From IMG/VR virus record IMGVR_UViG_3300019889_000027, positions 1 through 32,419 of that record: 32,419 nucleotides of DNA, one strand, 5' to 3'. Source of the DNA: a virus. The notes under the pieces are model-generated. The model saw only the letters and a program-made list of their open reading frames with translations. It made no database searches and was not told where the DNA came from. The position numbers were made by a program, and so were the translations under genes. Of this stretch, positions 1 to 32,419 are shown one piece after another. Positions within the stretch are counted from its first letter, which is position 1. Every line of letters starts with the position of its first letter.

Positions 1-1
1 G

Positions 2-817
2 CTGAGCAATGACTGGTATGGTCTTTCGGTCGCCTATCCGACGACGACAGATGCGGACATCATCGCTGTGGCAGGAACGATCGAGGCCTCCAGCCCGCAG
101 CGGTTCTTGGTTGCCACAACGAACAACGCCAATACGATCAACCCTGGAAACACGACCGACCTCGGCAGCGCACTGAAGGCGCTCGGCTACAACAACAGCG
201 CGGTGCAATATTCGATTTCCAGCCCGTATGCCGCGGTAAGTCTGTTCGCGCGCCAGGCCTCGGTCGATTTCACCGCCAACAATTCGACCATCACTCTGAT
301 GTATAAACAGGAGCCCGGCGTCGCTCCGGAGGTGCTCAGCGAGACCGCGGCGGCGGCGCTGCATGCCAAGAGCGTCAATGTCTTTGTCGCCTATCAGAAT
401 GCGACCGCGATCATCCAGTACGGCACTGTCGCTTCCGGCCAGTATATTGACACCATTGTCGGGCTCGACTACATCCAGAACGCGATGCAGACCGGGATTT
501 TCAACGCGCTCTACACGACGCCAACTAAGCTTCCACAAACCGACGCCGGCGTGAACCAGCTCGTCACGGTCGCCGAGTCGGTACTCGCCCAGGCGGTGTT
601 CGACGGCCTGGCGGCTCCGGGTGTGTGGACGGGACCTTCATTCGGTGCGCTCTCGCAAGGGCAGATGCTCGCGCAGGGGTTCTATGTATTTGCCCCCTCG
701 GTCGACACACTGTCCGCGGCCGATCGGGCGGCTCGTAAATCGCCGCCACTGCAGTGCGCTCTCAAGCTGGGTGGAGCGATCCACACAGTGGATGTAATTA
801 TCAACGTCAACCAATAG
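2..817 (+). CDS. Phage tail sheath protein, DUF3383 family (5' partial)
   Basis: Likely the C-terminal part of a contractile-tail sheath subunit, which polymerises around the tail tube and contracts on infection. The frame is open to the window edge (LSNDWYGLSVAYPTTTDADI...), so the GTG at 68 is not the true start. The pattern of a middle domain with YIQNAMQTGIFNALY and a C-terminal strand ending HTVDVIINVNQ is what I associate with DUF3383 sheath-like proteins. It sits directly before a DUF3277-type tube gene, as expected in this tail type. At least 271 residues are present; the N-terminus is missing. Confidence 0.8.
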   Translation: MSNDWYGLSVAYPTTTDADIIAVAGTIEASSPQRFLVATTNNANTINPGNTTDLGSALKALGYNNSAVQYSISSPYAAVSLFARQASVDFTANNSTITLMYKQEPGVAPEVLSETAAAALHAKSVNVFVAYQNATAIIQYGTVASGQYIDTIVGLDYIQNAMQTGIFNALYTTPTKLPQTDAGVNQLVTVAESVLAQAVFDGLAAPGVWTGPSFGALSQGQMLAQGFYVFAPSVDTLSAADRAARKSPPLQCALKLGGAIHTVDVIINVNQ

Positions 818-837
818 GTGAAGGGACTTTTTAAACC

Positions 838-1278
838 ATGCCTGCATATAGCTTTCTAAATTGCCAAGCCACGATCGTCGGCCCGGGCGGCGCCTTCTCT
901 CTGGGTAGCGGGTCGGCTACGGCAGAGGAGGGCATCGAGATCACCATGACGGTCGAGAAAGGCACCCTCACGATCGGAGCGGACGGCACGCCGATGCACA
1001 ACCTGATCGCGGACAAGTCGGCCGCTGTGATCGTCCGGCTGTTGAAGACGAGTCCGTACAATGCCAAGCTGATGGCGATGTATGACTTCCAGTCGCAGAG
1101 CAGTTCGCTCTGGGGCCAGAACGTCATCAACGTCTCCGATCCCTCTGTGGGTGACTCAACGACATGCCGGTCGGTCGCCTTCCGAAAGAAGCCGGACATT
1201 CGCTACGCCAAGGAAGGAGGAATTATGGAATGGGAGATGATCGCCGGCTACGCCGATTCCATTCTGGGGATCGCCTAG
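838..1278 (+). CDS. Tail tube protein, DUF3277 family
   Basis: A 146-residue protein starting MPAYSFLNCQATIVGPGGAFSLGSGSA, typical of DUF3277 phage structural proteins that form the inner tail tube. It follows the sheath gene by 20 bases, which contain a GAAGGGA motif rather far from the ATG. The segment EGIEITMTVEKGTLTIGADG and the conserved late FRKKPDIRYAKEGGIMEWEM fit the family. Full length for the family, no anomalies. The tube role rests on gene order and family membership. Confidence 0.8.
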   Translation: MPAYSFLNCQATIVGPGGAFSLGSGSATAEEGIEITMTVEKGTLTIGADGTPMHNLIADKSAAVIVRLLKTSPYNAKLMAMYDFQSQSSSLWGQNVINVSDPSVGDSTTCRSVAFRKKPDIRYAKEGGIMEWEMIAGYADSILGIA

Positions 1279-1281
1279 CCC

Positions 1282-1719
1282 ATGCTCGAATTCGATATCT
1301 CCGGCAATCACTATCGCAGCGGGAAACTGGGCGCGCTGCAACAGCTTCATGTGTCGCGGCGCATCACCCCGCTTCTTCCCAAGCTACTCCCGGCCGCCAG
1401 CCTCGTTTCCCGCACTCCGGATGCAATCAAGAACATCGACCTGCTGGCAGCCGCATTCGGGCCGGTAGTCGACGTCTTCTCGCAACTGCCGGATGATGAC
1501 GTGGACTTTGTGATCGGCAACTGCCTAAGCGTAGTGACACGCCGGCAAGGAAACACCTGGGTCGCCACCTGGAATGTTGCCAGCAAATCACCCATGTTCG
1601 ACGACATCGACATGGTCATTCTGCTGCAGATTGCGGTGAAAGTGATCTGGGACAATCTCGGCCCTTTTATACGAGGGTTCACCGCGAGCGCCGCGGCGGA
1701 GAATCCGGAAGCGGCATAG
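1282..1719 (+). CDS. Tail assembly chaperone, short product
   Basis: A 145-residue protein between the tube and tape measure genes, the position of tail assembly chaperones that coat the tape measure before tube polymerisation. It begins MLEFDISGNHYRSGKLGALQQLHVSRRI and has the compact acidic helical make-up of the chaperone family (...SQLPDDDVDFVIGNCLSVV...). Codons 127-129 read GGC CCT TTT and contain a C_CCT_TTT heptamer, so a share of ribosomes may shift to -1 and make the longer fusion described next. Starts 3 bases after the tube gene. The chaperone role is inferred from position and the frameshift arrangement. Confidence 0.75.
   Translation: MLEFDISGNHYRSGKLGALQQLHVSRRITPLLPKLLPAASLVSRTPDAIKNIDLLAAAFGPVVDVFSQLPDDDVDFVIGNCLSVVTRRQGNTWVATWNVASKSPMFDDIDMVILLQIAVKVIWDNLGPFIRGFTASAAAENPEAA
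1662..1668 (+). promoter_or_regulatory. -1 ribosomal frameshift slippery heptamer
   Basis: CCCTTTT lies exactly in the XXXYYYZ register of the zero frame (read C CCT TTT). After slippage both tRNAs re-pair with CCC and TTT, and the -1 frame stays open to 1901. The placement near the end of the chaperone ORF matches lambda G/GT. Confidence 0.6.
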
Positions 1720-1901
1720 GGTGGGCCTCCCTGCCTGGTGGCGAAGACTGGCTGCTGCGTCCGGTAATGCATGGCATGTGCCAGTACGAGAGCCTCAAAA
1801 ACGGAGCGCTCGACTTGTGCGATGTGGCGCTGATGAACGAGTACCTGGACGTTACGGAAGAGAACCGGGTGATCGCCGAACGCCTGCGATCCACCCAATA
1901 A
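1668..1901 (+). CDS. Frameshift extension of tail chaperone (DUF6889-like)
   Basis: The -1 frame encodes about 77 residues including GIGWASLPGGEDWLLRPVMH and ESLKNGALDLCDVALMNEYLDV, a conserved-looking sequence I associate with DUF6889-type phage proteins. No ATG, GTG or TTG lies upstream of the WLLRP motif in this frame; the first ATG, at 1767, would cut the motif off. The reading frame is -1 relative to the chaperone, giving a predicted fusion of about 206 residues (1282-1668 plus 1668-1901). It ends 3 bases before the tape measure ATG. By analogy with lambda GT the extension would contact the tape measure or tube. The 1721-1912 ORF in the third frame is a shadow. Confidence 0.65.
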   Translation, partial: YTRVHRERRGGESGSGIGWASLPGGEDWLLRPVMHGMCQYESLKNGALDLCDVALMNEYLDVTEENRVIAERLRSTQ

Positions 1902-1904
1902 CTT

Positions 1905-3974
1905 ATGCCTAGCGGCGCGGATGTAATCAAAGAGTTTCTGGTCTCGCTCGGCTGGAAGGTCGATTCGCAAGGGCAAAAGCGCTTCACCGACGGGGTGAAG
2001 TCCGCAGACGTCGGCTTGAAAAAGCTTGCCACCTCGATCGCCATTCAAACCGAAGCGGTCCACCAGATCGTCGAAGGGTTGAAGCACGCGGCCGGCGCAG
2101 TCATCGACTTTTCGCGAGCGGTTGCCGAGGGCATGGAGAAGCTGTACTTCGCCTCACAGCGCACCAAAGCGTCGGTCGCCAACATCCAGGCATTCGGATT
2201 TGCGGCCGGACAAATGGGATCCACCGCCGATGCGGCAGCCGCCTCCCTGGAAAACCTAGCGCGGTTCATGCGGGTCAGTCCCGGAGGCGAGAGCCGGATC
2301 CGCGCGCTCCACGTCGAGACGCGCCAGGCGAATGGGGAACTGCGCGACACCACGGAGATTCTGCAGGACCTGGGCAAGAGTTTGGCTAACATGCCGACCT
2401 ATCGCCGGTACGCACTCTCGCAGATGCTGGGGATCGACGAAAAGACCATGATTGCCCTGACTGAGGGCGTCGGCCAGTTCAGCCACGAGTATCTCGCGAT
2501 GCTCAAGGCCGTAGGAATGGATTCGACCAAGGCAGCCAAGGGATCGCACGAATTCATGAACCAGATCCGTTCGGTGGGGGCGGCGATCACAATCCTGTGG
2601 CAAAAGATCGGTGCCGGCATGGCGGGCCGGCTCTCGGCCACAGTAAAGCGGTTTCGGGAATGGTTTGTCAGCCACTTCGAGCAGATTGGAAAGGCTATCG
2701 ATTACGCCCTGGATCTGGTATTCAAATTCATCAACCTGATGGAGACCTTCGCTTCCGATGTCGTTCAGGACGTGCAAAGCGTCATTGACTGGTTCAACCG
2801 AATGGATGTGAGCACAAAGAAGCTCATCGCCGCATTCGCCGCTGTGGGCGTTGCATTCGCCGCGCTAGGCGCGCTGTTCCTAGCTTCGCCCGTGACCGCG
2901 ACGATCGCGCTGATTGCAGCCCTGGCAGCCGCCCTATTCCTGCTGTGGGATGACTACGAAGGATTTAAACGCGGCGCAGACCATGCGCTTCCCTGGGAGA
3001 AATGGGAACCACAGATCGAAGCGGCAAAAAAGCAGGTACAGGAGCTCGCAGAATCGTTCGAACGGCTGCTCACCGCGTTCAACAATCTCGGCAATGCATT
3101 GTCGAAAAAGATAGAGGTGAAATTCGACATCAGCAACCTGATCGACCTGGTGAACCTGGTGACGGCCGTCGTATCCGGCGACTGGGCAGAGGCAGGCAAG
3201 ATCGCAAAGGGAATGAAGCAGAAAGTCGAAGTCCTGCCCGAAAACAGAAGCGGCATCGACCAGGCGCTCCACGGCGAAGGTCGCCCGAGCGACAAGCAAA
3301 TGGCCAACACCCACATGTCTGGCTTGTTTGGGGAGGCGTGGGCAAATACAAAGAAGTTCTTCGATGTGCCGGGGCAAATGAAGGACTACAGCAACCTGGT
3401 GCAGACGCGAAATGTGCGGACCAACAATCCGGGCATGCTGGTCGATAACAAGTACGTGCGGGCCATGCCGGGGGCGCTGGGCCTTGAGGAGCTGCCTGCA
3501 GGCAGCAAAGAAAAAGCCCAGTTTGAGCGGTTCGATACCGCCGAACACGGCTTACTCGCGATGGCTCGTAATCTGGTGAATTACTCGCAGCGGGGAATTT
3601 CCACAGTGTCCGCGATCGTCGAGACCTGGACCAAAGGCGATTCACCCGAAAAACAAGCGAACTATAAGCGCGACCTCGATAAATTCCTGGACGTCAAGTC
3701 CAATCAGACGTTGGACCTTCAAAATCCAGAGCTGCTCGCGAAGGTCATGCGCGGCATCGCAACGCATGAGGGCGGCGCGCCCTACCGGCCAGAGCAATTC
3801 TTGACGGCCGCGCAAGGCGCACTATCGGGCCAGGGCATCACCGTGAATCAGACCCTGAATACGACGGTGAACGGCGTGTCCGATCCCAAAGAAGCCGCGG
3901 CCGAGGTGGGCCGGGCGCAATCACGTGGCAACGGATTGCTGATTCGCCACTTAAGCACCCAGTTGGTCCGGTAA
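1905..3974 (+). CDS. Tape measure protein with C-terminal hydrolase-like domain
   Basis: A 689-residue tape measure candidate, which sets tail length and is ejected at infection. An alpha-helical N-terminal half (about 1-300) is followed by a long hydrophobic stretch (about 302-346, IAAFAAVGVAFAALGALFL...ALIAALAAALFLLW). The C-terminal 185 residues begin RTNNPGMLV (about 505) and continue with FERFDTAEHGLLAMARNL and MRGIATHEGGAPY. This pattern recurs in virion structural proteins and peptidoglycan-active domains (R-NNPGN ... A-F-A--EEGLRA). The last 60 residues are a beta-like tail. At roughly 1.5 angstrom per residue the tail would be near 100 nm. The catalytic residue of the terminal domain is not identified. 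Confidence 0.75.
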   Translation: MPSGADVIKEFLVSLGWKVDSQGQKRFTDGVKSADVGLKKLATSIAIQTEAVHQIVEGLKHAAGAVIDFSRAVAEGMEKLYFASQRTKASVANIQAFGFAAGQMGSTADAAAASLENLARFMRVSPGGESRIRALHVETRQANGELRDTTEILQDLGKSLANMPTYRRYALSQMLGIDEKTMIALTEGVGQFSHEYLAMLKAVGMDSTKAAKGSHEFMNQIRSVGAAITILWQKIGAGMAGRLSATVKRFREWFVSHFEQIGKAIDYALDLVFKFINLMETFASDVVQDVQSVIDWFNRMDVSTKKLIAAFAAVGVAFAALGALFLASPVTATIALIAALAAALFLLWDDYEGFKRGADHALPWEKWEPQIEAAKKQVQELAESFERLLTAFNNLGNALSKKIEVKFDISNLIDLVNLVTAVVSGDWAEAGKIAKGMKQKVEVLPENRSGIDQALHGEGRPSDKQMANTHMSGLFGEAWANTKKFFDVPGQMKDYSNLVQTRNVRTNNPGMLVDNKYVRAMPGALGLEELPAGSKEKAQFERFDTAEHGLLAMARNLVNYSQRGISTVSAIVETWTKGDSPEKQANYKRDLDKFLDVKSNQTLDLQNPELLAKVMRGIATHEGGAPYRPEQFLTAAQGALSGQGITVNQTLNTTVNGVSDPKEAAAEVGRAQSRGNGLLIRHLSTQLVR

Positions 3975-3981
3975 AGCGCCA

Positions 3982-4584
3982 ATGGCCTCGATCATCCCTG
4001 CAGTACTCGGCGGCGCACTGATTGGCCTCGAAACCATCCTGATTAAGAAGGCGCGTTCGATCGCCGGAATCTTCCCCGACGTGGTCATCGAAGAAATCCA
4101 CCACGATGAGCTGGAGATCACCAACCACCCGGTATCACAGGGCGGCGCTCCCAATGTCATCAGCGACCACGCATTCAAGCGGCCGGCAGAGCTCGGTATG
4201 CGCGTCGGGTGGTCGCCGAGCGGAAGTGTCTTCAATTTGGGATCGGATTACATCTATGACGTCTATCAGCAACTGCTCGATCTCCAGAACACGCGCGAGC
4301 CCTTTGAAATCTCGACTGGAAAACGGTCTTACGAAAGCATGATGCTGCGGTCCCTCGCTGTGGTAACGAACAAGGAAACCGAGAACTGCCTGATGGTCGA
4401 GGCGCGATTTCAGCAGGTGATTATCGTGCAGGTGCGCACGACGACGCTGCCGCCATCTCTTTACCAGGCGACCCCGCAAAAGACCGCCGAGCCACAGGAT
4501 ACCGGCACGGTGCAGCCCACCCCGGTGGTCGATCGAACGATTTTGAAAACCATCGTAGACATTGTCAAAGGCGTCGGAAATTAG
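3982..4584 (+). CDS. Dit-like baseplate/distal tail protein
   Basis: 200 residues. The N-terminal hydrophobic segment PAVLGGALIGLETILI precedes the domain DVVIEEIHHDELEITNHPVSQGGAPNVISDHAFKRPAELGMRVGWSPSG, which matches the Dit-like phage tail N-terminal domain seen after tape measure genes in this tail class. The middle (YDVYQQLLDLQNTREPFEISTGKRSYESMMLRSL) is also typical. A Pro/Thr-rich linker precedes a short helical C-terminus. It would connect tube end and baseplate hub. Confidence 0.75.
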   Translation: MASIIPAVLGGALIGLETILIKKARSIAGIFPDVVIEEIHHDELEITNHPVSQGGAPNVISDHAFKRPAELGMRVGWSPSGSVFNLGSDYIYDVYQQLLDLQNTREPFEISTGKRSYESMMLRSLAVVTNKETENCLMVEARFQQVIIVQVRTTTLPPSLYQATPQKTAEPQDTGTVQPTPVVDRTILKTIVDIVKGVGN

Positions 4585-4587
4585 GCG

Positions 4588-4905
4588 ATGGCCCCGGCTT
4601 TGGTTGAAATTCCGCTGCTCGCGTCTTCGGAGCGTTTTCTAGTGAGCCTGGCCGGCGTCCAATATCGATTCTCGGTGCTGTGGCGAGAGAGCGATGCGGG
4701 CGGCTCCTGGTATCTCGATATTGCTGATGCGAGCGGTGCACCGATCGTCTCTGGCATTGCGCTGGTGATGGGCGTCGACCTACTCGGCCAGTATGAATAT
4801 TTGAAGCTCGGCGGCTCCCTGGTCCTGAATTCTTTGGGAGACGTGCTCCCGACCTACACCAACCTTGGGACCGGCGTCCGGATGTATTTCGCAACTGCCG
4901 CATAA
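4588..4905 (+). CDS. Baseplate plug protein (Pam3 gp18-like)
   Basis: 105 residues, all-beta. YRFSVLWRESDAGGSWYLDIADASGAPIVSGIALVMGVDLLGQY is characteristic of the small plug proteins of minimal contractile baseplates (Pam3 gp18-like, formerly DUF6983). It lies 3 bases after the Dit-like gene and 3 before the hub gene, as in related operons. It probably seals the baseplate centre before contraction. Confidence 0.75.
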   Translation: MAPALVEIPLLASSERFLVSLAGVQYRFSVLWRESDAGGSWYLDIADASGAPIVSGIALVMGVDLLGQYEYLKLGGSLVLNSLGDVLPTYTNLGTGVRMYFATAA

Positions 4906-4908
4906 ACA

Positions 4909-5859
4909 ATGGCCGATTATCAGTGGCTGCGAAAGGTGAAGCTCGCCGTCGGCGACGACACCGGCTCGGGACTCGACCTGTCCGATCTGCATATTGTGTT
5001 CCGCGTGCAGACTGCGACAATCAGCACGCCCAAGCTCCTCGAAGTGCGGATCTTCAATCTATGGGAGGGCGACGCGCAAACCATCCAGCAGGAATTCACT
5101 CAGGTCCAGCTTTCGGCCGGTTACCAGGATGGACCCTTCGGAAAGATCTTCAGCGGAAGCATCTCGCGCATTCGCATCGGCCGGGAAAACGCGACCGATA
5201 CGTTTCTCGAGATTGTCGCCTGTGACGGGGACGAGGCCTACTGCTGGGGAACGGTGCAGCAGGCGCTCGCCGCCGGCCACACGCTCACCGATGAATTAAA
5301 CCTCATCAAAGCGCAACTGGAACCGTACCAGATCACCATTGGCTACATCCCCGAGCTCCAGAACGATAAGGGGAAGGGAATTCGCGGCAAGGTCGTGTAC
5401 AAGTCACTCCGCGATTTCATTAGCAACTTCGCCGCCGAGATCACCTGCGACTGGCACATCGAAGATGGCCAACTGTCCTTCATTCCGCAAGCCGGCTATG
5501 TCCCGGGCGATGCGGTAGTGCTCAACGGGCAGTCGGGAATACTCGGATCTCCGGTTCAGACCATTGATGGGCTGGAGGCGCGCTGTCTACTCAATCCGAA
5601 CCTGCGGCCAGGCCGGCTGATTCAGGTGAACAACAAGGAAGTGCAGACCGAGACAATCCGGCCTACTCCGATCTCGGTGTCCGACCAGCTCTACATTCCG
5701 GACCTCAGTAAGGATGGGACCTACAAAGTTTATGCGCTGTCTCACATCGGCGATACGCGTGGCCAGGCCTGGTTCAGCGAACTTATCTGCGAGGCAATGA
5801 ATCCGACCAGCGGCAACGTGGTCACCTCATCTCGGTATCTGGAAGCGGTGCCGCAGTGA
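4909..5859 (+). CDS. Baseplate hub protein (gp27/gpD-like)
   Basis: 316 residues, with an N-terminal tube-like domain (ISTPKLLEVRIFNLWEGDAQTI...FTQVQLSAGYQDG..GKIFSGSISRI) and a second domain with YKSLRDFISNFAAEITCDWHIEDGQLSFIPQAGYVPGDAVVLNGQSG. This is the usual build of hub proteins linking the tail tube to the spike. The stop overlaps the GTG start of the spike gene (GTGA), suggesting coupled synthesis. Confidence 0.75.
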   Translation: MADYQWLRKVKLAVGDDTGSGLDLSDLHIVFRVQTATISTPKLLEVRIFNLWEGDAQTIQQEFTQVQLSAGYQDGPFGKIFSGSISRIRIGRENATDTFLEIVACDGDEAYCWGTVQQALAAGHTLTDELNLIKAQLEPYQITIGYIPELQNDKGKGIRGKVVYKSLRDFISNFAAEITCDWHIEDGQLSFIPQAGYVPGDAVVLNGQSGILGSPVQTIDGLEARCLLNPNLRPGRLIQVNNKEVQTETIRPTPISVSDQLYIPDLSKDGTYKVYALSHIGDTRGQAWFSELICEAMNPTSGNVVTSSRYLEAVPQ

Positions 5860-6542
5860 ACGCGCGTGAACGGTTTCACGACGAAGAGGAGATCTTCCGC
5901 AATGCTCTGCAGGCATTCGTGGCCGGCGTGTGGACGGCGCTGCCGGGCATCATCCAGTCCTATGACGCGGCGAAGGTCACGGTGGTCGTGCAGCCGGCGA
6001 CGCGGGGCGTGGTGCAGACCAAATCAGGGGCTTTGAACCAGGTGGATTTGCCGTTGCTCGTCGATGTCCCGGTGGTGTTTCCACATGGCGGAAACTGTAC
6101 GCTTACCTTTCCCCTCGAGAAAGGGGACGAGTGCCTGGTCGTGTTCTCTTCCCGATGCATGGATGAGTGGTGGCAGTCCGGCAATGTGCAGCTACCGCAA
6201 GATCCGCGGATGCACGATCTCTCGGACGGCTTCGCAATTCCGGGCCCGTTCTCGCAAGCGGCGCTCACTGCGATCGCCGCGCGCAGCACCACGACCGTGC
6301 AGCTCCGCAGCGACGATGGCTCGACCTACGTCGAACTGGATCCGGCCGGCCAGGTCGTGAACGTCGTCGCGCCTGGCGGGATGAGTATCACCTCCCCGAT
6401 GATCACCATCACCGGCGACGTCGCGCTCAATGGAGGCCTGGTGGCAACCGGAGACGTGAAAGCCAGCGCGATCAGCCTCGAGACGCATAAGCACCTGGGC
6501 GTGACGACGGGCGGCGGCACGAGCGGATTACCAACGCCATGA
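5856..6542 (+). CDS. Baseplate spike, Gp138 N-terminal domain family
   Basis: 228 residues. The N-terminal part (FVAGVWTALPGIIQSYDAAKVTVVVQPATRG...LLVDVPVVFPHGGNCTLTFPLEKGDECLVVFSSRCMDEWW) matches the Gp138 N-terminal OB-like domain of phage cell-puncturing devices. The rest is a repetitive beta region (SDDGSTYVELDPAGQVVNVVAPGGMSITSPMITITGDV) expected to form a trimeric beta-helix. The end ETHKHLGVTTGGGTSGLPTP holds an H-x-H pair (HKH), as in metal-binding spike tips. Start is GTG at 5856 in a GTGA overlap with the hub gene. Confidence 0.8.
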   Translation: MNARERFHDEEEIFRNALQAFVAGVWTALPGIIQSYDAAKVTVVVQPATRGVVQTKSGALNQVDLPLLVDVPVVFPHGGNCTLTFPLEKGDECLVVFSSRCMDEWWQSGNVQLPQDPRMHDLSDGFAIPGPFSQAALTAIAARSTTTVQLRSDDGSTYVELDPAGQVVNVVAPGGMSITSPMITITGDVALNGGLVATGDVKASAISLETHKHLGVTTGGGTSGLPTP

Positions 6543-6889
6543 AATATCGAAAGCTCGATTCGAAAGGTGACTTCACGCTCGGCACCGGCACTGATTTCTA
6601 TCAGAACGTGCCGGCCGCGGTGGGGCAGGCGGTCCAGACTCGACTCCGGCTCTTCACGAGCGAATGGTTTCTGGACTCAACCGAGGGCACTCCCTGGCGC
6701 ACCGACGTGCTGGGCAAGTACACCGCGCAAAGCTATGACTCTGTCATCAAGGCACGCATTCTCGGCACGCAGGGCGTCCGGCAGATTCGTGACTACTCGA
6801 GTTCGGTGGACCCGGTAAAACGGAGCCTTTCGGTGGCCGCCACGATCGACACAATTTACGGATCGACCTCGCTCAACGTGACTCTCTGA
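6539..6889 (+). CDS. Baseplate wedge / sheath initiator, gp25-like (gpW-like)
   Basis: 116 residues. The order spike - this gene - gpJ is the classical gpV-gpW-gpJ order. The core VGQAVQTRLRLFTSEWFLDSTEGTPWRTDVLG has the spacing of gp25/gpW proteins (Q--R--L---GEWF-----G-P). The gene overlaps both neighbours by a few bases (ATGA at 6539, TGATG at 6889). Gp25 primes sheath polymerisation from the baseplate. Confidence 0.7.
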   Translation: MKYRKLDSKGDFTLGTGTDFYQNVPAAVGQAVQTRLRLFTSEWFLDSTEGTPWRTDVLGKYTAQSYDSVIKARILGTQGVRQIRDYSSSVDPVKRSLSVAATIDTIYGSTSLNVTL

Positions 6890-8052
6890 TGGCCATCACC
6901 ACTACCGCTCCCACGATTGATCCGACCGGCATCACTGCGCCCGTCTTTGCCGATATCCTAAGCTTCCTGCAGGCGCAGTACCGGGCAATTTACGGCGCAG
7001 ATATCGTTCTCAGTGCGGATTCCCAGGATGGCCAGTTTCTTGCCATCATTGCCAGTGCGATTAATGACGCGAATGCAACCGCGATCGCGATCTACAACGC
7101 GTTCTCGCCATCGACCGCGCAAGGTGCCTCGCTCTCGTCCGTTGTCAAAATCAACGGCATTGCGCGCGCGATCGCTACGTTTTCCACCGTCGATGTCCTG
7201 ATCACCGGGGTGGCAGGAACAACGGTCGTCAATGGCGTGGTGCAGGATACGGCCGGCTTCAAATGGAATCTGCCGGCGTCCGTCGTCATTCCAGTTGGCG
7301 GCCAGCTCACCGTCACTGCCACCTGCCAGTCAATTGGCGATATCACCGCGCTTGCCGGCACGGTGACCAAAATCGCGACGCCCACTCTCCACTGGCAAAC
7401 AGTCACCAATCCGTCGGCCGCCGCGGAGGGCGCTCCGGTTGAGTCGGACGCCGCGTTACGGATCCGCCAGACCAAATCGACCGCGATCCCCTCGCTCACG
7501 GTGCTCGACGGGATTATCGGCGCGGTCGCCTCGCTCACCGGCGTGACCAGGTACCGCGGCTACGAGAACGACACCGCTGCGACTGATGCGAACGGCATTC
7601 CTTCCCATTCGATTTCGCTGGTGGTCGAAGGCGGGGATGCTGTCGCGATTGCGAATGCGATCGCAGCAAAGAAAACGCCAGGCGCCGGCACGTATGGGAC
7701 GACGACGGAAACGGTCATCGATGTCTATGGCATCCCGCATCCCATCCATTTCTTCCGCCCGAGCAACGTGCCCATTACGGTCGAGATCAGCCTGACGGCG
7801 CTCACCGGCTATATCTCGGCGATCGGCGTTGAGATCCAGAAGGCGGTCTCGGACTACATCAACGCGCTGGCAATCGGGCAGAAGGTCATGCTGACCAGGA
7901 TCTATGTACCGGCGAACCTGAGCGGTTCACCCGACGGCGCCACGTTCGAGATCACCGCGCTGACGCTCAACGGCAGCGGCAGCGACATTGCGATCGCATT
8001 CAACGAGGTCGCGACGTGCGTGCCTTCTGATGTGACGCTCACTGTCACGTAA
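6889..8052 (+). CDS. Baseplate protein J/gp47 family
   Basis: 387 residues with the J/gp47 arrangement. The N-terminus is APVFADILSFLQAQYRAIYGADIVLSADSQDGQFLAIIASAINDANATAIAIYNAFSPSTAQGASLSSVVKINGI. A beta-rich centre (GTTVVNGVVQDTAGFKWNLPASVVIPVGG...) follows, then the motif EGAPVESDAALRIRQ. It builds the baseplate wedge ring that transmits the contraction signal. Start ATG at 6889 overlaps the previous stop. Confidence 0.88.
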   Translation: MAITTTAPTIDPTGITAPVFADILSFLQAQYRAIYGADIVLSADSQDGQFLAIIASAINDANATAIAIYNAFSPSTAQGASLSSVVKINGIARAIATFSTVDVLITGVAGTTVVNGVVQDTAGFKWNLPASVVIPVGGQLTVTATCQSIGDITALAGTVTKIATPTLHWQTVTNPSAAAEGAPVESDAALRIRQTKSTAIPSLTVLDGIIGAVASLTGVTRYRGYENDTAATDANGIPSHSISLVVEGGDAVAIANAIAAKKTPGAGTYGTTTETVIDVYGIPHPIHFFRPSNVPITVEISLTALTGYISAIGVEIQKAVSDYINALAIGQKVMLTRIYVPANLSGSPDGATFEITALTLNGSGSDIAIAFNEVATCVPSDVTLTVT

Positions 8053-8056
8053 TCCC

Positions 8057-8788
8057 ATGGCACAAGTTTCCGATTACACCGCTCTGATCACCTCAGGGCA
8101 TGCGACGGCTCCGAAGTTCGTCGCTATGGTTTCGGCCATTGCGCGGGCCTTCGTGGACCTGCAAAACCTGCTCGGCAGTGTGCCCGCGGACTACGACCTC
8201 GACGCGGCCGTCGGCGCGCAGCTCGACGCGGTGGGCCTGTGGGTCGGCGTCGGCCGCAATATCAGTATTCCGATTTCGGGCGTCTATTTCTCGTTCGATG
8301 TCGTGGGCTTGGGATTCAACCAGGGAGTGTGGAAAGGTCCCTTCGATCCGGCCTCCGGAATCGTATCGCTCGACGATGGCACCTACCGGCTGCTGCTGCG
8401 CGCCAAGATCGGGGCCAATCACTGGGATGGGACGCTGGCTGGCTCGGTCGAAATACTGAACCAGATCTTCGCCACCGGAACAGTGGGCGGCTCGCTCTAT
8501 GGCGAGGGTGGCTATGGCGAAGGAGGCTATGGTGCGCCCACCTCCGGAACATTCGTCTTCATCGTGGATCACGATGACATGTCGATCACCATCGGCGTCT
8601 CCGGACAGCTTCCCTCGGCGCTCTTTCTCGCGCTGTTGAGCGGCGGCTACATTCCGATCAAGCCCGAGGGTGTGCACATCAACAACTACGTCGTGACCTC
8701 TGTTGACGGCGCGCCCATCTTCGGATTCGACGTGCAGAACCAATACATCGCAGGCTTCGATACCGGCGCCTGGGGCAAAAAACTTTAA
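8057..8788 (+). CDS. Baseplate/tail protein, DUF2612 family
   Basis: 243 residues. YDLDAAVGAQLDAVGLWVGVGRNI followed by YFSFD, GLGFNQGVWKGPFDP and LDDGTYRLLLRAKIGANHWDGT matches DUF2612, the functional counterpart of tail protein I in this tail family. A Gly-rich stretch (YGEGGYGEGGYGAP, about 153-166) splits the protein. Likely the attachment platform for tail fibres, as it lies directly before the first fibre gene. Confidence 0.75.
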   Translation: MAQVSDYTALITSGHATAPKFVAMVSAIARAFVDLQNLLGSVPADYDLDAAVGAQLDAVGLWVGVGRNISIPISGVYFSFDVVGLGFNQGVWKGPFDPASGIVSLDDGTYRLLLRAKIGANHWDGTLAGSVEILNQIFATGTVGGSLYGEGGYGEGGYGAPTSGTFVFIVDHDDMSITIGVSGQLPSALFLALLSGGYIPIKPEGVHINNYVVTSVDGAPIFGFDVQNQYIAGFDTGAWGKKL

Positions 8789-8797
8789 GGGATTTCC

Positions 8798-9736
8798 ATG
8801 CCAACCAATGATTTTCTACCCTTCGCCGCAGCGGGCGGCGCTAATGTCCTCTCCCAGGCTGCCTATGCTGCTCTGACGACGCTAGTCGCTAATGGCTTCA
8901 CCGCCGGCGAGGCCGACAGCGCGCAGCTCAACAAGGTCTGGCGGCAGGCCACCATCATGGCTGCCGTAATGGGAGCGTTTATTGCCGACTTTTCGGGTCA
9001 GAATGCAGTCGACGACGGGACGACCCTGACGCTCGAATTGAACCTGTTTGCGGCGATTCGATCGATCTCGAAGCAGGGCATCGTGCTCACCGATACGGGC
9101 GCCGCCAATGCTTACACCGCGACAAACGTGCCGCCGTTCGGATCGCTGGTCTCGGGCGTCCTGCAGACGGTTCTGATCGCCCATAACAACACGGCCGCCT
9201 CCACCTACGCTCCCGACGGCCTGACGGCGAAACCGATCTTCGGGCTCAGCGGCGCCGCGCTGCAGGGCGGGGAACTGATCGCCAACCAGCTTGCGTCGCT
9301 CATGTATTCATCCACCGCAAACGGCGGTACCGGCGCATGGATCCTGCTCAGCTGCAGTGGCGGCGCGCTCCCCTGCGCCCCGGGGACAAAGAACAACCAG
9401 GCAGTGAACCTGGGTCAATTTTCGACTGCCCTATTTGCGACCAGTGCCGGGTACCAAAAATTTCCATTTGGGCTCATCGTTCAATGGGGACAAGCACAGA
9501 CCAGCGTCGCTGGCAGCGTGAATATCACATACCCAATGACGTTTCCGGGTGCAGTGGCCGCGCTTACGGTCACCGAGCGCGCGGCGGCCGTCTGGAGCAA
9601 CACAAACTCGGGATACTACGGAGCCGTGGATCTCATTTCCAACAGCGGAGCAACGATCAAATCGGCAATCTGGAACGGCACTGCGGTGACCATTGCCGGC
9701 TCAGGTGTCTTTTCTTGGATCGCGATCGGGTACTAA
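8798..9736 (+). CDS. Tail fibre protein with gp53-like C-terminal domain
   Basis: 312 residues. The N-terminal half (NDFLPFAAAGGANVLSQAAYAAL...) resembles fibre shafts that attach to baseplates, with NQAVNLGQF at about 199-207. The last 90 residues (FGLIVQWGQAQTSVAGSVNITYPMTFPGAVAALTV...FSWIAIGY) are a gp53-like receptor-binding tip. Good RBS AAGGGA 7 bases before the ATG. The fibre assembly gene follows by 4 bases. Confidence 0.8.
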   Translation: MPTNDFLPFAAAGGANVLSQAAYAALTTLVANGFTAGEADSAQLNKVWRQATIMAAVMGAFIADFSGQNAVDDGTTLTLELNLFAAIRSISKQGIVLTDTGAANAYTATNVPPFGSLVSGVLQTVLIAHNNTAASTYAPDGLTAKPIFGLSGAALQGGELIANQLASLMYSSTANGGTGAWILLSCSGGALPCAPGTKNNQAVNLGQFSTALFATSAGYQKFPFGLIVQWGQAQTSVAGSVNITYPMTFPGAVAALTVTERAAAVWSNTNSGYYGAVDLISNSGATIKSAIWNGTAVTIAGSGVFSWIAIGY

Positions 9737-9740
9737 CCAC

Positions 9741-10316
9741 ATGTCACAAAAATATGCAGCCTTCGATGAATCTGGAACGATTAACGCGTTCTACGATTCG
9801 CTGGACAGCCCCGTCCCGGAAGGGATGACCAACGTTATTGAAATCACCTTCGATCAATGGCTCGCCTGTATCTCCGAATCTGGCGCTTGGTGCGTGCAGA
9901 ATGGTGAGCTCATCCCGACTCCGCCCCTTCCGGATGAACAGTTACTGGCCGATGCAAGGACAGCGAAGACACGAGCGCTGCAAGGCGCATGCGCGCTCGC
10001 GCTTCGCTCCGGTTACTTGTCTACTTCACTCGGAACCACTCATTCCTACGGCAGCGCAGCGACTGACCAACAAAACCTCGTGGATTCGGTGGCGTCGTCG
10101 CTTATGCCCAGCTTGCCGGGCGATTGGGTGACTTACTTATGGACGGAGGCCGGGGCCGACGACTGGCTGTATACGTCGCACACAGCCGCCCAGGTGCAAC
10201 AGGTGCACAGCGACTGGATGGCGTTCCGGCAGTCACAACAGCAGAAGCTGATCACGCTCATGCAGCAGACGATTGAAGCGACTACTATCGAGGCGGTCCA
10301 AGCGATCAGTTGGTAG
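9741..10316 (+). CDS. Tail fibre assembly-like protein with DUF4376-like domain
   Basis: 191 residues starting MSQKYAAFDESGTINAFYDSLDSP, the opening seen in tail fibre assembly chaperones. The C-terminal region (TKTRALQGACALALRSGYLSTSLGTTHSYGSAATDQQNLV...VHSDWMAFRQSQQQKLITLMQQ) matches the DUF4376 pattern. The frame is open upstream to 9693, but the ATG at 9741 right after the fibre stop is the sensible start. It probably helps fold or trimerise the adjacent fibre. Confidence 0.7.
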   Translation: MSQKYAAFDESGTINAFYDSLDSPVPEGMTNVIEITFDQWLACISESGAWCVQNGELIPTPPLPDEQLLADARTAKTRALQGACALALRSGYLSTSLGTTHSYGSAATDQQNLVDSVASSLMPSLPGDWVTYLWTEAGADDWLYTSHTAAQVQQVHSDWMAFRQSQQQKLITLMQQTIEATTIEAVQAISW

Positions 10317-10352
10317 CTGCTTCCCGTCCCACGTTTTTTTAGGAGAAATTGT

Positions 10353-12362
10353 ATGCCTGATACGCCTAACGTTGGTCTGGAGGTCCCAGATCTCAATTCG
10401 TCCCAGTGGGGAACCAAGCTCAACTTCAACTGGAACCTGCTCGATACACTGCTCGGAGGATCGCAGAAGTTTCCCACCGGGGTCTTTCAGCAATCGGTCG
10501 ATCCATCCGGGCCGAGCGGTGGGACCTACCTGATTGTCAGCACCGCAAATCCCGCATCCCCAACGCTGTGGATCTTCAGCGGAGGGGTCTGGATCAAAGT
10601 CAATACACCGGGAACTTGGGGAGCCATTTCGGGCATTCTAGCGAATCAGACCGATCTAGTGGCTGCGCTGGCAGGCAAAGCACCAACTTCCGGAATAGAC
10701 GCCACTGCCATCGGTGCGGGCGATGTAAGCAGCGCTAGGTTTAGTTATCTCAATAGCCTGACGGGGAACGTTCAGTCCCAAATCAATTCAATTCCTGTCC
10801 CGACGATCTATCCGACTGGACTGATATCCCTATACGCCATGACGGATGGGTCCGGGTCAACACTCACCGACTCTTCCGGAAACGGCAATAATGCTACGCT
10901 TGCTTCCGCCGGCGCAGCTCCTACGTGGGTCACTGGTGGCCTTCACTTCGCAAATACGCAATTTGTATCCCTCCCGTCGGCGGTGAACACGGCTCGAACC
11001 ATCCAGATCTTCGCGGTTCCGGATGTTCCGGTCTACCCACCATTGACCGCCCAGCCCGATAACGTGACCATACTGCAGGGTTCAGTGGCACAGAGCATAG
11101 CGCTGAGAATGAGCCGCTTTACCGGAGACAAGGGTTATGGCGGCACGCCCTGCATGGGCCGCACCGATGCCTTGCAGCAAATTTGCTCAGCGACCAACGT
11201 CGCCGGGCCACACCTAGTCAGTTGGGTAATTAGCGCCGGGGTCTCCAAAATCTATGTGGACGGCAATGAGGTCGTCTACACCACCCATGGCTCGATGTCT
11301 TCCTCTTTGACGCTTATACAGGGTGGGGTCTGGCAGCTCGGAGGAAGTGCAATCGGAGTCAATGAATACTATTTTGGGACCGTTTTCTACGCGCTGTTTT
11401 ATTCCACGGAATTGACGCCGGAACAGATCGCACAGAACTACACAGCGGTAGCTGCGATTCTTGAAAAGCGAGGGGTGCAACTGAACTATACGCTTGGCTC
11501 AAGCGTTAGCAATCAGGCCGTTTTTGTCGGAGATTCCATCACCTATGGACAGGGGGCAACGGCCGGATTTCCCTCTCTTATTAGCACCATCAGCACCTAT
11601 ACGGTGACAAACAAAGGTATTCCCTCAATCTGGGCTCAGCAATGGAGGCCCTACCTCCCGTTCACAGTGGATCCGTTATACGGGGGCGGTGCCGCGCAGA
11701 ACATCGTGTTTGTTTTCTTGGGAACAAACGATACAGCTTTGGGCAATGTGGCGGCCGATCAGATACTCGGAAACCTTTCCGGAATCGCTAACGAGCGCCG
11801 GCAGAAGGGCTGGAAGGTAATCGTCGCAACGATGCTTTCACGAACGGGGGCCGACGCAAAGAAAAACACCCTAAATACACTGATCCGGCAGTATTGGTCG
11901 TCTTTCGCGGATGCACTGTGTGACTTTGCTGCAGATCCGTTGCTTGGCGCAGATGGAGCCAGCGCGAGCGCAACGTATTTTCAGGTTGATCACGTACATC
12001 CAACCGATGCCGGGCAGGCCCTCCTCGCCACACATGCACAGCAGACGATCAACTCGCTGTACTATCTGAACGGGAAGACGCCCACGCCGGTCACCACTGC
12101 GACCTATACAGAACTTGACGCCGACATCGTGGTCGTCTATTCCGGCGCATCTACCAGCACGATTACGCTCGTCGCTGCGACAAGTCAAACTGGACAGGTC
12201 CGCACGATTGTGAATGCCTCTGCTTCCGGCGTCACCGTTGCACCTTCCGGATCAGAAACGATCACTGGAAGCACGTCCATCGCGGCCGGTACCACTGCCA
12301 AATTCCAGGCGACTCTGGTTTCGGCCAGCGCCGGCGGTGCTTACTGGCTGCGAATCCAATAG
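10353..12362 (+). CDS. Tail fibre/tailspike with LamG-like and SGNH hydrolase domains
   Basis: 669 residues. A short N-terminal virion anchor (NVGLEVPDLNSSQWGTKLNFNWNLLDTLL) is followed by a concanavalin/LamG-like domain (about 160-370, GSGSTLTDSSGNGNNATLA...). An SGNH/GDSL hydrolase domain comes next: block I VGDS with Ser395, block III LGTND at about 456-460, block V DHVH with Asp546 and His549. A C-terminal beta region (about 580-669) follows. SGNH enzymes on phage tails usually remove O-acetyl groups from surface polysaccharides, which would fit host recognition. It has a very strong RBS (TTTTTTTAGGAG). The substrate is not deducible. Confidence 0.85.
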   Translation: MPDTPNVGLEVPDLNSSQWGTKLNFNWNLLDTLLGGSQKFPTGVFQQSVDPSGPSGGTYLIVSTANPASPTLWIFSGGVWIKVNTPGTWGAISGILANQTDLVAALAGKAPTSGIDATAIGAGDVSSARFSYLNSLTGNVQSQINSIPVPTIYPTGLISLYAMTDGSGSTLTDSSGNGNNATLASAGAAPTWVTGGLHFANTQFVSLPSAVNTARTIQIFAVPDVPVYPPLTAQPDNVTILQGSVAQSIALRMSRFTGDKGYGGTPCMGRTDALQQICSATNVAGPHLVSWVISAGVSKIYVDGNEVVYTTHGSMSSSLTLIQGGVWQLGGSAIGVNEYYFGTVFYALFYSTELTPEQIAQNYTAVAAILEKRGVQLNYTLGSSVSNQAVFVGDSITYGQGATAGFPSLISTISTYTVTNKGIPSIWAQQWRPYLPFTVDPLYGGGAAQNIVFVFLGTNDTALGNVAADQILGNLSGIANERRQKGWKVIVATMLSRTGADAKKNTLNTLIRQYWSSFADALCDFAADPLLGADGASASATYFQVDHVHPTDAGQALLATHAQQTINSLYYLNGKTPTPVTTATYTELDADIVVVYSGASTSTITLVAATSQTGQVRTIVNASASGVTVAPSGSETITGSTSIAAGTTAKFQATLVSASAGGAYWLRIQ

Positions 12363-12413
12363 ACTGCTCTCGCTTAATCTACTAAGTCACTTACTCGCCA
12401 AGGAAATCACATC

Positions 12414-12824
12414 ATGAGTTTTTTCGGATTCTTCGGGAAGATCGCGCACGCGTTTGCCTCGCCGCCGGCGACGCAGTTCGCCACCTCGCTCGGGAGCGCC
12501 TTGGTGGGCACTCTCAACCCGGGCCTGGGCACACTCGTAGAGATGGTCGGCAACGCTGCTTATGCCGTCGAGATGAAATCGGCATCGGCGCCTGGCCAGG
12601 AGAAGAAAGACCAGGTGAAGCAGATCCTCGACGTAACCTCGCCTGTTACGCTGCAGCTGCTGGCTGCGGTCACCGGGCGCGCGATCAGTGACCCGAGCGC
12701 GCTTGCGCCGGTGCTCGACCGGCTGATCGATGACATTGTCGCGTTGTTCAACACGCTCGGCGTCTTTCAGAAACCTTCTGATCCGCTTACCCTAGCGGCT
12801 CCTGCGCCAGCTCCTGCGCAATGA
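12414..12824 (+). CDS. Hypothetical phage protein ahead of the lysis genes
   Basis: 136 residues, first gene of the coupled block up to 14171. It begins MSFFGFFGKIAHAFASPPATQFATSLGSALVG, continues with an amphipathic helical region and ends in an Ala-Pro tail (APAPAPAQ). No catalytic motif is seen. Its stop overlaps the next start (ATGA). Position suggests a virion-end or lysis-associated role. Confidence 0.6.
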   Translation: MSFFGFFGKIAHAFASPPATQFATSLGSALVGTLNPGLGTLVEMVGNAAYAVEMKSASAPGQEKKDQVKQILDVTSPVTLQLLAAVTGRAISDPSALAPVLDRLIDDIVALFNTLGVFQKPSDPLTLAAPAPAPAQ

Positions 12825-13045
12825 ACTCGCTGGATTCGCCGGGCGGGCATATTCTGATCACGCTGATGATCTTTGCGACTGGCATTGTCATGTACATCAA
12901 GGGCATCGAATACGGCAAAGAGATCAGTGCCGGCGCGCTCGGCAGCCTGTGGACGTTGCTGCAGACCAGGCGCACCGGTCAGCAGATCTTGAACCAGGGC
13001 GCAACCATCGTCCAGGGCGTGACGGATAACACGGAGAGCCACTGA
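12821..13045 (+). CDS. Small one-TM protein, holin candidate
   Basis: 74 residues with one clear membrane segment (ILITLMIFATGIVMYIKGI, about 11-29) followed by a helical tail ending TDNTESH. ATGA overlap with the previous gene and TGATG overlap with the glucosaminidase gene. Size and position are those of a holin or holin-like protein, but there is no specific family signature. Confidence 0.6.
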   Translation: MNSLDSPGGHILITLMIFATGIVMYIKGIEYGKEISAGALGSLWTLLQTRRTGQQILNQGATIVQGVTDNTESH

Positions 13046-13527
13046 TGCTGAGCGACCAACAAGAGCAAAACCTGAAGGCCGCGGCTCCGGCCGCCCTGCG
13101 AACCGAAGAGGCGACCGGAATGCCGGCGCGCGTGACGCTTGCGCAGTGGGTCGAGGAGTCCGGCTGGGGGACGCATGCGCCGGGGTGCAACTGCTTCGGC
13201 ATCAAATCCTATACCGGCTGCTACGGCACCCAGATCCTGATGACCAGGGAAGGGAACAATCTCAAGCAGATACCGCAGACCTTTGCCACCTTCCCAAGCT
13301 CCGAGGCCTGCTTCACCTATCACGCGAGGCTGATCACCACCGGCCAGCGTTACGGCCGCGCGTGGATGGGCTACGCGGCCAGCCGGAACTCCGAGCAATT
13401 GATTCGCGACATCGCCCCGATTTATGCGCCGGGAAACGATAAATATGCGACCAACGTGCTCGGCCACTTTCGCGACCAGCGAATTATCGACGCTCTGCAG
13501 AACGCGAGCACAACTCCGAACGCATGA
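13045..13527 (+). CDS. Endolysin: FlgJ-type N-acetylglucosaminidase
   Basis: 160 residues forming a single glucosaminidase domain. AQWVEESGWG (Glu38 the likely acid) is the catalytic motif of the FlgJ/LytF_4 group. NCFGIKSYTGCYG, FATFPSSEACFTYHARLIT and YATDxxYA-like NDKYATNVLGHFRDQRI follow in the expected order. It cleaves peptidoglycan glycan strands at lysis. No signal peptide is seen, so export would need a holin. Two extra cysteines lie around the NCFGIKSYTGC segment. Confidence 0.85.
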   Translation: MLSDQQEQNLKAAAPAALRTEEATGMPARVTLAQWVEESGWGTHAPGCNCFGIKSYTGCYGTQILMTREGNNLKQIPQTFATFPSSEACFTYHARLITTGQRYGRAWMGYAASRNSEQLIRDIAPIYAPGNDKYATNVLGHFRDQRIIDALQNASTTPNA

Positions 13528-14171
13528 CGACGCCGCAACCGCCACCTGGCCAGCAGACGCCCGAAGCACCGCCGACGCCGGCCGCAGAAGAACACGCGTC
13601 GATGCTGGTCGAGTGGCGCAACCGGTTGCACGAGATCACGCTTCTGATCGCGTGCGCCACGATGATGATCCTTTCCTGGAGTGCGCTGTCGGTTGCCGGC
13701 GACATTCATGCCGCCAGGGTCGACCAGGTCGAATCCGGTGCCGCTGGAAAGGCAGTGATCTTCGCCAAAATCGACGAGTTTTTAGGCGTCTCCAAGCAAT
13801 TCCTAGTGATCTTGCGCGTGCTCGAATCTCGCCTCGATACCCAGCTCACGCAAGTGCGATCGCAAGTACAGCAATCGAGTGAAGATTCCAACAAGACCGC
13901 GCAGAAGGCGATCGCTGCGGCGGCCGACGCCGTCAGCCAAACCAGCGAGAAAGCCGACCAGGTGATCAGCGCGGTCCAAGACAACAAGCCGCTGGCGCCG
14001 GTGGTGCATGTCGAGGCTCCCAAGCCGCCGGATATGCCGCCAGTGATAGTCTCACCAGTTATACCGGCACCGCCTCCGCTTGAGAACCCGACCGCAGAGC
14101 CGCCTCCACAAAGGCGAGGGTTCGGGCAGTGGCTGAAGAAAGTATTCTCGTTTTCGAAGAAGAAGGACTGA
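13524..14171 (+). CDS. One-TM coiled-coil protein with Pro-rich ends, spanin-like
   Basis: 215 residues. A Pro-rich cytoplasmic-type N-terminus (1-25), a membrane segment (about 38-58, EITLLIACATMMILSWSALSV), a helical coiled-coil-like region (about 60-150) rich in Gln, Ser and Ala, and a Pro-rich C-terminus ending with basic KKVFSFSKKKD. It overlaps the endolysin stop by ATGA. The topology resembles an inner-membrane spanin or lysis regulator, but no lipobox or Rz motif is visible. Confidence 0.6.
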   Translation: MTTPQPPPGQQTPEAPPTPAAEEHASMLVEWRNRLHEITLLIACATMMILSWSALSVAGDIHAARVDQVESGAAGKAVIFAKIDEFLGVSKQFLVILRVLESRLDTQLTQVRSQVQQSSEDSNKTAQKAIAAAADAVSQTSEKADQVISAVQDNKPLAPVVHVEAPKPPDMPPVIVSPVIPAPPPLENPTAEPPPQRRGFGQWLKKVFSFSKKKD

Positions 14172-14179
14172 GCGATGAC

Positions 14180-14476
14180 ATGGCAGAGTCTACGCACAGG
14201 CCGGATCCCTACAGCGGGCCCACACCACCGTCCTGGAAAACGATACTCGACTATGGGTGGAAAGCAGCGTTCATTCTCTTATTGTTGGGTCGAACGTACT
14301 GGACCAGCGAGGCGTCAAAGACCGAAATCGCGGAACTTAAGGCGAATTACGAGGCATTGCAAAAGAGCTTTATCACGATCGACAAAGATCTGACCAAGGT
14401 GCAAGCGCAGATAGAAATACTGCAGGCAGAGCGGCAACAACAGATCATCGCCGCGCAGCAACAACGGAATCGGTAA
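14180..14476 (+). CDS. Small TM plus coiled-coil protein of the lysis block
   Basis: 98 residues from the ATG at 14180; the frame opens earlier, at 14129, inside the upstream gene. It has a hydrophobic segment (WKAAFILLLLG, about 26-36) and a coiled coil (EIAELKANYEALQKSFITIDKDLTKVQAQIEILQAERQQQ). It is the last gene of the late rightward operon, ending 3 bases before a hairpin. Similar small proteins in lysis cassettes act as spanin partners or antiholins; which applies here is unknown. Confidence 0.55.
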   Translation: MAESTHRPDPYSGPTPPSWKTILDYGWKAAFILLLLGRTYWTSEASKTEIAELKANYEALQKSFITIDKDLTKVQAQIEILQAERQQQIIAAQQQRNR

Positions 14477-14478
14477 AA

Positions 14479-14497
14479 AAGCCGCCGGGCGCGGCTT
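14479..14497 (-). terminator. Hairpin with T-run on the minus strand
   Basis: A perfect 7-bp stem AAGCCGC / GCGGCTT with a 5-base loop. The A-run 14475-14480 becomes a T-run on the minus strand, so it would end leftward transcripts from the 14816-15277 gene before they enter the late operon. Confidence 0.55.
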
Positions 14498-14708
14498 AAG
14501 CGGTACTCCCGGTTTTGGGTAATAGAAATGAGGCAGCGCAACCGGGCGCGCGTCTCATTTCTATTACTTTTCCACCATCCAGTCGGTCGTTCGGCGCTGT
14601 CGACTCTTGATCCATGCGAGCAAGCACCCTGGCAAATTCCTTTGCTACTTTCCGCTCACTCGCAGTGCGTTGGCTTTCGGCAATTGAGGAGTTTTGATGA
14701 AAACTCAT
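14496..14708 (-). CDS. Possible small protein, weakly supported
   Basis: 70 residues from an ATG at 14708 (MSFHQNSSIAESQRTASERK...). The middle (SERKVAKEFARVLARMDQES) reads like a real amphipathic helix, but there is no clear RBS, and the 3' half runs through the 14519-14567 hairpin. It is as likely to be a chance ORF in the intergenic region. Confidence 0.25.
   Translation of the reverse strand: MSFHQNSSIAESQRTASERKVAKEFARVLARMDQESTAPNDRLDGGKVIEMRRAPGCAASFLLPKTGSTA
14519..14567 (+). terminator. 14-bp perfect inverted repeat followed by TTTT
   Basis: GTAATAGAAATGAG at 14519-14532 is exactly repeated in inverse at 14554-14567, with a GC-rich 21-base loop that can pair further (GCGC arms), then TTTT. 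Lying after the last late gene, it is a plausible rightward terminator. The AT-rich stem is unusual, and a protein-binding site is the alternative. Apart from this, 14477-14815 holds only one weak minus-strand ORF and a 7-bp inverted repeat GAGTTTT/AAAACTC at 14689-14706. Confidence 0.45.
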
Positions 14709-14815
14709 AGGCTTTTTTGGAGTGTTTTTACGATAACACCGAACAGCAATACTGCAACAAATTGTGAACGGTGAATTAACAATCCTGCATATGAGAGCAC
14801 ATTCGTGCCCGTTTG

Positions 14816-15277
14816 TCACTCGGCTTTCGCAATGAGTTGATCGACTTGATCGCCGCTCCGGCGCTCTTCGCCCCACAATTTAATCGCGCGCCGCGTTGCC
14901 TCTGCATCCGGACCTGAAAGTAGATAACCAATTTCGTTCAGTGTGACATCGTCGCGAATTAACGAGTTCATCCAATCGAGGAATACCGTCACTCCGTGAT
15001 GCATTGCGGGCGCTTCGGCGAGCAGGATCCGCTCCAATGTTTCGTGCTGTTTCCGGTGCGCCGGGTGATAGCGAGCGCCACCAGCTCCCGCCGCTCCGGA
15101 CCCCGACGTCGACACGCCGGCAGCGCTCCCGTTATTCAGCCAGCCCAGCCATAGGGCCTCGCCGATCTTTTGCCACTTTTTACCGGACTTGGACCGCTTA
15201 TCTTCGAGCGCGATGAATTCCGGATCAGTGAATCGGACGGTGATCTTGCGAGGCTTTGGCTCTTTGCTTTCTTGCAT
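14816..15277 (-). CDS. RHH-like DNA-binding protein of the regulatory region
   Basis: 153 residues from the ATG at 15277, chosen because GGGAG lies 8 bases upstream; the frame opens to 15343. The N-terminus PRKITVRFTDPEFIALEDKRSKSGKKWQKIGEALWLGWLN looks like a ribbon-helix-helix or related DNA-binding fold. A Gly/Ser/Ala linker and a second helical domain (HRKQHETLERILLAEAPAMHHGVTVFLDWMNSLI...) follow. It is transcribed divergently from the RHH gene at 15419. Likely a regulator of lysogeny or copy control; target unknown. Confidence 0.6.
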   Translation of the reverse strand: MQESKEPKPRKITVRFTDPEFIALEDKRSKSGKKWQKIGEALWLGWLNNGSAAGVSTSGSGAAGAGGARYHPAHRKQHETLERILLAEAPAMHHGVTVFLDWMNSLIRDDVTLNEIGYLLSGPDAEATRRAIKLWGEERRSGDQVDQLIAKAE

Positions 15278-15325
15278 TCGATCTCCCATGGTTTTTGTTC
15301 TGTCCCTTTTGTCCCTTGAATATCC

Positions 15326-15337
15326 CGTAACGTTACG
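15326..15337. promoter_or_regulatory. 12-bp perfect palindrome in divergent promoter region
   Basis: CGTAACGTTACG lies 49 bases upstream of the minus-strand RHH-like gene, next to a direct repeat TGTCCCTTT/TGTCCCTTG. Likely operator for one of the two divergent RHH regulators. Confidence 0.4.
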
Positions 15338-15365
15338 TTCCACCTGGGCATGGCCGCCGCAGATA

Positions 15366-15394
15366 TTGACGGCATGCCGTTAAATGAGTAGCAT
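15366..15394 (+). promoter_or_regulatory. Candidate promoter with 18-bp operator palindrome
   Basis: TTGACGGCATGCCGTTAA (15366-15383) is palindromic at 16 of 18 positions and contains the -35 hexamer TTGACG. A -10-like TAGCAT follows after 17 bases (15389-15394). It drives the RHH gene at 15419. An ATGGCG/CGCCAT inverted repeat (15393-15411) lies just downstream. A sister site occurs at 15776. Confidence 0.5.
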
Positions 15395-15418
15395 GGCGAA
15401 TAGGACGCCATTTACATA

Positions 15419-15673
15419 ATGTCTACATTTTCCCATGACGCCATTGACGCCGTACCTCGCTCGGCCGCCAAGGACCTGCGCAGAATCACGGTTCGCGTGA
15501 CTCCCGACCTCCGCAAACGCTTCTACCATCAGGCTATTCAGGAGGATAAGAAGCTCAATCACCTAGCGGTGACAGCCCTGGAGGAATACCTGCGCCGCAA
15601 AGCCTCCGCAAGCCCTGGTTCGACTAAGCATCACCAGGATGGCGGCAAGTCGCCGGACCCCGTCAACGCATAG
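15419..15673 (+). CDS. RHH (Arc/CopG-type) DNA-binding protein, candidate repressor
   Basis: 84 residues. The core RRITVRVTPDLRKRFYHQAIQEDKKLNHLAVTALEEYLRRK is a classic ribbon-helix-helix: a basic beta strand, two helices and a turn. The N- and C-terminal tails are polar. Alone between two promoter regions carrying related palindromes, it is the best candidate for the repressor that controls the early operon and itself; this is inferred from position, not shown. Confidence 0.7.
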   Translation: MSTFSHDAIDAVPRSAAKDLRRITVRVTPDLRKRFYHQAIQEDKKLNHLAVTALEEYLRRKASASPGSTKHHQDGGKSPDPVNA

Positions 15674-15775
15674 GAGTCACGGTACTAGTGATAATTCCTG
15701 TGTTCCGGAGAAATGCGCGCTTTGAGGGTCCTGGCAGGCTTGCCAACTATTCGCCGCAATGGCGTCATTTCTGTA

Positions 15776-15804
15776 TTGACGGCATGGCGTCAAGACGCTA
15801 TGTT
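15776..15804 (+). promoter_or_regulatory. Candidate early promoter with operator palindrome
   Basis: TTGACGGCATGGCGTCAA (15776-15793) differs from the 15366 site at two positions and is itself a near-perfect palindrome. It includes the -35 TTGACG; TATGTT sits 17 bases later (15799-15804). It would drive the long early operon starting at 15874. The same palindrome over both promoters points to one shared repressor. Confidence 0.55.
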
Positions 15805-15824
15805 GTGTCAGAAGGGTTTTGACA

Positions 15825-15848
15825 GCGGATGTGCTCGAACACATCCGC
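15825..15848 (+). other. Leader hairpin of the early transcript
   Basis: GCGGATGTG and CACATCCGC form a perfect 9-bp stem with a 6-base loop, between the candidate promoter and the first early gene. No T-run follows, so it is not a simple terminator. It may stabilise the 5' end or be a regulatory structure. The rest of 15674-15873 shows no gene. Confidence 0.5.
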
Positions 15849-15873
15849 CGTCCAGGGAAGGTTTACCTAAGCA

Positions 15874-16080
15874 ATGCAAGCAAACACGCAATCGAGCATA
15901 ACACCAACCGAGACGAATGTGCGCACTAATCTTTCGACAGCATTTCGACAAATCGAAGAATCGGCCGATGAGTTCCAAAAGCCGCTAAGTCCCGCACTTC
16001 TACTCAGAATTGCCAGCAATTTGGCACAAGCCGCCGAGCTTGTCCGATTGGCCGCCGCCGTCCTGCAGGGAGCCGTATAG
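15874..16080 (+). CDS. Small hypothetical early protein
   Basis: 68 residues, mostly helical (TNLSTAFRQIEESADEFQKPLSPALLLRIASNLAQAAELVRLAAAVL). AGGGAAGG is present but 14 bases before the ATG. First gene of the early operon, ending 2 bases before the nuclease start. No family recognised. Confidence 0.55.
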   Translation: MQANTQSSITPTETNVRTNLSTAFRQIEESADEFQKPLSPALLLRIASNLAQAAELVRLAAAVLQGAV

Positions 16081-16082
16081 CC

Positions 16083-17114
16083 ATGGCAACGCAACTTTCA
16101 GAGCTCCCCGCCCAGGAAGGCACGCCGCGGACGTTCGCGCCCGGCATCTACTACGACGTCCCAGCCACCGAGTACCACGCAGCCCCCGGGCTCAGCAATA
16201 GCGGCATGAAGGACCTGGCGATCTCGCCGCTCCGCTACTGGCACCTGCACATCAACCCGAACCGGGAGAGCAAAGAATCCGACGCGATGGACCTGGGCAC
16301 AGCGTTCCATTGCGCGGTGCTCGAACCGGAAAAGTTCGCCTCCTCCTACGTCCGCTCGATCGCGGCCGCCGACTACGAAGGCTGCCTGATTACGATGGAC
16401 GACTTACGGGAGTGGGCCAAGGGCCAGGGGATCACATTCACCGCGCGCACGAAGGCCGACATGGTGAAGGTCATCCAAACCTTCTGCCGCAACCAGGGAG
16501 TCGCCGAGCCACCCATCCTCGATATCCTGCGCCAGGCGCACACGGCGCAACACCAGGGCAAGACGGAGCTTTCCAGGGAAGAATGGGATCGCGTCCACGG
16601 CATGGCCGAAGCACTGCGCTCGGAAAAGTCCATCGCGCCCATTCTCAAAGAGGGACGCGCGGAGGTCTGCGTATTCGCGCGGGATCCGGCGACGGGCGTG
16701 TTGCTCAAGTCCCGGCTGGATTGGATTTCGGACGCGACCACGGTCGACCTGAAGAGCTTCTCGCAGAAGAACGGCCGCTCGATCGACCGGTCGGTCACCG
16801 CCGCGATCGCTTACGAGAGCTACTACCGGCAGGGTTATTTCTATACGCTGCTGCGCAGCCTGCACGGCGTCAAGAAACAGAAATCGGTGATGGCGTTCGT
16901 CGAATCCGACACGCCGCACGAGGTACGCATTAAGGAGTTCACGCCCGTCGCGCTCGGCGAGGCAAACGTGTATTGGGGCCGGGCGAAGCTCGAAGTGCAA
17001 TCGCTGATCAAAACCTACGCCTGGTATCAGAAGGAGTTCGGCACCGCCCCCTGGCGTGCCGCACAGACAATCGAAGTCCTCCGGGACGAGGAGCTGCCAA
17101 ATCTGGCTTACTAA
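16083..17114 (+). CDS. PD-(D/E)XK exonuclease, RecE/DUF3799-like
   Basis: 343 residues. The start YDVPATEYHAAPGLSNSGMKDLAISPLRYWHLH, then MDLGTAFHCAVLEPEKF (His in the GxAxH motif), is typical of DUF3799/exodeoxyribonuclease VIII C-terminal domains. The catalytic triad region KSRLDWISDATTVDLKSFSQ supplies the D...DLK of the PD-(D/E)XK fold. It resects double-stranded ends to give 3' single strands for phage recombination. The next gene, an AAA/RecA-like ATPase, is the expected partner. Confidence 0.85.
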   Translation: MATQLSELPAQEGTPRTFAPGIYYDVPATEYHAAPGLSNSGMKDLAISPLRYWHLHINPNRESKESDAMDLGTAFHCAVLEPEKFASSYVRSIAAADYEGCLITMDDLREWAKGQGITFTARTKADMVKVIQTFCRNQGVAEPPILDILRQAHTAQHQGKTELSREEWDRVHGMAEALRSEKSIAPILKEGRAEVCVFARDPATGVLLKSRLDWISDATTVDLKSFSQKNGRSIDRSVTAAIAYESYYRQGYFYTLLRSLHGVKKQKSVMAFVESDTPHEVRIKEFTPVALGEANVYWGRAKLEVQSLIKTYAWYQKEFGTAPWRAAQTIEVLRDEELPNLAY

Positions 17115-17115
17115 C

Positions 17116-18054
17116 ATGGCCTTCAAGAAATCGGTTCGGCAAGCAGTTCCTCTACTCACGTCCGTATCCGGGCCGTCTGGCTCCGGAAAGACGCTCGGCG
17201 CCTTGCTCTTGGCAGCCGGAATGGTGGGCCCGCGCGGCCGGGTAGGATTCATCGATACAGAGAACCGTCGCGGCACGCTCTATGCCGACAGCACCCTGGT
17301 CATGAAGGCGCTCCCGGATGGCTACGACATCGACCAGCTCGATCCGGACTACAGTCCCGCGCGCTATCGCGAAAAGATTATCGAGGCAGAGAAGGCCGGC
17401 ATCACGGTTTGCGTCGTCGATTCGTTTTCGCATGAGTGGGAAGGCACCGGCGGCTGCACTGACATTGCCGAGAAGCGAAAGCTCGGCAAGATGGACAATT
17501 GGGCCGCCGCCAAGCTGGAGCACAAAAAGCTCGTCAACTATCTGCTCACGAGCAACATGCACCTGATCTTCTGCCTGCGCGCTCGCGATAAGGTAAAAAT
17601 CGCCAAAATAAACGGCAAAGATGAAGTCATTCCGATCGGCATCCAGCCCATCACGGAGAAGAACTTCGTGTTCGAAATGCTGGTCTCCCTCGCCGTCGAC
17701 GAGAAGACGCACCTCTCCACTCCGATTAAAGTGCCGGACATGCTGGCCAGCGTGTTCCCGGTCAGCGGCGAACTGCTGACCAAAGAGCACGGCGAACGGA
17801 TCCGGCAGTGGAACGAATCGGCGCCGGCCGCCGACACCTCCGAGCAGCTCCGCAAGCGCGCACGCCTGGCCGCCGCGGACGGCATGGACTCCTACAAGGA
17901 GTTCTTCGGCGGGCTGTCGGCCGCGCAGCGCAAGGCACTGGCATCGGTGCACGAGGAAAACAAGATGGCCGCCGAGCAGGCAGACATGCTGCACGAAGAG
18001 CAGGGCGACGCCGAGCCGGAGCCAGAGGACGATTTCATGGCGGTGGGCCGATGA
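17116..18054 (+). CDS. RecA-like/AAA ATPase, Sak4-like recombination protein
   Basis: 312 residues from the ATG at 17116, one base after the nuclease stop. Walker A GPSGSGKTLGALLLA at about 17-31, Walker B-like ITVCVVDSFSHEWEG at about 96-110, and a sensor-like HLIFCLRARDKV. The C-terminus is acidic and ends EPEPEDDFMAVGR. Such AAA_24/Sak4 proteins next to RecE-type nucleases promote single-strand annealing in phage recombination. An acidic tail as seen here often contacts an SSB. Confidence 0.8.
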   Translation: MAFKKSVRQAVPLLTSVSGPSGSGKTLGALLLAAGMVGPRGRVGFIDTENRRGTLYADSTLVMKALPDGYDIDQLDPDYSPARYREKIIEAEKAGITVCVVDSFSHEWEGTGGCTDIAEKRKLGKMDNWAAAKLEHKKLVNYLLTSNMHLIFCLRARDKVKIAKINGKDEVIPIGIQPITEKNFVFEMLVSLAVDEKTHLSTPIKVPDMLASVFPVSGELLTKEHGERIRQWNESAPAADTSEQLRKRARLAAADGMDSYKEFFGGLSAAQRKALASVHEENKMAAEQADMLHEEQGDAEPEPEDDFMAVGR

Positions 18055-18263
18055 CGATGGCCAAACTTCTCGACCGGGCCCGCAGGATGAGGCGCATCGA
18101 CAACAATCTGGTGCTGTGCGACAACTGCGACACGCCAGCATCAAAATCGCTCTCGCTAAAGCTGAGCTGGACCTGCTGCGCTCCCTGTGCGTGTGGCGAA
18201 TCTGATTCCTTCGATTCAAGCGACCTGATCCATGTCCCCAAAACGGAGGGCCGCACGGATTGA
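18051..18263 (+). CDS. Small Cys-rich, probably zinc-binding protein
   Basis: 70 residues starting MTMAKLLDRARRMRRIDNNLVLCDNCDTP and continuing SWTCCAPCACGESDSF. The Cys pairs (CDNC, CCAPCAC) suggest a zinc ribbon. ATGA overlap with the ATPase stop. The frame is open upstream inside the ATPase gene, where it is a shadow. No function assigned. Confidence 0.55.
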   Translation: MTMAKLLDRARRMRRIDNNLVLCDNCDTPASKSLSLKLSWTCCAPCACGESDSFDSSDLIHVPKTEGRTD

Positions 18264-18466
18264 AAACCTGCGTGTTCACACACGACTGGGGCTGGCCACG
18301 CAAGGGGCCCAACGGTTCGGACACGCAAACCTGCGCGCGCTGCGGGGCCGTGCGCGAAAGCAAAGTACAGTTCTCGGCTGAACAACAGCCTCAGACCAGC
18401 AAGCAACAAACCGGCTCGGAACCCGCAATAGCGGGGATTCCGGGCCGAGATCATTCAGGAAGGTAA
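18260..18466 (+). CDS. Small zinc-ribbon-like protein (TTG start)
   Basis: 68 residues from a TTG that overlaps the previous stop (ATTGA). CVFTHDWGWPRKGPNGSDTQTCARCGAVRESKVQF is a pattern I have seen in prophage-borne hypothetical proteins: a HDWGWPR block and a CxxCG knuckle followed by RES. The C-terminal half is low complexity. Confidence 0.6.
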   Translation: MKTCVFTHDWGWPRKGPNGSDTQTCARCGAVRESKVQFSAEQQPQTSKQQTGSEPAIAGIPGRDHSGR

Positions 18467-18472
18467 CGCTTT

Positions 18473-19066
18473 ATGTTTTCTGCACCAGTGGAGATCTGGG
18501 ACGCCACAGTGACGGCGATCCACCACAAGATGAAGGACGGGGTTCTGTCCAGCCGGCTCACTGTGGCCGGGACGTTGGACGAAAGCCTGGCCAAAGAGCT
18601 CGGCGCGAATTCGCTCGTCTTTGCCGAGAACGGCACCGCGAAAGAAGGCTTTTCGAAGCTGGAGCTTTCGACCGGCTGCGCGGCATTCCGGGCGCTCTTC
18701 CAACCGGATCCGGTACTTAAGCATGACGTCGAGATTACCGGCGATTCCACTGACAACTATCTGGTTGAGCGGAAAACCAAGGGCGGGCTGAAGCTCAAAT
18801 TCCGCATCAACTATCATGGCGACCCGCACCAGATGCTCGCCTATGTCATGGCGATCGGGAGCGGGGAAGCGCATCTCCGGATCACGCCCCTGCAGAAGGA
18901 ACTGGAGACCACCGAGGATTCCACCGTTTCGATCACCGTTACCAAGGGCAACGGCGAAACGTTCACGCAGCCGGTGGACAAAGATACCGTCCGCCAGGCG
19001 CTCGCGCCGTCGCATAAGAGGCGTGGCGCGGTGGCCAGCCGCCGCGAAATGGCAGGGGCGCACTAA
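18473..19066 (+). CDS. Unknown early protein linked to recombination genes
   Basis: 197 residues with a strong RBS (AGGAAGG). A mixed alpha/beta N-terminal part begins PVEIWDATVTAIHHKMKDGVLSSRLTVAGTLDESLAKELG; the next part includes DVEITGDSTDNYLVERKTKGGLKLKFRI and the tail is basic (SHKRRGAVASRREMAGAH). No family recognised. Its place right after the exonuclease and Sak4-like genes and the beta-rich pattern leave room for an SSB-like or annealing cofactor role, but this is inference only. Confidence 0.6.
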   Translation: MFSAPVEIWDATVTAIHHKMKDGVLSSRLTVAGTLDESLAKELGANSLVFAENGTAKEGFSKLELSTGCAAFRALFQPDPVLKHDVEITGDSTDNYLVERKTKGGLKLKFRINYHGDPHQMLAYVMAIGSGEAHLRITPLQKELETTEDSTVSITVTKGNGETFTQPVDKDTVRQALAPSHKRRGAVASRREMAGAH

Positions 19067-19486
19067 GTGGACGACCACGAAGCCAAGCCGGAAATGTGGG
19101 CCGTGGTCGAAGTCATGGGACACAACGTCTTTCCTGGCTGGGTCACTGCTACGACGATCGGCGGCGCTGCGTTTATTCGCGTCGACGTGCCCGAGATACC
19201 GGAACGCGTGGAGTCGCGCCCTGGCTACGGTGCTGACGGCACGTGGGGCAAGCATGATTTCCCGGTGCCGGCCGCACCAGGCTATACGAAGCTGATCGGG
19301 CCAGGCTCGATCTACTGCATCACGCCGTGCACCGAAGAGGTCGCGCGCCAGGTGGCGGACCAACGCCGGCAGCGGCCGGTGACGGTGATTGACTTCCCAC
19401 AGGCTACGGCGATCGCCGCGGCAAACACGTGTGAGGACGACGAGGGTGAGGATGCGGAAATCGAAGAGGCAAGGAGTCTGCTCTAA
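19067..19486 (+). CDS. Phage protein of unknown function (WAVVEVMGH type)
   Basis: 139 residues from a GTG directly after the previous stop, with AGGGG upstream. MWAVVEVMGHNVFPGWVTATTIGGAAFIRVDVPE ... IGPGSIYCITPCTEEVARQVADQR resembles a small beta-rich family common in phage early regions. The C-terminal 20 residues are strongly acidic (EDDEGEDAEIEEA). Overlaps the next gene by one base. Confidence 0.6.
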   Translation: MDDHEAKPEMWAVVEVMGHNVFPGWVTATTIGGAAFIRVDVPEIPERVESRPGYGADGTWGKHDFPVPAAPGYTKLIGPGSIYCITPCTEEVARQVADQRRQRPVTVIDFPQATAIAAANTCEDDEGEDAEIEEARSLL

Positions 19487-19692
19487 TGCGCGGACCCGCA
19501 CTGACCATTCGACCGCAGGCCATCACCGACACCGAACGGATCAACGCGCTCGACAAGATCCTGCGCCGGCACGATGGCTTGCTCCGGTGGGTCTTTAATC
19601 GCGAGTTCGGGCTGTTCTGGATCGGCGAACACCACTCGGCCGCGCTGCGCAACGCGATCGACGATCTCATCCGGACGGACAAGCATGCCTGA
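19486..19692 (+). CDS. Small hypothetical early protein
   Basis: 68 residues starting MRGPALTIRPQAITDTERINALDKILRRHDGLLRWVFNREFGLFWIG. Overlaps the stop of the preceding gene (TAATG) and the start of the next. Helical; no recognised motif. Confidence 0.55.
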   Translation: MRGPALTIRPQAITDTERINALDKILRRHDGLLRWVFNREFGLFWIGEHHSAALRNAIDDLIRTDKHA

Positions 19693-19954
19693 CCAAACTG
19701 CGCCTCCCTCTCGGACCGGAGCATTAGCTGATTTCGACAAGATGGTCGCCAGAGATGCAGCCGAGAGGGACGCTCGCGCTGCCGACCGGGAACAGCGGCG
19801 CTTGCGCGAAGAGCGCGACTCCCTTGCCTTCTCTGTCTTTATGTACTGGGTGAAACGTGAATCGATATCAGTGCTTCACGATAACCGAAAGACGTTCTCT
19901 AAATGGGCTTACGAGATCGCCGACGCAATGATTGCAGCGAGGGATCCCGCATGA
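19685..19954 (+). CDS. Small hypothetical early protein, Arg/Glu-rich
   Basis: 89 residues from the ATG at 19685, which overlaps the previous gene by 8 bases; the upstream open frame to 19574 is out-of-frame shadow. A charged helix (RDAAERDARAADREQRRLREERDSLAF) is followed by VFMYWVKRESISVLHDNRKTFSKWAYEIADAMI. No family recognised. Confidence 0.55.
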   Translation: MPDQTAPPSRTGALADFDKMVARDAAERDARAADREQRRLREERDSLAFSVFMYWVKRESISVLHDNRKTFSKWAYEIADAMIAARDPA

Positions 19955-20388
19955 GAATTCCAGAAATCGATTTCCAACTCGAGTATCCATCGTATGGCGC
20001 AGTCTCACCGCGCGCCCGAGTCCGGCTGTTCTACACTCCCCAAGGCCGCGTGATTGCGATCGTTAGCGAGCTCCCGAACAATCCGCCGTCGCCGTCGCTC
20101 ACCAACTCAATCGAGGACTGCGCGCGGGCACTCATGCGGCGCTACGAAATCGACCCGGGCCTGTTCGACCTGATCCAACATTCCCCCTTGGATAAATCGG
20201 CTGCCAGCCGGCTCCCTGGCATGTACCCGGCCAGCCAGGATGAGCACTTCGAGACCGTCTCCGTTCCCGGTGGATGGCTGGCCTTTGGGCGCACGGCTCG
20301 CTCGATCATCGGACCCTCGACGCATCCCGTCTGGTCGCCGGTACCGCGGGCCACTGTGGAGCAGCTCGTCGGAGGGGCGTTCGAATAA
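19951..20388 (+). CDS. Hypothetical early protein
   Basis: 145 residues from the ATG at 19951 (ATGA overlap with the previous stop). The beta-rich start QLEYPSYGAVSPRARVRLFYTPQGRVIAIVSELPNNPPSPSLTNS precedes a helical middle. It ends one base before the next start. Function unknown. Confidence 0.55.
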   Translation: MRIPEIDFQLEYPSYGAVSPRARVRLFYTPQGRVIAIVSELPNNPPSPSLTNSIEDCARALMRRYEIDPGLFDLIQHSPLDKSAASRLPGMYPASQDEHFETVSVPGGWLAFGRTARSIIGPSTHPVWSPVPRATVEQLVGGAFE

Positions 20389-20634
20389 ATGCCCTGTAAT
20401 CACGTCAAACTTCCCGGCGGCGCCACAGCCATCATCTGCAGCCGATCAGCGCCGCGCAAACGTTGCGTGACTTGTGGACTGCCTTCGAAAGTGCTCTGCG
20501 ACTATCCCGTAACGAGCAACAAGTCGGGAACATGCGACCGGCCTTGTTGCAAGCAACATTCGCAGAACATCGGGCCGGACCAGGATTACTGTCTGGCGCA
20601 CGCCAGTTTAGGGACGGGGAGCGGCAAAGGATGA
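20389..20634 (+). CDS. Small Cys/His-rich zinc-binding protein
   Basis: 81 residues with C and H placed as zinc ligands: MPCNHVKLPGG..IICSR..RKRCVTCG..SKVLCDYPV..GTCDRPCCKQHSQ...YCLAH. This is a treble-clef-like arrangement seen in small phage proteins. It abuts the previous stop directly. No specific function can be given. Confidence 0.6.
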   Translation: MPCNHVKLPGGATAIICSRSAPRKRCVTCGLPSKVLCDYPVTSNKSGTCDRPCCKQHSQNIGPDQDYCLAHASLGTGSGKG

Positions 20635-20768
20635 GTGCGCTACGCAGTTTGGCGCACTGCTATAGCCACATGATGCCTGTGGCGAACGCGAACACAAAGG
20701 GGCCGCCATTCCGGGACGAGGCAAGCCCGGTAGGCACATCTTTCATTGGCAGGGGGCGGCGTGGCTGA
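20631..20768 (+). CDS. Very short possible ORF
   Basis: 45 residues from an ATG overlapping the previous stop (GGATGA) and running 8 bases into the next gene. No motif. Coupled spacing is the only support; it may be untranslated leader. Confidence 0.25.
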   Translation: MSALRSLAHCYSHMMPVANANTKGPPFRDEASPVGTSFIGRGRRG

Positions 20769-20997
20769 AACAGACTGTACCGACGATGTAATCGTTAGCC
20801 GATTAGAAGCGATGCAGCGGGAAGGCGCGACGGTCAAATTCTGGTATGACCCGGAAGCAAAGCTCTTCTTCGCCAACTTCATAAAAAATATCGAAGGTTT
20901 ATCACCCTCGCGTTGGGTCTCCGCCGAGGCGAGTGGCGACACCTTGCGCCAGGCATTCACGCGTTTACTCGAACGGAGCATGGAGGAGCATGCCTGA
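20761..20997 (+). CDS. Small early protein, paralogue A of a tandem pair
   Basis: 78 residues from the GTG at 20761, preceded by AGGGGGCGGC. It contains LEAMQREGATVKFWYDPEAKLFFANF and SGDTLRQAFTRLLERSM. The next gene repeats this core (FQAMLQKDDAMVEFWYDPDAKIFWAGEAMGDTLHQALDHLV). A tandem duplication; the unit may be a small phage decoy or inhibitor fold, but no function is known to me. Confidence 0.6.
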   Translation: MAETDCTDDVIVSRLEAMQREGATVKFWYDPEAKLFFANFIKNIEGLSPSRWVSAEASGDTLRQAFTRLLERSMEEHA

Positions 20998-21175
20998 CAA
21001 AGACAGTGCCGGCGATGCACTTCTCACCCAATTCCAAGCGATGCTCCAGAAGGACGATGCCATGGTCGAATTCTGGTACGACCCGGACGCCAAGATCTTC
21101 TGGGCTGGCGAAGCGATGGGCGATACGTTGCACCAGGCACTCGACCACCTGGTCAAAGGAGATACCTTTGCCTAA
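20990..21175 (+). CDS. Small early protein, paralogue B of a tandem pair
   Basis: 61 residues from the ATG at 20990, overlapping the paralogue's stop. It keeps the FWYDPDAKIFWA and GDTLHQAL core but lacks an insertion of about 17 residues found in paralogue A. AAAGGAG near its end serves as RBS for the next gene. Confidence 0.6.
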   Translation: MPDKDSAGDALLTQFQAMLQKDDAMVEFWYDPDAKIFWAGEAMGDTLHQALDHLVKGDTFA

Positions 21176-21383
21176 CCCTCGCCAGCTCGCATTCACCGCC
21201 GCCGAAGAGCGGGTTACTAAGTCGAACGACACGCCAGTTAGTAAGTACTCCGAATACAACGATCTGAACCTGTGCCTGGCGCTCGATGTCCAACGCGATC
21301 CGACCAACCCGAAGTATGCGCACCTGGTGACCGGCTGGACCAATCGCGTGCTGTCCAGGCTCCGGAAGGGGCGTGCTGCGTGA
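21168..21383 (+). CDS. Small hypothetical early protein (TTG start)
   Basis: 71 residues from the TTG at 21168, chosen because AAAGGAG lies 7 bases upstream and the spacing fits. The sequence (MPNPRQLAFTAAEERVTKSNDTP...YNDLNLCLALDVQRDPTNPKYAHLVTGWTNRVLSRLRKG) shows no known domain. Overlaps its neighbours by 8 and 4 bases. Confidence 0.55.
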   Translation: MPNPRQLAFTAAEERVTKSNDTPVSKYSEYNDLNLCLALDVQRDPTNPKYAHLVTGWTNRVLSRLRKGRAA

Positions 21384-21616
21384 GCCGACCATGCACCAAA
21401 GTTCCCCCATTAAGTAAAGATGCCCTACGGATCGTGAACGCCGCACTCGAGGAGATCGAAGACTATCTGAAATCGCTGATAGAGTCCGGATGTTTAATCG
21501 ACGGCGATAACAATCCCATTCGCGAAACGCTGGAGCCTTGTTATGTGGACGATGTTACGCGGCTAGAGGGCCTGGTGGTCGAGCTGCGAAGCCTGACGGG
21601 CAGGGGGGCTGCGTGA
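21380..21616 (+). CDS. Small hypothetical early protein (GTG start)
   Basis: 78 residues from a GTG that overlaps the previous stop (GTGA). The helical body PPLSKDALRIVNAALEEIEDYLKSLIESGCLIDGDNNPI ends LEGLVVELRSLTGRGAA. No family recognised. Confidence 0.5.
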   Translation: MSRPCTKVPPLSKDALRIVNAALEEIEDYLKSLIESGCLIDGDNNPIRETLEPCYVDDVTRLEGLVVELRSLTGRGAA

Positions 21617-21870
21617 TGGTTAATCCCGAACGAAAACAACGCGACGCGCGCGAATTGATCTGGGTATGTTCCGAGTGCCTTTGCGCGTGCTGTTGGGCCG
21701 GCATCTTCATGTGTCAGCGGTCTAAGCATGCCGGGCTTAAGAAGATCACCAAGCGTGAGGCGCGACGGCTTGGCTACGAACACGAGGATTATATTCAACG
21801 ACTGGAATGTCAGGCAGGCTTTCGTCTCAGCACCCGAGGTGTGGAAATTCCGATTCGAGGGACCGCGTGA
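21616..21870 (+). CDS. Small Cys-rich hypothetical protein
   Basis: 84 residues. LIWVCSECLCACCWAGIFMCQRSKHAG has clustered cysteines (CSEC, CACC, C...H) that could bind zinc, followed by KKITKREARRLGYEHEDYIQRLECQAG. TGATG overlap with the previous gene. Confidence 0.5.
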   Translation: MVNPERKQRDARELIWVCSECLCACCWAGIFMCQRSKHAGLKKITKREARRLGYEHEDYIQRLECQAGFRLSTRGVEIPIRGTA

Positions 21871-22307
21871 TGCCGACCATGACCGCCGCCAAGTTCCAGC
21901 AGAAGCACCTGCTGGAAAAGGACGTCGCCAAGCAGATCCGCGATTTCCTCGAAGTCCGCCACTGGCGACGCGTGCGCAACCAGTCGATGGTCACGATGGG
22001 CGCCGGCGGGCCGATGACCATTGGCGAAAAGGGCATGGCGGACCTGCTCTATATCCACTACATCGACTGGATTGAATACCCGGGCCTGGCTGCGATGTTA
22101 TGGATCGAAACCAAACGCGCGAAGGGCGGCAAGCGACATGAGGACCAGGTCAAGTGGCACGCGAAAGAACAGGGCCGCGGCGCGGTGACGCTCTTCGCTA
22201 ATGACATCACTGACTTCGAGCGCGAGTATCGCCGCTATTTCGGCTGGCTTCATCAGCCTGGCCAGACGCCCGATCAACAACCACTTCAGCTACAGGACGA
22301 TTTTTAA
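21870..22307 (+). CDS. VRR-NUC family nuclease
   Basis: 145 residues from the ATG at 21870 (TGATG overlap). LEKDVAKQIRDFLEVRHWRRVRNQS, GEKGMADLLYIHY, LWIETKRAKGGKRHEDQVKWHAKEQGRGAVTLFAND follow the VRR-NUC plan: an N-terminal E, the GxxD, and ExK with a Q--W helix. A stand-alone VRR-NUC of this size is common in phage replication regions and probably cuts branched DNA. It abuts the replication gene directly. Confidence 0.8.
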   Translation: MPTMTAAKFQQKHLLEKDVAKQIRDFLEVRHWRRVRNQSMVTMGAGGPMTIGEKGMADLLYIHYIDWIEYPGLAAMLWIETKRAKGGKRHEDQVKWHAKEQGRGAVTLFANDITDFEREYRRYFGWLHQPGQTPDQQPLQLQDDF

Positions 22308-23357
22308 GTGACAGAAGAGCTCTATTACTACACCTGGTTTACCGATCGCTGGCAATTGTCGCAGGCGCGCGTCGAGATGAACCTCGCCGAGCGTGGCCTG
22401 TACCGCGAGCTGCTCGACTATTTCTACACGAACGGCTCGCTGCCGGCCGACGAGGCTACCCTGGCTCGCATTGTGGGCGCGCAGGCGGCCGAGTTTCGTC
22501 GCGCCTGGAGGAAAGTATCCGGCTGGTTCGCTCCGGACGACACAGGGCGCCTTGTTTCAGCCGCCGGCACCGACCTGCGCAACGGTCTGCTGAGGGAATT
22601 GAATCAGCGGCGGGCTGCCAGCCAACGCGGCGGCGAGGTGACCCGAGATCGCCATCGGGGAGGGCCGGGGGAGGGCCGGGCGGCTAGGCCGGGAGACAGG
22701 CCGAGACCAGGGCCGGGAGGGGGGCCGGCGGCCTGGCCGATACCGGGGCCGGACAGGGAGCCGAGGGCAGGGCCGGAAGCTAGGCCGGTGGGTGGGCCGG
22801 CAGGGGGGCCAACTGAAGACTTAAGACTTAAGACTAAGAAAGAAAACCTTACGGCGTCTGCCGACGCCGCCGGTTTTCGCGGGCGCGCGGGGTTAACTGC
22901 GCTCCAAAAGCATACCGCAAACGAGCAGGGGGCGGCGGCGGCAAACCCGCCCGAAGAAATCGCCACGAAAACGCCTGAAAACACAACGATTCTGCCCGAG
23001 ATCCGCGAGCTCGTCGATGCCCTGCATGCCCGGCATATCGAGCCCGGAAACCCGGCGAAAGCCTACGGCGAAGCCCAGGCTGCGTTTGCCCAGAGCGGCG
23101 ACACCTGGCCGGCGTTTTCTGCGATGATTGGCCGGCATTTCCTCGAGTGGAGCGAGTTCTGGCAGCGCAAACGAGAGCGCGATTCGGAAGCGTTTGTGCC
23201 CCAGCTCTGGCGCTGGTTTCACTCGGCCGAGTACATCGGCAAGCCGTCGGACGAGGCGCAGCACAGTCGCAAGCGGGCCTCGAAAACTGAATTTCTCGAT
23301 CGCATCGCCAAGGGCGAGATCGACGTGAACGGCCGCCCGATCGAGGTCCACCGGTGA
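22308..23357 (+). CDS. DUF1376 (YdaU-type) replication protein with internal repeat array
   Basis: 349 residues, GTG start. The N-terminal DUF1376 domain (YYYTWFTDRWQLSQARVEMNLAERGLYRELLDYFYTNGSLPADEATLARIVGA) is a winged-helix-like module of phage replication organisers. A Pro/Gly linker of four-residue periodicity (about 118-168) is encoded by 12-bp iterons. The C-terminal domain (about 225-349, ELVDALHARHIEPGNPAKAYGEAQAAFAQSGDTWPAFSAMIGRHFLEWSEFWQRKRE) is helical and probably recruits helicase or loader. Such a build resembles lambda O: initiator with its own origin inside. Confidence 0.8.
   Translation: MTEELYYYTWFTDRWQLSQARVEMNLAERGLYRELLDYFYTNGSLPADEATLARIVGAQAAEFRRAWRKVSGWFAPDDTGRLVSAAGTDLRNGLLRELNQRRAASQRGGEVTRDRHRGGPGEGRAARPGDRPRPGPGGGPAAWPIPGPDREPRAGPEARPVGGPAGGPTEDLRLKTKKENLTASADAAGFRGRAGLTALQKHTANEQGAAAANPPEEIATKTPENTTILPEIRELVDALHARHIEPGNPAKAYGEAQAAFAQSGDTWPAFSAMIGRHFLEWSEFWQRKRERDSEAFVPQLWRWFHSAEYIGKPSDEAQHSRKRASKTEFLDRIAKGEIDVNGRPIEVHR
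22663..22818. repeat. 12-bp GGCCGG iterons inside the DUF1376 gene (putative origin)
   Basis: GGCCG-type cores start at 22663, 22674, then 22687, 22699, 22711, 22723, 22735, 22747, 22759, 22771, 22783, 22795 and 22807: eleven consecutive units in exact 12-bp register plus two slightly shifted. Consensus GGCCGG followed by six variable, purine-rich bases. One unit (22759) reads AGCCG. The array codes for the Pro/Gly linker, so a protein-level repeat is the alternative explanation. Confidence 0.75.
22816..22850. repeat. AT-rich 7-bp repeats next to iterons (candidate unwinding element)
   Basis: AAGACTT, AAGACTT, AAGACTA run from 22816 to 22836, then AGAAAGAAAACC. In a gene otherwise well above 60% GC, this abrupt AT-rich block beside an iteron array resembles a DNA unwinding element. 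Confidence 0.5.
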
Positions 23358-23773
23358 CGGGCGAATGGTCTCCGTCTAAGCCAATTCTGTGCATTGATTT
23401 TGACGGCGTGATTCACGCTTACACCTCGGGCTGGAAGGGGCCTCTGGTGATACCGGATGACATTACGCCAGGGTTCTTTGAGTGGGCTGAACAAGCAGCA
23501 CAGCATTTTCGCCTAGTGATTTATTCTTCGCGGTCCAAAGAGCCGAAAGCAGCCGAAGCAATGCTCTTGTGGCTGTATCAGCAGCGGAAGAAATGGCGCG
23601 CAGACGGTGGCCAGCACGAGATCGATTCACCACTCAGTTTCGAATTTGCAGATGAGAAGCCGGCCGCCTTTCTGACCATTGACGATCGCGCGCTGTGCTT
23701 TACCGGGAATTGGTCTGACTTTGATCCAGAGTTTTTGCTCACATTCAAGCCATGGAACAGGGAGCCGAAATGA
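23354..23773 (+). CDS. HAD-like phosphatase
   Basis: 139 residues, GTG start overlapping the previous stop. Motif I ILCIDFDGVIHAY (the DxD nucleophile and acid), motif II VIYSSRS, and motif IV FLTIDDRA are in the expected order for a small HAD phosphatase without a large cap. Phages carry these for nucleotide or 3'-end phosphate removal. The substrate cannot be read from the sequence. Confidence 0.8.
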   Translation: MTGEWSPSKPILCIDFDGVIHAYTSGWKGPLVIPDDITPGFFEWAEQAAQHFRLVIYSSRSKEPKAAEAMLLWLYQQRKKWRADGGQHEIDSPLSFEFADEKPAAFLTIDDRALCFTGNWSDFDPEFLLTFKPWNREPK

Positions 23774-24240
23774 TCACCGCACAGCAAGCATCGCAGTTTG
23801 TCAAACGCTTCAGCGCGCTGCGAGATTTCAAGAGCGAACCGGAAGCGCAGCGCGAGCTCATCCTCGCGTTGCAGCAGTCCGCGCAATCGATCGACCATGC
23901 AGACGTGATCGTCACGCAATGGCTCGAGTTCGGCCGCTTTGCGCCGACGCCGGCGGATCTCTACGAGGTCGCCGCGCGCACTCGCCAGCCGGCTCCGGAG
24001 AACGCATGCCGGCAATGCGACGGAACCGGTTTTGCGCAGGGTTATCTCGAAGTAACGGTCGATGACCAGGGCCAGCCCCATGAGCGAGCTATTAGCCACC
24101 AGGAGTACCGGGAGCGTCTGCGCGGTCCTGGACCGCGGGTCTACCAACAAGTGCGCCCGTGCCCGGCGTGTCGCGCGGGAAAGCCGCAACTGGTGCCGCA
24201 GGCGCCGGACGGGAAGGCTGCCGGAGCGGGCCGCGACTGA
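23770..24240 (+). CDS. Replication-region protein with CxxC zinc motifs
   Basis: 156 residues from the ATG at 23770 (ATGA overlap). The helical N-terminal half (ASQFVKRFSALRDFKSEPEAQRELILALQQSAQSIDHADVIVTQWLEFGRFAPTPADLYEVAART) is followed by CRQCDGTGF and RPCPACRAG, a DnaJ-like CxxCxGxG / CxxC zinc pair. Its position after the DUF1376 gene and an N-terminal half like helicase-loader accessory proteins suggest a loader role, which is inference. Confidence 0.6.
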   Translation: MITAQQASQFVKRFSALRDFKSEPEAQRELILALQQSAQSIDHADVIVTQWLEFGRFAPTPADLYEVAARTRQPAPENACRQCDGTGFAQGYLEVTVDDQGQPHERAISHQEYRERLRGPGPRVYQQVRPCPACRAGKPQLVPQAPDGKAAGAGRD

Positions 24241-24241
24241 A

Positions 24242-24436
24242 GTGTCGGCTGGTCAGGTCACCATCGTTGTGCGCTGTCCGCTCTGCGAGCGCATGCTTGC
24301 CATGGATCACACGACAGGGATCTATCTGCACTGGCTCAGCAGCGACCAGCCCTGTCGGAATGAAGGCAAGTGGTTCAGACTCGAGATCCACGAGGTACCG
24401 ACCGACGAGCTGCCGGCAATATTGTCGGGTCAATAA
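24242..24436 (+). CDS. Small hypothetical CxxC protein (GTG start)
   Basis: 64 residues from the GTG at 24242, just after the preceding stop. VVRCPLCERMLAMDHTTGIYLHWLSSDQPCRN carries a CxxC and a further C/H pair, a probable zinc knuckle. The upstream extension to 24062 is a shadow of the previous gene. Confidence 0.55.
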   Translation: MSAGQVTIVVRCPLCERMLAMDHTTGIYLHWLSSDQPCRNEGKWFRLEIHEVPTDELPAILSGQ

Positions 24437-24454
24437 AAAGGCCGGCGAACACCG

Positions 24455-24679
24455 ATGCCTAAACCATCCAAAGCAATCCGGCTGACTGAGCGCGATCTTA
24501 AGCGCCTGGACGACAACGTCGAGAAGTGCGCCCTTGCGCTGGGCGCGCGATTTGGTGATGTGGACGGCGGACTTGAACGCCTGGCGGACAATCTTCTGGG
24601 ACTGACACGCGACTGGATAGCGGAGGTACGAGAGTACATGTCTGACCGCGCGGCGGACGGGGAGACGTGGGAACTATGA
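24455..24679 (+). CDS. Small hypothetical, last gene of the early operon
   Basis: 74 residues starting MPKPSKAIRLTERDLKRLDDNVEKCALALGARFGDVDGGLERLADNLLGLTRDWI. Helical. Its end is followed by the convergent Doc gene, 11 bases away. No family recognised. Confidence 0.55.
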   Translation: MPKPSKAIRLTERDLKRLDDNVEKCALALGARFGDVDGGLERLADNLLGLTRDWIAEVREYMSDRAADGETWEL

Positions 24680-24690
24680 GCAAAGCCGAA

Positions 24691-25077
24691 TCACGAAATC
24701 TTTTCGCCGAGCCAAGCGACGAATTGCTCTTCAGTCACTGTTCCGCTATCGGCAACCCCGAGCATGATATCGATTACTGCTTGTTCATCGATCTCGACAA
24801 CGACGCCATTGATCTCCAGAAACGTGGCACCCACGATCCAACCAGTGCGCTTGTTGCCGTCGACAAATCCGTGATTGTTGGCAATCCCAAACACGTACGC
24901 GGCCGCCAACTCCAGTAGGCTGCCTGGTTGGGAATAGTGAAACAGATTTTGAGGGCGGGCCAGCCCTGATTCAATAAGCGCATTCTCTCGAATGCCTGGC
25001 AGCCCGCCATGTTCTGCAATCTGAGCGTCGTGGATGGCCAGGACAACGTCGTAGCTAATCCACTCCGGTTCGATCAT
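24691..25077 (-). CDS. doc: Doc-type (Fic fold) toxin
   Basis: 128 residues. The Fic/Doc motif H69-G-F-V-D-G-N-K-R-T (HGFVDGNKRTG) is preceded by the usual Doc N-terminus (ISYDVVLAIHDAQIAEHGGLPGIRENALIESGLARPQNLFHY). The lysine in GNKR is the Doc form; P1 Doc phosphorylates EF-Tu. It acts in the cytoplasm and is neutralised by the AbrB-like antitoxin encoded upstream, whose stop overlaps its start (ATGA). Convergent to the early operon. The short Fic domain lacks an inhibitory helix. Confidence 0.85.
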   Translation of the reverse strand: MIEPEWISYDVVLAIHDAQIAEHGGLPGIRENALIESGLARPQNLFHYSQPGSLLELAAAYVFGIANNHGFVDGNKRTGWIVGATFLEINGVVVEIDEQAVIDIMLGVADSGTVTEEQFVAWLGEKIS

Positions 25078-25298
25078 TTCGCTAAGGCGTGAAGGGCGTT
25101 TCTATAGCGCTTCATTACGGATTCGGCGGCCTTCATCTGGCGCTCGAAAACGGGGTTATACGGGGTGAGGCGATACCCTTCCGGAGATTCGGTCAGGTAT
25201 AGGGCATCCCCATCGTGAATTTTCAACCGGTCAGTAACCTCCCTCGGAAGGGTAACCCCGGTTGAATTGCCGACTGCTCTGGCTTTTAAAGTGATCAT
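25074..25298 (-). CDS. AbrB/MazE-type antitoxin of the Doc locus
   Basis: 74 residues from the ATG at 25298 (GGGAGGACC upstream supports it; the frame opens earlier, at 25400). MITLKARAVGNSTGVTLPREVTDRLKIHDGDALYLTESPEGYRLTPY is a SpoVT-AbrB swapped-hairpin DNA-binding domain. The helical C-terminus FERQMKAAESVMKRYRNALHALAK would clamp the toxin. AbrB-like antitoxin first, Doc second, with overlapping codons, is a common pairing. Likely autoregulates its promoter in 25299-25400, where TATACACATGTTATA is a weak inverted repeat. Confidence 0.8.
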   Translation of the reverse strand: MITLKARAVGNSTGVTLPREVTDRLKIHDGDALYLTESPEGYRLTPYNPVFERQMKAAESVMKRYRNALHALAK

Positions 25299-25552
25299 AA
25301 TCGGTCCTCCCGGCTCGTTGACCGAATCCGAATATACACATGTTATAACACGAAACCTGCCGTTTTGCTCAGAAATTTGCAGGGAAAGTGCGCTTACCAA
25401 TTAGGAAGATTCTTGTGACCGTGTCTTTAGGCGGCGGCCACGGCCCGCAGCGCCGCGCTGGACTAGTGTTCAGGAATCACTCCGAAAGTAGTCCACCTCA
25501 GTAGTCCGCTCTCAAATCGGACAACTGAAACTCGCGAAGGGAAAGGTTCACT

Positions 25553-25720
25553 ATGGCGCTCATACTTTTGATTCTTGTGATCCTGCTGCTCGGCGGCGGC
25601 GGTGGTTACTATGGCTACAACCAGTGGGGCTACGGTGGCGGGATCGGTGGAGGCCTCGGGCTCATCCTCCTGATCGTGCTGCTTGCTTATTTGCTCGGCG
25701 TGTTCCCGCACCGCTTATAG
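25553..25720 (+). CDS. Small two-segment membrane peptide, DUF3309-like
   Basis: 55 residues: MALILLILVILLLGGGGGYYG, a Tyr/Gly turn (YNQWGYGGGIGGG), then LGLILLIVLLAYLLGVF. This matches the DUF3309 pattern of small membrane peptides of unknown role, common in Proteobacteria and Acidobacteria. RBS GGGAAAGG upstream. Upstream (25401-25552) there is only a short direct repeat AGTAGTCC. Immediately followed by an iteron cluster. Confidence 0.65.
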   Translation: MALILLILVILLLGGGGGYYGYNQWGYGGGIGGGLGLILLIVLLAYLLGVFPHRL

Positions 25721-25730
25721 CGTGCGCGCT

Positions 25731-25766
25731 GGGCTCCCACCTGGGCGCCTGGCTGGACGTCCAGGG
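25731..25766. repeat. 12-bp iterons, remote cluster (3 units)
   Basis: GGGCTCCC at 25731, GGGCGCCT at 25743 and GGACGTCC at 25755 are in exact 12-bp register and share the GGRCGYCC core of the par-locus clusters 5 kb to the right. They lie between the DUF3309-like gene and the leftward 26048 gene, outside any accepted coding region. Confidence 0.6.
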
Positions 25767-25793
25767 ATTGAATCGATATATGCTCTGTTCCGC

Positions 25794-26048
25794 TCACTTG
25801 CCCGCCTCCCGCTCCGCATCGCCCTGGATGGCGTCGAGAATATCAAGAGCCATTTGCAGCCCGTCAAATCGACCGTTAAGCAGTGACTTGTCACGCTCTG
25901 ATTCACCGCCATACAGCCACCTATACTGTTGCTGCTTTTCCGTTATGCGCTCAACCGCCGTCGCCAGCTTCCGCTTGACGGTGGCAATCTCTGCCATAAA
26001 CGAGGCAGTCTGATTGCTTCTTTGCATCGCTTTTTCTGCTTCGGTCAC
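25794..26048 (-). CDS. Hypothetical accessory protein
   Basis: 84 residues, GTG start with GGGGAG upstream. Helical and charged (EKAMQRSNQTASFMAEIATVKRKLATAVERITEKQQQYRWLYGGESERDKSLLNG...). Ends AEREAGK. Likely co-transcribed with the 26276 gene upstream. No family recognised. Confidence 0.5.
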   Translation of the reverse strand: MTEAEKAMQRSNQTASFMAEIATVKRKLATAVERITEKQQQYRWLYGGESERDKSLLNGRFDGLQMALDILDAIQGDAEREAGK

Positions 26049-26063
26049 CTTGCCGACTCCCCT

Positions 26064-26276
26064 CTACGCTGCCTGCGCCCGGAGCTCGGCGAGCTTGCAG
26101 CGGTCCCATTCAACGCCCTGGCGGTACAGCGCGGTGTCCCAGCCCTTCGACGCGGCGAACGCCACCAGCTTTTCGTTTACGGCGAGCGATCGCTCGTAAA
26201 ACTCGATGCCGGGCGTCAGGTCTTCGATCGCGTCCAGCTCGTCTATCAGTGCTCTGTATTCGGCTTGGTCGGGCAT
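26064..26276 (-). CDS. Hypothetical accessory protein
   Basis: 70 residues from the ATG at 26276 (MPDQAEYRALIDELDAIEDLTPGIEFYERSLAVNEKLVAFAASKGWD...). The frame opens 13 codons earlier, and the true start is unsure because neither has a clear RBS. All-helical, acidic N-terminal half. Unknown role. Confidence 0.5.
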   Translation of the reverse strand: MPDQAEYRALIDELDAIEDLTPGIEFYERSLAVNEKLVAFAASKGWDTALYRQGVEWDRCKLAELRAQAA

Positions 26277-26294
26277 GACCACATGATTGCTTTT

Positions 26295-26327
26295 ATGACG
26301 GCATGACAGCAACATTTTGACGTCAAA
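26295..26327. promoter_or_regulatory. Operator-like sites upstream of the leftward accessory genes
   Basis: ATGACGGCATGACAGCAA (26295-26312) matches 14 of 18 positions of the TTGACGGCATGCCGTCAA palindrome at 15366 and 15776. TTTGACGTCAAA (26316-26327) is a 12-bp perfect palindrome. Together they may place these genes under the same regulator. Confidence 0.35.
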
Positions 26328-26421
26328 GACGTACTATTACGCCAAACTACGGGAGTGTTTTAAGTGGATCGATGACGGCGAGCGCGAAGATTTGGCGTCA
26401 TTCGTCAAAAAGTTTACATAA
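26317..26421 (+). CDS. Possible 34-residue ORF or gene remnant
   Basis: TTG-initiated frame reading ...YYYAKLRECFKWIDDGEREDLASFVKKFT then stop. The composition looks protein-like and could be the end of a broken gene, but there is no RBS and no homologue in mind. It ends within TTTACATAATGT, a 12-mer also found at the start of the 15419 gene. Confidence 0.25.
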   Translation: MTSKTYYYAKLRECFKWIDDGEREDLASFVKKFT

Positions 26422-26464
26422 TGTTATTTATCGGAACCTGTGGCGAGCGGGCAAAACGCCTGGG

Positions 26465-26483
26465 ATGTAGTGGCTACACCGCG
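26465..26483 (+). repeat. 19-bp direct repeat, left copy
   Basis: ATGTAGTGGCTACACCGCG, identical to 27195-27213, spanning the antitoxin stop codon (...A-V-stop on the minus strand). It includes the inverted repeat TGTAG/CTACA. Confidence 0.8.
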
Positions 26484-26773
26484 TGTTTGGCCGGCTTCAG
26501 TTCGACTACCAGCCGGCGGCCGACAACCGCGGCGGCGCGCTGTAGCGTGTCCAGTTGGATGGACGGTTTCTGGGGATTCAACAGCCGGTCGACCTGCGTC
26601 CGGCTAGTGTGCATCAGCTTCGCCATCTTGTTCTTGCTGATGTGCTGTTCTCTCATCGCTGCCGTAATCTGCCAAGCGATTACACGCGCGTTGGCGATCG
26701 CGTCCACCTCTTCGAAAATACCCTCTTCTTTCAGGAAATCGTCGAACGAGGATCCAATGTTCTTGCTGCTCAT
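26474..26773 (-). CDS. XRE-family HTH antitoxin
   Basis: 99 residues. The helix-turn-helix ITAAMREQHISKNKMAKLMHTSRTQVDRLLNPQKPSIQLDTLQRAAAVVGRRLVVEL is a standard XRE domain as in HigA-type antitoxins. The N-terminal 35 residues are the likely toxin-binding part. Its start overlaps the toxin stop (26770-26773). Toxin-first order matches HigBA. It would repress the shared promoter through the TGTAG/CTACA sequence upstream of the toxin. Confidence 0.8.
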   Translation of the reverse strand: MSSKNIGSSFDDFLKEEGIFEEVDAIANARVIAWQITAAMREQHISKNKMAKLMHTSRTQVDRLLNPQKPSIQLDTLQRAAAVVGRRLVVELKPAKHAV

Positions 26774-27126
26774 CTCTCCATCTCCCTCTTGCGTTTCAGC
26801 GCCAAATCAATTTCCGCGACTGGGGCTTTCTGTGACTTCTTCACAAAGCCGTTGAGTAGGACCATCTTGCCGTCGCGAATGCAGAAGATCACCCTCGTGA
26901 TTCCGTTTTTGATGTTGCTCCGTACTTCCCAAAGCCCGCCCCCGCCGAGCGGACGACAAGCCGGCATCCCAATCGGCCAGCCGCGCTCTACGGTGGCTAT
27001 ATCCGCACCGATGATCTTTCGATCTGCAGGGTCGAGCGATTTAAGCCACTCTCGTACCGGCTCCGCTCCAGTCGCAGCCGACCGGAAGAAGGCGGCTGGA
27101 ACTTTTTTAGGTGCGGCGCGTGGCAA
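26770..27126 (-). CDS. RelE/HigB-superfamily toxin, phage Gp49-like
   Basis: About 118 residues from a TTG at 27126, preceded by AGG; a farther TTG at 27153 is the alternative. VPAAFFRSAATGAEPVREWLKSLDPADRKIIGADIATVERGWPIGMPACRPLGGGGLWEVRSNIKNGITRVIFCIRDGKMVLLNGFVKKSQKAP is the Gp49-like toxin signature, ending with the K-KKSQ-TP-type box. It should cut ribosome-associated mRNA and be paired with the XRE antitoxin. Confidence 0.8.
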   Translation of the reverse strand: MPRAAPKKVPAAFFRSAATGAEPVREWLKSLDPADRKIIGADIATVERGWPIGMPACRPLGGGGLWEVRSNIKNGITRVIFCIRDGKMVLLNGFVKKSQKAPVAEIDLALKRKREMER

Positions 27127-27194
27127 GTAATACCTATAATCCCTACATGCCAACTGTACCGTGCATGGTGCAGGGGGTCAAGCAGAAAATGCAA

Positions 27195-27213
27195 ATGTAG
27201 TGGCTACACCGCG
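27195..27213 (+). repeat. 19-bp direct repeat, right copy
   Basis: Second exact copy of the 26465 repeat, 730 bp away, upstream of the toxin promoter and spanning the stop codon of the 27455 gene (...A-V-stop). Confidence 0.8.
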
Positions 27214-27455
27214 GGTCCGCGCGCCAATTCCAGATAGGTATCGAGCGCCAGACGGGCGGCATTTCGCGTCGACATCCCTGGTGGATCCTCGCGATCGCCT
27301 CCGTAGCATGAGCACTCTTTCAACTGGTGCGCGGCAGAGCCGGCGACCATTCGCACTCCGCATTCGCGATGGAGCCTTTGCCCGTTGAGGCTTGCCGGGC
27401 TTGTTTCGTCGCCCGGCCCGATCGGCTCCTCGCAATATAAACAAGCTTCATCCAT
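27204..27455 (-). CDS. Small Cys-rich hypothetical protein
   Basis: 83 residues. CLYCEEPIGPGDETSPASLNGQRLHRECGVRMVAGSAAHQLKECSCYGGDREDPPGMSTRNAARLAL has a CxxC, HxxC and CxC zinc-binding look. This conserved pattern (CxYC-EPI-PGD ... LHRECG-R---GS-AHQ---CSCYGG) recurs in hypothetical proteins of Proteobacteria and Acidobacteria. Its last codons lie within the 19-bp repeat. Function unknown. Confidence 0.6.
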   Translation of the reverse strand: MDEACLYCEEPIGPGDETSPASLNGQRLHRECGVRMVAGSAAHQLKECSCYGGDREDPPGMSTRNAARLALDTYLELARGPAV

Positions 27456-27547
27456 GTCGTATCAACCCGTATCAGCCTTTCGGCTCGCCAACGCCTTCGC
27501 CGTGGCTGTTCGACTAGGGTAATCCCGATCGGTCGATTATGTGCCGC

Positions 27548-27570
27548 GTATATACATTTTATGTATATAC
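27548..27570. promoter_or_regulatory. BrnTA operator palindrome
   Basis: GTATATACAT and ATGTATATAC are perfect 10-bp arms with a TTT spacer, 8 bases upstream of the brnT GTG. The location and symmetry are as expected for the autorepressor site of a toxin-antitoxin promoter. Confidence 0.65.
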
Positions 27571-27577
27571 TTGAGTT

Positions 27578-27877
27578 GTGGCTAGTCGAAAGTTTCAGTG
27601 GGACCAAGCGAACACCGAGCACATTGCGCCGCACGCGATTACGCCACAGGAAGTTAGAGAAGTGTTCAGCCGTATTTATGCGGAAGTGCCCACAGATCCG
27701 GTTGACGGCGAGGATCGCTATTGGGCTATTGGAACGACGGCGAGAGGTCGCCATCTGACGATTGCCTTCACGGAACGCGGCGAATACACCCGTCCGATTA
27801 CCGGATGGGAAATGACCCCGGAGGAATTAGAAATCTATGTCGAAGAACTCTACAGACGACTTGACCTTCCCGAATGA
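27578..27877 (+). CDS. brnT: BrnT-type ribonuclease toxin
   Basis: 99 residues, GTG start. FQWDQANTEHIAPHAITPQEVREVFSRI ... RYWAIGTTARGRHLTIAFTERGEYTRPITGWEMTPEE is the BrnT pattern (F-WD--N--HI ... R---G----GR-L-V-FT-RG). BrnT is a RelE-fold ribonuclease that blocks translation. The cognate antitoxin start overlaps its 3' end by 41 bases, which couples their synthesis. Confidence 0.85.
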   Translation: MASRKFQWDQANTEHIAPHAITPQEVREVFSRIYAEVPTDPVDGEDRYWAIGTTARGRHLTIAFTERGEYTRPITGWEMTPEELEIYVEELYRRLDLPE

Positions 27878-28211
27878 GAAGGCAGAGGCCGATTGGTACC
27901 ACAGTCCGGAAGGACGAGCTCGCTCGCTACGGACGCTCACGAAAGCTGTCCGCGATCGCAAGGTTGTGCTCCGCGATGGTTCCCAGATGAAGCTCACCGA
28001 TCGCGCCGCAATCGAACAGTTACTGGCCGAGGCGCGCGCCGCAGCGACACAGGCTATCTCCTTGCGCCTGCCGGCGAGCGACATCGAGGCGGCGAAGCGT
28101 CTGGCCGAAGATACGGGCAAGGGCTATCAAACCATCCTGAAGGAGATTATCCACAAAGGCCTGACGAACCCCGGCGCGCGAGCCAGAAAAACAAAGACGG
28201 CCGCGGGCTAA
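27837..28211 (+). CDS. CopG-type antitoxin next to BrnT
   Basis: 124 residues. The N-terminal acidic/aromatic patch (DLTFPNEKAEADWYHSPEGRARS) is the toxin-binding part of CopG antitoxins of BrnT loci. The C-terminal ISLRLPASDIEAAKRLAEDTGKGYQTILKEIIHKGL is an RHH DNA-binding domain. It should bind the 27548-27570 palindrome. The end (KTKTAAG) is repeated at the end of the next antitoxin. Confidence 0.75.
   Translation: MSKNSTDDLTFPNEKAEADWYHSPEGRARSLRTLTKAVRDRKVVLRDGSQMKLTDRAAIEQLLAEARAAATQAISLRLPASDIEAAKRLAEDTGKGYQTILKEIIHKGLTNPGARARKTKTAAG
28196..28210 (+). repeat. 15-bp repeat at the CopG antitoxin stop
   Basis: GACGGCCGCGGGCTA, exactly repeated at 28547-28561 at the end of the BrnA-type antitoxin. 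Both copies cover the last codons and stop. Confidence 0.7.
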
Positions 28212-28220
28212 AACTAGGCA

Positions 28221-28562
28221 GTGGTCGGCAAATACACTCGAATGGAAAAGAAGCCTACACGCGACAGTATGACCAGAGCCGAGAAATTTGAGTTCGTCCG
28301 GTCCTTGCCCAACGAAGACGACAAAATCGACTATAGTGATGCGCCGGCCAGATTGCCGCCGGAAGTGTGGGCAAAAGGCGTGGTCGGCAAATACTATCGG
28401 CCGCTCAAAAAACAGGTGACCTGCCGGATCGACGCCGATGTCCTCGTTTGGCTCAAGGCGAAGGGGGCCGGCTACCTCACACAGGTCAATACCATCTTGC
28501 GTGCGCAAATGGAGCGCGAGCGGAAGCCACGCAAGGGCAAGTCGCGGACGGCCGCGGGCTAG
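28221..28562 (+). CDS. BrnA-type antitoxin, second antitoxin in the locus
   Basis: 113 residues from the GTG at 28221 (an ATG at 28242 is the alternative). LPPEVWAKGVVGKYYRPLKKQVTCRIDADVLVWLKAKGAGYLTQVNTILRAQME is the BrnA_antitoxin domain, normally the immediate partner of BrnT. Here it follows a CopG antitoxin, so one toxin has two candidate antitoxins. A 15-bp segment GTGGTCGGCAAATAC is duplicated inside the gene (28221-28235 and 28380-28394). Confidence 0.75.
   Translation: MVGKYTRMEKKPTRDSMTRAEKFEFVRSLPNEDDKIDYSDAPARLPPEVWAKGVVGKYYRPLKKQVTCRIDADVLVWLKAKGAGYLTQVNTILRAQMERERKPRKGKSRTAAG
28547..28561 (+). repeat. 15-bp repeat at the BrnA antitoxin stop
   Basis: Second copy of the 28196-28210 repeat, 351 bp downstream, bordering the BrnA-type gene. 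Confidence 0.7.
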
Positions 28563-28578
28563 TTCCCCTCCCCGCGAT

Positions 28579-28812
28579 TCAGTTAGGCTGACTAGTTCCC
28601 CGCTCCGGCCGGTTTTGGAATGCGCACTTGTCGATGAGCTTCCTGATTGGTTCAGGCTGCATCTCGAATTCTTTCACGGTCGCGTCGTAAAACGCTCTAT
28701 TCAAGCAGTGAATCAGTAAATTGAATTCGCTGTAAGAGAGGGAAAAATGAAGAACTAATTTTTCGGCTTCCTCTGCTGTCGGGATATAGAATCCGGGCGC
28801 ATTTGTTGGCAC
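28579..28812 (-). CDS. Hypothetical protein, end of the leftward rep operon
   Basis: 77 residues, GTG start. GFYIPTAEEAEKLVLHFSLSYSEFNLLIHCLNRAFYDATVKEFEMQPEPIRKLIDKCAF is helical with no recognised domain. Last of five leftward genes starting with the Rep-like protein. The RBS is weak. Confidence 0.45.
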   Translation of the reverse strand: MPTNAPGFYIPTAEEAEKLVLHFSLSYSEFNLLIHCLNRAFYDATVKEFEMQPEPIRKLIDKCAFQNRPERGTSQPN

Positions 28813-28870
28813 TCCGGTATTTTACCGACAATTCATGCCATTTCGAACTAAATGCCACATCTCGCTTACT

Positions 28871-29110
28871 TCAGTTCCCGGCCCCGACTTCCCTGCTCCG
28901 CAACTCCGCTTGCAGTTTTTCGTGGAATTCGCGGAGGAAGTCCTGCACCTCGTCCTCGGGCATCCCGGCACGTAAGACGGCAATGAGCTTGTCTACCGCC
29001 GCGCTTGCGCCGGCCGGATCATGATCTGCGAATGATATTTCAACTTTCATCCTGACCGTGGTTTGGTCGCTGTCATTGCGATCAGTGCTGACGAAGCTGA
29101 GTTGCGGCAT
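28871..29110 (-). CDS. Hypothetical protein of the rep operon
   Basis: 79 residues from the ATG at 29110. MPQLSFVSTDRNDSDQTTVRMKVEISFADHDPAGASAAVDKLIAVLRAGMPEDEVQDFLREFHEKLQAELR. An internal ATG at 29050, where the second half begins, is a possible start. No family recognised. Confidence 0.45.
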   Translation of the reverse strand: MPQLSFVSTDRNDSDQTTVRMKVEISFADHDPAGASAAVDKLIAVLRAGMPEDEVQDFLREFHEKLQAELRSREVGAGN

Positions 29111-29143
29111 GCCGCCTATTGTAATTCCCCGCCCCGCCCGCAG

Positions 29144-29365
29144 CTAAAGATTCTTCTTCTCGCCCAGATAAGGAACTATTTTCCTATATGGCGACAGCGT
29201 CTCCAGTGCTTCGAGGTCTTCCTGGAGTTTCTGATATTCTGCCGTGACTCGATCGTAACGGGCCTTGAAATCATCATCGACTTCTACTTCGAGCGTCAGT
29301 GGCTCGGGATCGGTCCGGAGCGTCCATACCGAGTAAACTTCGCCGCACTCTAAGTAGCAAATCAC
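29144..29365 (-). CDS. Hypothetical protein of the rep operon (GTG start)
   Basis: 73 residues from the GTG at 29365, chosen because GGGAG lies 7 bases upstream; the basic upstream extension to 29530 is a shadow. The protein has a beta start (VICYLECGEVYSVWTLRTDPEPLTLEVEVDDDF) and a helical end (KARYDRVTAEYQKLQEDLEALETL). Function unknown. Confidence 0.5.
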   Translation of the reverse strand: MICYLECGEVYSVWTLRTDPEPLTLEVEVDDDFKARYDRVTAEYQKLQEDLEALETLSPYRKIVPYLGEKKNL

Positions 29366-29390
29366 GGATTTACTCCCTTCCCTGCCCCGC

Positions 29391-29639
29391 TCACGGCTTC
29401 TTTTTCTTGGCCGCTTTTTTGGGCTTCGCGGCGGCCTTGGGCGCCTCTTTGGGTGCGCCGGCGCGCCGTTCGTTCTGCCGAATAAAGTCGTCCAGTGCCG
29501 GGCCCGTGACAAGCTTCGTCTTATGGCCAAGGATGACGGCAGGTAACCTACCGGTGCGAATGAGTGTGAGCACGAAGCGTCGCGTTACAGCGAGGCGCTT
29601 GGCCACCTGGTCCACCGTTAAAAGCTCTATTGTCGCCAT
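29391..29639 (-). CDS. HTH_17/excisionase-like DNA-binding protein
   Basis: 82 residues from the ATG at 29639. LTVDQVAKRLAVTRRFVLTLIRTGRLPAVILGHKTKLVTGPALDDFIRQNE is a MerR-like winged helix of the HTH_17 (excisionase) type. A Lys/Ala/Pro tail (PKAAAKPKKAAKKKKP) may give nonspecific DNA binding. Without an integrase in view it is more likely a regulator or plasmid accessory factor than a true Xis. Confidence 0.7.
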   Translation of the reverse strand: MATIELLTVDQVAKRLAVTRRFVLTLIRTGRLPAVILGHKTKLVTGPALDDFIRQNERRAGAPKEAPKAAAKPKKAAKKKKP

Positions 29640-29798
29640 CTCACACAAAAGCACACGCCTCATCCGTACGGATAGTACTAATGTCGAGACTCATTCGCTC
29701 CGATTTGTCTCGGCGCGACGGGCAAAGTTGCCAGTATTCGTGCCCATTTGGCGCTATTGGGGCGACCAGGCACGTTTTTGTAACATTGGCTCGCCAAA

Positions 29799-30443
29799 CT
29801 ACCCGGGCGGCCTCGTTGGGGGCGCTGTGCCGCCTAACGTCGCCAGTATCATGCTTGCCATTTGCCTTTCTTCGCGGCTGGCATTGGGATCCGCGAGCAC
29901 GGCTCGGTAGTCGTCCAGATTCAGGGCGACATCGTAGTAGTGGTTAATCGGTGGAAGCGCGCGCCAGGCCGCGGAGTAATTCGTGGCTCGCCGCCTTTCG
30001 CGGGTCTCCGGCCGCCGCGGCCTGGTTTCGCCAGAGGGCGACGTAAGTCGTTCTTGGTAATTCTTCCTATTAAGGCGACCGGACATTTTTGTCCCCTCGG
30101 AGCGGACTGGGCCGGCGCCTGGCGGGTAGGTCTCGACCAGGACGAAATGGTCGCCGTGGCCGGTCCGGGCGACCCGGCGAAGGATACCGAGCGCAAGGAG
30201 CTGGGCCATCCACCGCCGGACGGTGCGCAGATCCACCCCGTAATACTCGGCCGCGCGCTTGTAGCGGAAGAACGTGTGCCCCTTCAGCCACTGCATCCGC
30301 TTGGCGTAAATCAGCATGCGGTAGACCGCTCCCGGAAGCACTTTGCGCCAGGCGTCGAGTATTCCCTTCCCTAGCGGTACGAACGGTACTTGCGGCGCAA
30401 AATTAAGGGCTTGCGCGCCGCCGTTTTCTGATAAGATTTCCAT
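29799..30443 (-). CDS. Winged-helix plasmid replication initiator-like protein
   Basis: 214 residues. PGAVYRMLIYAKRMQWLKGHTFFRYKRAAEYYGVDLRTVRRWMAQLLALGILRRVARTG is a helix-turn-helix/wing module like that in plasmid and phage replication initiators. A basic linker and a C-terminal helix (LDDYRAVLADPNASREERQMASMIL) follow. It heads a leftward operon, divergent from parA, with its leader opposite a strong plus-strand terminator. Probably the plasmid-mode Rep; a transcription factor is the alternative. 29640-29798 holds no gene I can support. Confidence 0.6.
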   Translation of the reverse strand: MEILSENGGAQALNFAPQVPFVPLGKGILDAWRKVLPGAVYRMLIYAKRMQWLKGHTFFRYKRAAEYYGVDLRTVRRWMAQLLALGILRRVARTGHGDHFVLVETYPPGAGPVRSEGTKMSGRLNRKNYQERLTSPSGETRPRRPETRERRRATNYSAAWRALPPINHYYDVALNLDDYRAVLADPNASREERQMASMILATLGGTAPPTRPPG

Positions 30444-30532
30444 GTTGGGTTTGGCCGCCTTTCACCGGCCGACTGCATACACTTCGGGCGCTGCTCTGGT
30501 AGGCCGAGCCCGGGTGGACAGAACGAATTAAG

Positions 30533-30566
30533 CGGCTTAGGTGTTATCAGCACCTAGGCCGTTTTT
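30533..30566 (+). terminator. Strong rho-independent terminator, plus strand
   Basis: CGGC-T-TAGGTG pairs with CACCTA-G-GCCG around TTATCAG, followed by TTTTTAATTT. It lies opposite the Rep leader, 167 bases upstream of parA. No plus-strand gene precedes it, so it may end a short RNA antisense to the Rep leader. Confidence 0.65.
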
Positions 30567-30677
30567 AATTTCAGCTCACAGTATTGTGCTCACTGCCGCA
30601 CAGTATACACCCCAAACAATAGTGCCGAGAATTGTTCTAAGTACTATCGTTTCTTGCGCTTCACTCTCGGTGGTGTT

Positions 30678-30713
30678 AGGCTCCCAAGTGGGCGTCTAAC
30701 GTGACGCCTTGCT
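30678..30713. repeat. 12-bp iterons upstream of parA (3 units)
   Basis: AGGCTCCC at 30678, GGGCGTCT at 30690 and TGACGCCT at 30702, in 12-bp register, match the GGRCGYCC core (6 to 7 of 8 each). They end about 20 bases before the parA ATG, an ideal place for autoregulation. Confidence 0.6.
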
Positions 30714-30733
30714 AATCAAAAACGGGAGCTCAA

Positions 30734-31450
30734 ATGATTGTGGTTGTAGGGGGGATAAAGGGTGGCAGCGGCAAGACTACCGCGGCAACAAACCTCGCCG
30801 TGATGCGCGCCACCAGCGGAGTGGACCTGTTGCTGGTCGACGCCGACGGTGATCAGGAGACAGCTTACGACTTCACCCAGCAGCGCAGCGAGCGCATGGA
30901 TGGCGACGCCGGCTATACGACGATCAAACTCGACGGGGCGGCGGTCCGGACGCAGGTCTTGCGCCTCGCCGACAAATACGAGGACGTGATCATCGACACC
31001 GGCGGCCGGGACAGCACCAGCCAGCGAGCGGCTCTGGGCATCGCCGACCTTCTCCTGGTACCCTTCGTGCCCAGGTCCTTCGATATCTGGACACTGGAAA
31101 AGGTCGCCCAACTCGTCGGCGAAATGCGGCAAGCCAATCTCAAGCTCAAGGCGTGGACGTTCCTGAACCGGGCGGATCCGCGCGGGCAAGAAAACGACCT
31201 GGCTGCCGAGGCGCTTAAGGATGCGCCAGGCCTGGAATTCATCAACGTGTCGGTAGGCACTCGCAAGGCGTTCGGCAACGCCGCGGCCGAGGGCCTGGCT
31301 GTCCACGAGCTCAAGAATCCGGACCCGAAAGCGGTCGAGGAAATATCGGCTTTGTATAGTCATATTTATGGCGTATCCTGGACGTCCGGCGTGACGTCCA
31401 AGGGGGCGTCCAGTCAGGCGTCCACAGGGACACCCAAGGGGGCATTGTAA
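30734..31450 (+). CDS. parA: ParA-family partition ATPase
   Basis: 238 residues, RBS GGGAG. Deviant Walker A KGGSGKTT (about 9-16), LLLVDADGDQETA (about 34-46), and DVIIDTGGRDS (Walker B, about 85-95) define ParA/MinD. There is no N-terminal HTH, so it is the small type that works with a small DNA-binding partner rather than a ParB of the large type. The last 23 residues (from about 216) have four-residue periodicity and coincide with iterons. The downstream RHH gene is the likely adaptor. Confidence 0.9.
   Translation: MIVVVGGIKGGSGKTTAATNLAVMRATSGVDLLLVDADGDQETAYDFTQQRSERMDGDAGYTTIKLDGAAVRTQVLRLADKYEDVIIDTGGRDSTSQRAALGIADLLLVPFVPRSFDIWTLEKVAQLVGEMRQANLKLKAWTFLNRADPRGQENDLAAEALKDAPGLEFINVSVGTRKAFGNAAAEGLAVHELKNPDPKAVEEISALYSHIYGVSWTSGVTSKGASSQASTGTPKGAL
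31380..31439. repeat. 12-bp iterons in the 3' end of parA (5 units)
   Basis: GGACGTCC, TGACGTCC, GGGCGTCC, AGGCGTCC and GGACACCC start at 31380, 31392, 31404, 31416 and 31428, exactly 12 bp apart. They encode the C-terminal TSG-TSK-ASS-AST-TPK repeats of ParA. Confidence 0.75.
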
Positions 31451-31452
31451 AG

Positions 31453-31779
31453 ATGGCACTCACAAGAAAACCAACCAGAACGGCAGACCCGGCGGATATC
31501 AACCGGCTGATTCGGAAAGGTAGGAGCAAGCCGAGCCGAGAGCAAAGGCGCGGGATGCTGAAGATCAGTCTGCGCGTCCCGTTGAGCTGGGTGGATCGAA
31601 TCGATGCGCTTGTCAAAGTGCACGAACCGCCGCCGGTCGATCCCTTGTCGCTCACCAAACCGTTGCCGAAGTACACCCGGCATGACTGGCTGCTCGATGC
31701 GCTTAGGGATAAGCTCGAACGAGAGAAGAGTCAGGGACGGACAGAGTTGAGTCCGACGCCGACGGCCGAGGGGGAATGA
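31453..31779 (+). CDS. RHH-type partition adaptor (ParB-like role)
   Basis: 108 residues, starting 2 bases after the parA stop. The basic N-terminus (RKPTRTADPADINRLIRKGRSKPSREQRR) precedes an RHH-like core: strand GMLKISLRVPLSWVDRIDALVK, a long Pro-rich loop, then helix TRHDWLLDALRDKLERE. Small RHH proteins encoded after small ParAs bind centromere iterons and stimulate the ATPase through a basic N-terminus. The match to that plan is good, but the loop is unusually long. Confidence 0.65.
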   Translation: MALTRKPTRTADPADINRLIRKGRSKPSREQRRGMLKISLRVPLSWVDRIDALVKVHEPPPVDPLSLTKPLPKYTRHDWLLDALRDKLEREKSQGRTELSPTPTAEGE

Positions 31780-32243
31780 TGTTGCGTGTCCCGGACGCCC
31801 AAGTGGACGCCCACGCGGGCGTCCCAATAGAAGTCATCGTCTACGCTCTCTATGCGGGCAGGGAAGCGCCCCAACCGTTTTATATCGGAAAATCACGGCA
31901 ACCAGCAGCACGTCTCAATCAGCATCGCCGTCGATTTGGTGCCGATACGGAAATGAAAGTGTTGCAGCGCCGCTTTGAAGGAGAGAGCGTCGACCAAGCT
32001 GAAGCGCGTTGGATCGCGCACTTTATCAAGAACGGCCATTCCGTACGTAACCTGGCCAAGCTTCCCAGATCGGAGGCACGCACACGACTCACCCTGGATA
32101 TACCGATCGCTCTCCATAGACAGTTGAAATCGAAGAGTGGCCGCAAAGGAGTCGATATTCGTGAAGTTGTGCAATCGTTGATCGAAAAGTGGGTCAGCGA
32201 CCTGGACGCCCACCGTGACGCCCGAAAGGACTCCACTCCATGA
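31776..32243 (+). CDS. GIY-YIG nuclease domain fused to an RHH-like domain
   Basis: 155 residues from the ATG at 31776 (overlap with the previous stop; a second ATG follows at 31779). GIY-YIG elements are VIVYALY (Tyr23), PFYIGKS (Tyr36), RLNQH (Arg46), AEARWI (Glu76) and RNL (Asn92). From about 103, TRLTLDIPIALHRQLKSKSGRKGVDIREVVQSLIEKWV reads as a ribbon-helix-helix. The RHH could direct the nuclease to iterons that lie in its own gene. A third gene of this kind in a par operon is unusual. Confidence 0.75.
   Translation: MMLRVPDAQVDAHAGVPIEVIVYALYAGREAPQPFYIGKSRQPAARLNQHRRRFGADTEMKVLQRRFEGESVDQAEARWIAHFIKNGHSVRNLAKLPRSEARTRLTLDIPIALHRQLKSKSGRKGVDIREVVQSLIEKWVSDLDAHRDARKDSTP
31793..31828. 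repeat. 12-bp iterons in the 5' end of the GIY-YIG gene (3 units)
   Basis: GGACGCCC at 31793, GGACGCCC at 31805 and GGGCGTCC at 31817, in exact 12-bp register and all fitting GGRCGYCC. They encode residues about 6-17 (PDAQ-VDAH-AGVP). Confidence 0.75.
32204..32239. repeat. 12-bp iterons in the 3' end of the GIY-YIG gene (3 units)
   Basis: GGACGCCC at 32204, TGACGCCC at 32216 and the weaker GGACTCCA at 32228 keep the 12-bp register. They encode the last residues (about 143-155) and end just before the next ATG. Confidence 0.65.
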
Positions 32244-32419
32244 GAGGGGCAGGGAACTCAACCGTCCAACTAGCGTTTCGGATCTGGGTAGACGGCAAGA
32301 TGGTGGTCAACGAGAGCCACGCTATCCCCGATCCGGAACTCGAACAGTTCCTGAACAGTTTGGGCGAAAAGCACGTCCGGCTGGTGGCGGACAAAAACTT
32401 CATGTCGGAGATCGAGTTT
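32240..32419 (+). CDS. Hypothetical protein, 3' partial
   Basis: ATG at 32240 overlaps the GIY-YIG stop (ATGA); open to the window edge for 60 residues (FRIWVDGKMVVNESHAIPDPELEQFLNSLGEKHVRLVADKNFMSEIEF). Fourth gene of the par operon. No family recognised from this fragment. Confidence 0.55.
   Translation, partial: MRGAGNSTVQLAFRIWVDGKMVVNESHAIPDPELEQFLNSLGEKHVRLVADKNFMSEIEF

Follow-up and report, generated by a model that had tools for sequence, protein, structure and literature searches.

Does a phage gene with a DUF1376 domain carry, inside its own coding sequence, the origin from which the phage replicates? The question arises from the window, the whole stretch of DNA analyzed here, which is the complete IMG/VR virus record IMGVR_UViG_3300019889_000027 (32,419 bases) and in which an earlier note had read a repeat array within such a gene as a candidate internal origin. 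That reading is supported by the layout of the locus and by its relatives; replication from the site is inferred, not shown. The locus comprises the following features.

22308 to 23357, plus strand: DUF1376 gene (the window gene), an open reading frame with a GTG start encoding 349 amino acids; Pfam PF07120 at E 2e-9, PHROG "primosomal protein" at E 1e-6
22326 to 22529, plus strand: DUF1376 domain, from the Pfam match and structure model; predicted winged-helix-like fold
22602 to 22658, plus strand: basic stretch NQRRAASQRGGEVTRDRHR, residues 99 to 117, from sequence and model; closes a long predicted helix
22662 to 22811, plus strand: 13 iteron-like units with core GGCCG and 12-bp spacing, from motif count, randomization, and codon-position analysis
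22811 to 22850, plus strand: AT-rich island of 40 bp (70% AT), a putative DNA-unwinding element by inference, with three AAGACT(T/A) heptads at 22816 to 22836
22995 to 23309, plus strand: C-terminal helical domain, residues 230 to 334, common to the HTH_36 initiators L002 and L003, from model and sequence match
23752 to 24240, plus strand: conserved neighbor with a Cys-rich motif, which also adjoins the HTH_36 initiator in L002 (35% identity over 92 amino acids)

The window protein scored 38.1 bits against PF07120, for which the gathering score is 30.1, and so meets DUF1376 membership. In the structure model, the long helix spans residues 85 to 117, and the linker between the DUF1376 domain and the C-terminal helical domain, which encodes the array, is predicted to be largely disordered. 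Only DUF1376 was found by the Pfam scan at E ≤ 0.001; since the protein has no match to the Phage_rep_O family, it is not classed here as an O protein, only as one that would work like it. No helicase or loader gene was recognized beside the window gene. Elsewhere in the record are genes for a ParA-like ATPase (30734 to 31450, plus strand) and for a Fic/Doc toxin and a MazE-like antitoxin (24691 to 25077 and 25074 to 25400, both minus strand), and the record may therefore represent a phage able to live as a plasmid. Cumulative GC skew, a check that the earlier note had suggested, reached its raw minimum at 20571, 2.1 kb from the array, and its detrended minimum at 16554, a signal too weak to use on a linear fragment.

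Iteron-like repeats inside the window gene

Eleven exact copies of GGCCG lie between 22600 and 22900, at 22663, 22674, 22687, 22699, 22711, 22723, 22735, 22747, 22771, 22783, and 22795, and two units with one mismatch each, AGCCG at 22759 and GGCCA at 22807, bring the total to 13. The 11 units from 22687 to 22807 follow one another in exact 12-bp steps with unbroken register, and the unit at 22674 is one base out of register and read in another frame. AAGACT then recurs in 7-bp steps at 22816, 22823, and 22830, in an island whose AT content (0.70 at 22811 to 22850) compares with 0.19 in the array and 0.26 immediately after the island. The earlier note had claimed 13 GGCCG-core units, 11 of them in perfect 12-bp register, with three 7-bp AAGACT(T/A) repeats directly after the array, at 22663 to 22850; coordinates and counts were correct, provided that one mismatch is allowed in two units.

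The 12-bp period keeps the reading frame, so that for the window gene the frame by itself does not tell whether DNA or protein is being conserved. Codon positions are more informative. Across the 11 in-register units, mismatches to the consensus number 2 of 55 in the 5-bp core compared with 36 of 77 in the other 7 bp, and third codon positions are changed in 1 of 22 cases within the core compared with 12 of 22 outside it. In 4 of the 11 units, the first core codon differs at its first position (AGG, GGG, or TGG, giving Arg, Gly, or Trp). With core third positions frozen while first positions vary, it is the DNA rather than the protein that looks conserved.

Chance was assessed by 20,000 randomizations of each kind: redrawing of codons from phage usage with the protein fixed, shuffling of codon order, and synonymous permutation within the linker. 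Ten exact cores in one register were obtained in 0 of 20,000 redraws with the protein fixed (the best reached 7) and were never matched by codon-order shuffling (20,000), and the cores in register had a p value of 0.008 under within-linker permutation. For the 7-bp array of the window, the corresponding results were 0 of 20,000 with phage codon usage, p = 0.002 by codon-order shuffling, and p = 0.14 by within-linker permutation. By this strictest test, the AAGACT heptads of the window are less secure on their own than the GGCCG cores.

Relatives of the window protein were found neither in annotated phages (by protein or distant DNA search) nor in plasmids (by protein search), and its N-terminal domain alone matched in phages only at E ≥ 0.07. 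Two partners in IMG/VR share the C-terminus only, with none found there for the N-terminus, and genome contigs yielded no relative of the gene. A pattern of four GGCCG units retrieved at least 120 stretches, among them a single DUF1376 gene (L205), whose array is not GGCCG. No other DUF1376 gene with a GGCCG unit having been found, the window iteron is unique within the data searched, and both it and the Pro/Gly linker are peculiar to this record. The AAGACT heptad was also considered as a family signature and ruled out: it occurred in 25 stretches, just 3 of them in DUF1376 open reading frames and all three on the opposite strand. In the DUF1376 genes L290, L293, and L301, the AAGACT heptads run antisense to the gene (QSSVFSLQSS), an orientation opposite to that in the window.

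Linker arrays across DUF1376 genes and beyond

DUF1376 genes were gathered from IMG/VR, genomes, and phages. For lag analysis, 116 of 120 genes were used (four open-ended genes were dropped), giving 81 non-redundant linkers, and a linker passed at a given lag when its self-match was at least 17/21. At lag 7, 57 of the 81 linkers passed, compared with a fraction of 0.0002 of codon shuffles; at lag 11, 16 of 81 passed and none of the codon shuffles did. Most other lags were almost never passed, multiples of 7 excepted. Within the same viral loci, lag 7 was passed by 78 of 106 DUF1376 genes and by 0 of 357 other open reading frames. Neither 7 nor 11 is divisible by three, which rules out a repeated peptide as the explanation for these periods. 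The earlier note had proposed that relatives be compared for a DNA period conserved while residues vary, and the relatives pass: 7- and 11-bp periods recur in DUF1376 linkers and are almost absent from neighboring genes.

Examples of the 7-bp array include AACCACA/AACCATA, which encodes NHKPLTINHKPI, and AAGCCAG, which encodes KPEARSQKPEA. A blind search of IMG/VR for five consecutive AACCA(N2) units gave at least 120 stretches, and of 120 examined, 117 fell in DUF1376 open reading frames; two others are in DUF1376 frames judged by eye to be truncated (L358 and L368), and one is unrelated. Because the pattern was taken from DUF1376 genes, this result shows specificity and not discovery.

An even draw of Pseudomonadota contained DUF1376 in 29 of 398 genomes. 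It gave 32 matches besides the seed, 28 of them testable; L140 (masked) and six loci missed by the profile were omitted from a first set of 23. Among the missed loci, L154, L156, and L157 were recovered together with L555 and L557, L161 belongs to the search of another phylum, and L158 and L159, like L556, remain outside the count. Linker repeats at p < 0.005 were present in 18 of the 28 (13/23 in the first set and 5/5 in the recovered set), and the other 10 linkers had no significant repeat at that threshold. The array-in-linker layout, general among DUF1376 genes, is thus shown for most of those tested, many across bacteria. In one gene of this family (L134), the basic motif is immediately followed, within the linker, by what seems to be an inserted domain (GYLYAV...KVGIT..., resembling T5orf172/GIY-YIG by eye).

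Arrays in linkers are not confined to this family. Lin1244_N genes of Bacteroidota (L532 to L553) carry them too, which extends intragenic arrays beyond DUF1376: open reading frames were found for 13 of 23 loci, one of the 13 lacked a linker region to test, and 11 of the 12 testable linkers had repeats at p < 0.005, although half came from one genome. Furthermore, the HTH_36 initiators L002 and L003 have 24-bp arrays in their linkers.

When the model of a DUF1376 relative (L023) was compared with known structures, winged-helix proteins made up most of the best matches (highest Z 6.5; rmsd 3.2; 69 residues aligned, residues 15 to 87). Foldseek gave no match at E ≤ 0.001, and sequence comparison with solved structures gave only weak, unconvincing matches. 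Links to replication come from the surroundings of the genes. Directly downstream of DUF1376 relatives, 100 of 147 open reading frames were scanned; about a fifth encode DnaB-like helicases (8) or P-like loaders (10) by PHROG, and Pfam identified DnaB_C in 8, IstB in 2, DnaA in 2, and lambda P in 1. The GC-skew minimum lies 138 to 2204 bp from the DUF1376 gene in five of six complete phages and 12.3 kb away in P19250A. These minima are supporting evidence only, since in some phages the minimum is also near a transcription switch and the skew of small phages follows transcription too. Genes for Mom-like DNA modification were also seen directly downstream of 5 of 100 DUF1376 genes (for example, the A7 neighbor at L022:2215-2868).

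Pairing of basic motif and iteron

In relatives, the DUF1376 domain is followed at once by a basic motif, which closes a long predicted helix (residues 78 to 108 in L023) and belongs to one of five classes: AGKASAERR (K; AGKxSA), GGRPKK (G), A..RW (W), ARNAN (N), and KRIA.ERE.KRK (R). Among 191 non-redundant genes, 165 were classed (64 K, 46 G, 42 W, 8 N, and 5 R) and 26 were not. GTTCAAC is present in 54 of 64 K genes and absent from every other classed gene (0/46 G, 0/42 W, 0/8 N, and 0/5 R; 0/101 together); 1 of 26 unclassed genes has it. AAACCCA is present in 36 of 46 G genes and in no other class, and GCAATGC is present in 26 of 42 W genes and 1 of 26 unclassed genes. Motif and iteron are never cross-combined among the 165 classed genes. 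Of 54 pairs of adjacent GTTCAAC units, 46 are spaced by 11 bp; the units use all three frames (50, 48, and 10) and lie 7 to 103 nt from the motif. The coupling also holds between genes whose domains are less than 30% identical (7.1 versus 3.6 shared 6-mers).

Motif classes and iteron words were defined after the data had been seen, which gives weight to a search in the opposite direction. IMG/VR was searched blind for pairs of GTTCAAC units at an 11-bp distance; of 120 loci, 22 were already part of the gene set and were left out, so that 98 new loci were counted. DUF1376 open reading frames contained 68 of 99 sites, 61 of them with the K motif by regular expression; of the seven exceptions, six have a motif variant by eye and one is truncated. 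Among the other 31 sites, 13 go with a K motif in proteins of another family, identified as Lin1244_N for both of the two tested, one is in a truncated DUF1376 gene (L500), and 17 look like chance. In 398 Pseudomonadota genomes, the strict K iteron pattern GTTCAACNRNCGTTCAAC had one match, outside any recognizable DUF1376 gene, so that K iterons in their strict form are less common in cellular genomes than in IMG/VR. At about 1501 to 1518 of L427, from a genome without a detected DUF1376 gene, two K-class iterons stand alone in what could be the remnant of a prophage.

Natural swaps were found as well. The Rhizobium-type gene L100 (K) and its relatives L104 and L108 (W) have a nucleotide identity of 0.76 to 0.98 through the domain, which falls to 0.38 to 0.44 over about 30 codons holding motif and iterons and returns to about 0.8 to 0.9 from the tail on; L100 and L104 have about 96% of the domain in common. 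The domains of L098 and L105 are 99% identical and their motif-iteron pairs differ, as does the rest of the gene. In relatives, basic motif and iteron sequence therefore go together and swap together. From this coupling we infer, without contact data, that the motif helps to read the iterons and that the two form a self-addressed cassette.

The window fits none of the five classes, by either its basic stretch or its GGCCG iteron, and would thus represent a further motif-iteron pair. Its basic stretch occupies the place of the class-specific motif of relatives (AGKASAERR, GGRPKK, ARARW...), an equivalence inferred from position.

Proposed origin function, rival explanations, and known systems

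We consider it likely that the DUF1376 gene encodes a phage replication initiator and that its linker is an intragenic origin resembling that of lambda O, although data on replication or binding are lacking for all DUF1376 proteins. The array, its conservation at the DNA level, the AT-rich island, and the presence of the same layout in most DUF1376 genes are shown. The window has every part: the domain, a basic stretch at the helix end, iterons, AT-rich heptads, and the C-terminal domain of HTH_36 initiators. In the proposed mechanism, the N-terminal winged-helix domain and basic stretch would bind the GGCCG row, with one protein per roughly one turn of DNA; the resulting nucleoprotein would strain the AT-rich island of 40 bp beside it, where the 7-bp repeats lie, until the island opens; and the C-terminal domain may then recruit the replicative helicase or its loader.

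A bolder reading, on which the evidence leaves us evenly divided, takes DUF1376 and Lin1244_N genes together as self-addressed origins. Here a basic motif of about 10 residues would read the 11- or 12-bp iterons that follow it, the 7-bp array would serve DNA opening, and phages would trade a cassette of about 90 bp as one piece, even across N-terminal domains that are not related, so that origin specificity would change while the rest of the protein stays untouched. At least five motif-iteron pairs would exist, with the window (GGCCG with RRAASQRGGEVTRDRHR) as a further one. Recognition itself remains inferred.

Three rival explanations were considered. The one that survives best, although we think it unlikely, is that motif and iterons are coupled merely because adjacent DNA is inherited together, with no physical recognition between them. 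Motif and iterons are neighbors, so any recombination patch takes both, and the classes were set after looking at the data. However, the coupling persists at less than 30% domain identity, with iterons that differ in frame and whose distance from the motif ranges from 7 to 103 nt; it recurs in a second N-terminal family; and no cross-combination occurs among the 165 classed genes. Given the second family, the different frames, and the low domain identity, recognition is the better reading.

Alternatively, the arrays may bind the DUF1376 protein without being an origin, serving autoregulation, copy control, partition, or packaging, which we regard as very unlikely. Autoregulation and copy control are known roles of iterons elsewhere, and the ParA-like gene in the record makes partition conceivable. 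Against this, the arrays of the family have an AT-rich repeat tract beside them, many relatives have a helicase or loader gene as a neighbor, the skew minimum is near the gene in five of six phages, and an operator deep in a coding region would be odd. Also very unlikely is the view that a flexible Pro/Gly-rich linker grew by replication slippage, leaving the DNA repeats as a mere by-product of recent tandem duplication. In its favor, the 12-bp period of the window keeps the reading frame and yields a protein repeat of the form xPxx, and biased linker codons account for part of the regularity (within-linker p = 0.008 for the cores and 0.14 for lag 7). Against it, third positions of the core hardly change although its first positions and the outer 7 bp do, unit 22674 is out of frame, and the 7- and 11-bp periods of relatives occur in all three frames, with lag 7 in 0 of 357 neighboring open reading frames.

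If the initiator reading is correct, a domain annotated as of unknown function is assigned one, for a large set of temperate phages the origin can be marked from sequence alone, and a place to look for oriJ of the Escherichia coli Rac prophage is predicted. Paired motifs and iterons would also allow a test of whether initiator specificity is rewired by a single short exchange. Should the bolder reading hold, a readable protein-DNA code would lie side by side within one gene.

Origins inside initiator genes are already known from lambda O and P1 oriL. In lambda and Stx-phage O genes, 4 to 6 iterons of about 19 bp are followed by an AT-rich tract mid-gene (PMC7466680). The earlier note's comparison with lambda O is apt in layout: both genes have central iterons then an AT-rich tract, and the order of DNA-binding domain, linker, and C-terminal domain is predicted for the window, with a winged-helix-like N-terminus and a disordered linker. 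The likeness consists of binding-site-like repeats between the N- and C-terminal domains with an AT-rich tract adjoining, a matter of layout only, without binding data. Unlike lambda O, the window has 13 units of 12 bp (11 bp in relatives), a tandem 7-bp array, and DUF1376 as its N-terminal family. In P1, oriL has been postulated inside the initiator gene repL, and synonymous changes in an AT-rich stretch impair replication (PMC9948254); an iteron array and motif-iteron pairing are not described for oriL in the relevant parts of that paper. The HTH_36 initiators L002 and L003 share the C-terminal domain of the window protein and have linker arrays, and L002 also shares the neighboring gene, but their N-terminal domain is different and their 24-bp array sequences are unrelated to GGCCG.

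The Rac prophage is said to have an active origin, oriJ (PMC3945230). Its protein YdaU belongs to the DUF1376 family and carries a motif of the K type, with GTTCAA repeats in the gene, and ydaU adjoins ydaV, which is annotated as a putative ATP-binding protein and which we take to be DnaC-like. That oriJ lies within ydaU is a prediction only. No origin in DUF1376 genes or ydaU is described in the open-access literature searched (most subscription journals were outside the search); in one paper that names DUF1376, it is merely listed as a domain. As far as we searched, what is new relative to these systems is the placing of the DUF1376 and Lin1244_N families as putative initiators, the 7-bp array, and the pairing of motif with iteron.

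Follow-up and report, generated by a model that had tools for sequence, protein, structure and literature searches.

In the parCAB partition system of the Myxococcus plasmid pMF1, iterons that are bound by ParB in gel shifts flank the par genes and are also dispersed, some of them lying inside two open reading frames (ORFs) (Sun et al. 2011; PMC3235114). Other dispersed cases listed in that study are N15, RK2, and pSM19035 (PMC3235114). In the delta/omega/parS system of pSM19035, omega binds iterons at three sites that overlap the promoters of several genes and that together make up the centromere (PMC5016525, PMC4498918). Here, we describe a par locus at the end of a 32,419-base IMG/VR virus record, the whole of which was analyzed and is referred to below as the window. 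The locus resembles pSM19035 in combining a ribbon-helix-helix (RHH) protein with short iterons at separate sites, which in pSM19035 are operators and centromere at once; the pSM19035 iterons, however, are 7-bp heptads, 7 to 10 per site, in the promoter regions of separately transcribed genes, whereas those of the window step by 12 bp. In our assessment, the repeats of the window are very likely parS iterons, serving as operators and centromere in a type Ib ParA/RHH partition module carried by a phage-plasmid.

RESULTS

The par region of the window

The record begins with contractile-tail genes (DUF3383 and baseplate J). At its other end, four ORFs follow one another on the plus strand: parA (30734..31450), for a small type Ib ParA ATPase of 238 aa; rhh (31453..31779), directly 3′ of parA, for a putative RHH centromere-binding protein in the ParB role; a third operon gene (31776..32243), for a protein with a GIY-YIG nuclease-like domain and a C-terminal RHH domain of the Arc/ParG-like kind; and an ORF (32240..32419) that is cut by the end of the record. 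Upstream and divergent, on the minus strand, lies a rep-like gene (29799..30443) with HTH matches and a weak similarity to replication initiation proteins (phrog_270, 5e-4). Judged by this similarity, it is a probable plasmid replication gene, which would fit plasmid-style replication adjoining par. A strong terminator-like hairpin of 16 pairs (30530-30564), followed by T-rich DNA, separates the rep-like gene from the par operon. The virus is probably a phage-plasmid, maintained in its host as a plasmid, a mode of life that we infer because the record is a fragment.

The ParA protein has its P-loop at the extreme N-terminus (KGGSGKTT from residue 9) and is without an N-terminal DNA-binding domain. 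It matches Pfam AAA_31 (3e-12), as well as CbiA and MipZ, and ParA-like proteins in PHROG (6e-36); its best solved relative is ParF (4dzz). Its small size, the RHH gene adjoining parA, and the iterated sites upstream of the operon place the module in type Ib. The RHH protein aligns with the RHH partner genes of about 85 loci, and by alignment count the loop between its helix 1 and helix 2 is long, at 27 residues. A structure model built with 33 relatives (mean pLDDT 79) likewise has helices at 44-56 and 76-93 with a long loop between them; it matches solved structures weakly (Z about 4), among them the RHH domains of NikR and ParD, and Foldseek returned no significant match for it. Pfam RHH_1 was matched in 3 of the 33 relatives and not in the window protein. 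Scans of viral-contig proteins with the RHH protein and with the GIY-YIG protein found no relatives; when viral contigs were searched with the RHH alignment, a single relative emerged, from a parA locus that our set already contained, and the sole match in a scan of genome contigs was an antitoxin-like RHH protein adjoining a PIN gene.

The product of the third gene is harder to classify. The GIY/YIG pair and the conserved Arg, Glu, and Asn are present when it is aligned to GodonK gp2, but the Pfam match of the domain (E 0.007, 17.1 bits) is under the cutoff of 22.6, and a structure model made without an alignment is unreliable (pLDDT 42.7). The tail matches a PHROG Arc-like repressor (4e-4), and its ParG-type matches are all weak (Pfam ParG, 13.6 bits, below the cutoff of 21.4; 1p94, E 0.12). 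We did not find the gene in the par loci or in the full records of the relatives that we searched, and no full-length relative was found in phage and plasmid collections or in protein scans of IMG/VR and GTDB contigs. Our guess is that it is an accessory nuclease under iteron control; it is also possible that it is an iteron-guided nuclease.

Iteron arrays in the window

An earlier sequence-only reading of the window had reported four clusters of GGRCGYCC-type units in strict 12-bp register within the par operon, and all four were confirmed, with 3, 5, 3, and 3 units. On the plus strand, cluster 1 (30678..30709; 8-bp cores starting at 30678, 30690, and 30702) is noncoding and lies just upstream of parA; no sigma-70-like promoter was found adjoining it. 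Cluster 2 (31380..31439; cores at 31380, 31392, 31404, 31416, and 31428) occupies the 3′ end of parA, upstream of rhh. Cluster 3 (31793..31824; cores at 31793, 31805, and 31817) lies within the 5′ end of the GIY-YIG ORF, and cluster 4 (32204..32235; cores at 32204, 32216, and 32228) lies at its 3′ end, directly before the gene that begins at 32240. The 12-bp register thus stood, but the consensus was too strict: of the 14 par-region units, only 6 match GGRCGYCC exactly, and 11 match the hexamer GRCGYC.

In the whole window, 7 of the 8 exact GRCGYC pairs spaced 12 bp apart fall in the par region. Such pairs were not equally frequent in shuffled DNA: among 2,000 dinucleotide shuffles of the par region, 1,986 held none and 14 held one, and 100 shuffles of the whole window gave 0 to 2. 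Runs of at least three units, four of which are found in the par region, did not occur in any of the 2,000 shuffles. A matrix built from the par units added an array that the earlier reading had missed: cluster 5 (25731..25762, plus strand), three units at 12 bp in noncoding DNA about 5 kb from the par genes, between the convergent ends of a plus-strand ORF that stops at about 25720 and a minus-strand ORF at 25794-26048. Its score of 25.0 exceeds those of clusters 1 and 4 and compares with a shuffle maximum of 17.1; at other periods from 9 to 15 bp its score was at most 11.7. A simple autocorrelation scan found no arrays at a strict threshold, which was too strict for units this degenerate. 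The 12-bp arrays are not a product of chance. The motif alone is not specific, since at least 120 stretches in IMG/VR carry three GRCGYCC units at 12 bp and, among the matches listed, none has a parA or rhh relative.

Two other features of the window were noted in passing. The plus-strand ORF just before cluster 5 (25544-25720, about 58 aa) is small, glycine-rich, and hydrophobic and is without a PHROG match. At 22657-22810, inside a DUF1376 gene, GC-rich tandem repeats with periods of 12, 24, and 36 bp encode a Pro/Gly/Arg-rich stretch; their sequence is unrelated to the par iterons.

Overlap of the arrays with coding sequence

The clusters were said to stay in frame and to appear as four-residue repeats in the proteins. 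This holds within each gene, but the phase differs between genes: parA reads the iteron unit from codon phase 1, giving xTSx peptides, and the GIY-YIG gene reads it from phase 2, giving xDAx. Cluster 2 encodes a C-terminal tail of ParA that is absent from all aligned relatives, and clusters 3 and 4 occupy opposite ends of the third gene, beyond the part that aligns as the GIY-YIG/RHH core. There is no in-frame ATG, GTG, or TTG start just 3′ of cluster 3, so this cluster is probably translated. Since the coding arrays occupy nonconserved ends of genes and two different frames are used to read them, it is the DNA, and not the protein, that is conserved. The importance that had been attached to 12 bp as four codons was not borne out: noncoding clusters 1 and 5 also step by 12 bp and the norm of the family is 11 bp, so the step is not a codon effect; as described below, 12 versus 11 bp follows the length of the RHH loop.

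Iterons in the parA-rhh family

Relatives of ParA were drawn from phages, plasmids, and IMG/VR. About 90 have the parA-rhh arrangement, among them KS14-type phages and plasmids of Methylobacterium, Deinococcus, and Hymenobacter, and in nearly all of them a small RHH gene directly follows parA. The window ParA is 66% identical to that of its nearest relative (L150) and 62% identical to that of a Methylobacterium locus (L137). Short iterons occur at many of these loci 5′ of parA, at the parA-rhh junction, from where they often extend back into the end of the parA gene, and 3′ of rhh. When each of the 64 palindromic hexamers was scored for enrichment beside parA and rhh, with correction for 64 cores, 40 of 86 distinct loci had an enriched core, and the pooled spacings peaked at 11, 22, and 33 bp; self-overlapping TATATA/ATATAT cores add a 2-bp peak and side bands to these pooled values. 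The cores of the family include GATATC (KS14 and Methylobacterium), AACGTT (Chondrocystis and Deinococcus), and TATATA/ATATAT types in AT-rich genomes, for which the test is less sharp.

The final 60 bases of parA contain four sites in two plasmids of Methylobacterium (L139 and L140), and the Methylobacterium arrays in this coding end have an 11-bp step, which cannot repeat in frame. The dispersal of the iterons across gene junctions into coding DNA had been thought unusual. Because the arrays of relatives also run into the 3′ end of parA, iterons that enter this end are better seen as a family trait, and spill into coding sequence as ordinary; pMF1, with its ParB-bound iterons inside two ORFs (PMC3235114), speaks against the claim as well.

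No other locus was found to carry the GRCGYC core, which prevents a pairing of motif with reader inside a close family; in the three loci with the nearest ParA proteins (L150-L152), sites are few and a period could not be called. Outside par, no dispersed arrays were found in KS14 or in a second genome scanned (G006). A third (G008) has two more array-like places 0.6 to 1.4 kb past rhh, and a fourth (G007) was scanned for dispersed sites without a good core to choose. One Deinococcus locus (L237, p380k) has a truncated parA, an intact long-loop rhh, and no detectable iterons; it has the look of a partition module in decay.

RHH loop length and iteron spacing

The loop was counted in the RHH alignment as the residues between helix 1 and helix 2. 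All seven callable loci with a loop of at least 16 residues have a 12-bp period, and 53 of 58 with a loop of at most 14 residues have an 11-bp period (Fisher test for loop versus period, 1e-6); the five remaining short-loop loci gave weak 12-bp calls. Mean z scores were 2.11 at 11 bp and -0.67 at 12 bp for short loops and -0.19 and 2.41, respectively, for long loops. Eight plasmid loci were then preselected by RHH sequence alone. Seven of these fit 12 bp better than any other period; in the eighth, parA is truncated and there is no array. The mean z scores of the preselected loci were -0.05 at 11 bp and 3.35 at 12 bp. Several of the preselected loci are close kin of loci already in the set, and all loci are related. 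One phage RHH protein (L179) is an odd case for the rule, with a long loop of 20 residues and no clear iteron period.

AACGTT cores are 12 bp apart in five Deinococcus plasmids, where the loop is long, and 11 bp apart in Chondrocystis, where it is short, despite RHH strands that are nearly alike (NVQLR/RVQLR); it is therefore as if the strand set the sequence of the site and the loop set the spacing, separately. On the ParA tree, the 12-bp state needs three changes, and the window falls in a 10-row clade (starred) that is otherwise short-loop. By the approximately unbiased test, a single 12-bp clade was not rejected with L179 included (p-AU 0.28), whereas p-AU was 0.011 without it. The correlation of loop and spacing is strong, but its independent origins number at most about two. 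These comparisons suggest that the shape of the RHH protein sets the spacing of its sites. In a literature search, we found nothing on KS14 partition or on RHH spacing.

DISCUSSION

The reading of the repeats as the iteron system of the ParA/RHH module, with the RHH protein encoded at 31453 as its likely reader, is supported by the comparative evidence. In the mechanism that we propose, the near-palindromic GRCGYC cores would be occupied by adjacent dimers of this protein, one dimer for every 12 bp. When bound close to gene starts, these dimers would repress the par operon, and the RHH-bound arrays would make up the complex that is transported over the nucleoid by ParA, by which the phage-plasmid would be kept in dividing cells. 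The arrays are placed at gene junctions, with one at a distant site; at tight junctions, the ORFs on either side simply run through the arrays, and the result is dispensable protein tails. The step of 12 bp, not the usual 11, goes with the longer RHH loop and probably reflects the spacing of dimers on DNA and not codons. RHH binding, repression of the operon, recruitment of ParA, and partition activity are all predicted by analogy with described systems; the putative reading of the sites by the RHH protein draws further support from the comparison of loop and spacing across loci.

A second reader is conceivable, although unlikely. The 31453 protein could act on clusters 1 and 2 and the RHH tail of the GIY-YIG protein on clusters 3 and 4, or on all of them; clusters 3 and 4 do flank the GIY-YIG gene, and the tail is RHH-like, nearest to the ParG and Arc types. 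On the other hand, the core and the period are common to all clusters, and the strand residues of the two proteins differ (KISLR versus RLTLD); DNA binding by the tail is putative. We consider it quite unlikely that the arrays are transcriptional operators only, through which the RHH protein would repress every operon gene, with no centromere role. Every par-region cluster is indeed near a gene start (parA, rhh, the GIY-YIG gene, or the gene at 32240), but an operator at cluster 5, where two convergent ORFs end, would have no obvious gene to control, and known type Ib systems use one site for both jobs (PMC5016525, PMC3235114).

We also entertain, as an improbable idea, that the RHH tail of the third protein reads its own iterons, or those of a rival replicon, that the nuclease cuts competing plasmids with matching centromeres, and that the arrays at the ends of the gene regulate it. 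If this were true, the third gene would be a centromere-guided incompatibility weapon.

Iterons are frequent at plasmid origins, and the weak replication-initiation match of the gene at 29799-30443, just upstream, might point to replication iterons read by its product as an initiator. This is very improbable: it is parA, rhh, and the third gene, not the rep gene, that the arrays accompany, the KS14 arrays were found in the par region only, and the period tracks the RHH protein. It is hardly credible that the repeats serve at the protein level, the DNA pattern being a by-product of four-residue repeats at the termini of ParA and of the GIY-YIG protein. Four codons do span 12 bp, and the units are translated into xTSx and xDAx peptides, but the two frames encode unrelated peptides, two clusters are noncoding, the ParA tail is without counterpart in relatives, and the 11-bp steps of relatives shift the frame.

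Operator/centromere iterons thus remain the preferred reading, and the comparison offers a testable rule: site spacing (11 or 12 bp) follows the RHH loop, and site sequence follows the strand. If the rule holds, centromere sites and plasmid incompatibility groups would be predictable from ParB sequence. Centromere iterons in coding DNA appear common in this broad phage and plasmid partition family, where gene annotation alone hides them.

Comparison with known systems

Within the family, the phages KS14 and FLC5/FLC10 (Burkholderia phage KS14 and its relatives) are like the window in having a ParA that is about 41 to 44% identical, followed by rhh, and iterons upstream of parA and at the parA-rhh junction; they differ in their GATATC core, 11-bp step, and arrays found in the par region only, and no GIY-YIG gene was seen in them. 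The Methylobacterium/Methylorubrum plasmids pMRAD08, pM44602, pMNOD05, and pB146-3 are closer by ParA (58 to 62% identical) and have three iteron blocks, of which the middle one enters the 3′ end of parA, but they too have the GATATC core and the 11-bp step, together with a short RHH loop, and no GIY-YIG gene was seen. Plasmids of Deinococcus and of Hymenobacter/Dyadobacter/Spirosoma have parA-rhh, a long RHH loop, and 12-bp iterons, as does the window; their cores are AACGTT or of the ACAACT type, and their arrays lie upstream, at the junction, and downstream, with none within a third gene.

Outside the family, pMF1 shares with the window a type Ib ParA with a small ParB, near-palindromic iterons (of a GATGTC type), an extra third gene, and iterons that also lie inside ORFs and away from par, as clusters 2 to 4 and cluster 5 do here. 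It differs in its ParA, which is 32% identical, in its iteron arrays, which in our analysis step by 8 bp and not 12, and in its extra gene, parC, which precedes parA and is not described as a nuclease. The steps of RHH-type centromeres thus span at least 7, 8, 11, and 12 bp, with pMF1 at 8 and the parA-rhh family at 11 or 12. Given the precedents of pSM19035 and pMF1 (PMC5016525, PMC4498918, PMC3235114), the layout of the window is best regarded as a variant of something already known.

Follow-up and report, generated by a model that had tools for sequence, protein, structure and literature searches.

A putative RHH-guided GIY-YIG endonuclease gene coupled to the type Ib partition operon of a probable phage-plasmid

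The partition systems described so far that come closest to the present locus are ParF/ParG of TP228 and parCAB of Myxococcus pMF1. Both combine a small ParA lacking an N-terminal DNA-binding domain with a small ParB-like partner, and both, like the locus described here, have short repeats nearby, which in pMF1 are also found away from the locus. The ParB-type protein of pMF1 binds AGATGTCT-type iterons that lie both beside par and at other places on this plasmid, and the pMF1 ParA is reported to be most similar to a Sphingobium ParA (PMC3235114). Among phage-plasmids, KS14, FLC5, and FLC10 of Burkholderia carry a parA whose product is 41%–45% identical to the one described below, followed by a small repressor-like gene; KS14 was isolated as a plasmid prophage (PMC3091744). 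Nucleases of the GIY-YIG class are also known from phages: free-standing endonucleases of the Seg type are common there and cut at sites distant from their own gene (PMC2988022).

The window (the whole stretch of DNA analysed, 32,419 bp) is IMGVR_UViG_3300019889_000027, a linear IMG/VR virus fragment whose 5′ end lies inside a tail-sheath gene and whose 3′ end lies inside orf4, the open reading frame (ORF) following giy. Phage genes identified in the record encode the tail sheath, tape measure, baseplate hub and wedge, and endolysin, and an exonuclease VIII-like gene is also present. A toxin–antitoxin cluster of the kind associated with plasmid maintenance occupies 24691–28562, comprising Fic/Doc with a MazE-like partner, a Gp49-like toxin with an HTH partner, a BrnT toxin with a CopG/BrnA-like gene, and one BrnA-family gene. 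Taken together with a probable Rep/O-like gene and a par operon, this gene content fits a phage that probably persists as a plasmid. None of the 43 phages sharing its baseplate gene carries a related parA. The genes and domains at the 3′ end of the record are as follows.

29799–30443, minus strand: probable Rep/O-like HTH replication-initiation gene, divergent from parA (phrog_270, E 5e-4)
30734–31450, plus strand: parA, type Ib/ParF-like ATPase, 238 aa (NF041546 ParA_partition; ParF as best PDB match)
31453–31779, plus strand: orf2, putative small RHH protein of parB type (homologous to what follows parA in relatives)
31776–32243, plus strand: giy, predicted GIY-YIG plus RHH protein, 155 aa (ORF list, Pfam, PHROG, AF2 model, structure searches)
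31830–32051, plus strand: predicted GIY-YIG domain of giy, aa 19–92 (Y23, Y36, R46, H50, E76, N92; AF2 and structure matches)
32082–32204, plus strand: predicted ParG/Arc-like RHH domain of giy, aa 103–143 or thereabouts (PHROG, Pfam, and PDB matches; RHH-only matches in L002, L015, and L116)
32240–32419, plus strand: orf4, partial at the record end (ATGA overlap with giy)

A strong terminator-like hairpin of 16 pairs (30530–30570) lies between the Rep-like gene and parA. Downstream of it the genes are tightly packed, with 2 nt between the parA stop and the orf2 start and ATGA overlaps at both orf2/giy and giy/orf4. ParA has its Walker A motif at residues 9–16 and lacks an N-terminal HTH; it matches NF041546 with E 4.7e-41 and 140.6 bits, below the curated cut-off of 180, and ParF is its best match of solved structure. 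Its database relatives at 55%–62% identity are plasmid-borne and come from Methylobacterium, Methylorubrum, Deinococcus, and Sphingobium, with further relatives in KS14, FLC5, FLC10, and many IMG/VR contigs. The second gene, orf2, aligns to the small gene directly following parA in these relatives, and its family profile matches RHH regions of HicB, Arc, CopG, and NikR, weakly but coherently and over the same region; a fold search with the orf2 model returned nothing useful. By these alignments, orf2 is predicted to be the usual parB of this ParA family, of small RHH type, and the locus reads as a type Ib partition operon: a small ParA, an RHH parB downstream, and repeat sites within the operon. 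The placement of giy as third gene of a partition operon, made in an earlier note on this DNA from the letters alone, is thus borne out, with giy coupled behind parA and orf2.

The giy ORF is intact on the plus strand, with candidate starts at the ATG codons at 31776 and 31779 and an SD-like GAGGGGG just upstream. Its match to PF01541, taken on its own, falls short of the Pfam cut-off of 22.6 bits, scoring 17.1 (E 0.0068), and a PADLOC match to PDC-S14 (E 0.0076) covers the GIY-YIG domain only. In the AF2 model, pLDDT is 70–80 across this domain, and the leading Foldseek matches are UvrC-N and I-TevI, none of them below E 0.001. VIA-align leads with plant Grx-N, I-TevI, PD-T4-3, UvrC, R.Eco29kI, EndoII, and Slx1 at Z 4–7.3; values below 8 are modest, so that the argument for the fold lies in the coherence of the list. 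Y23, Y36, R46, H50, E76, and N92 stand in register with the spacing of the GIY-YIG pattern, and all six are shared with gp2 of Gordonia phage GodonK, which is 36% identical over the domain. These matches support a nuclease-like GIY-YIG domain in the N-terminal part of giy.

The C-terminus matches Arc-like repressors in PHROG, with E 4.3e-4 and 1.3e-3. It also matches Pfam ParG (E 0.078) and, as best PDB match, ParG 1p94 (E 0.12); each match is weak, but they are several and concordant. Matches by tblastn and blastp to the RHH part alone include an Acidisoma ParG and a VapB-type antitoxin. The former at first resembled a linked GIY-RHH fusion but was rejected, since its ORF spans 91 aa between stop codons and contains no GIY-YIG domain. 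The AF2 monomer model has two helices here, at low confidence and with the strand absent, and no sequence similarity was found between orf2 and the giy RHH. Two further statements of the earlier note therefore hold for this protein: that the two Tyr and the Arg, Glu, and Asn are intact (Y23, Y36, R46, E76, N92), and that the C-terminal part is RHH-like.

Short repeats run through the operon. The pattern KGRCGYCY-N4-KGRCGYC, which spans two units of 12 bp, occurs exactly 7 times in 30601–32419, compared with 0.003 in dinucleotide shuffles, and allowing one mismatch raises the count in the par region to 10, compared with 0.05 expected. The iterons (no strand assigned) are located as follows.

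25731–25762: dispersed pair, lying away from the par locus
30678–30709: iterons upstream of parA
31379–31444: about five 12-bp iterons arrayed within the parA 3′ end
31791–31836: three 12-bp iterons that directly follow orf2, within the giy 5′ end
32202–32235: two to three iterons, at the giy 3′ end

Exact pairs include 31793–31823 and 32204–32222, at the two ends of giy. The codon phase of the iterons differs between parA and giy, and thus the repeat is kept at the level of DNA. The iteron-coded stretches correspond to extra protein tails of both products: about 25 aa of ParA, past approximately aa 212, have no counterpart in relatives, and the iteron-coded ends of giy (residues 1–17 and the final four) are of low confidence in the AF2 model. 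Encoded by the array (window 31371–31450), the ParA tail has a repetitive four-residue pattern. The iterons noted at both ends of giy are thus present, and they are found at all operon junctions and at 25731–25762 as well.

Comparison with related loci indicates to which protein these sites may belong. In an unsupervised search for 8-bp palindromes, the one enriched at the par junctions here is GGACGTCC (p 9e-8). At the junctions of four Methylobacterium-type plasmids it is GGATATCC, ranking first in three and second in L107, and at those of KS14, FLC10, L120, and L157 it is TGATATCA, which comes second in L121. For 6-mers in 83 loci, GATATC is the commonest best palindrome (13 at p<0.01), followed by TATATA/ATATAT. 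These p-values are uncorrected, with 64–256 words tried, and the weight of the comparison lies in the recurrence of one word. GAYRTC repeats are seen at the same junctions in L104–L107, L111, L112, L120, L121, L157, and others, with the centre and flanks varying by lineage. In L121, a contig otherwise close to L120, parA and parB are separated by a TnpB-like gene (so named on sequence) at L121:4223–5374, at the junction with the GATATC repeats.

The common form of the site is therefore, on sequence comparison, a GAYRTC palindrome. Relatives lacking giy have equivalent palindromes upstream of parA, where parA meets parB, and behind parB, and the ParB-type protein of pMF1 binds sites of the same shape; hence, the iterons here are most simply read as sites for orf2 acting as ParB, and not as evidence for the target of a nuclease. 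For the same reason, the cluster after orf2 need not have arrived with giy, as it has counterparts in relatives without that gene. The proposal that iterons at its gene ends point to giy as an iteron nuclease is thus not supported, since the site after orf2 exists without giy, dispersed sites are normal for the family, and ParB binds the equivalent repeats of pMF1. Reading the iterons as Rep-origin sites was likewise rejected, relatives having equivalent repeats at the same par junctions. Among the matches listed in an iteron search of viral contigs are loci without a related parA, orf2, or giy.

A GIY-YIG gene beside parA was found in none of approximately 90 related loci by blastp with giy and by scanning over 6,000 ORFs for the GIY-YIG motif. 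PF01541 matched nothing in 21 whole ParA-bearing virus records, although giy itself falls under the cut-off and equally divergent genes may escape. A tblastn search of plasmid records returned no giy homologue linked to parA, and no full-length homologue was found in viral contigs, plasmids, or phages, nor in approximately 100 genomes of one bacterial phylum, reached via a locus in a Bryobacterales MAG. Genome contigs also gave none, in a scan of exact 8-mer peptides that amounts to weak absence. When the GIY query of viral contigs was widened, GodonK was the sole match, and its gp2 is the only comparable GIY-YIG/RHH fusion in the collections searched. The gene (L003/L013:388–1050) is present twice in the phage genome record. 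GodonK carries several GIY-YIG genes but no ParA match. The search for such fusions near parA, which the earlier note had proposed, consequently yielded, in the collections covered, no linked homologue and one fusion in a genome without a ParA match. This is the outcome that the note itself named as refuting its reading, although with a single example the test is weak. With so few homologues, linkage statistics for giy are poor.

The relatives lacking giy do not supply an empty allele, but have a ParA that is about 65% identical at closest and downstream genes that differ. GC3 is 0.58 for giy, 0.77 for parA, and 0.69 for orf2; the value for giy is lower than in most window genes, albeit by a modest gap for one 155-codon gene, with two other window genes as low, and is consistent with later acquisition. 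The absence of giy from related loci, the occurrence of the GodonK fusion without ParA, the lower GC3, and the dissimilarity of orf2 and the giy RHH together favour giy as a more recently incorporated accessory gene rather than a conserved component of partition.

The best explanation at present, advanced tentatively at a probability of about 0.45, is that giy encodes a lineage-specific, RHH-guided GIY-YIG endonuclease of the free-standing homing or competition type, situated in the type Ib par operon of a phage-plasmid. The operon itself would comprise a ParF-like ParA, orf2 as ParB, and GAYRTC-type iterons as operator and centromere sites, with giy taken into its 3′ part as a lineage-specific third gene. 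RHH proteins are obligate dimers; in a giy dimer, two GIY-YIG domains would be brought to one specific site, short and near-palindromic, where their active sites would produce a double-strand break or paired nicks. Expression would come from the operon under the control of ParB, and the protein would most likely be a free-standing nuclease, active in homing or competition, and no core part of the partition machinery. That it dimerises and cuts DNA, at which target and in what role, is inferred. As in free-standing homing endonucleases, giy is a stand-alone phage ORF with a catalytic domain and a DNA-binding module, and a nuclease of this kind would explain its sporadic occurrence. Against this explanation, the two-sided ATGA coupling suggests a settled member of the operon and fits an accessory role in partition equally well.

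Such a role is possible but doubtful. The giy RHH would sit on the iterons of orf2, and the GIY-YIG domain would nick or only contact the DNA, for instance to ease its topology, to resolve multimers, or to tighten repression, in the manner of parC as the third gene of pMF1. Operon coupling, the presence of iterons at all junctions and thus at either end of giy, and the similarity of the giy RHH to ParG, the partner of ParF-type ATPases, argue in its favour, and a type Ib system of three genes offers a precedent, its extra protein enhancing the binding of ParB (PMC3235114). However, giy is missing from the related loci, its RHH shows no sequence similarity to orf2, orf2 alone accounts for the iterons, and cutting the element's own centromere would be harmful unless confined to nicking. 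It is unlikely that the protein is instead a catalytically silent or repurposed GIY-YIG-RHH repressor, such as a phage moron or superinfection regulator: its RHH matches are indeed Arc-like phage repressors, but the six active-site residues are all kept, even in the 36%-identical GodonK protein.

Two readings that take the iterons as the target seem about as improbable. Under one, giy would cleave incoming plasmids or phages bearing the same iterons, a form of competition or incompatibility for which a specific nuclease architecture adjoining partition sites might be suited; yet the same sites occur at five places in its own record and would expose it to self-cutting, the window proteins examined showed no modification gene, and no giy homologues lie near other par loci. 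Under the other, which is given as little credence, giy would recognise the GGACGTCC iterons and nick or cut them under ParB control, leading to multimer resolution, copy control, or the elimination of co-resident elements that share this centromere. Cleavage of the iterons by giy would endanger the element's own DNA. The free-standing endonuclease remains the preferred reading.

Set beside the described systems, the locus shares with pMF1 a third gene and a AGATGTCT-type site, but pMF1 ParC precedes parA and itself binds no DNA, and no nuclease gene has been described for either pMF1 or TP228. KS14 and FLC10 have TGATATCA repeats at the same junctions as here, whereas neither they nor FLC5 have a GIY-YIG gene behind parB. 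Endonucleases of the T4 Seg family resemble giy in joining a GIY-YIG domain to a DNA-binding module and in lying between phage genes in the same orientation; however, their modules are usually of NUMOD/HTH type, while that of giy is a ParG-like RHH. GodonK gp2 likewise has all catalytic residues and a fused Arc-like RHH, but its RHH is N-terminal rather than C-terminal. In the open-access literature searched, neither a GIY-YIG/RHH fusion nor a GIY-YIG nuclease within a partition operon was found, in agreement with the earlier note, which was aware of no described system of this type, and a 2006 survey of the GIY-YIG superfamily covering 765 sequences makes no mention of ribbon or RHH fusions (PMC1564403). 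Fusions of GIY-YIG to RHH domains thus seem to be barely described, and pairing through the RHH would make for a GIY-YIG nuclease that is both compact and palindrome-specific. For the type Ib family, the comparison suggests a testable site rule, a palindromic GAYRTC (GATATC, GATGTC, or GACGTC). The location of giy allows a direct test between a segregation locus with its own sequence-specific nuclease and a landing place for a selfish one. As far as these searches extend, the two parts are each of a known kind, and it is their combination and setting, in a single example, that are new.
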